Assembly (NCBI GenBank): GCA_011503125.2
Contig: WWBZ02000022.1
Span: 3,100,001 to 3,164,000, forward strand
Source: Botryosphaeria dothidea
Taxonomy: Eukaryota; Ascomycota; Dothideomycetes; Botryosphaeriales; Botryosphaeriaceae
DNA length: 64,000 nt
Reading direction: 5' to 3'
Shown: piece by piece, positions 1 through 64,000 of the stretch
Position numbering within the stretch: the first letter of the stretch is position 1
Layout of the letters: the number at the start of each line of letters is the position of its first letter
Notes under the pieces: model-generated
Databases searched by the model: none
Told to the model about the DNA's origin: nothing
The model's input: only the letters and a program-made list of their open reading frames with translations
Translations under genes and position numbers: made by a program

Positions 1-2274
1 CAGCAAACCTGACAATAAAATCCACAAGCGGAAGAAAGTTGATCATCTCCGGCACTTCAAAGTATGCCCTTCTTAAGGCCTTGATCAGCGGCGGGAAGGC
101 GTAGATCCTCCCTTCAGTGAAGGTTTGGAAGTCGGATAATGCCCGGCTGAGGAGTACTTGTGTGTCCTCAGAGACTGCACGAAGGCATTTGGGATGGTAG
201 AAGATCCCAGGTAATAGCATAAGGGCCGGCCGAGGATATTCCTGCGTCTCTGTTTCGTCCCATATAGCTTCCAATGAGCTGTGCAAGTCCTGAGGGTCTA
301 TATCATTCTCGTGAGCAAGGAGACGATGGATGAAGTGACAGGCGTCCAAAAGGCCATTCCCCTGCAGGCAACGATATTTCGTATCACGCAATTCTTGTGC
401 GAATGATTTAAGAGAAGGAGCCGACAGGCTGAGTCCACCGATATCGGGTGCCGATCTTTGTCGAAGATCCTCCTCATTGCGGACATCAATCCAGCGTTGC
501 TTGAGGATGTTGTACCCAGGCATCTTATCCAAGAGCTCCGGGTGATCTGACGCAGTTTCCTCAATGAGAACTGATGCGGCAGTCGTTGAAAAGTCACGGG
601 CAACTTCTGGAAGACCAGAGCGTGTGGAGACTTGGATAAGCAAGCATATATCGTCAACCGTGAGCCGTGTTCTTGGACCGTCCACCCGTTTGAATCCGTC
701 AAGAATGCCTTGCAAACAATACGGGAGTGCGTGCTGGAAGAAACATTGGCCTTTTTCATGGATGAACGAGAGAATGTCCCTTGCAAAAGTCTGTCGTGAA
801 TCATCCTGTGGACAATTCTGCAGCAGTTGACTAAGGAAGGAACTTAAGCTCTCACCGTGCTCACAGCGGACGTGCTGCTTATTACGACGAAGAGTTCCAG
901 TGAGGAGATATCCTTGAGTTACCCATGGCAAGAAAGAAGAAAGAAACCCGCGATAGGCATCGGTCGCGGAATCAGACATGGGAATGAGGCCTTGCAGGAT
1001 TCGATTTCCAATGAGCTTCCGGATACCATCTTGGACGCCTGGGCGTAAAGAAGCGCGCAGCAGTGTGATAATCCATGTGTGGTGCACATTCGATTTCCAG
1101 GCCAAGTTCTGCAAGTCCGGCATGCATTCTTCCACTTGGTTGATATATCTTCCTAGAATAATGGTCTCGAAGAGTGTGCAGTACCTGGCGAAGTCGGACT
1201 CGAAGCCAGGCTGTGTGGCGCCTGCAAGGTACGGGTGAAGGTCTTCGGCCTCATTTGTGGCTAGACGAATGGAGGCGCGCAAGATATGTAAGCAAAACTT
1301 CCGCTGCTCTGAAAAGCCTTCGTACAAGCCTAGCTGGAGAAATGACCAATATTGATGCTGCCTTAAAATGGAACGCGAGGGGCCCATATCGCCACCAAGG
1401 GCGAACCAGCGGAACCAAATATTGAATGCAGATGGCCAGTAACCAAGAGCAACGGGGGCGGAGAGAAGTTCCTGGAGACGGTTCCAGATAAGCTCTCCAA
1501 GAGGTATGTTCGATATCTCAAACACGTCCGAGCCATCCCGGTGTGTCATGTCCAAGGTAGCCTTTCCGGTTTGGAGACAATGAAACGCGGCAGAGAGACA
1601 GTCCCTGCTGGCATGTGCGAGCTTCTCAGAGCGAGCACCGAGAAGGACAAGCAAAGCTTCTAGGAGATTTATGGATATGGTGCATGAAGACTCAGACCAG
1701 AAGAACAGTTTGAGGAAAGTAATGTTAAGAGCAACGCGGTCAACATGCTCGTCACTAGTCAATTTCACGTGGGGCTGATCTACCGTCTTTTTCCAGGCGA
1801 TAGCAGAGGTGGGAACGGCAAGCGCGTCCGCATCCCTAAGTTGAGCAGCAGTCTCGGCGAGGAGGGCGGCTACTTCAGTGAAGACTCCGTTTGCCAGAGA
1901 CCGGTGACGCACGCAGAGCTGGACCACATCGGAAGGGATGGCATCCGGGGCGGAGCTACTGATGATTTCCAACAATATGGAAACCAGGCGGGCAGTGGAG
2001 GCGTTTTTGGCATTTGCCTGCATGGCATCAGCGGTGGTCAACACCGGGGAAGAGAAGGGCTTTTCTGCTCACTCCATCTTTCACAGGGTTCGCTCACCTC
2101 TGGACACTTTTTCAGTAGCTCAGCAGATAGGAACGCGGAGGGGATGTCAACTGAGCCGGCCTTCGTGCGGTCGTGGAGATCAGTGATTACCTGATCCACG
2201 GCGGCAGGCTGCTCATCGGTGGGAAGGCGGGCCAAGAAGAGGCGGGCCAGCCCTTCCGCAGATGAAGAGGCCAT
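1..2274 (-). CDS. Trm3/TARBP1-like tRNA (guanosine-2'-O)-methyltransferase, N-terminal part (partial)
   Basis: Two exons on the minus strand: 2274-2098 and 2017 to the left edge, joined across an 80-nt intron (2018-2097, GTGAGC...CAG) in phase 0. The chosen ATG starts MASSSAEGLARLF. About 730 residues stay open to the edge, so the C-terminus is outside the window. The protein is a helical, HEAT-like chain with a stretch like FLQLGLYEGFSEQRKFCLHI. That stretch, and RDCLSAAFHCLQ upstream of it, resemble the large N-terminal region of fungal Trm3 / TARBP1, which methylates G18 in the tRNA D-loop. The SpoU catalytic knot that would prove this must lie left of position 1. Family assignment is recognition from memory, so moderate. 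It is divergent from the kinesin gene, with about 700 bp between them. Confidence 0.55.
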
Positions 2275-2981
2275 GCTTGAGAAACTCCAGCGAGGAGTAG
2301 CGCAGCGGGCTGCGCGTGAAAGGCCGGCAGGATGCAGCGGGCGTCGTAGTGCGGCCAGGATTTTTTTTATTTCTTTGCGGCGTGGGATGAGACGAGGGCC
2401 CAAGATTTTTTGCGCAGTGCAACCGCCGTGGGTCCGTGCGCAGACGCGCCTTTTCAGTGCTGCGAAATCAGTCAACCAAGATCGCTGCAGGAATCGAAGC
2501 AAGCATCCGAATTGCAAGTGCAATGAGGAGGGATCAGCAAGGTGCTTGCGCGATTGCCCATGAGGCTGCGCTGATGGGTTAGTGAGCAATCCCCAGTTCA
2601 GTCGCATCGCAGCACGCTGCGGAACGTCGTTGTCGGGCCACTGTGAGCTTGCGTCCTGCGCAAACACGCGGCTCGCCCCATCAACACACGCGGTGCAACA
2701 CCGCAGCAGCAGCCTGCCGCCTACACCGTCCACAGCGCAGATTGGCGAAAGCATCTTTGCGTGCATTCGCAGCAGCGATCCGACCCACTCGCGCCTCGCA
2801 CGGTCGCGCTGGCAGTCCTTGACAACGCACATCCCCCAGTCGGCGATCTTACGTCATCCACGGCTAAGCGCAATACGGCAAAAAGCAAACACGCTCAGCC
2901 TGCATCTCGTGGATGTACAGGTTCCTCGAACTCCGCCGGCGCGACGTGCTTGCAACGTGCTGTGCTCTCTTGGAAGCCACC
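2275..2981. other. Intergenic, divergent promoter region
   Basis: About 700 bp lies between the divergent Trm3-like and kinesin start codons. Open frames here have poor composition and no recognisable motif. It probably holds both promoters and 5' leaders. The kinesin ATG sits in a strong fungal context (GCCACCATGG). Confidence 0.5.
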
Positions 2982-4894
2982 ATGGACCCTTACCGCAACT
3001 TCTCCTACGGCTACGAGTCCAACGCCTCCGCTCCGTCGCTGCGCGCTTTCGAACAACCACCGCCGCCGCCCCAAATGTCAGACGACGCTGGCAATGTCAA
3101 GGTCGTTGTGCGCTGTCGCGCCTTCGTCCGCAGAGGTCTGTAAGCATTGCGCCTGTGGACAACTTCAAGCTGACTTCTCGACAGAGCATGAACGCGGCGC
3201 CGAATGCCTCATTCGCATGGAACCCAAGACCCAGTCCACGACGCTGCTGCCGCCCACCGAATCCAACGACCCAGCCAATTCTCGCGCGAACAGCCGCAAG
3301 GTCTACGAGGAGAAGAACTTCACCTTCGACAAGTCCTTCTGGTCCCATGATGAAGCCGACCCCCACTACGCCCACCAAGAGGATGTCTACCGCTCTTTCG
3401 GCGAGGAGTTCCTGGACCACAATTTCGAGGGCTACCACACCTGCATCTTCGCATATGGTCAGACTGGCTCCGGCAAGAGTTACACCATGATGGGCACTCC
3501 TGAGCAGCCAGGCCTCATTCCTCGCACCTGCGAGGCACTATTCGACCGCATCAATAACGACCCTAGCCCCAATACCACTTACAGCGTCCACGTTTCCTAC
3601 TTCGAAGTCTACAACGAGCATGTCCGCGACTTGTTGGCTCAGCGCACCAATCCCCCCATCTATCTCAAGATCCGCGAATCCCAAACGGATGGCGTTTATG
3701 TCCAAGGTCTGACTGACGCATCCGTACGAAGCTATGCAGATGTTGAGCGTCTAATGAAGACGGGCGACCTCGTGAGTCTCTTGATGTCCTCTGCTCCGGC
3801 TTCTTGCTGACATAGCGCAGAACCGCACCACGGCCTCGACCAAAATGAACGATACCTCATCCCGCTCTCACGCTGTTTTCACCATCAACCTCAAGCAGAT
3901 TCAGCATTCTCTACTCACAGACGAGACGATCGAACTCTCATCTCGCATGCGGTTGGTAGACCTTGCTGGATCTGAACGTGCCAAGAGCACCGAAGCGACT
4001 GGTCAGCGTCTGGTTGAAGGTGGCAAGATCAACAAGTCCCTCACCACCTTGGGCCGTGTCATTGCAGCTCTGGCACAGAATGGTGGTAGTGGTAATACTG
4101 CGGATGGACGTCCTCGCAGTGGCCATGGAAAGAAACGCGAGCTGGTCCCCTATCGTGATAGTGTTTTGACGTGGCTGTTGAAGGACTCGCTTGGTGGCAA
4201 CAGCAAAACGGCAATGGTTGCTTGCATTGCCCCGGCCGATTATGACGAAACACTGTCCACTCTCCGCTACGCTGACCAGGCTAAGCGCATCCGCACCCGT
4301 GCCTCTGTCAACCAGGACTCTATGTCCTCTGCCCAGCGCGATGCCCAGATCGCAGCCATGGCCGAGCAGATACGGCAGCTGCAGACTTCAGTCAACGCAT
4401 CCACCCTGCGCCGTCACCAAGCTGAGGTAGTAGAACTGGAGGACTACCAGCGACGTGTTGAAGTCATGCAGCGTCTCATGGAGGAAACCCGGCAGGTGTC
4501 CGAGGCCAAGATCAAGGCGTTGACTGCGGAGGTTGAAGAGCTTCGCCCCCTGAATCAGACCCTACGTGCGGAGTCCGAGGCTTTACGCCGCCATCTCACA
4601 CTCGCTCTCGGCGAACTGAAGAACCCTATTGTCTTGCCGCCTATGGAGAGCTTGGATCTCTACGGTGGCCTCGAGGAAGAGCAAGCCACATCGCGTCCAA
4701 GCATTGAGCACGAACCAAACGCCGGTAGGAAGCTCGTCGAAGAGGATGACCCGCACGAACTGCTGGCGGCAGAGTTACAGTCTCATGCGGATGATTTCCT
4801 TCAGGATCTTGGCTTGTTCCGGAGGAAAATCAATGACGATTTCTCTCGATTTGGTTCGACAAGGAGCCCGTTGGCTAACGTTGTTGTAAACTGA
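2982..4894 (+). CDS. Kinesin-3 family motor protein, short UncB-like type
   Basis: Three exons (2982-3135, 3185-3771, 3821-4894) give 604 residues. Introns are 49 nt each; the first uses an unusual GTCTGT donor, chosen because it alone keeps the motor frame ([12 protein letters not shown]). The motor domain fills roughly residues 38-400, with [10 protein letters not shown] at the start, P-loop GQTGSGKS at 143-150, switch [13 protein letters not shown] and switch [12 protein letters not shown] predicted coiled coil follows ([16 protein letters not shown]...). The protein ends soon after, without the long FHA/PH tail of Unc104/KIF1A. This fits the short fungal UncB class of kinesin-3, which moves vesicles along microtubules in hyphae. 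Family membership is secure; cargo cannot be told from sequence. Confidence 0.9.
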
Positions 4895-6169
4895 GGGAAT
4901 AGGCTTGGAGGAGGGTTCTCACTATGAACAACACTATCAGTATGTTTGGATGATTGATCAGCGGGCAATTGGTTTTCGGACTCTCTTGGATGGGCGTTTA
5001 GCGGAGGCAGCGAAATGGGTAACGCGTGATGACTGGATTTGAGGGCTGGTCCATAATTAGATAGTCATTAACGTAGTAAATTCAATAAGAGAAGGCAGTA
5101 CAGAGCCTAACATCATGTATTGGCTAATGGTTGTGCTCACGCACCGCCAAGGTTTCGATTTAACTTTTGGCGCAACGCGTAGGGCTGCAATGTAGAGGTA
5201 TCATGCTTTTCCCCTTGCATGAACTTTGCTAGGCCGAAACCTCGCGACAGCACTCATCACCATGGAAACGAACTCTCCAAACTTCAAGGGCACCTACTGA
5301 AACCAAGCGGATCGAATTCCATCCGTAGTTCCGTCAGTGGGCCTTCGTGTTGGAAAACTCTGCTCCCCTTTGAAGGCCATGCAGCATTGGTAGTCACGAT
5401 AGACATCACGTATGGTATGTCTGTCAGACTTTTCTGACCTGGCACCGGTTGCCAGGAGCTGTCATGTCCCGGGGGTTCTCCCAAAGCCATGACTCGAATT
5501 GAAACGCACGTATTGCTTTATGGCCTCGGCGGCACTCCCGGCATGGCGACTCCGAAGAGCGGACACCCGACGGTAAGGACTTTCTCATACCTATACGAGA
5601 CTGAACATGAAAGTACGTCAGCTTGCTTTACTACGGAGAGCTGGGTTATCTGTTAGGATATCAACATTTGGAGCATGATCACATTGAATGTGTTGCATCC
5701 TCGTTCCTACTCTACTTTGCTGGTCCAATCGAATTCATTTACCTCTGTGAAAATCATTGCCGTTAGCTGACCACAAGGCAGAATCGACCACAACCAGGCC
5801 CTGGTTATCGGCAATCGGCTACCGGCAATTGGCCTCTCCTGTTACCAGGGATCACGACATGCGACTCGGATATGAAGACCAGCCCTCCCGACTGTATAAG
5901 AGCAATTCTGGCCCGAGTCAGCCAAGACTATTACGACAACGTCGTCCTACCGAACGAAAAAAAAAAGGGATCTGCAACGACCCACAATCCGCTGTAACAG
6001 ATTGCGCCCTATCTCGGACCGTACGCGCATCCACGATCCGGGAGCGCCTGAGGAGAGCCTTGTGATATAATGAGCTATCTCGCCCCTATTGCGAAGATGA
6101 TGTATTGGGAGATCAACCAACCTTTGCTTTTCGGCACACAACAACCATTGGGTTGAGAAGAATTACACC
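4895..6169. other. Intergenic, nothing recognised
   Basis: About 1.3 kb with only short frames lacking family motifs. It should contain the kinesin 3' end and the monooxygenase promoter. A short A-run sits near 5958. No tRNA or repeat was seen. Confidence 0.4.
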
Positions 6170-7676
6170 ATGGCGACCAAGCACAACCACCAAATCATCA
6201 TCGTCGGAGGCGGCATCACGGGGCTCACGCTCGCCCTGATGCTGCAGCACCAGAAGATCGACTACGTCCTCCTCGAGGCCTACGGCAGCGTCACGCCCAA
6301 CGTCGGCGCCAGCATCGGCCTCTACGCCAACGGCCTTCGCGTCCTGGACCAGCTGGGTGTGTACAGGGCCGTCCTCAAGATCGCGCAGGCCGCCAAGCGG
6401 CATATCACGCGGAATGGCGATACGGGCAAGAAGATGACGGAGATGCCCTGTGGACCGGTCATGGAGGCCAGACACGGCTACAGTCCCCTTTTCATGGAGC
6501 GGTACGGTCTGCTGCAAGTGCTGTACCAGCACGTCGAGGAGAAAGAGAGGATCCTGGTCAACAAAAAGGTTCAACTGATCGAGAACTTTGAGGACAAGGC
6601 CTTGGTTCACACGGCGGACGGAAGCGTGTTTGAAGGGCAGATTGTCGTCGGCGCGGACGGCGTCCACAGCACTGTGAGGAAGGAGATGTGGAGGAACGCG
6701 CAAGAGCAGGACCCGGGCGCCATTCCCAAGGTCGACAAGCAAAGTATGTGCTGAGACAAGGATGCCCCTGAATCGGTTACTGACAAGATTCCCAGACATA
6801 AAGTGCGAGTACGCCTGTGTCTTCGGCCTCGCGAAACCGACGCCGGGCATCTTCCCTGGCGACGTCATCGCCATCTCCAAGCCCGGTTCCACCGCCGGTT
6901 TCATGGGCGGCCAGAACAGCGAAGTCTTTTGCTTCTGGTTCTGGAAGCTGCCCCAGTCCCAACACTCGTGCGCCATCGACAACATCCCGCGCCTCACCAA
7001 GGAGGACGAGCAGAAACAGCTGGAGCGTGCGGCCGACATCGTTGCGGCGGACTCGGGCTTGCGGGTCGGAGAGGTGATGCGCAACCTCGAGCGTAGCGCC
7101 GTGACGGCCTTGCCGCATTTCGTTCTCAGGAGATGGCACTTTGGCCGCATAGTGCTTGTCGGAGATGCCAGCCACAAGTTCAACCCGCTCGTTGGCCAGG
7201 GAGGCAACAGCTGCATCGAGTCGTGCGCAGGGCTCGTCAACGAGTTGACAACGTATTCGTCCGCTGCGGACTTGGCTGCTCCCTCGTGGTCTCTCGGCTC
7301 CTTGTCTGAAGTTTTTACCTCGCTCGAGGCCCAGAGAGTTGAGCGACTCGTGGATATGGTTGAGCGCTGCCAGGTGGCGCAGTACGCGGCGGCCTGGGAT
7401 ACGTGGGGACTGCGGTTCCTGTCGAAGTATGTCGTGCCGTTGCAGTCTGTGTCCAAGACTACGGATTTCTACAGCTCGTTCATCACGGGCGGGCTAAAGT
7501 TGAAGACGCTGGATCTACCCCAGGTTGAGCACGAGTGGGCGTATGATGATGAGGTGGAGCGAAGTGCGCCGAAGCAGACGAGTACGGCTGTGGTACTGAC
7601 GACGGCATCATTTGCGCTGTTTGCTGGTATACTTGCCGCAAGGGCACTTCGGAACGGCGGGAGAATAATCAGTTAG
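6170..7676 (+). CDS. PaxM-like FAD-dependent monooxygenase, membrane-anchored
   Basis: Two exons (6170-6743, 6796-7676; 52-nt intron) give 484 residues. Visible class A flavin monooxygenase signatures are the Rossmann motif VGGGITGLTLAL near the N-terminus, the DG motif GADGVHSTVR and the GD motif LVGDASHKFNP with the following GQGGNSCIESC. The C-terminus carries a hydrophobic segment (VVLTTASFALFAGILAA) followed by basic residues, suggesting an ER anchor. Sequence and layout resemble the PaxM/meroterpenoid epoxidase group, enzymes that epoxidise prenyl chains. No prenyltransferase, cyclase or synthase lies next to it, so the substrate is unknown. The start has ACCATGG context. Confidence 0.85.
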
Positions 7677-10246
7677 AAGATTGACCGGGCTATGTGCTCT
7701 TGGGATATGGTAGGGGCGTTACTTGAGAGGTAGAGCTTTCGTTATTATGCGGGATTGCTAGTGTTTTTCTTTTCTGTTATCGAACAGGGGTTGTTGTGTG
7801 CATTTTCATCTGAATCAAGTAATTGAAGATAGAGTCGAATCTGTTGCAAATTAGGAGATGGTAGGGGCCGCTGCAGGAGTGGTATGCCGTAGAAAACCAT
7901 GGTGCATACTTACATGGAAGGACTCTACGAACCTTCTACGTTACGGATCCTTAGACTTTCCGCCTCAACTCGGATTCCTCCTCGAGGGCGAACAGAAGCC
8001 TCACAATCTTGGCATACGGAGAAAGTTGGGCGCATGGAGACCTGAGTTATTTGGACAACGGTGAGCCAAACATTCTCACAACCATCCGATGTCTATCGGC
8101 AACCAGGCTTGAAGCTCCCGCCAAATGATTCTAGAGGTCGGCTGACGCATGAAGTGCCGCTCCCAGGTACGAGCGCAACAAGCGTCAGGAGCTGTGAGAA
8201 GCAACGGCAGATTTGTTGCCACAGGCAGCTGGACAGTGATGGATATTGACGGCGGTCGTCCGGCGCTTGGCATGGCTTGCTTGGCGAAGAATCCGATGGG
8301 AGTTGTACTTTGCAAAGCTGGGCAGCGGCGATCCTCCGGCCCAATTCATCCTCAGGCAACTTTGGGCAAGAGCGAGGCGGTTTCCCTGAACAAGCGCATG
8401 TCAGGCCGTGGAAGAGCGCGGCGTGGTTCCGAAGAGCTGAACTAGTCACGATGGACAGCGGTAAGGGCCAACAAACGGCTAAAGATAGAATCTCCAGCGA
8501 AGCGTGCAGGACAAGGCCGATGGAGTTGAGCTGGTGCTGCCGGGGAGAGGCGATTCGCCGGGTGGGTTTCGGAAAGAGCGCCAAGCCCGACCCCGCACAG
8601 CGAGGAAGGAGGGAAAAGCGGTCCAGATCACTCCCACATCCTCTTCGCTCTCCAAGCATCACCACCAGCTCTTCAAGCTTCATGCGGCTCGGACCCTGGC
8701 CATCTCTATTCTTGCTGTCGTCCCGCTGACGCCTTTCCGCACGTGGCCCAGAAGCAGGCACCGACCCTGCCGTACATCGGGTCAGCTCCAGCCCCGCTTG
8801 GCTCAACCATCCTCCGCTACCCCAGTCTGGCATGTGGCTTGCCCCCATATTGGGCATCGGGGCTGAGCTTCAGCCGTACAAGGCACGGTAAGCTCCCGGT
8901 ACGAGCTTGCCAAGCCCGCCGCTCCTCAGACATGCAGTTGAGAGTCCAGACGACCCCGGATCTCCATACAATTTCCGCCCTTCCCCATGGCCCGCTCTTT
9001 CTTGGCGAATTCACCGGCTGCCATCGCGACCCGTGGACCCACTTCCCGCGAGTCGAACATTCCTCCGAAGGCCTGGGGAAGCGATCCAGATCTCCGGCCA
9101 TCTATTCACTGGCTCTCATCCCAGATACGGATGCCAAGCAATCTAGCGTGCATTAAGTCGTGTAAATCTGCCGCTCATCCAGCTCGCCATTCGACTATGT
9201 ACAACATTGCTGCTACAATGCCAATCGAACAGCATCGAATTTCATCTTGCGTCTTCTGTGTTGATCCCTCCAGCCTGGATGTTTCTTGGGATCGCTTGCG
9301 GTAGTCTACCTGTGTTCTCTGCACCCGCTTAAGCTTTCCTCCATCCGCCAAGGGTGAACTACCTGGTTCGCCAGCCTTGGTTACCCACTTACCCATTTTG
9401 GTCGTCCAGCTGGCTACCGGCGTTGTTGAGTGAGCCACCGGATCCTTGTCCGGAAGTCTCCATGCACGGCATCCGTGACACGATCTATAACCGAGTCTTG
9501 AATCCTGGCACCTACCGCCTCGTCTCCATGCTCATGGTATGCGTTGGCCCTTCCCGCGTTCAGCCACCATGGCTGCGGCTGAATTTTCGAAGCGTCAGCA
9601 ATGCTCGGTTCTAGTACGCCACGACATGCGTTGCACGCCTTGAGTGGGGTCTTCTAAACTGAAAGAGCTAACGCCCACGCGTAAGAACCAGCCGGTGAAG
9701 CGAGTTGGCGTCTGGATGTTGCCATAGCGGACGAGGAGGCGTTGGTCAATGCTATTTTGATGACAGAGCTCGATAGCGGCAGATTTCTCTCGTTTCCGCC
9801 GGATAGTTTCTGTGCATGCTCAAGCCTCCACGGTCCTCGTGCAGAAAGTCAGTGAAAATATGGAAGCAATGATTGGCTCGCATCTACTCTCTTCACAAGT
9901 CATGGCTTGCTCCACGGGTCTATTCGGGGTGGCAAGATTGCTTCATCAGGCCAGACCTGACTACCCATGCCATTGGCACTAAATACAGATGGAGTGACTA
10001 AGTCCGTGGTAAGCTGCTACCCGTTCCCGCAGTCACAATATGCCGCTTCATGCTTACCAGGTGCTGGGGTGGCGTCTCGAACATCTCTAGACTTCTGCCG
10101 GCCCAACAGCTCGGGGAACGGCCATAGCTTCTCGTCTTTCGCGCAAATTTATATATACTTCCTATATCTCATTTCCTCATAGCTTTCATCCAGCAGCCTC
10201 TTCATCTCATTGATTCTCCTCCCTTGAGACGCTCAAGTCCTTCACC
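7677..10246. other. Intergenic, about 2.6 kb without a convincing gene
   Basis: Frames of up to about 250 codons exist on the minus strand near 8.1-8.9 kb. They are rich in Ser/Pro/Arg/Cys, have no domain motif and no plausible splice partners. The right end contains the TATA-like box of the downstream secreted-protein gene. No repeats or RNA genes were recognised. Confidence 0.4.
10150..10157 (+). promoter_or_regulatory. TATA-like box of secreted-protein gene
   Basis: TATATATA lies about 90 bp upstream of the ATG at 10247 and is followed by a pyrimidine-rich stretch (CTTCCTATATCTCATTTCC), a common fungal core-promoter layout. The position is plausible; the transcription start is not known. 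Confidence 0.4.
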
Positions 10247-12297
10247 ATGCGTCTTTTATCCTCTCTCGCAACATTGTCGCTGGCATCTCTTGCCTATGGA
10301 GCAGTTGAGCCTCTCTTTGTGACTGGCCTCATCGATAGGTAGGTTTTCTTTTGGAAGACGTACCTACATACATGCTAATAGCTTTGAAGTATGAGTGCTG
10401 CCACTGCCGATCTCAACTCTGGCGGTACAATCACAGTCAATGGATTCACTATTACAGTCCCAAAGAACTTGATTGTTCAATTCCCTGCCGCATGGGTCCC
10501 CTGGCAGACTGTCACAGCAAGTTCTCTGACTGGCTACGAAGTCTCGATCTCGGGCAACGTGGTCGACGGAAAGCTCATTGCCGGACAGATAGAGCTTGCA
10601 CAAACCTTGCTCAATGCAGGGAGCGGTGTGATTGACAAGGTAAATGTAGGAGGAAATTCCTTCACGATCGTTGGCGGTCCCACCGTTGTCTTGAACGATC
10701 CCAATGCCGTCTACTCCGTCGGCTACAAAGACAAACCTCTTTTCACAGCCGACGATGAGAATCCCAGCATCACTGCTTTCTCCGGCTTTCCCATGTGCAT
10801 CCCCCGGTCAACTAGTGACCCTCTTTGCCCTGCGTCTAACCGCCCTGGCACCAAAAACACCGGAACAGATGATTTGTAAGTCTTTTCGGGCACCGCAATT
10901 ATTAGCCAACTAACAATTGTAGCACTCCGAAAGACCCATTGCTTATGGCACCTTTCCTTCCTGGCGACTATGTCGAGTTTTCCGGCATCCAGAGTGGTAG
11001 CACCGTTTACGCCTTTGAGGTCGTTGCTGCCAACGTTCAGATCCGTACGGATGGCACCAAGGATCCCGTATACATCAGGATGGAAGATGCCATTATCGGC
11101 GTCTTTGATTCAACCACTGGAGTCGCTGCAAACAACGAGTTCGGCGACACCAGGTTTATCGGCTACGCGTCTGACGCGAACGCGGCTGTGACCATTAATG
11201 CCGTTGACGTTGACCCTTGCACCGGTGATGAGACATACCGCACAGTCGGCAGTGCCAGCCTTAAAGCGGGCGACGCTCGCAACAAATTCATCTGGCGCGG
11301 TGACTCCACTGTCGCTTCCAAGTACACCAGAGAATACCGCATTGTGGCCTCTGCAGGAATCAAAAACACGACGAATGGCATTCTTGCTGGGCAATATGTC
11401 CAGCCGGTCACTGAGTGGATCTTCCCTGAGCCTACTGTCCCTGGTATCAAGCCTCCTGCGCTAAACTTTGCTGTCTTCAACAACCTTGCCAACGGCATAT
11501 TCCAAGACGACTTCAAATTCGGCCAGCTCGATCCCTGGCCTGGTGCGACTGCCCCCACAGCTGCTGGATGCAGTGCCACCACCCCCAAGCCTTCCAGCAC
11601 GGCTACTTCCTCTGCCACCGGCACTTCCACCAGCGTCGCTTCTCCCAAGGCCAATGTCGGCACCAACTTCACGACTATTCCAGGTGCTCTTGTGAAGCTA
11701 AGCGCCAAGGATGACAACAACAATGACGGCGTCACTTACAGCTGGGTCCAAGTCTCCGGGCCCAAAGACGAGAATCTTGTCCCAACGACGGCATCCACGG
11801 CGGCCTCATTCTCTTTCACCGCGCCCGCCCAGGCAGCGACGCCTTCAATTGTCGAACGCACCTTCAAGTGCACCATCTCTCTGAAAGACTCGTCCAGTTC
11901 GGCCAGCATTACCGTCACGACCAACAGCTCGGCACCGGACACGGTTGAGATTCTCAGCTACACCCACACCACGCAGCAGGGCGGCACTATCAACGTCGTC
12001 GGCCGCACCAATGTCCTATGGGGCCAGAACACCACCCCCGCTGGCCCCAAGTTGACGCTGCAATTCAGCAACGCCGCGGGCACCACTTTTACCGACAGCG
12101 GCATTGCTGGCGTGTACCAGGGTGACGGCAAGTGGAGTTTTGGCTCCCGCAGCGTTAAGAAGCCGGTAAGCATTAAGGTGGTCTCGGAGAGAAAGGGAGC
12201 TTCAGCCGCGGTGACGTCCACGACGACCAAGAAGAGGAGGAGCCTGGGTTGGTCGGCCAAGTGGAGGGCCGAGACTGTTGAGTCGACTGAGGAGTAA
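10247..12297 (+). CDS. Secreted protein with Ser/Thr-rich linker, function unknown
   Basis: Three exons (10247-10338, 10390-10875, 10923-12297; introns of 51 and 47 nt) give 650 residues. The N-terminus is a clear signal peptide (MRLLSSLATLSLASLAYG). The middle part looks beta-rich with a GGTITVNGFTITVPKNL segment. A low-complexity Ser/Thr/Pro linker (TPKSSTATSSATGTST-like) near residues 400-425 is probably O-glycosylated. After it comes an Ig/PKD-like stretch (ALVKLSAKDDNNNDGVTYSW) and a basic tail with KKRRS. No catalytic motif was recognised and no GPI or membrane segment is obvious at the C-terminus. Likely a cell-wall or extracellular protein; this is inference from the secretion signal and architecture. 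Confidence 0.8.
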
Positions 12298-12554
12298 GTA
12301 AATATTATGAAGGTTATGTCTTTTGTAACTATGGTGGATGGGAATTTTTTTCATTTGGCGTTTCGGATACACTCCTTTTGTAAATATAGCCAGGATCACG
12401 ACGACGATTATCATGCGACACGTAACGTAAATACGAGATAGAGACTAATGTACATACGGGCTATCTTCGCTCTGCTCTCTTCTGCCTGGTGATGTAGTGT
12501 AAACGGATATTAACATGCAAAAATAGACAATCAGGATGACTGAATGGACATCTT

Positions 12555-13938
12555 TCAACAGCTCGACTCCTCCCCTGAGGTCTGGTTATCCGAGGATGCC
12601 AGCTTCTTCCTCAGTAAGGCTTTCGCGGCGAGCGGCGGCCCATCGGCCTTCCTCTTCGTGTTCTTCTCCGCCGAACCCAGCGACTCCAGGGCCATCGCAT
12701 CGCCCATCAGCGTCTTCCGCCTGTTATATAGCCGTTTCGCATTCTGCATGATCTGCGTGAGCCCAGTAAACGTCTTCGGCCGGTTGAAGTCCAGCCACCG
12801 GATGTTGCGCAGCTGCACCTTGCTCTCCTCGAACGCCGCCGGCAGCCGCTGCGTCAGCCTCTCGATCTGCTCCCGGCCCAGCTCGTTCTCCTTGATGACG
12901 AACTGCAGCGATAACAACCCTCCCGGCGCCTCGAACGTCCACACCGGCTCGGGCGGTTGCTCGTCCTTCTCCTCCTCCGGCGTCCGCCGCGGGCCGAGAC
13001 GGATGTGCCGCCGGTTGCCCAGCAGGACGTTCCAGAGGCGGCAGGTCGTCCTGGTGCGGACCGTGTCGATGGCCTGCGACAGCTCGTGCGTGTCGAAGCC
13101 CTCCTCGCGCTCGGAGAGGAGCGCCAGGCACTTGATGAGGGCGCGCGTGAACGACTTCTCGCCGGGGGCCTCGGTCATCTTGTCGATGGTGCTCGCCGCG
13201 AGCATCTCGAAGGCGCGGCTGTTGACTTTCTGGTGCCCGCGCATCATCAGGTTGCTGGCGAAGCAGCAGTCCATGATGGCGAGCACGTCGCCGGCGGTGT
13301 GGTCGGACAGGACCTTCTGCACTTCGTTCCAGAAGGCTTTGCTCAGCATGTCGTCGGCTTCGGGGTCGTCGGTGCTGGCAGTCCACCGGTGTCAGCAAAT
13401 CAAAGTCTAGAAATCCGGGTTTCCGCTGCTTCAAGACTTACTTGGCTATCTCCAGGAGCTTTCCGTCATCGTGGAAGATGCCGTGTCCGGCGTAGTATAC
13501 AATCAGGAGATTTTGAGGATCGTCGTACTCGACGATGAATCCAGTTATGGCATTCATCAGCTGCATCTGCGGATTGCGAAGACTCAGCTCAACCGTCTGC
13601 GTAGCATATCCGAACTTGTCCGTGAAGACACTAATGAGATCGGAGACCTCCCCGTCAACTCTCAACTGGTCCAAATCATCCTGCCACTTGATAACCAGAA
13701 CGGCGACGTTCTTGTACCCGTTGGCACCCAGTGATTTGGAGATGGACTCCTGCCACCACCTCTGCATCTGCGACTGGCTTGGGGACGGGATTCTGCGCTC
13801 CGGTGTTTCTGCCACCTCGGGCGTTGCAGCGACGCCATCGGGGGCGGGCGAGTCAGTCGTCTCGTCCACACTCATAGGCGTGACCGGCTCCTTTGGCTTC
13901 TTTCCAAGTCCGTTGGACAACCTTGATGCAGACTCCAT
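12555..13938 (-). CDS. Caspase-like (peptidase C14) protein
   Basis: Two exons (13938-13442 and 13374-12555; 67-nt intron) give 438 residues. Residues 1-60 are a Pro/Ser/Thr-rich disordered leader. A caspase-type fold follows: a strand (KNVAVLVIKW), then LLIVYYAGHGIF with the catalytic His near 152, then DVLAIMDCCFAS with the probable catalytic Cys near 203. The usual metacaspase motif is D-S/C-C-H-S-G, so the Phe after the Cys is a departure. The C-terminal 230 residues have no known motif and end in a Lys-rich tail. It is shorter than typical metacaspases and lacks their Gln-rich prodomain. Protease activity, scaffolding or a role in cell death are all possible. An upstream in-frame extension exists, but its composition looks like untranslated leader. 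Confidence 0.8.
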
Positions 13939-14778
13939 CTCGGCGGCGAGGATGATTGAAATTGAGGCCAGTGAAGAACCCGCGAATGGGGTGCAGCGGA
14001 CGCTTTTGCAGAGCCCGTGGAGCACGTTTCTGCAACACCAAGACCCGGGGCGGCCCGCACATTGGGGGCGCAGTGCAGTGGCGTTGGAGCGGTTTCGATG
14101 GTAAGCGGCCCCCAAACGCCTGATAACGAGGGCGGGTTATTTTTGATTTCCATCAGGACTTGGATGTCGCGTGCGGCCTCTTTCTTTTTCGAAGCACACG
14201 ATGTAAAAGCATGTGGAGCTACAGTGCCCATATGCACAGATGAGGGTGGTACAGGATCACGGGTCTGGGGATGACGCTGACGTTCAGATGCGTGAACGCA
14301 AGAAGGTGCAGGAGCTGAGCAAAGGAGCGTCGCGGCGATTGCATCAACAGAACCCGCCAGCATCGTGACACCTTCCGGATCAGGAATGGCTGCTCAGCTC
14401 CGGCGGAGCGCTCGGAGACTGCCTTGCTGCCTGCAGACAGACTTTCCTCTGCAGAGCCGCATCAATTACACCATGGGAGCCAAGTAGCCGCCGGTGATGC
14501 GTGGAGACCCTCTTTTGGGCGTGCCGTGGCTGCTCCCGGCCCCCGCACTGCTTACCTGTTCTCCCCCCCAACACCACGCCCCAGCCCGTCAGATTCTTCA
14601 CGTGAGTTTCAGGCGGCGGTGTCGTGGCTGACAACAGGCGGACATGCAGCTGAGACTGATATGCTGCCTGATATACACCGGGGCAGTGCATCTTGGCCTG
14701 TCGGTATAAAGCGCGACGCTTGAACAGCACTGGTAAGGCACTTAAGGCTGAATCAAGAACCGCTGTTGAAAGCTAGAC
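13939..14778. other. Intergenic, divergent promoter region
   Basis: About 840 bp between the caspase-like gene (minus) and the small gene starting at 14779 (plus). Only short, motif-free frames are present. It presumably drives both genes. Confidence 0.4.
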
Positions 14779-15226
14779 ATGGTGAGCTCGACGCCCTTGG
14801 CTGACCGGAAGCTGAAGGGCCACATACTGACTTCTCTGCAGGAAAACGAACAAACCATGGACGCAATCCAGCAAAAAGAGGAGATCCAACCCGTTGAGGA
14901 CGCCTCTGCTGGAGAAGTCCCGGAGTATCGTGCCGATGTTCGAGTCAAGATCAAATCTGGAACGGTCAGTACCAACGTTTTTGATTCAGCACTCGAGCTG
15001 GAGATGCATGGAACAGCAAAGGTATTGACTGCATTAGTACCCGCGCGGATACCCGGACGGTAGAAGCGTTACTGTGAAGTCGAAGCAGAAAGGTGTAACC
15101 AAAAGGATCACTGCAACGGTTGCGAAGGGTCGGCCTAGCCCAAATGGCTGGGAATATCAGCTGCGCACCGTCAAAAATGAACTCTATTCGGGCGGTGTGT
15201 GGGTGAAGGAGGACGATATCATGTAG
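14779..15226 (+). CDS. Small protein of unknown function (about 104 aa)
   Basis: Proposed exons are 14779-14781, 14842-14964 and 15038-15226. The ATG at 14779 is followed at once by GTGAGC, and CTGCAG precedes 14842, so the first exon could hold just the start codon. Alternatively translation begins at the in-frame ATG at 14857. The second intron (14965-15037, GTCAGT...TTAG) joins VRVKIKSGT to YPRGYPDGRSVTVKSKQKGV. The product has an acidic N-terminus and a compact, probably beta-rich C-terminal half ending WVKEDDIM. It might be an SH3-like small fold, but no family was recognised. Coding support is the good continuity of the mature frame across the second intron. Confidence 0.55.
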
Positions 15227-15390
15227 CCCTGAAGCGGGGTACTATGTATGCAGTGTCAACAACCCTGCCTTGCCCTACATATGCACATTGGACGTGATTG
15301 CGCCCGTCAGCCTGATAGTCTACATATAACCGGCCAGCCTCGCTCACTTCCCAATGAACGATCAATGCTTCAATCCATGTGAAAATCACC

Positions 15391-16705
15391 ATGGCCGAAG
15401 ACTTTAGTCTGACCGACCGCGAAAATGGCTCTGCAGGAGCTTCGAGGTGGGGTTTGGATGGCACACTGCGTGGGGGCCCCGAAACACCACCGCCAGCATA
15501 CAACTCCAACGACGAAGCTGAAAGTCAAACCAAGACTGACCGGAGAGGTTTGTAGAGAACCGAATACGCATGCATCAAGCGTTGAATATGTGACAGGTTC
15601 CTGGCTGCGGAGGCTGTTCAGTTCAAGTTCTCGGAGTGATTCGAACGAGGAAGCAGAGAGAGATATCAGTGATACAGATGTCAGATGCTGTAAGCAAGCC
15701 TTCCTGAATCTTTAGCATAGAAGCATCAACTTACGTTACCTAAACAGTGGAAGAGTGCCAAGAAGGGTATCCACGGCTTGCAGCTTTCAAAGCCTGCGAA
15801 CCCAGTTTCTCACTGTACAGAGGCTTCAGCTATGTCCACTCTCGCCTTATTTTGGACCTGCAAGCCAAGATTGCGGCACTTGAGAATGAATTGGATGATC
15901 TTGACGAGGAGGAGTTTGAGGATGAAGATAAGCGAATAAGGTTAAGTAGCGTTAAAGAGGACATCGAAGCGGCCAGAACCGCTAGCCCAGATCAGCGCCA
16001 CAGGCAACACATCCTGGAGGAACTTCGAGTCAATGTGCTCCATTACGGTAAGGACAATAACCGGACGTAGCTCACGCATTTGCTGACTCTCCGCAGATGA
16101 GTTACTTATCAAAGCAAAGCAGCTCGCGGCATTCCAGCGTCCAAATAATCGAGACTACTGCAGTGTGCGCGCTTATTTTTGGAACTTCCGGCCACTGGCG
16201 AAGAAAGAGGAAAAGTACATCAAATGTCGAGAAGATCTCGTTAGCCTGAGGAACGGACGCGAATGGGCAGGCTTTGATCAGTGGGTTGAAACCTCGTTGC
16301 TTAAATTGTCAAGGAAAATTCCATTCATCAAAGTGAGTACTCTTTGCTAAACATGAGCATCAGCTGCTGACATGATTGCAGAAAGCCTTCTGTCCTCCAG
16401 ATCTCAAGCGCAAGACGGAGGACGAAGACATTCGATACTTGTCCCCTTCTCGTATTGAGAAATTCGTCGGCTTGATTATCACTGCCATCGTCTTCGTCCT
16501 TCTGGTCCTTCCGGTGATCGGAATGTACCGTCTGGCAAGCTTTGGGGATACTAAGGATATTTTTGCAGCCATCGGGGTCATGATCGTGTTCACGCTGCTT
16601 TTCGCCGCCGCAATGTCTTTGCTCACCAAGGCAAGAAGGCATGAGCTTTTCGCTGCCAGCGCGGCTTACTGTGCTATCCTGGTAGTTTTCATCACGAATG
16701 TCTGA
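15391..16705 (+). CDS. DUF6594-type membrane protein
   Basis: Five exons (15391-15547, 15597-15689, 15748-16047, 16097-16332, 16382-16705) give 369 residues. Four introns of 49-58 nt keep frame throughout; the first has a GTTTGT donor. After a Pro/Ser-rich leader the family hallmarks appear: a GYPRLAAFKACEPSFSLYR segment, the helix YVHSRLILDLQAKIAALENE followed by an acidic DDLDEEEFEDED patch, and the FWNFRPL motif. Three hydrophobic helices close the protein, near FVGLIITAIVFVLLVLPVIG, IFAAIGVMIVFTLLFAAA and YCAILVVFITNV. This order (soluble coiled coil, then a C-terminal membrane bundle) is typical of the fungal DUF6594 family, whose function is unknown. Confidence 0.85.
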
Positions 16706-16897
16706 TCAAATAGTAAAGCAAGCAAAACTCGATAGCTATTTTCCTTGCATGCGTGTGGATATGCCAAGCCATGCCCTGCCGTAACAGGCAGCAGCAATCC
16801 CCAACGAAAACACAGAATCTGCTCTTCAAGCCTCCCTCCAGCGCTCCCCTCGACACTTCAATCTTTAATTTTTGCGCTTTTCCAGCCTCCGAATAGA

Positions 16898-17624
16898 ATG
16901 GACCCAACCCCCCAGCCAAACACCCATCCCACCAAGCCCCTCCTCCAACAAACCGCACATCGACCTCCAATTCAACCCCTCCTCTCACACCCTCGACATC
17001 TCTTCACGCCAAAAATTCTCAATTGACCTGGTCTTCACGCTCCGCAACTCCCTCAGTCCGGTCGTGATCGAGCAACTTTCGTCTCCACTCTTCAGCTTAT
17101 TCAGCTGCCTCGGACCCGATGGTCTCAAATTCATCCCCACCACCTCCTCCGATGACATGCCCGTCAACAATCCCCTCGAGGAGACTGCTGAAGCTCGGCT
17201 TGGTCGAGAAAAGGATTACGGTCCGGAGGGCAGTCCCCCGTGCGCCTGGCGGTCTCGACCGTTGGTTTTACATCCAGTTCGGGCGCACAGAGTCACTTGG
17301 ACGCTGGGACCAAGCACGGGACACCACCCCAGGGAAGAAGCTGTAGATGGGAGAAAAACCTGTGATGGACCGGCTTATTTCTATTGGTTTGGGACGGTGG
17401 GCCTTGAAGATGAGACTTACGAGCTCGAGCTTCACCATCCGGCGACGACTGTTGTGATGAAGAGATGGGGCTGGGTGTCTTGCGCGGCATCAATTTTGCC
17501 GAAAGCCTTACTGCCGAGCTTCTGGGAGTATCATGGTGAGAGAGTGGCTATCCACCTTGTGGAATCTATGAAAATCGCCGTGAAGACTCTGCGAGAGGAA
17601 AGGGGTGACATTGTGCGCATGTAA
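16898..17624 (+). pseudogene. Frame-disrupted fungal gene of unknown function
   Basis: Coding-like sequence runs through this stretch but changes frame several times. An ATG at 16898 opens MDPTPQPNT in one frame. The segment IDLQFNPSSHTLDIS...VFTLRNSLS is in a second frame, LDRWFYIQFGRTESLGRWDQ (about 17.26-17.32 kb) in a third, and AYFYWFGTVGLEDETYELEL is back in the second. These pieces look like consecutive parts of one small beta-rich fungal protein whose usual product I cannot name. No GT-AG introns of normal size repair all the shifts. A decayed gene is most likely; sequencing indels or an unusual splice pattern are alternatives. Confidence 0.45.
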
Positions 17625-17910
17625 TGCGAAAGAGAAGGGGTACGGAAAAATTGAACCCCCATGAAGGATATCATGGACTCTGAGAAGCTTGGTAGGATTC
17701 TAAAGTTGTTTCATTATCTGCGAACGCCCATACTAGCTCAATGGCAGTTGGGGTTGCTCTCTTTTGCTTTTTTCCAACTTTCGATAGCGATAGTACGAAG
17801 ACCACTCATAATCATCCAAGCAAATGGAGATATGCAATCGAATCGTCCAGTCAGTCATACAAACCTGCCTGTTTTATCCAAACACCAGGAATTGTACATC
17901 TTCCGCACCC

Positions 17911-19942
17911 TTACTTCTCCCACTCCTTGAAACTCTTCTGCCTTTGTCTGCTGTTCCAGTTCAACGTTCTGGAGATGCTGTCTATCCAATCCTTGCCTCT
18001 CCTTTCAACCGGAAGGACACTCGGGAACGGGAATCTGCTTGCGCTGACGGTGACATAATCTCCAGGCTTGAGCTCGACCCGTTCCCTTCCGTCAAAGCTG
18101 GCCCATGAGCTTGTACGGGCGTCGTAAGGGACTCCGGCGCGGAGGACGATAGTATCAGGCAGAACAATGGGGCGGAATGAGAGAGTGTGCGCGCAGATTG
18201 CAGTGAGAAGGATCACAGGATTGTCGGGATGGCAAAGAGAGCCGCCGGCCGCAAGGTTGTAGGCCGTGCTACCAGTGGGGGTTGCGATGCAAATTCCGTC
18301 CGCCTGGACGCTGGTGTAATGCTCATCATCGCCGAAAATCTCGATGGAAGACATTGCTGGGGAGAATGAAGTCAGAAGAAGGAAACAAAACAACAGGATA
18401 TTACGTACTGGGGTTCGGCCCACGGTCGAGCACAACCTCGTTGAGGATGTTGTGGGTCCCATCGGGGTGATGAGTGTGAGCATCTTCACATTCTTCCCCG
18501 ATCAGCTCTTCGACGAGGTCTCTTTGCGACCCGGCGTCCTTTTTCTGCTTCTGAGACCGCATGACCGTGGCTTCAAACCGAAGGCGTAGGCTGACTGTGA
18601 TACCGTCTCTGAAGGCTTTTGTCAAGGTCTCGGGATAAGAATCATAGTCGAACTTGGTCAAGAACCCGAGCGAGCCAAGTGAAAAGGCAAGAACAGGCGG
18701 GACAACGCGCTGGAACAGCCAGCTTGCATACAAAACCGTGCCATCGCCGCCAAGCTGGTATCCACAGCCTATCCTTAGTACACATACTTTTTGTAATTAC
18801 CCGCGATTGAGATATACTTACAGCCAGAACAATATCCCATGTTTGGGGTTTCTGCTGACACAGCTCCACGGTCCAAAACCTCAATCGATGCCTATAAGAC
18901 TCGTTGTCTCCCACCAAACCCTTGGTATCGAAAATCTTATTCTCCTCCAGCGTCTTCTCGACGTATCTGCGCACAATCAGCGTTTCCCCTCTACGCAGCA
19001 TCCCCTCTCTGACCACTCACATTTTATAATTAGCATCCTGCTCCAACAGCCACCCCGCCACCTCCCTCGTATTATTGATCAACGTCTCATCATGCGCCTT
19101 CGCCAGGATGAACACGTTCCGCACATTCATCTTGATCCGAATATGCGCCAGCTTCTTCGCCAGCTCCCTGATCCCGAACGCCATGTCCGAGATCTGCTTC
19201 TTCGTCAGCAGCCTGCTCTGCACCGCATCGCCCTCGGCGCCGCTGCCGTCCGGGTTCTTGTCCGCAACCTTCTCCGACTTGAGGCCTTCATACGACGGGG
19301 TCTGGCTGCCATTGTTGCTGTTGTTGCTGGATCTGCCCGAGGGCGAGATGCTCGACTCGAGCGCGGCGTCGCGGTGCGGCTCGATCAGCGAGTGCACGAA
19401 GCAGTTGGTCGGCTTGCGGTGGTGGCGCGGGCGCTGGGCCTGGCTGGGCACTAGCGAGGATTTGCGGCGGTGGACCGCTTCGTTGTCGAAGACGACCTGC
19501 GGGTGCGTGTGTTCAGCGGCCGCCATTGCGGTGGGAGGCGCGAGAGGATAGCTTGAGCAGGGCGAGAACAGGGAGAACATAGGGCGAGAGTAGGGCATCG
19601 AAGGAAGGGTTGAGGGAAGTAAAGGTGCGGGCACTCACCTCGAGGGCATTCTGAGCCTCAGAGTCGCTGGGGACACGGTCGTTGTCCTTTCGACCGCCCG
19701 AGCGAATGTCAGTGTGGGAAAGCGCGGCGCCGGAAGGGCGCGAAAACGAACAGAGAATGAAGGGGAAGGTGGGGGCTGGCATGTATTGCGTTGTCGATAG
19801 GTACCTCCTCGTCTGAGCGATTGCCCATGAGCGGCGAATTGCGCGCGGCCGGCGATTGTTCCATGGCGTTGTTGTTTCGCGCAGACTTGTCAGGTGGGAA
19901 CGACACTTCGTACCTGCTCTGCGTTTTCTGCACAATCTCCAT
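17911..19942 (-). CDS. NAD+ kinase (ATP-NAD kinase, UTR1-like)
   Basis: Six exons (19942-19805, 19686-19639, 19496-19021, 18966-18822, 18754-18409, 18356-17911) give 532 residues. All introns are GT-AG and in phase. The ATG at 19942 (MEIVQKTQSRYEV) is the first good start; the frame is open further upstream but without an ATG. The disordered N-terminal third (Ser/Asn-rich) is normal for fungal homologues. The catalytic core shows LGGDGTVLYASW (GGDGT near 271-275), PVLAFSLGSLGFLT, a Gln/Asp-rich insertion and GICIATPTGSTAYNLAAGG, the NAD-binding motif. The enzyme phosphorylates NAD+ to NADP+ in the cytosol and supports reductive biosynthesis and redox defence. Confidence 0.92.
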
Positions 19943-20539
19943 CCCACACAGGGTTTGGAGAAAAGCAGGCTTGGGAGGAGTCGCGAAGAGCAACTCGCCG
20001 CGGGGGGTGGATGACGTAAACTTGAGTCGTGGAGAATACGCTAATCAGCAGCAATGAATCGCTGACACACACACACTCGCAGCTTTGTAAGATGCTTGCA
20101 GAAGCAGGCGTATATTCGTGATAATCATGAGCACCAATGACTTTATATACCTCCGCCAGAGCAGTCGGTCCCGGTGCGCCTTACGGCTTCAGCGCGCGGA
20201 CCCTCTCCGGCCGATCTCCTGCGGCCCCGCCTGGATCTTCCCATGGTGTGAACCAAGCGGCAAAAACACGTACAAAGTGGTGTTACAGCTGATGGACGTT
20301 CTTCATGCAGGTCGTCATGAATTAAGCAAAGACCACCAAGAGACTTGAGGTAGTTTCTGTTCCCAGAGCCCGATTCTTTCAACACCCGAAGAATGTTCCA
20401 TGCATCTGTTGAAGATTATTGACGTTAACAGTTGACCGTGGCAGCTCTCTGTACAAACGATCCCACCACCCAAATATTTGAACCAAAAACTCCGTTAAAT
20501 TTTAGCCTCCCAGAATCGCCTTTTTCATGTATCCATTCC
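19943..20539. other. Intergenic between NAD kinase and ade13
   Basis: About 600 bp. It holds the NAD kinase promoter on one side and the 3' end of the adenylosuccinate lyase gene on the other. A short CA run occurs near 20068. Nothing else was recognised. Confidence 0.4.
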
Positions 20540-22552
20540 TCAAACGTGGAGGTCCGCAACCTCAGCGATCTGGACCTTGCCTTCGTACTTGAAAAGCGCG
20601 TGAACAACCTCGCCGCCGGCACCTAATGTCACCGTCCGATTAGTAAAGAGCAAAATAGAATGCATATACAGGACATCTTGACATACCAGTGAACTTCGCG
20701 ACTTGCTCCGGGGCCCTTCCAATAAAGGTCTTGGGGTCCAAAAGATCATCGATCTCATTGAGAATCTTGGACCGATCAGTACTCAGTCTCACTATTAAAC
20801 ATGTCTTGTTACTTACGGGCTCGAAGAACTTGGTATTCTTAACGCGCTGAATCAAGTCATTCTGACCACCCTCGCCCTTGACCACCTGGCTAGCCTGGTG
20901 ACTAAGAACACGAATCTCCTCGTGAGCATCTTGTCTGCTGTGGCCCTTGGCAACCATGGCCATGATCAGGTTCTCAGTCGCCATGAAGGGAAGCTCCTGC
21001 ATAACACGGCTCTCGATGACCTTGGGGTAGACAACCATGCCGGACGAGATGTTGTCAAGGAGCAAGCAGCATGCGTCAGCGGTCAGGAAGGCTTCCGGAA
21101 GAGTGATACGGCGGTTGGCGCTGTCGTCGAGCGTACGCTCGAACCATTGTGCGGAGTAGGTATGCAGAGCATTCTGCGGGAGAGTCTGGAGGTGGCGACC
21201 CAGACTGCACATGCGCTCAGAGCGCATCGGATTACGCTTGTAGGCCATGGCAGAAGAGCCAATCTGGTCCTTCTCGAAGGGCTCTTCGAGCTCCTTGAAC
21301 GAAGCAAGATGACGAATATCACCACCTATTCTCTCGCAGGTAGCACCGAAGGAGCCGAGGACATTGACAATGTCAGCGTCGACCTTGCGAGAGTAAGTTT
21401 GCGAGGTGATGGTGAAGGCGTCACGGAAGCCACTCTTGGAAGTGACGAGTTCATCGAGCTTCTCCACCTTCGCGTGGTTGCCGTTGAAGATTTGGAGGAA
21501 AGAAGCTTGAGTACCCGTGGTACCCTTTACACCTCGGAACCTCATATCGTCACGAGCCCTCTCCAAGTTCCTCAGGTCCAGCAGGAGATCTTGGATCCAA
21601 AGGCAAGCACGCTTTCCAACAGTGGTCAATTGCGCCTAGAATCGAGCCGATCAGCACTATTTCCGGAAAAGGATTGCAGATACACTTACAGGCTGGAGGT
21701 GAGTGTATGCGAGGCAAGGAAGAGAAGCATACTGCTGGGCAAAAACGCTTAGTTTGTGAATTGCACCACAGATCTTGTGGCAGAGCATGTCCAGAGCATC
21801 ACGGTAGAGGATGAGATCAGCATTGTCCGTGACGTAGCAAGAAGTTGCACCCCTATATAGCCAGGTGTTAGTCTTTTTGATCTGGACGATGTTCAACCAG
21901 AATAATCAAAACGAGCCCTAGGTGTGGGAGGAAGGGGAATATCGCAAAGAATTTCAACCCCGTCTCAAAAGTTTTGCAAGGGTGGCGACCGGTAAGAGTA
22001 CCGTAGTGACCGAGAGGGAAAGGACATGTTTGGACTACCCATACCAGTGAATAATGCCGGCAGCAGCAGGAGCAGCAAGACCGAACGTGTGGACGTGGGC
22101 CATGACATCGTGTCTGCGGCGCTTTTCCTCCTCAGCAGCAACGGGAAACTCCTCATCCTTGATAGTCAAGTTCGCACGCATCTGGTCGATAGCATCGTCC
22201 GAAATGTCCAAACCAAGCTCCTTCTCGGCCTCAGCAAGAGAAAGCCAGAGCTTGCGCCATGTTGTGAAGCGGGTGCGGGGCGAGAAGAGCTCCTTCATCG
22301 CCTGGCCTGTTTCGGGGTTGGGATCTCGTCAGCCATGATGCGGCGCAGCGTTTAGAGGGGCGTTTCGGTCGTGGAGGGAGACGTACTCGAGTATCGCGAG
22401 TTCAGCCTGGAAGAACAAATCAATTAGCATTAGGTAGGGCACTGGAGGCTCAAGGGTGCTTACGGGGTTTGGTAGATCTGTTGATCGCGTCCTGTCAGCG
22501 ACTCAAACGTGCGTGCAGACTGCAGCAGTGGACTCACGCTGTTTTCCGACAT
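20540..22552 (-). CDS. ade13: Adenylosuccinate lyase
   Basis: Eight exons (22552-22538, 22477-22464, 22406-22387, 22306-22045, 21852-21690, 21635-20817, 20765-20687, 20622-20540) give 484 residues, close to the yeast Ade13 length. The first three exons are tiny (15, 14 and 20 nt) and together encode MSENSIYQTPLNSRYS. The 192-nt intron before [14 protein letters not shown] is the longest. Hallmarks are [21 protein letters not shown], the fumarase/aspartase-superfamily signature [17 protein letters not shown], and [20 protein letters not shown]. The enzyme catalyses two steps of purine synthesis (SAICAR to AICAR and adenylosuccinate to AMP). An alternative N-terminus reading through the first intron is also open, so the exact start region is less certain than the core. 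Confidence 0.95.
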
Positions 22553-23840
22553 GGTGAAGATTGTTTCCTCGAGCAATTGGAGGAGGGGTAGTGGGCGGGC
22601 GAGTAGAGGAGAGTGTGGGGAAGAGCGAGGTTGAGCGCTGCAATGTTGAGGAATGGCGGAGGCGCAAAGTTCTGTCGCACTGCGTGACGAGTAAAAGGGA
22701 AAAAGTGGTTGGTGGGGTCAAAGCCAAAAGTTCCGCCGCAATGATCCTTCTCCGGATCGACGTCAGCGAGTCAAGCCGATCTTGGCCTGAGGCAGAAAAG
22801 TCCCCCACTTGGCCTCGCCCAAACCCACCAGCCTGGTAAAATCTTAGAGCCTCATCCGCAAGTTTTGGATGGCAGTCTCTTTTCATGGTGGGGATTTAAA
22901 CTTTTCAGCTGAGTTGTGGAGAGTTCATGGCAGAAATTTGCAGAAGACGCAAATAATGTTCCCGTCCGCACCGCTATTGCTGTATGCGTTTAGATCCGTT
23001 CCTGGCATGTGTCTCCTGCCTTAGCGCCTCTGAGAAGCTCAGGATCTTCCGCTATTCTGGGTTTCTACGGGCGCATACAGATTTCCCAAACTCGCCCACC
23101 ACTAAGTAAAACTCAACTTGATTCAAACGTCACACTCATCTCCCGCGGTTGATTAATGGTCCGATCGAAGCTCGAAACTTTTCAGTGGCTGCTTGTTTTG
23201 CAGCGCGAAAAACACCTTATGCATGACATGGGATGCATACACGACTTCCGCCAGAACCCATCGTACTATGAACAGGGAAGAAACATTCACTGCTCCAGGT
23301 ACTCAGAGAGATATATCAGGTGGCATGTATGTAGGTCTGTGCATCTCTGAAGCTATCAGAAGGACTCACGTAGAGAGCTCATATATTCAGTCTTCAGCAC
23401 CAGCACATCTGTTGTATACTCCCTTGTTACCCCGCAAAATAAGGGTCGGTGAAAGCTTGTTCAGGAAGGTGTTCGGAGTAGATCTCGTGCTAGGATGCGG
23501 CGTCACAAGTCCAAGTCGTCCTTGAGCTCACGCACGAGCCCCCGATCTCGACAAGGAGAGGGCTTCGGCGACGTCCGACGGTAATGGAAAATGATTCTTC
23601 AAACACGAGCATCACGGACCGGCCCGCCTCCACACAGCCCTGCCACAGATTGAGTCAGCAATTGTGCGTTCATATCGCCGAGCCATCTCCAAGCTATCGA
23701 TGGTTCAGTTGCCGGTCGCCGCTTCCAAGTCAAGCTCAAGGCTGACGTCATAGCCACTTGTCCCAGGCTGCTGTACTTTCTTACAAATCAGGACGATACG
23801 TTGTTATTGTTCCAGAGATCAAAGTTATATTCTGCACGTG
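22553..23840. other. Intergenic, ade13 promoter side and transposon flank
   Basis: About 1.3 kb with no convincing gene. The left part should hold the ade13 promoter. The right end abuts the transposon target site. Frames present are short and lack motifs. Confidence 0.4.
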
Positions 23841-23844
23841 GTTG

Positions 23845-23962
23845 TGTGCCCCGGTATAGTGCAAAAACCCGATCAGTTACTAATCGAGCCGATTAGTTAC
23901 TAAAACCCACCGATTAGTGCAATTGCACTATTCCGGAGGATTAGGGACTAATTGCCACCCCT
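23845..23962 (+). repeat. Left terminal inverted repeat (118 bp)
   Basis: Matches the reverse complement of 29245-29362 at every base. It contains two near-identical 12-mers (GATCAGTTACTA and GATTAGTTACTA) and the palindrome AGTGCAATTGCACT, candidate transposase-binding sites. Confidence 0.95.
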
Positions 23963-26501
23963 GCGTAACATTACATAAGTAATCTTTTAGTGCAAATTGT
24001 CCACCCCGGTCAACACCCCACCGACTGGTGTGAAAGCGACGATATCGGATCGCCTATATATAGAGGCTCAATTCTGCTCAAGCAGAAACAGTTTATATAA
24101 TAATAGAGGATACGGGTGGCGGTGCTTTAGAACGCTATATATAACGTATGCGTTATGCTATGCTATCGGTTTGGTCGGCCGGGTAGTAGGATAAAACGTA
24201 TCGTAAAAATTCACACGCATGGTGTTGAGAGAATTTATAAATGGGATACTCATACTAGGATACACGAAAATCTCGCATCTCTCGGACCTTTTCTTAATCC
24301 AGCCCAAGTGCCCGCCTAGATGGCACCTGCCGACGGCCCCGTTGTGACATTTGACCTTCTAATACTTCATAGCCTACTCCGGTGGCTTCCTCTAGTATAT
24401 CTTCACCGTCCTTATCATCCTTATCGTCCTCGTCCTCTTCGCTATATTTGTTTATATATAAGTGCGAAGTGTGGCACTTTAAGGTGCAGAAGCGGGCCTG
24501 CTTCGAGCACCTACACTTCTTATTTCTATAGCCGCGGGGGCCGCAGTTACAACGTACTTTAGGCTTATTAATATGCCCGTGCTCCATTTTAGCAACGTAT
24601 GCTACTGAGATCTTATTAGTACGACCGCGGAAGACGTTTTCGGGCAGGTGGTAAGTCGTATGGACGAGTATAAGCTCGTTCGGTGGAAAGAGGTGATTAA
24701 TGATCCTATATTTGGTCTAAATCTCGTAGTAGCCATTCCTGTTATTAATCACCTTGCCGAAATAGCGTCGAATATTGCCTCGTCGGTCCTGCGCGGGTAT
24801 AGGGAAGGTAACTTGGTCGTGAAGGTTAATTTGCTAATATTTGTGAGTCCTGCTGTGCTTGCTCTTTATAATCTTACGAAGTCGTTTTTGCGTGCCTCGT
24901 ACCTGTTAATCACACTAGCGGCCCTTATAGGGCGATTCGGATAGTTCTGACTGTGTAGTTAGGGTCACTCGCTCGTTAAGGTCTAAAAAGCGCACCTGGC
25001 GCGGTGTAGACCCCGCGAGGGCGAGAGTGGCAGAGGCGAGTTCCGTTGTCTTAGCCGTAATAGATTCTTCTTCTACCTCTTCTGCCGTATTCGAAGGACC
25101 CCCTACGGTATCCTCTATAGGCTTATACTCTCTTACTAACCATCTCTTAGCAGCGACGAGTTTAGCACCTCGCCACCCGGCCGCTAGTAGGTCCAGCTTA
25201 ATTATAGCGTCTCGTAGTTTAGGTAGCTCCTCTGAGCCATCATTAAGCTTATAACGGACGCGAGGATTCACCAAAATACCCTCCTTATGGAGCTCTTTTA
25301 ATCCGCCTTGGCGGATATTAATTTTAGCCACGCGCTTAATAACGTAGCTGCGTAGGGACTTATCGTTAAGCACAGGATGATCAGGTTCGTTAAAAAGAGC
25401 CCCGGAAACGGACGGAAGAGTAGGTGCTTTATCCTTGTCGTCGTGAGGGTCTAGGGTCGAGATTTTAGTAGCTGGGCAGGTGCTCTTATAGAGGAAAACG
25501 ACGTTATCGTCGTCGGCTGGGTCGTCTCGGTTTATAGGAGGAGAAAGATCGCCATCCCGGCTACTAATAGGTCTAGAGTTCCCGCCCGGATAGGGAAGGT
25601 CGGCGGGACTTACGCCCTCGGCATCCTGCTACTCGTCGTCGAGGACCTTATTAATCTCTAAGTCCTCGCGGAGCGTAGGGCTTACGGGATAAGAGTTCAT
25701 CTAGCGTCCGAAGACGATAAAGTACGGCGTCTTCCCCTTTAGAGCCCTTTTTAGCGTAGCGTTCAGCTGCATTGCGACTTCAGCGTATACGAAGGCAAGG
25801 TCTCGCTCTCCTATCGTCCTCGTAATGCTTATAAGCTTTTGCTTAACCTGAGCGTTGTTCTGCTTAATTAGACCGTTGGTCCGTGGGTGCCGAGGGCGAC
25901 TGAGGACTTGCTTAATACTAAGTTATTGCAGGAGTAGCTTCAAGGCTTCTTTAAACTCGCTACCTCTGTCGCTTTAGCATATATCGGAAGGCCTAAAGGC
26001 TGCGGCCTATCTATAGCTATATTAGCTTAATCCGGCTTATACGGGTTATTGCTTATACCGTCTAAAGTTCTTCGCCACTTTAGCAGCGGACTTAGTGCGC
26101 ATAGGGTACAACTAATAGTACTTTAAAAAGTAGTCCTTAATGCAGAGGACGTATTTATACTTCCCATATGGGTCGTTACGGAAGTCTATAAGGTCGATTT
26201 GGACGCGCTCGAAGAGACACAGAGTTACAATTGGGCGTAGCGGTGCCTTATTGTAAGATAACTCGTTCTATGTACAAAACTTGCATAGCCGCCGAAACTC
26301 GGCAACGTCATCTTCGGTGATTCCGTATCGATCTTGCGCAAGGAATTTAGTAGTCGGTTCGATGCCCGCATGATTAAGGAAGAGATGGGCCTCCTTAATC
26401 GTGTCGAACATGTGTTGGTCTCAAGAGGCATTTTGTATTGGACTACTTAGAAAAGTAAACTAAAGAGAAAAGAAAGGGGAAGAGAAGAAAGAAAGACTAT
26501 A

Positions 26502-26548
26502 ACGTAATCCACAAGCGAGTCGGACACACAAGCGAGTCGGACACGCGC
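26502..26548 (+). repeat. Left TIR of Fot1-like element (47 bp)
   Basis: Identical to the reverse complement of 28291-28337. Inside it, a 17-bp unit (ACAAGCGAGTCGGACAC) is present twice in tandem at 26511-26544, likely paired transposase-binding sites. Confidence 0.92.
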
Positions 26549-26574
26549 ATCAGACACACCAGATTCACCACCTT

Positions 26575-28215
26575 ATGCCAGCCCAAAGACGGGCCGCAAA
26601 GGCCCAACAAGAGGGCCGTAAACTTCTCGCGATTCAAGCCCTTCGCAAAAGCCAGGTTTCAAGCGGCCGAGCTGCCGCACGGCTCTACAGTGTGCCAAGT
26701 TCGAGTCTTCACGATCGCATTCACGGACGCGCTGCACGCACCGAAACACGCGCAAACAACTATAAGCTTACCGAAACCGAAGAGCAAGCCCTCGTATAAT
26801 GGATTATATCGATGGACGAACGCGGCTACCCACTAAGAATTTATGCCGTACGTAAGGCGGCTGAATTATTGCTCAAATAACGCGTAGCTTCAGCGTTAGC
26901 CTCGATTAGAAAGAACTGGCCTCGCAACTTTATTAACCGCCGCCCCGAGCTGAAAGCAAAATATACGCGTAAATATGACTACCAGAGGGCCCAATGTGAA
27001 GATCCAGTTAAATTACGGGATTAGTTCCGGCTTGTTAGTAATACGGTGCGTAAATATAGCATTGTACCTGACGATATCTACAACTTCGATAAGATTAGCT
27101 ATACAATAGGTATTATTGGAACAACACGCGTTGTTACAAGATCAGACCGACGCGGCAGACCTATAACAACACAACCAGGCGACCGCGAGTGGGTAACATC
27201 AATCGAAAGTGTCAATTCACGCGGCTAGTCGCTTCCTCCAATGCTTATCTTTACGGGCAAGGTTCACATCTCCACCTGGTACGAAAATAATAATATCCCA
27301 CGCGATTAGGTAATCACCCTCAGCGAAAACGGCTGGACGACGAACGAAATTAGTTTAGAATAGATTCGGAATATATTCGACCCAATTACAGCGCCTCGAA
27401 CGGTTAGTACACACCGGCTATTAATCCTTAACGGCCATAGTAGCCATACAACGCCTAAATTCGATCAATTTTACGCAGAACGGTCAATTATTACCCTCTA
27501 TATGCCTGCTTATTTATCACACCTTCTACAGCCTCTTAATATAGGTTATTTTTCGCCCCTAAAGGCCGCGTACCGCCGTCTCGTCGCCGAAAATGTAAGG
27601 CTTAGCATCAACCACGTCGACAAGCCTAAGTTCCTTTTAATATATAAACAAGCCCGTATAGAGGCCCTATCTACGGATAATATCCGTAGCGGCTTTATGG
27701 CAACAGGGCTTGTACTACTAGACTTAGAACAAGTGCTGTCACGGCTTTAAATCACGCTCCGAACACCGTTACTAGTACCTGCACCTACCAACACTCAGTG
27801 GCAGTCTAAAACACCGCATACTATCGTGGATTTAGAGCGCCAGGCTGCGCTACTTAAGGACCTCCTTAAGCGGCGTACACAGAGCCTACTAACGCCAACA
27901 GATCGTGCGGTAAATCAGCTTCTTAAAGGCTGCCAAATGGCAATGCACAGTGCTGTACTTTTAGCGAGTAAAAACGCTCAATTACGGGCCGTAAATGAGA
28001 AACAAAAGGCCAAAAGGCAAGGGAGGAGGTCCTATATAGCTAACGGTGACACTCTCACGGTCGCAGAAGGAGCACAACTTATACGGAAGGAAAAAGAGTG
28101 GCAAAATCCAGTCGCTGTACCAGGCCAGAGTGAGGCAAAGCAACGCGCGCCACCGCGCTATAGCGTATACGATTCACTTAAGCATAGGGCAAATAGATGC
28201 CCAAGGCGTCAATAA
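26575..28215 (+). pseudogene. RIP-inactivated Fot1-like transposase
   Basis: One frame of about 546 codons runs from ATG 26575 to TAA 28215, the usual length for Fot1 transposases. It includes an HTH-type N-terminus (ALRKSQVSSGRAAARLYSVP), the DDE core (IYNFDKISYTIG, LLILNGHSSH, SHLLQPLNIGYFSPLK) and the C-terminal tail with LERQAALLKDLL and GDTLTVAEGAQLI. About seven in-frame stops interrupt it, at sites such as RD*VITLSENGW and SLE*IRN where Trp is expected, and at Gln positions. Two catalytic Asp positions read Asn (LNGHSSH, PLNIG). All changes are the G-to-A/C-to-T type made by RIP. The transposase cannot be functional. Confidence 0.9.
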
Positions 28216-28290
28216 TTCAGTATAGTATACATATTTAATATATCCTAAGGATTTATGGTGATATCTGCCCTTAAATGTGCTGGTGGTGAC

Positions 28291-28337
28291 GCGCGTGTCC
28301 GACTCGCTTGTGTGTCCGACTCGCTTGTGGATTACGT
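28291..28337 (-). repeat. Right TIR of Fot1-like element (47 bp)
   Basis: Exact inverted copy of the left repeat, with the same tandem 17-bp unit. It is followed by the TA duplication. Confidence 0.92.
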
Positions 28338-29244
28338 TATACTAGGTTGCTGACTAATGGCTTTAGCGGAAGTTAGGTAATTCCCGTTGAGACCGCCGGG
28401 TAGATACCCGGCGGTTCATCCCTTGCTTAGGCGTAGGCCTAACAACATGTCACCCTCATAGATGACCTGCGAACGGTTAGCAGGCGTTGTAGGTGGAGCT
28501 TAATTCTAATTCGATGTAGGAGGGACCAAGAAAATTCAGAAAGCTCTCTTCTCTTCTCCTCGCATATTACATTATACTCTAATACGACAACTTACCTTCA
28601 GTTCAGGTTTACCTTTTTGGGAAAGTCGATATAAGCCCTCCTTCAACGTTGCGCCGGCACTATTATAGTAAGTGTAGTATCGACGAGCAGTCTGAGCGGC
28701 CTGGTAGGTGGGGGAGGACGCGTCGGGTAACGTTTTGATCTATCTGATGTAGTCGTTGTACCGTTTCAGGGTAAAGCGTACTCGTTTTTTCCTCCCGGTG
28801 TTACTCTGTAGGTATACTTCGAAGAATGACTTCGCGTTTGGTGGTAGAGGGTCCTCTGCGAGGTTTGAGTTGGCTGGGCGGCGGGGCGGCGCCATGGTGT
28901 TGAGGACTACAGGACTGAGAGATAGATACCTATGCCGCAGCGAAGCTACTCTTATACACCAAAATTTCGCAGGTAAGCGACGAATATCTCTATGCGACAT
29001 CGTCGCAAGCGCAACTCGTAAGTTGGTAGCACTACAATTACGCGGAAGCGGCTCCTATAGCTTAACACCATATTATCAACGCTATGCTTTTTGTGACTGT
29101 ATATATTTGATACCGACCTTTATTACTTAGGCGAAGCGAGGACTTATAATTGGTGGTAATAGCAGGGGGGTTGCTAAGCGATGCCGTACGAAACACCACC
29201 TCGTCACCGCTAAATAATCGCACGACTTACCCAAAGCAGCAGCA

Positions 29245-29362
29245 AGGGGTGGCAATTAGTCCCTAATCCTCCGGAATAGTGCAATTGCACTAATCGGTGG
29301 GTTTTAGTAACTAATCGGCTCGATTAGTAACTGATCGGGTTTTTGCACTATACCGGGGCACA
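29245..29362 (-). repeat. Right terminal inverted repeat (118 bp)
   Basis: Exact inverted copy of 23845-23962. The identity stops abruptly at 29244/23963, which defines the repeat length. It is followed by GTTG, the second copy of the target duplication. Confidence 0.95.
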
Positions 29363-29366
29363 GTTG

Positions 29367-29828
29367 TTATTCATTGTCTTTCAAATCAGAATGTCCACGA
29401 ACTCGGCCCATGCGTAGTGGCCAAGGCAGACACGACTCGCTGTTTACTTTCCAAACGCACGGCGACTACTTCAGTTGTGGGGTGATTGTGAATATTTCTA
29501 AGGAGTAACGAGGCATTGTCAGGCACCTGCAGTCGCTGACTTTGTGGCGTCTAAGCAAAGAGAACGATTTGTGCACAACCTACACGCATTGACCCAATCT
29601 CATTGGCGGCGCCTCCACAAATTTCAGGCCTCCTATACCCGGGAGAGCAGACAGACTCCCACCCTCATACTGACGTTATCGACAACATACTGCTTACGTC
29701 CCACCCGCCCCTCCGACATCATACAAATCGCTTGCAAGATGTTAAATGCAACTGTACGGTCTGAACGACCACATCTGAACGGCCTCTGCTTCCACCGTCT
29801 CGACTCAACCTGACAGTCACGCACGAAA
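29367..29828. other. Intergenic, oxidoreductase promoter next to transposon
   Basis: About 460 bp between the right end of the transposon and the ATG at 29829. No motif was recognised. The transposon therefore lies close enough to affect this promoter. Confidence 0.4.
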
Positions 29829-31042
29829 ATGTCCCGACCAGAGATGCGCGCTATCGTCGCAACGGAGCGCGGCCCAACCTCTGTTCTCAAGCCCGTGATG
29901 CTCCCTCAGCCCCCACCGCCCCAAACCCACGATCTTCTAGTCCGCGTTCGCGCAACGTCCGTCAATCCCGTCGACACCAAGGTTCGCAACGGCACCTACG
30001 ATGATTACCAGGTTCCAGGCGATCCGTTGGCCTACTACACGAAAGCTCCCGCACTGCCGCAAATCTTGGGTTATGATGGCGCTGGGATCGTCGAAGCAGT
30101 AGGATCGGATGCCGCCAATTTAGGATGGAAAGAAGGAGACGAGGTCTTCTATAGTGGAGCACCGAACCGACCGGGTTCGGATGCAGAGTTGCAAGTTGTC
30201 GATGCGCGTAGTGTAGCTAGGAAGCCCAAGAAATTGGACTGGGCCGAAGCGGCTGCATTACCGCTGACGTGGATTACCGCCTGGGAAGCGTTGCTGGAGA
30301 GGATGGAGATAAAGGAGGGAGAACAGGCGGGTATCTTGATCGTGAACGGTGCTGGAGGTGGGTAATCTCGCAACTATCCCCTGTCTGCTTCAAAAAAAAA
30401 AACAGTCTGTTGGGTCGTCACTGGACTGTCAGTCGATGAAGAGTTTGCCCACAGGACGATGTTGGAATAGGCGTCGGCTCCGTGGCTTCTCAGATCGCCC
30501 ACCATGTGCTGAAGCTCCCTGTTGTCGTAACGACCGCTTCGCGCCCGGAGACGCAGCGCTTCTCTCAATCGATGGGCGCAACGCACATCGTCAATCATCG
30601 AGAAGACCTGCCCGCTCAGATTGCGTCTCTCAATCTTTCTGTCCCTATCAAGTACATCTTCATCACGCATCGCACCGAACAATACCTCGCCCCTGCTGCC
30701 TCCATCTGTGCTCCCTTCGCAAAAGTTTGCAGCATTGTGCAGACGAAGGATGTCCCCATGTACGGCACCGAATGGATGGCTAAGGGCCTGACTTTTGTAT
30801 GGGAGTTGTTGGGAACGAAGCCGTGGTATGGCATTGAGCTGGACAGCCACGGCAAGATACTGGACAAACTGCGAAAATTCATTGACCAGGGGATAGTCAA
30901 GTCGCACCTCACGCAAAGGCTGCCTCTGACAGCTGAGGGAGTGCGTAAGGGGCATTCCCTACTTGAAGAAGGCAAGGTGATTGGCAAGATTGGGCTGGGA
31001 GTGGAGGATGGAGGCCTGAAACCCGGTGAGGCCTTTTCTTAA
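29829..31042 (+). CDS. Zinc-type alcohol dehydrogenase-like / quinone oxidoreductase (MDR superfamily)
   Basis: Two exons (29829-30357 and 30471-31042) give 366 residues. The 113-nt intron contains an A10 run and was placed to give the canonical NGAGGVGSVASQIA nucleotide-binding motif near residues 173-185. The N-terminal GroES-like fold shows VRVRATSVNPVDTKVRNG and LGYDGAGIVEAVGSD. The latter has Asp where zinc alcohol dehydrogenases have Glu/His ligands, and no structural zinc Cys cluster is visible. It thus fits the zinc-independent, NADPH-dependent quinone/enone reductase branch. Substrate is unknown. Translation starts MSRPEMRAIVATERG. Confidence 0.88.
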
Positions 31043-34003
31043 TGGACGATCGGGTCTACGGCATCGTTTTCTCGTACTTTCCTAGACAATTTGATGTCTG
31101 GATAGGAAAGATCTGCTGAAAGCTTTTAGTCTCAACCAAAACTACCTTGGAGACGAGGACCTGTACGTGTGTGGCGCCTGATGGCCGTGATATGTATTGA
31201 GCATTTGCGGCGCGCTATTGTGCAAGTCAGCTATCGGAACCTGTCACCTGTGAGCCTTGATGGGAGATGTGTGACTTTGGTCATTTTGGCGTTTCCACTT
31301 TTCATTTTCGGCCACCCGATCACTCCGCCGGCTCAACGGTAGGTTCTTCAGAGCGCTGATTGCTCCCACTCTTCGCAAGTATCCGTAAGTATCCTTGTCT
31401 GCAGGAAACTGTTCTGAAGGGACTGGGAATCCATGGTCGACACGCCAGTGGCGGTAACAAGGAACATCAGCCGACGGGGCGAACTGCAGTTCTTGGACAC
31501 GAGGGTCTGTTCGCAAAATCCTGCAATCGATCGAACGCACATGACACATCGAGAAATTGACCAGTACTTGTGAGGTCATTGCAAGCCTCTCTTGATCCCC
31601 AAGCGTTTGTGAATGTACCAGTGTCGTTACAATGTCGTTCCAATCCTGTTGGAATAGAGTGCAAAATAAAACTCGCACACCGTGTGTACCCTGCATGCGC
31701 CTCTCATCGCACCGCGTCGAGACAGAGACCATGCTAGCTAGACACGCGGTCAAGCGTGGGTGAACTTTGGCCCCCAGAATAGGCAGTCGAAGGTCGTCGA
31801 ACCGGTTCTCCGCGAATCACCGCCGGAAACACAGCCGACAGGAGATACTTCCGTAGCGGTGGCGCTTCCGACAAGGAGCTATTGGCCGCCCTACAGATGC
31901 ACGATCTCAGAGAGAACGGTTGGGTATCGGCATCGCCTGCACACGCCCGTGAAGCAGCGGCAGCAAGAATTTCGGAACCGAGACTACCGATGACACCGCT
32001 GCTTTCATTTCTTTCATCTTCATCGAATTGCAACTGTCCGTATCCGTTCGCAGAAATCCAGAAGTCCTTCCAACGGCGTAACGACGCTCGTGTAAAAGTA
32101 GTTCTCGCGCCGCAAGCGCAGGAAATGCAACTATAATGATGATGCCGGAGAATAAGTATGAAGACGGAGGTCCCCTCCGTTGGCCCTCGCCAAATACTGG
32201 GCCCTTGACTGGTTGCACGGGTTCAACGAATAAACGGATCTGAGAAGTCAATCGGCATCGCCGCGTCTGACTCGCGACAATCAGGCCATATTGGTTAGGA
32301 TGTGTCCATATGTAGCGAAGACGGCCCCAGGCAGCTGGAGCGCGGCTCGTCCGCGACTCAGTAGTCGATATCCAAGCTCTTTCATGACGACTGGGGGTGG
32401 GTGCGTTGTCGCGTGGCCCATCAGGCCCAACGTGCGCCGTCAGCGCAGGCGCCCGACGCATATATTGCGACGCTCTCCCACCGTTCCTTCAGAGTAGGAA
32501 GGAGTTTTTCTGCATCTCCAAACTTTCAGCCCCGACGAATGAAAATTGTTGCAAACGACCAGGACTGGAAAAAAGCGGGACTCTCCAATGGCGCCCAATA
32601 GCGGGAGTAGTCATCCGTCGAAAAACCACTACCTTTTTCTTCATCACATGACCGCGTTCCTATGATCCTTCCTCACCGATCCGCAGAATAAGACTCTGTA
32701 GTCTAAAATCTGCAGCCATCGCATAGCTTGGGACGCAGATGTTGTTAAGACGCGGACTCTCCATCATCGCAACGTCGAAGTAAGTCTTTGACGTGCACTC
32801 TTTCTCATTCCCTCCCTTGTCATTATGATAGGCGAAAGGTAAGAACACTTTCTAGTCGTCCACCGGATCCACCATTATTGCCATCGACCGATGGGCTCCC
32901 AAAAGACATCAAAAGGACGGCTCCGCTGCGGATGCAGCCGTGCTGCACTGCATAAGCGAAGACAAACTTTGTCCACAGAGGAGAACTCCCGAGGGAAGAA
33001 GGGAAATGATCGATGCTATCTTGATCAGACGGCGAAAAAGTTGCACTAAACCCTCGACGAAACAGAGTCTCGTCTGCCTAGCTCGAGGCGGTTGATCACA
33101 TTTCATCTAGTCTTCCTCTTGCTACATCATATTGACTCTTCATTTCCCCGCACCAGGAGAGGCTCTTCGCGTTGCACCTATCCAGGTGGGTACTGCACAA
33201 GGGGGTTTCGCTTGGCCTCATAATCAAGGCAAATCCGCGACCGTTCATCGTTCCCACACGGCTACCCACCACGCCCCATCACCACCGCATGGCAGAGATA
33301 GCAAGTTTGCATGTGGGTATGCGCTCGCATCGAAGACGTCTTACTGACGACTTTGCCCCTTCGACAAAGCAGGAATGTACTGCTGCAGCACCAAATGCAA
33401 AGCGTGGGCAAGCCTCATCCCGGCTCGGGAATCGCTCATGCGAGACCACACCGAAAATCGTAAAGCGTGGATCAGCGGCCCCAACAAGGAAGAAAGCACT
33501 GTCGATCTGACGTATTTCCTGCGTACGTACACAAGCCACGCAAGTTCATTGGCTCTTTTTCTCTGATGTGACGTCGTCCTTGCGAGGGTATTGCTTCATC
33601 GGTCTCCGCGACCGACTCCGCGTTATAAGGTCTTACCCGACCTTCTCGTCGGTCTTGCAGCCGCCTCCGCCGCTCTCATAACCCCAACATTTGCAGTCCA
33701 GACATGACGTGAGTCAAATGATGCTTCATTATTCCGCTTATTGCGGGCCGCCGCGCCCTGTTAAAATACACCTCTCCTCATCGTTTCCACGCCCACTGCG
33801 AAAGATATGAAGCGAATTCCCTGAGTGTTCGCATGTTTCGTCATGCCAACAGTTCGTACACCCACCCTTCCCAGTATTTCCACGCCAGTAACCCCAACTC
33901 CAGTGCTAGTTAACTGACAGCGACCTCCCATCATTGCGAAGAAGTAAAGAAAGAATATGGTTCTGCCCGAACCTTGCCGACTGTTCACAAAAGAAAATCC
34001 ACC
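31043..34003. other. Intergenic, about 3 kb, no gene recognised
   Basis: Frames of 60-185 codons occur on both strands, none with motifs, signal peptides or convincing splice partners. There is no transposon end, tRNA or tandem array that I could recognise. It probably contains the 3' regions of the two convergent neighbours and untranslated or non-coding sequence. Confidence 0.35.
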
Positions 34004-35083
34004 TTAGGAATGCTGCAGCATATCGATCCATTGCTCTGCAATCACGCCGTCTGGCGCCGTCGACCTTGAACGCAGGCTTCCAAAGTCACTCGACTCGGTG
34101 CTCGCTCGCTCCACCGATCTCTCGGGCTCCGCGACCCCTTGGCCTGAGAAAACACTGGGACCTGGACCTGTCGAGCCTGCTTGTGGGAACGCGCCATGTA
34201 ACTGCTGAGTTCCATGCTGCATGGACATGGACATGGAATGGTCGGAGGCAATTCTGGTCTTGAAGCTCAGCCTTGAAGCTTCTCCGGCTATGAAATCGTC
34301 GATCGGGGCAAAGTGACAGTCGGTATGCTTGAATATGAGGTTCTTCATCTCAAACAACGCGTTGTTCAGGAGATCCGTTTCGGCACGCAAATATTTGTTT
34401 CTCGATGAGAGCTCTCGGACTTCTTCGTCAAGCTTGGTCACCCACTCCTTCTTCTTTTGCCGGCACTTGTGCGCGGCTACACGGTTTCTCTCCAGGAATT
34501 GATCCCGCTTGGCTTTCTCCTCTGGATCCAATTCTTCCTCAACAGTCACAGCGGTTTTCCTACCACGTTTCCTGGAAGGTGTGCCGTTACTGGCCTTGGT
34601 CGATCTCTTCCGCTTGTTGTCAGCCTTCATCGGTTGTGTCGACTGCTCGACTTTCACAGGGAAGTCGGCATCTCCATCGTCGGGGAGGGTAGGCTTTGTC
34701 TCCATGGACTTTGGAGAAAGGTCGTCCGGAGGTGTGACCTGGCCGTGCTGGCTACGGGCGTTGGACATCGATGTGAAGATGTTTTGGGGCGCGAAAAAGT
34801 TATCTGACATGTGGTTTTGACCACCATCCGTCATGGGTAGACCGCTGCCGGAGAGGACACCCGGGTGCACCGTGGTTTGTTGCAGACCTTCGCTGAAGGA
34901 AGCTCCGGTGCTGGGGTCAAATGACATCATATCGTCCTGAGGAGAGAAGGCAAATTTCGTGTCTGTGTCTTCACTACTAGAGTTGATGGCTGTGAACGGC
35001 AGGGGCGTTTCGGTGAAGCCGGCAAAACTATCAACTCGAGTAGCGTGAGGCTGTGGGTCGAAATTGTACTTGTTCTCGGTCAT
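34004..35083 (-). CDS. ATF/CREB-type bZIP transcription factor
   Basis: A single exon of 359 residues from ATG 35083 (MTENKYNFDPQP). The N-terminal half is acidic, Ser/Thr/Pro-rich and probably transactivating. A basic nuclear-localisation stretch (NKRKRSTKASNG, SRKRGRK) precedes the bZIP at about residues 200-265. Its basic region has RNRVAAHKCRQKKKEW, the N-x7-R pattern of the ATF/CREB class that binds TGACGT-like sites. Leucines then follow at heptad spacing with KYLRAETDLL. It resembles stress-response factors of the AtfA/AtfB group, but it is short and lacks clear Aft1 OSM/HRR regions, so AtfB-like is the better guess. A 5' leader of several hundred bases with donor-like GTAAGT sites lies upstream. 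Confidence 0.88.
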   Translation of the reverse strand: MTENKYNFDPQPHATRVDSFAGFTETPLPFTAINSSSEDTDTKFAFSPQDDMMSFDPSTGASFSEGLQQTTVHPGVLSGSGLPMTDGGQNHMSDNFFAPQNIFTSMSNARSQHGQVTPPDDLSPKSMETKPTLPDDGDADFPVKVEQSTQPMKADNKRKRSTKASNGTPSRKRGRKTAVTVEEELDPEEKAKRDQFLERNRVAAHKCRQKKKEWVTKLDEEVRELSSRNKYLRAETDLLNNALFEMKNLIFKHTDCHFAPIDDFIAGEASRLSFKTRIASDHSMSMSMQHGTQQLHGAFPQAGSTGPGPSVFSGQGVAEPERSVERASTESSDFGSLRSRSTAPDGVIAEQWIDMLQHS

Positions 35084-37828
35084 TGTGACGACTGACAAAG
35101 GTGGCGTTCCGCAGTGTTCACTGTGGCCTTATGAGGTCTTCGTTGAAGTTGATGTGCGACGGCTCCACCGTATTGGCTCTAGGCCGGACACGGACAGAAA
35201 GATTCGACTTCTTGTATATCGTGGAGAGGGGCGGTAGCTGATCTGATGTTGGGAAAAGGCAACAGCACGGTGAGATATTTGGTTTTGGAATGCGGCTAAC
35301 GGTTTGCCAACCAACAAAATGCTGGAGGGTTGGTGGCTCAACTTACGGGAGGCAGAGGTGGCGAAGGCCCAGGCCTTTTGGCGCAGTTTCTGGTATGATG
35401 TAACGGGAGTAGTTCGGTGGACAGGGGTGCTGATGGCAGCGGAAGTCTCTCGGCGGTAGTGGAGGGTCGGGCCTGATGACGAGTGATGTCAACGAGAGGC
35501 CCAGGGATGGAGCAGGCCTCTGGGGACATGACGATCGTGATGTATGAAATGTGGAGGACGCGGAAATGCGACTTACTCAAGCAGCGGACTGTCGAACAGC
35601 AGGCGACACGAAATGGCAGGAGGCTGATGGGTGGGAAGTAACAGGTGGCGAGAGGTGAGTGCAAGAGCGAGGGAGGATGTGGCGCGCGCGGGGAAGGAGA
35701 GCTAGCTAGCTGGGCTGGCGGGAGAGGGGCTTGTTTGGTCCTGGTTCGCTCGGAGGGGCAGCACGCGGTTCACCAAGCTGCAAACCGTTGTACGAGGACA
35801 AAGTGGCAAGAGGAAGAGAGAGGTCGAGACAGGAGACTGCGACCGTGTTTGGCAGTCGGAGTCCTTTCCGGGAGCGATGGATTTTGTGGAAAGAGGAGGG
35901 CAAAAGCCGAAGGCAGGATGGGATTTGGTGTTTCCGCATGGGCAAAACAGGAATGCGAATTTGGCGGCCGCGACCAGGATGCGGGCGCTAGGGCAGCGGT
36001 AGTGCGCCACGAAGACTACGGCACCCCCGATCTCCCTGCGAACTTCAGATTCCTGCGCCAAACAGAGGACGACGTCAAAGCACTACCGGCCTCACAGCAA
36101 CGAGCGAACAGCGCGCCGTTCTTCATGGCGCGCCGATGAGTCGCACGTTTCCCGCCTTCGTCGGCCGCACGACGGTGCAGCTTGCGGCGCGCCTTCCTTG
36201 TCGCCTCAGCTCCCCGCCCCGCTGCCGCTTCGCGTCAAACTGCGTCGCCTTGCGTCAGCCAAGAGTTTTCTCAGCCGATCTCCTCTCAATCCGTCCATCA
36301 CGCCCACGAACGGATCAGCGCTTCCGCCGCCGCTCTCTGCGCGTTTGCTTCGATCGAGCGCTCGTCCCTGGGGCTTGCATGCTGGTGGTGGTGGCCTGAG
36401 CCAATTTTTTCCCTTTTACCAGTTGAGACCACCGTACTGCACTCTCGGGCCTTGAAGGTCTAGCTCATCCAATCGCCAATCGCTGAGCAAGAGGGCTGCC
36501 AGACCGCGCTTACTCGTCTTTCACGGCACAGTATGACTACCCGGACCAAGCGCTGTGCCCCGTCTCCTTCCAGGTTTCAGGGCAGTCGCTGGCTGGAATC
36601 GGGAGCAAGAGAGCTGCGCCATGCTGCAAGATTGCATTTTTGACAATAATTGTGACTGATGCCGGCACCGTCGGCTCCTACTCATCCAGCATTGGCCTTT
36701 TTCATCTGCCCCACAGCTCTCGGGGTCCTCCATCCGCGAGAGGTTTCAATGCAAAGACCTAGCATTTACCAGTCGCCCCTAAAGTAGTGCCCCTCACTGA
36801 ATCCATTTGAACGGTAGGTGTTTGGTTGTGCAAACATGGTAGTGCCAAGTACGCCCTTTGTTCACTCCGCTCGCAGCCAAAATCTTACCTGGTGCATTTC
36901 TGTTGTCTGCTGGAGGCAATGACAACCGTGAATGGTGCTCACGGTTTGGTTGGTTCGATCTGGGTCGCGTTGGACTAGATGATTTGTCTGGCCGCCAGCT
37001 CCGCAAATCAGCGACGACCGCTGTATCAGGGTTCTTGTTCCTGGTTAGCTGGGTGGGGACTGACTGACCCAAGGCGCGCCTCTCGCCGTTAGCCCGCTCA
37101 GCCTTTCATCCCGCCATGAGTCGAGCGCCCGTACGTGCTTGCGAATAGTGCGTCAATTTCAGAATCCTATTCACGTGGTTGGCTATCTCTTCCGCAAATG
37201 GAGGACAGTCCGCATTTGCAACTTGAAGCTGAAAAGGAATTTTCAAAATACAAAGGTGTCTATCTGGTAGCACCGGACATGGATGGAGAACAGGTTCGCG
37301 CAACCATGGGCGCGGGTGCAGAAGGTTCAAGTAGCTAGCCCCAAGATTCTGTAGCAGGGAGGTCGGGTCAGCAGAAAGACAGATAATAGTGAAAGTGTAT
37401 GCAAAGTGTTGCGCCACGCAAATAAATACGACGTGCCAACCGAGTACAGCGTCACGAATAATCTAGCGTCTGGTGGGAGATCTCGCCATATCTAAAAGAT
37501 ACAATAGCTGCTGTGCCCGATGTGCCCGCCAGCTGTGTGGAGCCTTAGCTTCAGCGGGCACTAAAAGAAAGTATCGAGCGGGGCGCCGGTATGAGCATCC
37601 GCCGCTCGAGCCCCGCTCCACTCAGCTCTATATCTGTTTCGGGAAACGTGGCTTCGCTTGCGGCTTCAAGCTCAGGCCCATTACCCTGAACAAGGCCGGC
37701 CGACTCGCAAGCCGCCGTCGTTCATCACCCACCTCTGTTAGCAACCACACCACGCCGCGTCCGGATCGCCCCTCCCCAGCGTCGCGGGGAAGTGAGGCCA
37801 CGCCGATCCGTTCATCGCGCCCGCGTCC
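35084..37828. other. Intergenic, about 2.7 kb, bZIP leader and Sec2-domain gene promoter
   Basis: The left part probably holds the long, possibly spliced 5' leader of the bZIP gene: minus-strand GTAAGT donors occur near 35345 and 35575. A GC-rich stretch at 35.6-36.4 kb gives long but motif-free frames. Nothing else was recognised. Confidence 0.4.
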
Positions 37829-38647
37829 ATGTCTACCACCACGACGCTCATCGCAACTGCCGCCCCTGGCTTCCACCCGCCACCCCAGCTTTCCACCACG
37901 GCGTCTTCCTCCTGCCCCGAATGCGGCACGGCCGTGCCGCGCCTATCGGAGTTGTCGGAAGATGCAGCCCAGCAAAGGATTGTGGAGCTGGAGAACCAGG
38001 TCCGCATGTTGACAGAGAAGGCCTCCACTGCTGGTAAACCCTACCATTCGCCGCACCCACCATGTCCTTTCTACTGACCCAACCCGTCTGCAGTCGACAA
38101 GCTTGCAGATTACGAGGATGAGCTGCGCCATCTAAGGGCACTGCAAGCCAAAGCTGCTGCTGCCGCCGCTGACCCCTCTACTACGCTTGGCACCTCCGCT
38201 GCAACGCCTTCCGGTGACGACAACAGACCGCGTACTGCAAACCCCGCTGGCTCGAGTACCCGTACATCCCGGATAACATCTCTCCTTGGTCGTCGCAAAT
38301 CCTCCTCTTCCATATCCGCTGGTATTCCTCCAGCTGGCGCTGTGCCGCCACTCCCTGGGGCCCCTCCGCAGGAGCAAGAACTTCGTAGTGCTCTTGAGAA
38401 AGAAAGGAGTCTCCGTCAGGAAGCTGAAGGGAAAGTGTCGGCAATGAGCAGCGAACTCGAAGAGCTCACTGCGACACTGTTCTCTCAGGCCAACGAGATG
38501 GTTGCAGAGGAGCGAAGGGCTCGTGCCAAGCTGGAGGAGCGGGTCGAGCTATTGGAAAAGAGGGATAAGGACAAGAGAAGGCGGCTTGAGCGGTTGGAAA
38601 ACGCTGTACAGCGTATTGAAAGGGTCCGTGGTCTGCTTGCACCCTGA
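37829..38647 (+). CDS. Sec2-domain protein, Rab guanine-nucleotide exchange factor-like
   Basis: Two exons (37829-38033, 38094-38647; 60-nt intron) give 252 residues. A CPECGT zinc-ribbon-like pair occurs near residue 30. A first coiled coil (QRIVELENQVRMLTE...DKLADYEDELRHL) is followed by an Ala/Ser/Pro-rich linker. The C-terminal coiled coil carries the Sec2p hallmark MSSELEELTATLFSQANEMV and ERRARAKLEERV. In yeast the Sec2 coiled coil activates the Rab GTPase Sec4 on secretory vesicles; the helix with LTATLFSQAN is the Rab-contact region. The long C-terminal targeting tail of yeast Sec2 is absent, so membrane recruitment must differ. The ATG context is GTCCATGTC. Confidence 0.82.
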
Positions 38648-41600
38648 CCACGGCCGCCGATAAGACATCCTCGACTTACAGCTCGCCCCAGCCAAGCCTG
38701 GGCGGGCAATGTTCCAGGAGTCTTGCTCGATCCTCAGTCGAGCTTTACAAAAGCTCAGTGGAACTGCCGTCATGCCGTCATATTGACTTCATGATGCCCA
38801 CGGCAACGCACGGCAAGGCCGACGATCGATGACATGGTTGTCTATGCGCAGGCACAAGGAGGATGCAGGATCTACTCGGACGCTTCGGGTTGTTCCTTGA
38901 CCCTGCCCACCTTCCACCCTTGAAGTTGTTCGCGTGTCACCAGCCGTATAAGGCAGCGATCCACCAAACATCCTCGGATCTGATCCGATTGAATGACAGC
39001 ATCGTATCTGACGATAAGCCCATGGGGGATGGGGCTGGTCTCCATCCCTAGAGAAGATATTGAGAGAGTACTACGCTCTGCCACACAGGCATTTCAAAAG
39101 AGTCCTCCAAGCGATGCTGGCACGCAGAAGGTAGAAAGGACTGTCAACACGTTGTCTTAACCAGTTGTGGTGCGTACAGACGGAGCAAGTTAGTAGCTAT
39201 GGTGTCTCAGCCAATAGTCTTGAGATAGGCTGAATATTCGAGAAGTTCTCCGTAGGTTTATGCTGCGTGAGGGTGCTTCATTTTTGTGGACAACCCGCAT
39301 CGGCCCTTCTGGAGTTGACCGGCAGGCGGGTAATGAGAATGTCTGAGAGCTGTTCTGCTCGGAGCATCTTCCGTCGAACTGATTCATCATGTTAGAACGG
39401 GAGAAGTTCTCCGTGTGATTGCGGTACCGAGCATCAGCCTTAGTAAAGAAAAAAAAATGCCAGAGTGTCCGCATCAAAGATCTCACCGACCATGCCCGCT
39501 TAACGTCATCAGATGTCTTAAGGCCAGCAGTTCCGTGTACTTGAAGAAGATCTCTGATAAGGCCTACAGTGTGATGTTCATGCCGGAATAAAACCCATGC
39601 GGCGCGGAATTGGAACTTCTCCATATTTATTTGTTCCCCCCCCCCACGCGTGGTTTGCCTTTATATCAAGAAAGTCAAGGTAGATCTATCCATTGCGCGA
39701 TGTCCACGTGTATTTTCGCAAAAATTTTGGTCGCAGTCATTTTCTCCGTCCTTCCCTGACCGGCTGCTGTATCGAGCCAAGTAATTTTGTGTCGTGCAGT
39801 GGAATGGTACATATCGGCACGTCGGCACCGGTGGGTTGTCTTACATTTTGAGCAGCACTTTCATGGGAGCCTTGAGAGGCCTAATGGACCGCCTGAGTAA
39901 GCTCCTCTGTTGAATGCTGGGAAGAGTCTTTGCTAATGAAATCACTGGCAGGGAACATTTTCGTGCTTAAGCCTCCCCTTATTCAGTCGTGGCCATTATT
40001 ACTTCATGGGCTCTATGTTTTCATCTCGTCGAGCCAGAACCTGAAATCTGCCATTGATGCCGACCACGTCTGCTCATCAAGTGCAATTCTATGCAGCACC
40101 TCCTGGAATCTCAAATCACTTCCACCAAAGCTTCGTCAGCTGTGGAGCTTGGTCCAGGGACCAGGGGAGTTCTGGATGCTACGAGGGGCCAAGCTCTCCT
40201 TCAATCCCGCGGCAATCGGATCAAAGGGGAAATATTGCGCACGAACATATATGATCTACAAAGCTTGGGTGGAAAAACTTTACAACCAGCCAGATGCAAT
40301 TTGCAGGTTTGCAACCCCTCAATCGTTGGCCACATCCAGTTTGATTAACGATCCCACCTCTTCGGCCGTCACACAACATTCCTTCGCTCTCTCCGCTGGC
40401 CATAGTGCCAACTAAGGGGCGAAAATAGCAAGGCGTCGTGTGGGGAAGACTGAGGAGGCTGAGTTTTGTCTTGCAGGGTTTCCTGGTCATGAGGACGATT
40501 CGCGAGGAGCAATGCCAGCCATTATTCTCCAACCTCCAAATTCGCGCAGCAAAGCGCCATCATCAGATGACAGCTGACGAAGCCTCCCCTCAATCACGGG
40601 CCTCCTCGGCGCGCGCCGACTAAAGGACGGCTGTGCCTCGGACCATCTGCGGAAAAGCTTGAGCATTCCCGTCTGCCGAGCCACCCCTGCCGGATTTGCA
40701 ATTCCAGCTGGAGCCGCTGCGAAAGACTCCGGACATGGCAGGGAGAGCTCGCGTGCAGGCGATGTCGAATGCTTCTGAGTCGTATTCGCCAAGGCGTATA
40801 GGCTTGGCAGGCGGGAGTGCAGAAGAGTCTCGATTTTCGGTTCCTGCACGTCAGCCACTCCTCCTCGGAGCCCCATCAGGCAGCTATTGGCAGAAAAGCG
40901 ATGCGGCGGGCGCACCCCAATGCAGCACGGTGCGCCGCGGTCAGTGTGGTCCGCAGGATTCATTCGGAGAGGGAGGCAGCAGGCCGCCAGGGGCGACAAC
41001 ATGAAGTGAGGTTGGTCCTCATTTATTGCGGTCATCTGACTGATCCCTTATGGAGGCACCTGAAGCATCCGACACCACTCTCTCCACCGAAGGGGCAAGA
41101 CCCTCCTGGCATCCCCGCAAAGGCCAGGGAAGCAGCGCGGAGCCGAAGGCGGGGACTAGCGTCGACGCCAAATTTCCCCAGCCCAGGCCACGCGGCCCAC
41201 GCCCATCTAAGATCTCCATTTGCTGGCGATCAAACTGCCGGCGGCAAGCTTGTTCGTCGAATGGGTGCCCGGTGAAACGCCCCTTCTATAGGGGCGACGT
41301 CGTCAGTTGGCTGTTTCTTTTACGTATGCCCGGGTGCAAGCGTCTGATCATGCGCGGTGGCTTGCTCTCGGCCCCTCCCTGCGCCATCGCCGACAGAGCA
41401 ACCTGCCGCGCCTCATGCAGTCAGCTGCAGGGGTCGAGACGCCTGATGGCCGGAGCGGGCAATTGAGGAAAATACATCTAGAACGCCATCCCGCTGTACA
41501 TGACGCCGTCCCATCATCGGTGCATTCTTCGCTCTTGTCCTCCGCCTCAACATCTCTGCATTCGCCGCGGACGCTTGTCGGCCGCTACTCAGGGTTCAGC

Positions 41601-41949
41601 CATCTAGACAAGCGCCACTGTGGCGACTTTCCGCTTGCGGCGCTTATTGGTACGCTTAAGCGCTGCACTGCCCATCCCGGTTGGTTGAGCTTGCAATATC
41701 TGGATACAAGCAAAATCCCTTGCTTCACCGAGCTTTCGGTTACACCTACTATAACCTTGGCGTCTCACCCACGTAGCACTGCCTACCTGAAATCTCCCTT
41801 CTCTCCTCCGACCTCATCTCTACATCTCACGTAACTCTTGCGGCCACTATCAACACACCTACACCCTCAGCTTCCACTAGCGTCTGCTGGAACAGACCCT
41901 CTGCCAATCAAGTAAAGAGGAGGAAGTTTGGCATCACAAGTCACACAAC
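38648..41949. other. Intergenic, about 3.3 kb, no gene recognised
   Basis: Open frames up to about 180 codons exist on both strands, but none has a recognisable domain or spliced continuation. A C-run (about ten C) lies near 39637. Fungal CT-rich promoter sequence precedes the next gene at 41.8-41.95 kb. Confidence 0.35.
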
Positions 41950-42728
41950 ATGGCCTCCCTCGGCAGAAGACTGTCCAAGGTATGTTGTTCCAGTCCGCAT
42001 ATCTTCCGCTTACATGCTAACACTCACCACAGCGTCTCAGCATGCTCTCCTCCAAGCGCAGGTCCACGGCTACGGAATCCGTGGTATCCTACTCCAGCCT
42101 GTCGACAACGCTCTCAGAAGTGCCGGCTGAGAACAACGAGTCCTTCGACAAGGACCTCTGGATCGCTGCCCAAATGTACCGCAAGGACTCCCGCCTGGAC
42201 CTACCCCGTGGCGGCCTGCCCAAGCCGGATGCCGACTGGTACGACTCGCTGGATGAGGATCCGACCAAATGGGGGCCCGAGGTCTTCTACCAGGGCTTTG
42301 ACATCACCATTCGCGACTACCTGCAGGCCGAGGCGGAGCTGGTGGAGCTGCTGCACGACACGGACGCCGACGGCGTGCCGTGGTGCACCAAAGAGTGGAC
42401 GTATACGATCAGCGTGCGCACGCGCTACATCTACGACCAGCTGCGGCAGAAATACGAGTGGCTGTCGGAAGAGGCGGCGGCGGAGAGGCAGTTGCCGCCG
42501 TCGTGGTTCGTCGAGGACGGGCTGGCGGGCTGGATGGAGCGGACTGCGTGCGAGATGCGCGAGAACCCGGAGTTCTGCAAATATGCCAGGAAGGAGCCAA
42601 GGCAGTGGGTCACCAGGTGCCGCGACGAGAGGATAGACAGCTTCCACGCCGATGACGACGAGAAGCAAGCCGCGCAACACGGGATCCACCAGCAGTATGA
42701 CGACGACGAGAAGCAGCACGAGTTGTGA
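41950..42728 (+). CDS. Conserved-looking hypothetical protein (241 aa)
   Basis: Two exons (41950-41979 and 42033-42728; 53-nt intron) join MASLGRRLSK to RLSMLSSKRRST. The protein starts basic and Ser-rich. It then has a Trp/Tyr/Asp-rich middle (LPKPDADWYDSLDEDPTKWG, FYQGFDITIRDYLQAEAELV, WCTKEWTYTISVRTRYIYDQ) and ends in an acidic/His-rich tail (YDDDEKQHEL). No signal peptide, membrane helix or known domain was recognised. Strong codon-like composition, an ATG after a CT-rich promoter and a clean intron support a real gene. The function is unknown. Confidence 0.7.
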
Positions 42729-45717
42729 TAAGAGCATGGAGTGGCTGTGCACTCTGGAATAGGCGCTTTCCACCGTTTGGGGGCGTTTCGGCGAAAGACT
42801 GCCTCTCCGACTGGCGGTGAATGTGGAGGCACCCGCCCAGCTTCTCTTGCCGACCATGGGCGCTGGAGCCGCGGCATTTGAGGCATCAGAAGCGTCCAGG
42901 CCTTCTTACCGGATTGGCGGGCCGCTGTGGCCGGGATGGGGGCCTTTTGCGGACGGGGAGATGGTTTGCACCTAGTTTTTGGGAGGAACTTTTTTCGCGC
43001 TCTTCTTCCTGTACCTTTTTTTTATAACGTTCACGACTACCTTGTCCGTGTTGAGTTTGCTGCTTATACCCACGCCCGCAGCGCGACCAAAAAACGGAGA
43101 AGAGTCATGGGGTAATGCACGCGGAAGGGCGAGGTACACACTATCGGCACTCAGCGGGAAAATTCGCATTGGCGCAGCGCCGGGTGGCGCCATTTTTTGT
43201 TCCCACCCGCGCACCATTCACAATCCTCTTTCTGCATGATAGCCCGCGGGACACATAACTTAGACTATTGTATTCTTGCATTGGGACGGGGTCCGGTGGC
43301 TTATTCTTCGGCCGACCCGAGCGGAAGAACGGGGGAAAAAAAGGAAATGGAATCTTGGTTTTGCTCTCGCCGATGTCTATTCGGCGAGTTTGCTACCGGC
43401 AAGCATCATTATTCAGTATAAGACTCGAGCTGTGCATTATAACTCGCAATGAATCATGGCCGATGATGCCCACACTGTTCGCGCCCAATCACGCCCACAT
43501 TCTGCCGGTGCTCCAGCCCAGAACTGGGCTTATTCCGCACGGCCTTCCGTTAATAATGATACACCGGCCAACTAATCTTTCGAGACGTGTGCCCAGCGTT
43601 TGCTTTTCTCGATGGAAATTGCAGGGCCAGCTCATTACATCACAACGTTTGGATGCCGTCGCGTTCGACGGTGAATTCTCAATCAGCCCTGCTGCAAGGC
43701 GTGCTGGCTCGAGTGGTCCGCCGGCATCCCCGACGTGCGGGTGGAGTCTGGCTTGCCGCCCGCCCGCCCACTCACATGCGCAGGATCCTGCTCCGAGTCG
43801 GCGGGTTCTGGCCGGGATTCCAGCTCCGCCGCAATATATAGTAGCTGCTTCTGTTTGCCAGGGTTTCACAGGCGGACGGGCTTTGTCCGCGGGACAACAT
43901 CGCATGTTGCTCTGCTGAAAATAACAGCCTCCAGCGGGGCCGAAGGAATCCTGCGGCCGCATCGCTTGGGCTTCCTGGGCTCGTTGCTGCTTTTCTTAGA
44001 CGCCGCAAGGAAGCGAGAGTTGTTGGAAAAGGCAAAGGATTTTTGGGTTGCCAAATAGAGTTGCGGCTGAGGCTCAAGCCTATCATGTCGTCTTTGATAC
44101 GGCGGAGACGGCCTGAGCTGTCGTCATCTCCCGCGGGCGAGTGTTGCTCTCTAAGGTGTTTCATCGCTTGCAGGGCCTTATACTAGCCCTGCTCGGCACC
44201 ACATCGATCGCCTGGTCGCCAACACGATCGCGCACCCCATGACGTCGCCCGCGCTCAGGCGAGTGTGGCCCCCAAGATCTTTTGTGTACGAGATTCTTCG
44301 TGTCAGCAAGCTCATGCGGATGCGTAGTTTTCTGGCAATACGATGGACGCGCACGCTCAAATCCCTTTTTTTTTTTTTCAATGCACCCAAGGCAATGCAC
44401 CCAAGGCAAGCGTCACAAGACTAGCTGTAAGCCAGGATCATGCCCAAACGCGACCCAGGCCACGACGGCTCTCAGCCTCACCTGCCGCAAGGTCTGCTCC
44501 CGAAGAGGCAATTTTGAAACGGAGCAAGACGCCTCGCGCGAAGTGCGAAAATCATATCCGACCTACAATAATGGGGAGTTATATCATTCATTCGGACGTA
44601 AATATTGCATGATTCTGGCGACAAAGCTACCCGGATGAATACCTCCACTCCCCATGGCGGTTCTGATATGATACTACTTATCTTACTTCTCTACGGAACT
44701 TCGCACACCGCGCTAAACGCCAGCTGCAGGACCCTTCTGCACGGAACGCCCCGTCAACTGGAGCCCGGGGCTCGGTGAATGAATTCCAGGCTTCTCCCTT
44801 GACCTTGTAGGTTCTATTTGGCTTCTGCCAGAGTTCTACTCGTCTCAGCCGTGCGTATAATACATTGCCGTGGCCGCGCCCACTTTTGACCTTCTCATCG
44901 GCCCTTTCGTCTCATCGACGCTGCAGCACTCGCAACTCGAGGACAACTTTTTTTTTTTTGCCTCCCGCAACCGAATTATTGAGCGGGAGATAATTGCTCG
45001 GTCCAGCAACGTCCCGAAGACGGTCTCGAATTCGCAGATGATGTGACGTGGAGAGCGGACGGAAGACGATCATCGGTGGGGCGAAATAGCGCAACTTTTT
45101 AGTGTATGTGGGAAGATAGGCACAGTCCAGACCGAGACCGCCCCGGAATCACGCCTGGTACTAAGAAGAAGCGAGCGCGGCTCACATCCAGACGGGAATA
45201 AGAAGTGGATCAGCGAGACCCGCAGCCAAGGACGGACCAGCGCGAGAGCAGCAGCAGGTGAGCGTCGAAGGATTCTGCTGCTTCGCCGGATGCAGCTGCT
45301 CTTGGTCGTCTTTGGGCCTTCCGGTGACTGCCGGCCGATATGATGCTGGAGGGGTTTCGTGGCTTGAACGGGGCTCGAGTGTGGGATGTCAACACCGGTC
45401 CGAGGGTTGCTGGTGGCGACCTGGGGCGAAGCGCGGAGTAAACATTCCAGCAAGCGAAGCAAGATATTGTGCCACCGTTCACAACCTCTGTCGAGACCAA
45501 TCTTGTTGCCTACGATTAACAGGAATACTTTGGAGTCGCGACTTCAGATTTTCTGCTACAGTAGACGGGATGGAAGACATGCAAGGAGCACCAACTTGAA
45601 CTTCAATTGAAGGTGTTGGGACTAGTACATTGCCACAGGTTAGGTTTCCGCACCCGGGCTTCTCTTCGGCTCCATTCTGGGCTCTGCTGCATATGCTCTA
45701 GGTATCCCGTTGTGGGA
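42729..45717. other. Intergenic, about 3 kb, no gene recognised
   Basis: Short motif-free frames only. Poly-T or poly-A runs occur near 43015, 44367 and 44949. A tandem 14-bp duplication lies at 44380-44407. This gene-poor stretch separates the 42-kb gene from the broken NLR gene. Confidence 0.35.
44380..44407. repeat. Tandem duplication of a 14-bp unit
   Basis: AATGCACCCAAGGC is present twice head to tail, directly after a T12 run. A small slippage-type duplication with no evident function. Confidence 0.85.
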
Positions 45718-48700
45718 CTACTCATCTCTCCTTCCCATTGCTTCCACTTGATTCGGCCTCCAGACTCCCGTGCTTGTTTGACAAGAAAACGCATAACCGT
45801 ACTCCCAAAACCAGACAGCGCGCTCTTCTCCACCCTGCATGAGCCTGTAAGGTCGTGCGCCTTTGGAGAGCAACATGGTTGCCAGCTTAAAATGGCCTTG
45901 CTTTAAAGATGCGTGTATTAGTGCACCAAGGAATCCACCGGCGAAGTTCACACTTGCATCATAGTCAATGAGAGCCATGGCGGTGCCTGTTGCACCACGG
46001 AACGAAGAGTTGTAAAGAGGGGACGAATTGAAATCTCTGTCGATGGTGTTAACCGACTCGAGTACCTTGTCGTCAGGCTGTGTTGCGAAAATCTGTTGGA
46101 GGTCGCCGCCTTGATCGAGACAGCTGAAAGCCCAAGCAACCGTTCGTCCTGCAGCCGTGAGTGCGAAAGGATCTCCTCCATGTTGGATAATTGTTTCAAC
46201 ACACGTGGACCCGGAGGCCAGGTGAAGTGGAGTGAGTCCATCGTGTGTTTGCATGTTCGAGTCCATGCCAAGCTCCAGAAGATACACGATTGCCTCATGT
46301 TTGCGGCGGAGTGCTGCAAAGTGCAAGGCAGACCAGCCTTTTGAATTTCGCTCCTGGATCAGCGCACCATTCTGGTGAAGTAGCTTTCCATATTCCCAAT
46401 TTTCCAAATTTGTTGCAAGCATCAGCGGAGTAGTGCCAATTGCATCCCCGGAGTCCAAGTTGGCACCCTTGTGCATCAAATACTCAAAAGAATCTTGCCA
46501 GCCCCGCCAGACAGCCATATGCAAAGGCGTTTGGTGACCAGGTTTAAAGCGGATGTTCGGATCGGCGCCCTCCTGGAGCAATCTGATAAGTTTGTCCGCG
46601 CTCGGAGATTTGAAAGCTTCCTGCAAGCGAAGCGTGTCCAATTCTCTGACAGCGCTCTCGGAGATGGCACTTTTGCCATGCACATGTCTTTCTCGGATTA
46701 GGTCTCCTATCTCATGATGGCCAGAATTGCGTGCAAGAACCTCTGCCGTAACTGTCGTGTCACAGCCCTGCTCCAGAAGAAAGTGCACGATGTCCATTTG
46801 TCCCTCATCCGCTGCGAGCTCCAACGGCGTGCGTTCTCCGTATTTGTTCAGAATGCTGTTCTCGTGGTTGGCAATGATGAGCTTGCAGATCTCCACATGG
46901 CCGTATTTGCAAGCTGCATGAAACGCCGTGAGGCCGTCCTCCCTGCTTTTCGAAATGGAGGTGCCAGCTTCAATAAGCGTCCTGCACACCTTCAAATTTC
47001 CATTGATGGTGGCCAAAAAGAGTGGGCTAGAACCATCACCTAATCCCTCACTAATGTCCTCGACTTTCCCTTCTTCCAGAAGCCATTGGAGGCCGTTTTC
47101 ATCACCACTCATGATTGCGATGTGAAAGGGCGTTGCATCTGCTGTAAGAACTCGATTTCCCTTACAGTCAAATCCAAAACACAGTGACACTTTGGCTTTG
47201 TAGTCGAACACACGGAGTCCTGCCACAGTGTTCTGAAGCTGTTGACTGTCTCTGCAAAACGCGAAATGGTGCAATTGCCAGCCATCATCTCCTTTCACCT
47301 TTGGGTCAGCCTTCTTCTCCAAAAGAAACTCCACAACCTCAAATTGTTTCCAAGCTGCTGCAATCAACAGTGGAGGATTTTTTGCGGCGCCTTGTTTAGA
47401 TCCTGGACCCAGAGTAGCATCAATGTCAGCGCCAGCATCCAACAAAGCCGAAACCATCGTCTTCGAACCCATTTGGCAGGACCAATAGATGCAGTTTCGC
47501 CCCGAGTCATCGCAGGTATTGGCATTGTTACCAGCCATTTCGACAAGTCTGGAGGCAATTGTTTCATCTGAAATAATCCTTGGTGCGTAGCTGAGAAGTG
47601 TTCGACCTTCACCATCCCTTTTCTCACACTCCGCAACGTACGGCAGGAGTAAATCAGCAATGAGCTCTTGCGCCCCTGCCTTTTTCGTCTTGCAAATATA
47701 GTGTAGCATGGTGTCTCCCGAATAGATTGACTGCTCCAGCTGAGTTCGTTGCATGTGCGGGATGAGAAGTCGCATAAATTCGACGTTGTCCTGCGACCCA
47801 TATGCCGCGCGCGTGAGAGGGAACTCGCCATCCACATCAGTCATTCCAGGATCAGCTTGGTTTTCCAGAGCCAACTCTGTTACTTCTTGGAATGGAAAAT
47901 TCGTCCGGCACGCTGCCACGTAGTGCAAAATTGTGCAATTATTATTATCCGTCTCTTGAAATTGACCGCCTCGCTTTTCAGCAGCGAGTGCTCTGAAAAC
48001 ACGAAGCACGTGCTTAGAGAAAGGGTCGCTGGGCTCACTCGGAATCTCAGTATGACACAGGTATTTTGCAACAGACATGAGTGGGGTGCATCCGCTTTCA
48101 TCTTTCACATGATGATCCGAACGCTCATCATCATATCCAGCTAAGAATGTCTGTAGGAGCTGGATAGGATCGTGAATAAGATAACTCTGATCATCACACA
48201 GGTATCTGATGACTCTTTGTTAAATCAAGTGCAGTGGAGTATTCTGGTCTTTGTCCGCTGTGGCAAGTGCACAAACCACAGTCTTGTCGAACATTGAGTT
48301 ATTCCGAATTTCGCGCCAGAGACATTCTGCGTGGGGAACTGGTAACATGGCGAGCAAATGGAGGATGTTTTTTTCCGGACTCGGTCTGCTCGCAGAGCAT
48401 GTCGTAATGCCTCTGGCTCGTCTTCGAAATTGTACGAGTTATCATACTACTCGAGCAAAACATGGATTGGTTTCCTGCCGTGCATATCGCGTTTGGCGAA
48501 GTCCACGTGCCTTTCCTGTAGATAGTTGATCATTTGTGCATTCCGTGATTGCGCTGCAAAGTGGTCGGCTGTTTGGCCATCATCCGCTGAGATCTTGAGA
48601 TCGACGGCACAAGATCCAGTGAGAAAGAGGTCCAAGACTCGAGTTGATCCAGCCTGAATGGCGCACATCCAGAGAGTCAGTCCCTGGATGTCCTGGATTT

Positions 48701-51700
48701 CAAAGACATTGCTGTCCTTGTCTCGCAAGCCGGTCTCGAGCAGTGATTGGACGACGTCAGCATGGCGGCCTTTTGAGGCTGCGTGGAGCGCTGTGCGTCC
48801 ATCCGAGCGTCTTTGATAAGATTGAGATGCTCCTGGTTCCAGAAGAAACTGGACTAGATCCGTGTGGCCATACCCAGCAGTGCCAACCAAGCATTCTGAA
48901 AGGAAATTTGAGAGCCGATCCCCATCAAGACTTGGCATCCGTAAAAGCAAATCTCTGACTTTTTGAAGGTGACCGTGGGAACACGCCTCCTTGATGATCT
49001 CCATATAGTCTCGTTCGAGGTGGATTGGGACCACTTGCCGATGATCTCTGTTATCTGGCAAAGACAGGTGTAACAAGTCTCGGTCTACAAGGTATTTGTC
49101 GATGGATAGCTCCAAGTCAACATTCAGATTTCCTAGATTGACATTGTTAAGGAAAGCAGGCGCGCTAATGCAATCCAATTCTTTGATGGCAGAGGATGTG
49201 AGGTTGAATCCGTATTCCAGTAGAACGTGTGCCACCTTTTCATCCTTTTCGCGTAATGCGTCTACGACAGCATCGTACTGGCTTTGATCCACGATGATTC
49301 CTTCACGAAGAAGTCTGCAGACCGTCTGATATCGCGTTTCCGGTATTAACTGCGTCAAATCATCAGGCCCGTAGTAGTCGTAAGGAAATCCCGAGATAGC
49401 GCATTTCAACGGTGAGCCAAGGGTCGCACTGTTTCCATTGACATTTGCGCCTTCGCGAATAAGCCAGTCCACCAAGTCTGTAAAATGCAAAGTGCAAGAA
49501 AGATGCAATGGATTGATGTCGTACATCTTCCTGGAGAGATCACGGTCCAAACTATAAGTAGTCACGATCCAGAAATGAGCCCAGAAGAGGAAGTGATCTG
49601 TTTTTCTGGGGTCGAATAGCTCTCGCATCAGTTTTGGTAAAACATTATCGTCGCCGCAACCTTCTGTGTGGTGCGGCCACCAAATTGCTGCATATTCTTA
49701 GAATGGATGAGACAGGTAAGGGTCGTATGTCCATGCAGCGTCGCTGCGTTCATCATCGTCTGGCCGCAGATCAGTCGGCAACACACAGCCTTGTCTGTCG
49801 AAGTCTGCCGGGAGAAGATAGCTCAAGCAAGTTTGTGCTGTAGTTCTTTCTTCCAATTTGCTGATTCGAAACCTTGAGAATTTTTCTTGATTTGATTTGA
49901 TTTGATGTCCATCAGAAATTCTTTAACAGAGAAATGGCTGAATGCGAGCTCTCCATCTACTTCACGGACGAGACTGCTGCATAACGCAAGAATGCGGTCC
50001 ATTTCAAAGGAGCCGTCAAAAGAGGGGTCCCCAATTTCCACTGAGGTTGCATGAGCCATCTCCCTGACCGAAAGGGGCCTTTTGGCAAGAGCGATCCATC
50101 GAAGAGTTCGTTCCACGAATTGAATTGTTGATGATTCTGATATCTCGATGACCCTCTCAAGTATGCGCTCATAAGCCTTCGGGAGCGTAGGTGGTAGCTT
50201 CTCGAGGGCCTCTCTACAATGCTTGTTCGAAGCAAGTTTTTCCAGATAATCGACTTGGCACCTATTTCGTATTAGCATGGCTCATGGAGATGAGACGTTG
50301 ACAACAAGTAATTCAAGGGGAGGCGAAGAATGGCTCACCTGACCCATTGAAACCTGAGGAGACTGGCCAGCGAAATCGATTACGGCATAAGTGCAGAGCA
50401 AGATTTACTCACATGCCCTCTGATCTTTCGACCAAGGTATTCAATATTTGGTCCCCTAATGCTGGCTCCTTTTCGCACAAGCGCTTGAGTTTTTGATTTT
50501 AGCTGTGCCGCAACATAAAGTCGAACATCACCTTTCGACGCGGCTATGGCAACATTGTCGAACGCGGCAAGACAAATCTTGATGTCGAGCTCTTCCCTGC
50601 TTGTGAAGAGCATCTTAATCGTTCCCGTTCCATCTCGGCTCGATTGTGTGAGCCTCTCCACCACCATGGACCGGTCGTTCAGGCATTCGTCAAGTCCATC
50701 AATAATGATGATGGTGTCTTCGAAATTTGTGGACATTGACTCTACCAGGTCAAGCAAATCGGCATCCTGCGGATCAAAGTCTTGCTGCTGCAAGTCCGTC
50801 ATGTCGTTGTAAAACTTCGTCAACATGTCGAGCGCTTGCCGATTTTGGAGGGCCAATTGCCTTGCAATGGATCCAAGCATATTGCGGCATGATTGTGTGG
50901 CCTTTTCGGCGTATTCGCAGAAAAAAAATACGCGGATGCAATCTTCTCGGTGCGATAGCCACTCGTGTGCTCGATTACGGTGGCGCTTAAAACTGATTTT
51001 CCTGCGCCCGGTATCCCGTACAGCCAGAGCTTCGACTTCGGCGATTTCATGAATTTCTGGAATTCAGAGCTTTGCAATAGCCAAACACCAGTACCATTTT
51101 GGCGTAGTGACAGATGCTTTTTAAAAGGAATATCGGGCTGTATCTTTGAGAAGTCATTTAACATCTCTCGGCGCTTTTTGGACAACCGCATTTCTGCGTC
51201 TTGTATTTGGCGTTCCCGAATTTCGCTTTGCCCCTTTCTGAGCTCTTCCATTTTCTGGGCTGTTTCATCTTGCTTCTTCAGCACTTGAAGAATCGAGGAC
51301 ACATCGCGATTCCTTCGATAAGGCTAGAGACAACACTGATTTGTGCCTCTCAAGATCCGCAAGCAGTTTTTGCACTTGGTCCTTTTCAACAATCCATTGA
51401 ACTTTGTCCTCAACCTTCTGTCTCATGCTCTGCAAAGTAGCCAACTTAGACGACGTGTGTGGGGTTTTCGTTTCAGGCTCGCACTTTTCGATGATGCGCT
51501 TGATCTCATCGAGGGTGGTGTTGCAGGAAAGTATAGATTGTGGGATGGGCGCGTCTTCCTCTTCATCCACGATCAAGCTGGGGCTTTGCAGGCATCCATG
51601 CAAGAGAGCTACACTCTATCGGAGGGCTTGTAGCTCAGATCTGGCCGTGCGTGCAGTACGAATTACAAAGTTGAGCCCCTTGTAAACGTCTCTTGCAAGC

Positions 51701-51747
51701 AAAGCAAGCCCTCCAACGCTTGCTGCAATGTACAGCGGATCGGCCAT
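45718..51747 (-). pseudogene. Broken NLR-like STAND gene: Helo-like N-terminus, NACHT, ankyrin repeats
   Basis: The gene starts at ATG 51747 with MADPLYIAASVGGLALLARD, typical of the Helo-like N-terminal domain of fungal STAND proteins. A linker coiled coil follows, then a NACHT NTPase with Walker A GIPGAGKS (50994-51017) and Walker B TIIIIDGLDEC. Next come the winged-helix-like segment LAKRPLSVREMAHATS...AFSHFSVKEFL and, from about 49.6 kb on, well over a dozen ankyrin repeats. Visible lesions are: in-frame TAG 51616-51618; a frameshift near 51305; a frameshift at A8 50921-50928; a frameshift at the (TTGAT)4 repeat 49887-49906; TAA 49698-49700; TAG 48447-48449; a frameshift at T7 48368-48374; and TAA 48220-48222. 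Splicing around 50.28-50.41 kb is also unresolved. In the intact family these proteins sense non-self or pathogen cues and trigger cell death. Here a full product cannot be made. Confidence 0.8.
49887..49906. repeat. Pentanucleotide microsatellite (TTGAT)4
   Basis: Four perfect TTGAT units lie inside the coding part of the NLR-like gene, just after the VKEFL segment. The frame before and after the repeat differs by two bases, which equals one surplus 5-bp unit modulo three. Confidence 0.85.
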
Positions 51748-52487
51748 GAGAGGAAAAAGATGAGGATGGCGTGAGAGATTTATGCAAAAGGCGGTCCGGA
51801 ATCTGCATCGAAGGCTAGTGCGATGTTTAGTTTGAATGCGGAGGATGGGAAGGACGAGGCTGATAAAGGTTTCTGAAGACACAGTCCCGCAACAAGGCAG
51901 AGGGGCGCAATCTATGTAAGTCTGCCTTGTTATCACTTAATACACGTTTATTGGATCTCATGCACGTAAGCAGATTGGTGGCAGGGATAAGTCATCCTCA
52001 CTTCCTGTTTGCGAGCGGAACGTGGGGATGAATCAATGCGGCCCTTGTTGCTGAAAAGGGGCTGGAATCCGTTCAGTTGGATTTGCCCCTACGAATGAGA
52101 TTGCTCGTTTGGCATAATTCTCATTGCTATGTGCAGATTCAGGAAACGTTACTGGATAGTGTGATAAGCCGCAGCCTCGGGCAGAGAGGCTATGCCCAGG
52201 CTCGAGTAACCGTACTTGCATCCAGGATACTCAAGGCTGAATTATGATAAGGAACGTGCGATAAACTTTCGCAAGGCTAGTAAATAAGTTTTAGAATATC
52301 CGATAATAATAAATGGGGTCTGGGAACGACTCTAAACTCATCTGCTAAAACATTCCTGCGGTAAGCATGGCCAGTCGGTCGAGCCGAAGCAATTCATTGA
52401 ATCATGTTGTCAATAGTCCTTATGACGGCACTTAGCTCGTTCCGCCATCTCTACTTTGTAATCCACTGCGTGTAAGTGATTGCCATC
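51748..52487. other. Intergenic, NLR promoter side
   Basis: About 740 bp upstream of the broken NLR gene and downstream of the alpha/beta hydrolase gene (both minus strand). Nothing specific was recognised. Confidence 0.4.
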
Positions 52488-53768
52488 TCAATTCACCCTA
52501 GCCGCAGCTTGGGGCGTCACGGACGCCGCAGCAGCCGCATACGCCTCGCTCGCCTCCTCATCCGCCAGCTCCTTCCCCGCCAACCACGCAGCCCCCTTCA
52601 CAAAATCCACATTACTCTTGACCGCGCTCTTCAGCATCGGAAACGTAAACTTGTGCCCGTGCGGCACGCCCGGATACGCATCCAACCTCGTCCTGACACC
52701 ATTCTCTCTCAACACGCGCTCGTACACCAGGCCATCATCCCGCAGCGGATCCTGCCCGGCCACCTGGAAATACACCGGCGGCAGCCCCGCATGCGCGCCC
52801 TCGACGTTGAACGGCGAGAAATCCGGCGACCGCGCGTCCGGCTTGTACGCCTTCGTGATCCAGTCCATCGTCTTCGCGTTGATCACGAGCGCGTCGGCGT
52901 TCTGCTCGCGGCTGAACCACAGGTCCTTCTTGTCCGCGGGCACGAGCTCGGGCTCGAGGACGTACGGAATGATCAGCAGCACGCCTGTGAGCTTGGGCGC
53001 GTCGGCGCTCTTGTTGGCCGCGACGTAGCGCTGCGCGGCGACGGCGGCCTGAAGGTGTTTCACCATGTGTCAGCTGCTTCGTACTTTTGATATGGAGACT
53101 GGAGTCACTGACGAGGTTGGCGCCCGCGCTGACGCCGCCGATGACGAAGCCGACGGAGAGGTCGGCGCCGAGCGTCGACGCGTTGGAGGGCTGCGCCAGC
53201 CAGGTCAGCGTGTCCCAGACGTCGTGGGCGGCCGCGGGGAAAGGGTTTTCCGGGGCCAGGCGGTAGGAAGGGGCGACGACGACGGCGCCGAGGGCGGAGG
53301 CGATGGCTTTGGCGTCGGCGGCGACCATGCTCGGGTCGCCGAGGCAGAAACCGCCGCCGTGGAGCAAGATGAAAAGAGGGCTGCCGGAGGAGGGGGGGGA
53401 GGAAGGCTTGTGGACCCGGACGCGGGTTGTGCGGCCGTCGCGCACGGGTAGGTCGAAGGGGTAGTCGGTGGGCGTTGCGGGAGGGTCGGGGATGGGCATC
53501 TTTCTGGACAGCTGGACGAAGTCGCCGAAGAAGGTTGCTGAGGCCATGGGGTTGGGCGGTGCATTCTTTATGAACTGTGCAGGATCGATGAGTTCTGGTG
53601 CGTTTGATGCATTACTCAAAGAGCGAAGGCGGAATCCAAGCCTACCTCTGCCAGTTCAGGGCTAAAAGTATGGAGTCATTAAGATTGTTCATTTCTGATT
53701 GACACAACTGGGACTCACTCGATCTCTCCCAGCTTCGTAACAGCATCCCGGGTTTCATATGAAGTCAT
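52488..53768 (-). CDS. Alpha/beta hydrolase fold-3 esterase/lipase (HSL-like)
   Basis: Four exons (53768-53719, 53661-53646, 53574-53113, 53048-52488) give 362 residues. The second exon is only 16 nt and encodes the end of DPELAE; it is needed to link MTSYETRDAVTKLGEI to FIKNAPPNPMAS. Hallmarks are the oxyanion motif HGGGF (residues 94-98), nucleophile elbow GVSAG (Ser171), the acid in GQDPLRDDG (about Asp276) and the base in GVPHGH (about His306). HGGG plus GxSAG place it in the hormone-sensitive-lipase group of carboxylic-ester hydrolases. The C-terminus is Ala-rich. No signal peptide, so it is probably cytosolic. Substrate unknown. Confidence 0.88.
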
Positions 53769-54641
53769 TTCGTTCGTCTTTGCGAGCTTCTCCGGGTAGT
53801 GATGTGGTGTGTGGCCGGCAGAGACGATATCTTCTTGGTGTCACGGAAAGGATTGATGCAGCATGCAGGAGGGTCACGGACGCCTTTTATAGCCACGAGA
53901 GTCGCGGGTCTATCTCGTGGTGTGTGCACCGCATGGAGCTGGCTTGTTTCGTGTATCCGAGCCGCTCACCGACTTGCCGACCTCGCCCATGAGCAGTATC
54001 TTGATAAGAGAGGCGCACAATTTATCGTTTGATTTTGGGATTAGCAACGCCGAGGGAGTCATGTAGACATCCATAGCCATTCTTGAGAAGTTGAATCCAA
54101 TTCTCCACCGACCCATGAGCCCTTTTTTTTGCAATGTAATTTGTCAAGGGGACTTCGTATAGTCGCACAAGATATACGAGATACGGGCCGCCTTGGGCCG
54201 ATCTCTCGGGGCGGGGTACGGCAGGCGGGAGTTTACGAGCCGATCAGTGGAGCGGGGACGCGCTTGTCCTCCTAATCTCAGATTTGGAGTTCTTGGAGAA
54301 GATCTCTCTCGGCATTGAACGGCTATCTGCGCTAGTCAATGGAGGATGTAGCCAATTGGGGAATATTTCCGGAGCGATTTGGATTTAGCATAAGTCCTAA
54401 GCTTTCGGGGGTTTGTGGGCTCGTCCAACATCCGAAGTGCTGACCCTTGGAATCCAGCGGAGTGGGCGTTCCGCGGAACATACCTTTTTTCTGTGTTTTT
54501 CTGCTGCACATTACAACCGTGGCTTGCAGCACACAGTGTCAGCGCACGTACGACGAAAGGTACCAGAAAACCAGTGTGGATACATTTCTGCTAGTGGAAT
54601 AAGCAGGGTACTGTCCAGATGTGGAACGCTGAATCTCTAGT
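53769..54641. other. Intergenic, hydrolase promoter side
   Basis: About 870 bp between the start of the esterase gene and the stop of the FAD-oxidoreductase gene, both on the minus strand. It should hold the esterase promoter. Short frames only. Confidence 0.4.
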
Positions 54642-56160
54642 CTAGACTGCCGCTTTGATGTCAATGTTCTTCTTGAAGACATTCTGCGGGTCATACTTGG
54701 CCTTCAATTCCATCAGTCGTCCATAGTTCGGCCCATAAACCTTCTCAGGCCCAGAGTCCGTTCCTACAAAGATGAGCGAGGGATCAGCAATGAAGAAGAG
54801 GGACATGAGCTTACCGTCGTAGTTCACGTATTCGAAATTCTCCTTTCCCACATCCTCCTCTCCTGGCTCACTCATGACCGCCGCGATCTTCCTCGCCCAC
54901 TCCCGCACCACCGAGTCGTTCTCCTCTCCCTCCCACAATGTCAGGACAGCACCCTGCAACCGTGCGCTCCGATGTGGCATGGCCATCTCCTCGACACGCC
55001 TCTCGCAAACCTTCCCCGGATTCATGAACTCGAACGCCACCATGCTCCTCGCCGCGCTCGGCACCTCCTTGATCATGCCCTCATACACCTTCGCCGTCTT
55101 CTCGAATTTCTCAACCCGCAACGGCCGGCCAAACGTCGCGCCCTTGATCGACTTGCGGCCGCCATGCGGCGTCGACGCCGCCAACACCCCATTGACCTCC
55201 TCGTACGGCCTCTCCTGCGTCAAATCGAGCAGCGGCCTCGGATCACTCTCCAACAACGGCTTCAGCTTCTCCCTCGCCTCCGCCTCCGGCGCAGCATGGA
55301 AAACCGTCGCGCTCACCGCCACCTGCCCGCCCAAATCCGGCGGCGAGATGAGCATGACATGCACGACCGTCTTCCCGTCATCGTCGTCCCTCGCCACGCC
55401 ATTCGCAAACTCGATCACCTTCGGCGCGAACGCCAGCGGCCACGCCAGCACGCCCATGAAGACGCGCCGCGCGGGCAGCTCGTGCGCGCGGAACGTGAAG
55501 GCCGTCACGCAGCCGAACGCGGCACCCGCGCCGCGCACCGCCCAGAACAGATCCGCATGCTCGGCGTCGGACGCGCGCGCGACGGCGCCGTCGGCCAGCA
55601 CGATCTCGACGGCCAGCAGGTTGTCGACGGCGAGGCCGTGCAGGCCCGACAGGAAGCCGTAGCCGCCGCCGAGCGTGAGGCCGCCGACGCCCGTGTGGTT
55701 GACGGTGCCGCCGACGGTGGCGAGGCCGTGGGCGGCGGCGCCTTCGTCGACGTCCTGCCAGGTGCAGCCGCCCTGCGCGGTGATGGTCTTCGCGGCGGCG
55801 TCGACGGTGACGGCACGCATGCGCGAGAGGTCGATGACGAGGCCGGAGGTGATGGACGAGTCGCCGCCTGTGGAGTGGCGGCCGCCGGCGACGACGAGAG
55901 GGGTTGAGTGGGCGGTGCTGAGCTTAACGGTTTGGGAGACTTCGGTCGTGTTGCGGGGGTAGACGACGACGGCCTGAGGGTGAGTTAGCGGTGACACGTG
56001 TGTTTATGCTTAATAGGGGTCGGGGAGCATTTACGGCTTGCTTGATGGCGGTGTCAGACCAGCGCGCGATGCTTCCTGTGTAAGCTGGCGAGTCTGAGGT
56101 CACGATTTCTGCGCCATTGAGCGCTGCTTTCAGCTCGTCGACCAATGTGCTGGAACCCAT
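54642..56160 (-). CDS. FAD-linked oxidoreductase (BBE-like, PCMH-type FAD domain)
   Basis: Three exons (56160-56035, 55973-54815, 54763-54642) give 468 residues. The last intron (51 nt) is in frame with the coding sequence but was removed because YVNYDGTDSGPEKVYG restores the usual family ending. The PCMH FAD-binding domain shows AVVVYPRNTTEVSQTVKL, VVAGGRHSTGGDSS (position of the flavin-linking His), GGCTWQDVD and TGVGGLTLGGGYGFLSG. The C-terminal BBE motif is YGPNYGRLMELKAKYDPQNV. These enzymes oxidise sugars, alcohols or natural products with O2. No signal peptide is seen, unlike many secreted homologues. Substrate unknown. Confidence 0.88.
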
Positions 56161-56592
56161 TCTGGCGGCAGAGGGTGACAACGGAAGCAAAAAGGTACGG
56201 TAATTGATTGGTGGCAAGTTGGAAATATTCAGATGAACGGGGGACGTACAGCAGGGTGGTACGAAATATATAGACAGGCAAGCAGCGGGGCTTCCGCTAA
56301 TGGATTTAGCGCTGACAGCTCTCACCTCCGCCGTGATCCTGAAAAGGACAAGGGAACAACGCCATCAACATGCACATATTGGCTAGGATGCAACGAAACT
56401 GGCCACCACCAGCATGTTCTCATAAACTTATTGAGCCAACTAGCCGAAACTTTGCAGGGCGGATGTTCCGCGGAATAGCCCAGGGGATGGAGAGAAGGCG
56501 AAAAGTCCGGATCCAACGACTGCATTGCTACCCAGAAAAGGCAATCACAGCCCTGGCCAATGAGAGCTCGGCAGCCAACCACTCCCAAGGCC
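56161..56592. other. Intergenic between FAD oxidoreductase and lyase genes
   Basis: About 430 bp holding the FAD-oxidoreductase promoter and the 3' end of the lyase gene. No specific motif was recognised. Confidence 0.4.
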
Positions 56593-58293
56593 TCACCTGA
56601 AGAGCTCGATCGCATCAAGAATCTGTTGCATCGTCAGTACACTGTCCTTTTGGAACATCCGGGCATCGATCAGAACTCACAAAGTTCGGCTCCAGATAGT
56701 CGGTCCCACTGCTCCCCGAAATGACCGAGATGGTGATGGTGTTGTCCGTCGAGAGCGTGCCATCCGGGAGCGTGAAGTCGTAAATCTCTCCATACCCGCG
56801 ATAGGCGCCGCGCGTCACGCCTCTGGAGTCGATCTTGGTCGGGGCGGCGGCCGAGTCGCTGTAATCGTTCACCGTCACGGAGGGCCTTCCGCCGGCGAAC
56901 GACAGTGTGGTGCCCACGCGCAGCGTTGCCTCACCGCTGGCATCCGACGAGCTTAGCGTAAAGCTGATGGTCAGCGGGTCGTTGACATCCTTGAACAGCG
57001 CCATCGGCACCGAGCTGTCGTCGGACGTGCCGACCGTGTACGTGACGGGGCCCCAGTCGGACATGCGCGAGTCGGACGGGTGCATGCGCAGCTGATCCTC
57101 GGCGTTGAGTAATCCGGTCGGCTGTCCGTCCCAGCTGCCGATGAGGAAGAGGGAGGTGTTCGCGGACCAGGTGCTCTCGATGTCTGCGCTGGTGGCCGAT
57201 CCGGCGGTGACAGTGACGGAAGACTCGCCGACCTTGAGCTCTGTCTGGTATAGCACCATAGTGTACGTGCCGGGCTTCATGGCCGGGGAGGTAAAGGCAC
57301 CGGAGGAGGAGGCGTAGGTCCAGTACTGCGCGTCATCGTTGTACCAGTGCACCACGATCTCATACTCGCTGGAGACGCCTGAAGCTGTTCCGGTGACAGT
57401 GCCGCGTCCGCTATCGGCGACGTAGCCCTCGAGGTCGAGATCGGCCATGAAGGAGAAGTCGAACTCGCTAATCTTGGGGACACCAGAGCGCGACCAGGCC
57501 ATGACGTACGGGCCGTGAAGACCCGTCCTGAAGTCCTCGGTTTGGACGTGTCCGCTATTCATGTACCAGTACAAATTGGTTGAGTCACCGGCGTTGTTGG
57601 TATTGATGTCACGGAAGAAGGGACCGCCGGATGAAGTCTCGTATTGCGGCATAAGCATGCAGGCATGGACGTCATCGGCGTAAACACAGTGGACTTGGTC
57701 GTCGATGAAGCGCTGGCTGGAGTAGAACTTGCTGCGAGTCTCTCCATCGACGAGGAACACATCCGATCCTTCGACTGTCTCGGTACTGTCTGCAGTCGTC
57801 GACACGTCGCCGAAGGGGTACTCGTACGGCAGAAGGGAGGTGTCCAGGCGAGCAATGTAACGCAACTCTCCCACGTCAGGCTCCGCAGAGGTGTACGTCG
57901 CCATGTAGACGTTGCTCTCTCCAGACTTGACTACATAGTAGTGGATCAGAGTGTCTGTAGTGCAGGTGACTTTGATGTATGTGTCTGACAAGATGTCAGC
58001 AAATGGAGAACGCTGTTGCAATTTTGAGAGATACCGTCAACAGTCTCCGCAGTCACATCAGCTGATCCAAGACCAGAGCTGATATGAGATCCTTTGCTGG
58101 AATACTGATATTCCTGGCTGCGGTACAGGATGGAAGTGATATCGCAGTTGGAGCTGTCCACCGTAATCACCAGGGGATTGGAAGAGCCGGCGTCGATGGT
58201 GTAGCTGTCGCCATTGTCCGTGACACCAAAGGCAGCCAAGGCAGGCGTGCCGTAGACGGAGACGAGAAGACCAACGACGATGTTCGTCAACAT
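56593..58293 (-). CDS. Rhamnogalacturonan endolyase, PL4 family, secreted
   Basis: Three exons (58293-58035, 57984-56681, 56622-56593) give 530 residues, the size of fungal RglA-type enzymes. A signal peptide ([20 protein letters not shown]) directs secretion. The N-terminal super-sandwich domain has [19 protein letters not shown] and the motif [28 protein letters not shown] and [19 protein letters not shown] are typical catalytic-domain segments of PL4. A fibronectin-like domain ([19 protein letters not shown]) and a C-terminal carbohydrate-binding-like domain ([18 protein letters not shown]) follow. A last 30-nt exon restores the conserved ending ILDAIELFR. It cleaves the rhamnogalacturonan I backbone of pectin by beta-elimination, so the fungus likely feeds on or enters plant tissue. 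Confidence 0.93.
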
Positions 58294-59942
58294 AGTGAGA
58301 GCTGCCTGACGAAAGCTCAGATTCTATGCACGTTCGAATGCCATCTTATACAAACTGCTTGCACCTCAGCATTTTTTTCGTTGACAGGGGTGACCCCACA
58401 AGACACGTACGCGTCCATTTCCCGATGTGGAAAAATAAACGTATAGACTTAAATTGAGCGGGAGTTTACGTCTTAGCGACCTGCCACATCGAACACCAGA
58501 AACACATACCGACGGCGTGGGACGACACGATTGGAGGCTTTTGAAACAAAAAAAGCCCTCCCGGCGGCAATAATCAATGTGCGGAGCATATGAGATCTAC
58601 ATGGCAGAACTCCTGTTTGAAAACATCCCCGGCTGTGTCACGCTTGGCAGCTGCGCGACGACATAGTACCTTGCAGCCGCATCTGACCGCATCGAGCTGT
58701 ATTGCCTGCATAAACTCCGGTTCGGACCGGTGGAGAGAAAGCTCGGACCGGTGGAAGCAACGTTTTTGGAAATCATTCGTAGTAACTCTGTGCGACTGGG
58801 TTGCGTGGATTCCCGGATGGTGCCCCGGGCTTCGGGGTGTCCTCGAGCGACAACAGCGCGATTTACCGAGCCGCCTTGTTCTCTTGTTCCCCGCTTGGCA
58901 GAAGGCGCACTCGCCACTGTCATGATTCACGGAGACAATGAAGCGAGAGTGCGGGGAAAGGCAGGAGAACGTGGGTTTACCCCGTGGGGATGGGCCTTTG
59001 GCTGCTGGGTCGGAGGGAGGCGTACGCCTCGTGGCTTTTTTCTAATAATTTCTGCCCTCCCTCGCTAAGATTCATCGCGACGCCGAACATCATGAAGGGA
59101 GATAAAAAGCTCACCGACTTCGGCTTTAGCTCGCCGCTTACGAATCTATTACGTTGGCGGCGGTGAAAGATGAAAAAAAAAAGCCCGCGATTTCAGCACT
59201 AAGACGGCTATCTGTCCTGTCATCGTTGATGGGATCTTAAGGTAGTAGCATCCCTGGATTTCTCAGCCTATATTGATATTCTTACTTATTTTACATACTA
59301 CTGAAATATTATGGGGCCCGGAACTCCATCCTTTCACGTGGCAAGAGTCATCGCGGTTAAACGGTAGCCGACCAGGGTCATTACAAAGTTAAAATGCCCG
59401 ACTCTCCCCCGCCTCTAGATCTCCTCTCCCCTTATCCTCCGGATGACTCGCAACTCCGTAGATTACACGTTTCTGGTCCTATCAGAGTAAATTGAATACA
59501 GCTTCTCTAACATGCAATTATTGTATACATCCCTGGATTGGCTTGTCGTAACCTTTTGTTACACATCAAAGCTGTGAAGAATTCAGCAATCGCGATTGTC
59601 CAGCAAAGTCGACCCACTGCGTTTCGATTGAACACCGGAAGTGGAGACAGCGAAGTGGAGAAAGATGCCTGCAGCGTGCCAATAGAGACCCTCTTCAGTC
59701 ATGCGACGACCGGGGGAGAGACAGACGCTTTGGCAACTCTAACCCGCCACGTAACGATACTGTGCCGCAGCGATCCACTCCAGACAAAAGGCCTCATGGA
59801 TTTCATTTCTTCTTCAATTGCTACTTGAAAGAATCCTGCCGCTCTTTTAAGCCTCAAAACCAAGCGTTCCGCCTTGGCGCATCTCCACGAGTAAGGAGCG
59901 CGGCCAAGAGAAGCGGCCAAGCAAGAGAAAACAAGGCGCACG
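58294..59942. other. Intergenic, divergent promoters of lyase and P450
   Basis: About 1.65 kb between divergently transcribed genes. It contains a short direct repeat of CTCGGACCGGTGGA-like units near 58723-58755. A frame of about 110 codons overlaps that repeat but has no motif. No regulator-binding site could be assigned. Confidence 0.4.
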
Positions 59943-61886
59943 ATGACCCTCGACACCAACCTTCTGGCGCTCTTCGCGCTGGGAATCGCGGTGCACGCCT
60001 ACCTCCGCCGCACCCGCATCCGCCTCGACTCCTACGGCTGGACCATCGTCGGCATCTACCTCAGCGGCTTCTCCGCACTCCTCTGCCACTCCCTATTTAT
60101 CTCCCAACTCGCCATCGCGGCCGCCGCTCGGCGCACGTGCACCGCCGCAGCCCTCTTCAACGCCGGACTCTACGCGAGCATTCTCGTCCGACGCCTGCTC
60201 CGCCTGCGCTCCTTCCCCGGCCCGTTCCTGGCCAAGTTCTCGCAGTTCTACGCGCTGAGCCTGTCGGTGCGGTCGCGCAACCAATTCCACCTCGAGGTCG
60301 ACGCTTTGCACCGCCGGTACGGTGATTTCGTCCGCGTCGGGCCGCGTCACGTCTCCATCAACAGGGCCTCGGCGATCCCGGCTGTGTACGGTACGTGTGC
60401 CAATTCCAATTGAACGGTAGCGGTTGTGGGGCCGGTGCTGATGAGCAGAGGCGTGCAGGCCCGCCGTCCCGATGCGAGAAAGGTCCGTGGTATGCGACCA
60501 CGGGAGATGATCCGTCCAAGGCATCCATGTTCTACACCCGGGATGCCGAGGTGCAGAGGAACAGGCGACGTGCATGGGATCGTGGCTTCAACGTCAAAGG
60601 TACGTTCATCAATCCCGGGAGAGCGTGTCCACGATGATGGCTCGCAAAGAAAAAAAAAACATGAGAGAAGAAACAAGACTACTGACTTATGAGTAGCTCT
60701 GGCATCCTACGAGACCCGCGTTGAAGCCAAAGCAGACAAGCTGGTCGAGCAGCTGAAGAAACATGAATCGGAGCCATTGAACATCACCGCGTGGGCCAAT
60801 GCCTTCGCCTTGGACGTGATGGGTGACGTCGGCTTCGGCTACCAATTCAATTCTCTGGACCATGGCAAAGAACACCCCGTCATTGAAGGCGTGCACGACT
60901 CCATGGCCATCATCGGTTTTCTCAGCGCCGTCCCCTGGTTGTTGAAGATGCTGGCCGACATCCCTGGAGCGGCGGGGAAGCTCCAGATCCTCAAGGACTA
61001 TTGCAGAAACCAAGTCGTCATTAAAGAGAAGGTAAGCGATACAAAAGAAAATGCATAGTCGAATCAATCCGTTGACGCGAAACTCAAAGACCTTCCACCA
61101 CGATCAAGACCCCCAAGACCTCATCTCCTGGCTACTCAAAGCGCGCCACTACAACGACCGCTCCGCGCCGCCCGGCAAGATCGCCCTCAACGAAGACGCA
61201 CGCTTGATCGTCATCGCCGGCAGCGACACCACCGCCGCCGTCCTGGCCAACGCTGTCTACTACCTCGCACGCGAGCGCCGCGTACTCACAAAACTCCAGT
61301 CTCTCCTCGACGCCGTCTTCCCGCCCGGCCTCGCCGACTGGAGCTACGCCGGCGTCAAGAACATCGCCTACCTCGACCACATCATCAACGAGGTGCTCCG
61401 CCTGCGGCCCCCTGTCCCCAGCGGCCTCTCGCGGACCGCACCGCCCGAAGGGCTGCGCATCGACGACGTCTTCGTTCCCGGCGGCACCGTCATGTCCATC
61501 CCGGCGCACACCATCCAGCGCGACCCGCGGTACTTCGAGGATCCGGACGAGTTCTATCCCGAGAGGTGGAGCGCGCTGAGCACGGAGACGGCGCCGTTCC
61601 TGGCGTTCTCGCGAGGTAAGGAAAACCAACTCTGACATCCCTTCGCAGACATAGAGAAATGGATGCTGAGATGAATTCTATAGGCGTGACCAACTGCGCC
61701 GGCAAGCAGTTTGCGCGGATGGAACTCCGTGCTTCTATCTCGAAGATTGCCCTCGGCTTCGACCTTCGTCTGGCGGATGACGGCACGCCTGCCTTCTTCG
61801 AGAAGAACCAACGGGACACGTTCACGCTGACTCTGCCGCCGCTGAATGCCGTGTTTGAGACGAGGACTCCGGGGCAGAGGGAATGA
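59943..61886 (+). CDS. Cytochrome P450 monooxygenase
   Basis: Five exons (59943-60390, 60459-60599, 60697-61031, 61090-61615, 61684-61886) give 550 residues. The N-terminus has several hydrophobic segments (LLALFALGIAVHAYL, WTIVGIYLSGFSALLCHSL and a third), as in multi-pass fungal P450s. P450 landmarks are the proline hinge SFPGPFLAK, the I-helix oxygen motif AGSDTTA, K-helix ExxR in NEVLRLRPP, FYPERW and the heme loop FSRGVTNCAGK with Cys488 as thiolate ligand. The Thr in AGSDTT is intact, so it is probably active in hydroxylation. The enzyme would sit in the ER membrane and take electrons from a P450 reductase. Substrate not predictable; no biosynthetic backbone gene is nearby. Confidence 0.9.
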
Positions 61887-62928
61887 CCGTAGCAGCGAAC
61901 ATTGAGGGCGGCTGAAATATCCATCAAAGAGCACTGTTCATCGGCTGCTGAATCACAAAGATTGTCGTACCAGTTGCCGTGAAAGCTAATGACGAGAGAG
62001 AAAGCGCTACCCTATTCCAGACTTTCGTGAACTTCATCTTCTTCATCAACACTAACGGTGACCCACATTTGACAGCAACATCTTGGCCCCCATACTCCAG
62101 TCCCACTCTTTTTCAGCTCCGTGGAACCTCCACCCCCCTTGGCCCAAGCTTGTAGTAGATTATCGAAAAATATTGGCAAGAAAAATCTCAGGGAGAGCCG
62201 TATTACTTGATTTCCCACTTCGACTTGCGGCAAACTCTTCGCGGACGAAGAATTCGAGGTCGATCGTGACATCTCTTCTCTTTTTCTTTTTCTTCTCCAA
62301 TCAAGTCTGCCCTGAATAAATCCGCTGCCCCAGCAACAAGTGACTTCGGATGCGTGAGCGACGGATGGCTCAGTCATTGTCGAAAGCCCCGGACCTGGGT
62401 GGCATCGTCGGCTACGAATCCGTGGAAACGGGGTGCTAAGCAATTCAGAGAACTAGCCAACGCCTTCGTCCTATTTATCGTTTAAAAATGGATGTCGTTA
62501 GATAGGGGCGTTCTGACGCAGTGGAATTGGTGCGCCTGCATAGCTGAAAAGCTCAAAATCAGTAGTCTTCGAGGGGGCTTCAGGGAGAGACTCGTAGGAT
62601 AACAAAGGAGGGATAATCAAAATTAAGGCGTCTTCGTCATTCATTCGATGTCATTATTGTCAGTCACAGCCCCGTATTGAAACCAGAACAAACTTACATT
62701 CCAATTTCTGTGAGCCTGTGCCAGGATAACTTATTAGAAAAAGCCTGTGTGTTGGCAGCCAAAGTCCGCCTCGTGGGGAACCAGCGTATAAAAATCGATG
62801 GCATTCTGTGATGACCAAGCGCCGTCCCCGCTCCTTAAATTGCTGGAAAATCCCGCTTAAGAAATAGCAGAAATGCGCCCGAAAACTCCAAGCTGAAGCT
62901 GGCCAGTAGTCCTCCTTTTTTTCCATCG
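61887..62928. other. Intergenic between P450 and histidine kinase
   Basis: About 1 kb between convergent gene ends. Short motif-free frames and a pyrimidine-rich stretch near 62275 are present. Probably the two 3' untranslated regions. Confidence 0.4.
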
Positions 62929-64000
62929 TCATTGTCTCTTCAATTTTCCAAACAAAACACCCTCCAGTCGTTTCAACGGCACCGGCTTGATTAAGAATTC
63001 GTCCATCCCGCTTGCAAAAGCCTCCTGCTGACTCTCTGCACTACCCAGTCCCGTCAGTGCTAGAATCTTTGTATGCCGCAGTTCTCCATCACCACAGCTC
63101 ATTCGCTCCCAAGCTCTTATCTCCCTCGTAGCCTCAAACCCGTTCATCACAGGCATACTGACGTCCATCAATACGTAATCGAAGTGCCCATCCCCTTTCT
63201 TGAACTCGGCGACTGCATCGCGGCCATTTGGTGCGGTCATGAATGTGCAATTGAGCTTTTTGGCGTAGGTGGTGAGAATGCGGAGGTTGATAGGGTTGTC
63301 TTCGACCAGAAGAAGATTTAAGCGTGGCTTGTCCGGTGCATCTGGCGACGAGGATGATGGCGGTGCAGGTGGTTGAGTGGTCCGGTTGCTAGGGGACGGT
63401 GAGGGTGGTGACGGAGGCCGATCAGCCAGGGAGCGGATAGGGGCCTGCAGCTTTGGCGGAGGTGCAAGGTTGAAATCAGTTGGTGCTGGGAGAGAGATGG
63501 CTGTCGAACCTTCACGGTATGGTATTTCAATGTGACTAGTGGGTGGGGGGCTGTTGAGATCTAACGGGGAGGTAACAGGCTGTCCGGATGCTATGCGGTG
63601 CTGGCGACGCAGAGCTGCTTTTAGGGCTGTTTTGACTTTCTTCGGCCCGAAGGGCTGTTGGAGTAATGTAGCTTCGCAGAAGGCGCCGATTTCCATTTGA
63701 ATTGGAGTGGGTGGCGCTGTGCAGAGCACTATGACAGCTCCTTTGATATCCCTGAGCCTGTCCTTAGGTTCCTGCTCAAGCTGACAGGCATGGAGCATGC
63801 AGAAGTCCGCGGTGCAACTATCTCCAACACTGCTGGCTGGAAGAACCTCCAAGTCGTACCAGGTTTGAGCAGTGTAAACTGCGTTGGAAAGAAGCATTTC
63901 TGCTTCGTCGCCGGGTTCCGATGGGTGGGTAGACTTTAGTGCCATGATGGTTTTTCCCCGCAATAAATGGCCGATCTTCTCCATGGGATTGCGCTCACTC
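62929..64000 (-). CDS. Hybrid histidine kinase, C-terminal receiver part (partial)
   Basis: The frame is open from the right edge to TGA at 62929, about 356 residues, so the sensor and kinase parts lie outside. The first 150 residues resemble a degenerate receiver (GKTIMALKSTH, CMLHACQLEQEPKD, VIVLCTAPP, TLLQQPFGPKKVKTAL). A Pro/Ser-rich linker follows. The terminal canonical receiver has acidic pair VEDNPINLRIL, phospho-acceptor YVLMDVSMPVMNGFE, the Thr in ILALTG and Lys in DEFLIKPVPL. A pseudo-receiver followed by a true receiver is usual in fungal hybrid histidine kinases, which pass phosphate to Ypd1 and on to Ssk1/Skn7. A stand-alone response regulator is less likely given the upstream pseudo-receiver. 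Confidence 0.75.
   Translation of the reverse strand, partial: SERNPMEKIGHLLRGKTIMALKSTHPSEPGDEAEMLLSNAVYTAQTWYDLEVLPASSVGDSCTADFCMLHACQLEQEPKDRLRDIKGAVIVLCTAPPTPIQMEIGAFCEATLLQQPFGPKKVKTALKAALRRQHRIASGQPVTSPLDLNSPPPTSHIEIPYREGSTAISLPAPTDFNLAPPPKLQAPIRSLADRPPSPPSPSPSNRTTQPPAPPSSSSPDAPDKPRLNLLLVEDNPINLRILTTYAKKLNCTFMTAPNGRDAVAEFKKGDGHFDYVLMDVSMPVMNGFEATREIRAWERMSCGDGELRHTKILALTGLGSAESQQEAFASGMDEFLIKPVPLKRLEGVLFGKLKRQ

What the first reader, a model, noticed from the sequence alone, without database searches (positions are those of the whole stretch)
23841..29366. GINGER-like DNA transposon using a retroviral-type integrase in an ascomycete
Seen: identical 118-bp inverted repeats, TGT...ACA ends, GTTG duplication on both sides, and one minus-strand frame with zinc-binding HHCC, integrase D and D motifs and a cysteine-rich C-terminus. 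Known: GINGER elements encode integrases related to those of Gypsy retrotransposons and make 4-bp duplications. Inference: this is a fungal member, possibly a new family. The combination of KRBA2-like integrase and long TIRs is unusual among the Tc1/hAT/Mutator-type elements usually found in ascomycetes.
Basis: partly seen in the sequence, partly recalled or inferred. Interest (0 to 1): 0.75.

Follow-up and report, generated by a model that had tools for sequence, protein, structure and literature searches.

The report
Integrase-driven DNA transposon in a fungus
A cut-and-paste jumping gene in a tree-infecting fungus carries a retrovirus-like integrase instead of the usual fungal transposases; it resembles the known Ginger2 elements of animals, and its copies show that it spread and was then damaged by mutations of the kind the fungal repeat defence makes.

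Summary
Window 23845-29362 is a DNA transposon with perfect 118-bp inverted repeats and a GTTG duplication. The genome, inferred to be Botryosphaeria dothidea, holds five copies. Four have different 4-bp duplications (GTTG, CTTC, TATA, TACA); the fifth is damaged. The element proper is about 3.48 kb with one two-intron gene (797 aa): HHCC finger, D,D34E integrase core, Cys-rich tail, no reverse transcriptase found. All five copies have stops; they differ almost only by transitions, mostly in RIP context.

The window copy is longer because a 194-bp solo LTR lies in exon 2, with a 1.84-kb pogo/Fot1-like element inside the LTR. Copy C2 has the same LTR but another target duplication, so the element moved after its gene was interrupted.

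In a small tree the integrase groups with Littorina saxatilis Ginger2/KRBA2-like proteins (98/94), apart from 16 Gypsy-type integrases. Duplication length, repeat length and motifs fit Ginger2; the published TGTNR ends (TGTGC here) and RTATAY target (0 of 4) do not. I call it Ginger2-like, a new variant of a known kind. Fungal Ginger was already reported (Malassezia vestige, automatic labels), so interest is moderate.

The parts
23841..23844 (.). left 4-bp target site duplication GTTG
23845..23962 (+). left terminal inverted repeat, 118 bp, TGTGCCCCGG...; three direct CCGAT(T/C)AGT repeats at TIR positions 25, 45, 66
24294..26016 (-). exon 3 of the transposase: second D, E, middle region, Cys-rich tail, stop; broken by stops in this copy. 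Window exon borders transferred by eye from copy C1
26017..26058 (-). intron 2 (42 nt; the public gene model P0002 ends it 6 nt further on)
26059..26412 (-). rest of exon 2: HHCC zinc finger and first D; 26408-26412 = ACATG, one copy of the solo LTR's duplication
26413..28444 (.). inserted solo LTR (194 bp, TGTTGG...CCTAACA, duplication ACATG), split by the nested element
26502..28337 (+). nested pogo/Fot1-like element (DDE_1 transposase, TA duplication) in the LTR; four further copies in the genome
28445..28466 (-). start of exon 2, cut off by the LTR; 28445-28449 = second ACATG
28467..28595 (-). intron 1 (129 nt, GTAAGT...CTAAC...CAG in C1)
28596..28895 (-). exon 1 of the transposase (start MAPPRRPANS)
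29245..29362 (-). right terminal inverted repeat, 118 bp, 100% complementary to the left
29363..29366 (.). right 4-bp target site duplication GTTG

Best explanation
[quoted passage not shown] Its spliced transposase has a retroviral/Gypsy-type HHCC + D,D,E integrase, a long linker and a Cys-rich, possibly CXC-type DNA-binding tail, and no reverse transcriptase. Inferred mechanism: transposase binds the 118-bp TIRs, perhaps at three CCGATYAGT sites spaced 20-21 bp, cuts at the TGTG...CACA ends and joins them to target DNA with a 4-bp stagger, giving 4-bp duplications. Shown: the ends, the duplications, presence at five sites of which four have duplications, and movement of a lineage whose gene already carried a solo LTR. 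Inferred: mobilisation of that lineage in trans, excision, the binding sites, and RIP as the cause of the mutations that left stops in all five copies.
For: TIR pair and GTTG. Five copies, four with perfect, different 4-bp duplications. Pfam rve E 6.6e-13. A profile of the element plus two Littorina proteins matches PFV integrase over HHCC+DDE, E 4.6e-18. 42% identity to Littorina saxatilis P0011 and P0012 over 77% of residues 170-320. The tree groups element, P0003, P0011, P0012 at 98/94, apart from 16 Gypsy-type rows, and at 97/95 without three odd rows. No GPY/F or YPYY match. The Cys-rich tail resembles Littorina's (score 69; 500 composition-keeping shuffles mean 38, sd 7, at least one reaching 69); Pfam's only hit to it is the CXC family, E 0.073, below cut-off. 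A trio of TIR 9-mers occurs in 2 of 1000 shuffles. The same LTR insertion sits in C2 and C18 with different element duplications. Of 355 variable columns 347 are transitions, 289 of them C/T before A or G/A after T.
Against: The published Ginger ends are TGTNR, these are TGTGC. The Ginger2 target RTATAY is met at 0 of 4 sites. One of five copies has no duplication. AU tests do not reject the element as sister to one Gypsy integrase, P0004 (p 0.075), nor P0003+P0011+P0012 as a clade without it (p 0.286). Core identity to P0004 (36%) is close to that to Littorina (39-40%). BLASTP of the C-terminal pieces gives E 1.6, and the part before the Cys tail is not detectably alike (score 30, shuffles 27.8, sd 4.3). 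Missing GPY/F is weak evidence: the strict pattern also finds nothing in two Gypsy proteins, P0004 and P0016, and only out-of-place matches in some others. Pfam's H2C2 model does not fire on the element. No TDD, Nematostella Ginger2, Ginger1 or Polinton sequence could be included, and that P0011/P0012 are Ginger2 is inferred.
Confidence: 0.88

Rival explanations
1. An independent capture: a Gypsy-type integrase that acquired TIRs on its own, convergent with Ginger2.
For: Sister position to Gypsy P0004 not rejected (p 0.075); core identity to it is 36%.
Against: 98/94 support for grouping with Littorina proteins and P0003. Grouping with five Gypsy-type integrases of this genome plus P0014 is rejected (p 0.0215). 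Cys-rich tail like that of Littorina P0011.
Confidence: 0.08
2. A Ginger1 element.
For: 4-bp duplication, TIR within 40-270 bp, Gypsy-like integrase.
Against: No GPY/F or YPYY match, none of four duplications is CCGG or CCGT/ACGG, and Pfam shows no OTU or Ulp1 protease, against the definition in PMC2836005.
Confidence: 0.02
3. An IS3EU/GingerRoot, IS481EU or Polinton relative (as with the Styx element of Zymoseptoria, which its authors link to IS3EU).
For: Same wider integrase group; Styx is a fungal TIR element with an integrase (PMC10853768, passages).
Against: HHCC is present here, but PMC10045372 (passages) says those groups lack it. IS3EU and Polinton make 6-bp duplications and IS3EU ends are TA..TA; here duplications are 4 bp and ends TGT..ACA.
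Confidence: 0.02

Closest known systems
Ginger2 DNA transposons of animals (e.g. Ginger2-1_LS of Littorina saxatilis; PMC2836005), with Littorina proteins P0011 and P0012 (KRAB-A domain-containing protein 2-like) as the nearest sequences found
   Same: TIR length class, 4-bp duplication, TGT..ACA, HHCC + DDE, no GPY/F or YPYY; Cys-rich tail like that of P0011
   Different: Ends TGTGC not TGTNR, target not RTATAY, 34 residues between the last D and E against 36 in P0011 (counted by eye); host is a fungus
TDD-4/TDD-5 of Dictyostelium (Ginger2/Tdd)
   Same: TIR element of similar size (3.8 kb) with Gypsy-like integrase
   Different: 5-bp duplications and 260-297 bp TIRs there (PMC2836005); sequence not available for comparison here
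Ginger2-1_MG vestige, Malassezia globosa
   Same: Fungal Ginger2-type transposase
   Different: Not flanked by TIRs there (PMC2836005); here five TIR-bounded copies, four with duplications
Gypsy retrotransposon integrases (also in this genome)
   Same: HHCC + DDE core; 21-36% identity in the core over the 16 Gypsy-type rows
   Different: TIRs instead of LTRs, no reverse transcriptase found, no GPY/F match
Styx of Zymoseptoria
   Same: Ascomycete TIR transposon with an integrase, with RIP-like mutations in copies
   Different: 36-bp TIR, 6-bp duplication, four coding sequences, IS3EU-like (PMC10853768, passages)

Membership tests
Ginger2 | H2C2 zinc finger before the core | tested here: met
   H115, H120, C149, C152 aligned with Littorina; Pfam's H2C2 model itself did not fire on the element
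Ginger2 | Gypsy-integrase-like DDE core | tested here: met
   rve E 6.6e-13; D179, D240, E275
Ginger2 | no GPY/F and no YPYY | tested here: met
   strict pattern search, none found; weak, since some Gypsy rows also lack the strict pattern
Ginger2 | TIR about 50-180 bp | tested here: met
   118 bp
Ginger2 | 4-bp target duplication | tested here: met
   4 of 5 copies
Ginger2 | ends TGTNR | tested here: not met
   TGTGC at both ends of all five copies; TGT..ACA is met, the R is not
Ginger2 | prefers RTATAY target | tested here: not met
   GGTTGT, GCTTCT, GTATAG, GTACAG: 0 of 4 (read); a preference, and n is small
Ginger2 | clusters with Ginger2 transposases | tested here: inconclusive
   98/94 with Littorina proteins and P0003, but the Ginger2 label of those rows is inferred, no TDD or Nematostella row was available, and AU tests do not exclude alternatives
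Ginger1 | GPY/F and YPYY motifs | tested here: not met
Ginger1 | CCGG or CCGT/ACGG duplication | tested here: not met
   0 of 4
Gypsy LTR retrotransposon | reverse transcriptase with the integrase | tested here: not met
   the spliced C1 protein shows rve only; the gene leaves under 1 kb of the 3.48-kb element outside it, which was not scanned on its own
IS3EU/GingerRoot | 6-bp duplication, no HHCC | tested here: not met
   4-bp duplications and HHCC present; definition from PMC10045372 (passages)

The most novel reading that the evidence does not exclude
This is a distinct fungal branch of the Ginger superfamily, alongside Ginger2. Its ends (TGTGC) and target choice differ from the animal elements, and each TIR carries a helically phased array of three transposase-binding sites two turns apart, read by a CXC-type zinc tail, a domain whose best-known members (recalled) bind DNA in chromatin regulators. 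It lets a retroviral-type integrase cut and paste DNA without any RNA step.
Probability: 0.3. Interest if true: 0.55.

Novelty: new variant of a known kind. Interest (0 to 1): 0.42.

Why it matters
Ginger elements bear on whether retroviral integrases came from DNA transposases or the reverse. In the papers I could search, complete fungal members are poorly documented. Here is an ascomycete one with its ends, duplications, introns and an ordered series of nested insertions, compact enough to test biochemically. It also gives a clean natural record of RIP-type change between copies.

Tried and rejected
Viral contig scans with two profiles and one bacterial/archaeal scan found no relative, so no extra Ginger2, Polinton or prokaryotic rows for the tree. 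An AlphaFold model of P0001 from three sequences had mean pLDDT 35. It showed four strands at residues 377-419 (block means 40-61) that would suit an SH3-like barrel, but I did not search with it and make no fold claim. BLASTP of the C-terminal piece against Littorina's gave E 1.6, and the part before the Cys tail was not significant. I considered the 42-nt region before the second D as damage rather than intron; its stops are present in the copies read (output partly cut) and the public gene model also splices there. ARAGORN found no tRNA in the C6 insert, so its SINE-like look is unproved. The 300-base left flank of the window copy has no second match, so no paralogous empty site was found; the right flank and the other copies' flanks were not searched. 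Papers whose 'ginger' hits were only author names: PMC7367193, PMC6829926, PMC6937934, PMC8159818, PMC6256676. RepBase and Dfam were not available. A 2017 survey of fungal cut-and-paste transposons, looked up by a DOI from recall, is not held.

Full report
Observation. The window carries two 118-nt arms, 23845-23962 and 29245-29362, exactly complementary, with GTTG on both sides (23841-23844, 29363-29366). The TIR finds eleven matching pieces forming five pairs in the 51.7-Mb genome. The genome is probably Botryosphaeria dothidea: protein P0002, annotated from that species, lies on a contig of 6,145,880 bases, the length of contig C1 here. Trimmed at the TIR ends the copies are 5518 (window, C18), 3481 (C1), 3680 (C2), 4017 (C6) and 3467 (C7) bases. 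Duplications are GTTG, CTTC, TATA, TACA in C18, C1, C2, C6. C7 has GGTG and TGAC, so none.

Gene. Copy C1, which has no insert, gives one minus-strand gene: exon 1 of 300 nt, intron 1 of 129 nt (GTAAGT, CTAAC, CAG), exon 2, intron 2 of 42 nt, exon 3; 797 aa with two internal stops. The introns rest on splice signals and frame; the public model P0002 supports intron 2 with an acceptor 6 nt further on. In the window the gene runs from 28895 to 24294 and its match has 14 stops in exons 2-3 plus intron 2 (three in the intron, by eye) and one TAG in exon 1. All five copies have stops within exons (the output was partly cut). P0001, 96% identical over 69% of the query, from a source labelled lgn, is open over 549 aa, so less damaged copies exist elsewhere. 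The protein has H115, H120, C149, C152, D179, D240 and E275, 34 residues between the last two. Pfam: rve 6.6e-13, and no reverse transcriptase or protease among hits to E 1. A three-sequence profile matches PFV integrase, E 4.6e-18, over finger and core. The tail CNCGPRGCRNKKCRCSKQARFCTSKCHTSHSCTN (as in P0001) resembles CXC (Tesmin/TSO1) domains: Pfam's only hit, E 0.073, below cut-off. That CXC domains bind DNA is recalled.

Relatives. Three protein searches (in only the 7994 and 7998 candidates sharing most words were scored) gave P0001 and P0002, two Littorina saxatilis proteins (one named KRAB-A domain-containing protein 2-like), one rve+Josephin protein (P0003) and Gypsy-type polyproteins. 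PMC2836005 (outline, passages, sections 6 and 8 read) describes Ginger2-1_LS from Littorina saxatilis, so I take P0011/P0012 as Ginger2-type; that is inference. Of 37 rows matching the profile I used 20 in the tree and left out 17 that were partial or duplicates, P0001 and P0002 among them. I labelled 16 rows Gypsy: eleven by their precomputed Pfam domains, five from this genome by sequence alone, without checking them for reverse transcriptase. The tree (254 columns) separates element+P0003+P0011+P0012 from these 16 at 98/94, and at 97/95 without P0006, P0015, P0016. AU tests: element with P0004 p 0.075; element with the five genome rows plus P0014 p 0.0215; the other three without the element p 0.286. 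Core identity: 39-40% to the three, 21-36% to the 16. The tail scores 69 against a shuffle mean of 38, sd 7, at least one of 500 shuffles reaching 69; the preceding region is no better than shuffles, and BLASTP of the whole C-terminal piece gives E 1.6.

History. The window copy is 2037 bases longer than C1 at one place. That insert begins and ends as an LTR, TGTTGG...CCTAACA, 194 bp, with ACATG duplicated; C2 has it alone, its two duplicate copies reading ACATA. The LTR query gives 21 matching pieces in the genome, several in pairs kilobases apart. In C18 the LTR is split by 26502-28337, with inverted arms (68 nt, 90%, slightly overlapping the flank), DDE_1 E 1.1e-16, TA duplicated relative to C2 (read) and four other copies at 97%: a pogo/Fot1-type element (type name recalled). 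The order is transposon, solo LTR, movement, nested element. C2 and C18 share the LTR but have different element duplications, so the element moved after its exon 2 was interrupted. The simplest reading is transposition by protein from another copy; a shortened protein made from inside the LTR is not excluded. C6 has its own 536-base insert.

RIP-type change. Of 3440 ungapped columns 355 vary: 347 transitions, 289 of them C/T before A or G/A after T; 8 others. Pairs among C18, C1, C2, C6 differ by 0-1 transversions, pairs with C7 by 7-8. No null for context was computed, and I did not trace each stop to its mutation; at least one C1 stop (codon 134, CGA in other copies) is not CpA. Only 1 derived site is exclusive to C18+C2, against 28 for C18+C6, which suggests that most of the change came after C2 and C18 separated. 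Variable sites thin out at both ends. The window's two TIRs stayed identical.

TIR. CCGATCAGT, CCGATTAGT, CCGATTAGT stand at TIR positions 25, 45, 66, 20 and 21 bp apart, about two helical turns. A trio of 9-mers with at most one mismatch occurs in 2 of 1000 dinucleotide shuffles; the spacing itself was not tested. C7's left TIR lacks 41 columns in the alignment, the distance from repeat 1 to repeat 3, which suggests loss between repeats.

Comparison. Ginger2 in PMC2836005: TIR 50-180 bp, 4-bp duplication (5 in TDD), TGTNR ends, RTATAY target, H2C2 and DDE, no GPY/F or YPYY. Here the tested structural features are met except TGTNR (TGTGC) and RTATAY (0 of 4), and clustering is inconclusive for want of references. 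I therefore call it Ginger2-like and do not file it as a strict Ginger2. Absence of GPY/F is weak, since the strict pattern also misses P0004 and P0016 and hits some Gypsy proteins only out of place. Ginger1 (GPY/F, YPYY, CCGG/CCGT) and IS3EU/GingerRoot/IS481EU/Polinton (no HHCC; PMC10045372, passages) are disfavoured on tested features. PMC10871703 (passages) reports Ginger2-like transposases also acquired by crustacean nimaviruses.

In print. Nine searches led to fungal Ginger as a Malassezia vestige (PMC2836005), a RepeatModeler label in Metarhizium (PMC11457142, passages), a single element in Umbelopsidales (PMC7928374, passage) and two pieces totalling 141 bp in Cordyceps (PMC5982816, passages). 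Of most listed papers I saw only the listing. In these I saw no account of a complete ascomycete Ginger with ends and duplications, but most subscription papers, RepBase and Dfam were out of reach.

Noticed in passing
window 26502-28337: pogo/Fot1-like element nested in a solo LTR; four further copies at 97% (C58, C12, C2, C47). Its transposase frame is broken by stops in the window.
   Followed up: partly
G000 C6:155368-155891: Three matches to the 194-bp LTR lie head to tail, an LTR array rather than a normal retrotransposon.
   Followed up: no
L010 (copy C6), 536-base insert: Insert with a B-box-like GTTCGAATC and a TCTA-repeat tail, SINE-like, with an apparent TATATATTTRAT duplication (by eye); ARAGORN finds no tRNA.
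   Followed up: partly
L012 (copy C7): Copy without target duplication, left TIR short by 41 bp (the distance between TIR repeats 1 and 3), a 27-bp extra stretch, and the only copy with several transversions: an older or rearranged lineage.
   Followed up: partly
P0003: A 1069-aa protein joining an integrase that groups with the Ginger2-like rows to a Josephin-type domain (E 2.3e-5, just below Pfam's cut-off); recalls the OTU/Ulp1 domains of Ginger1. Organism not given.
   Followed up: no
window 29814-30365, + strand: Open frame with an alcohol dehydrogenase GroES-like domain, about 450 bp from the element's right end.
   Followed up: no
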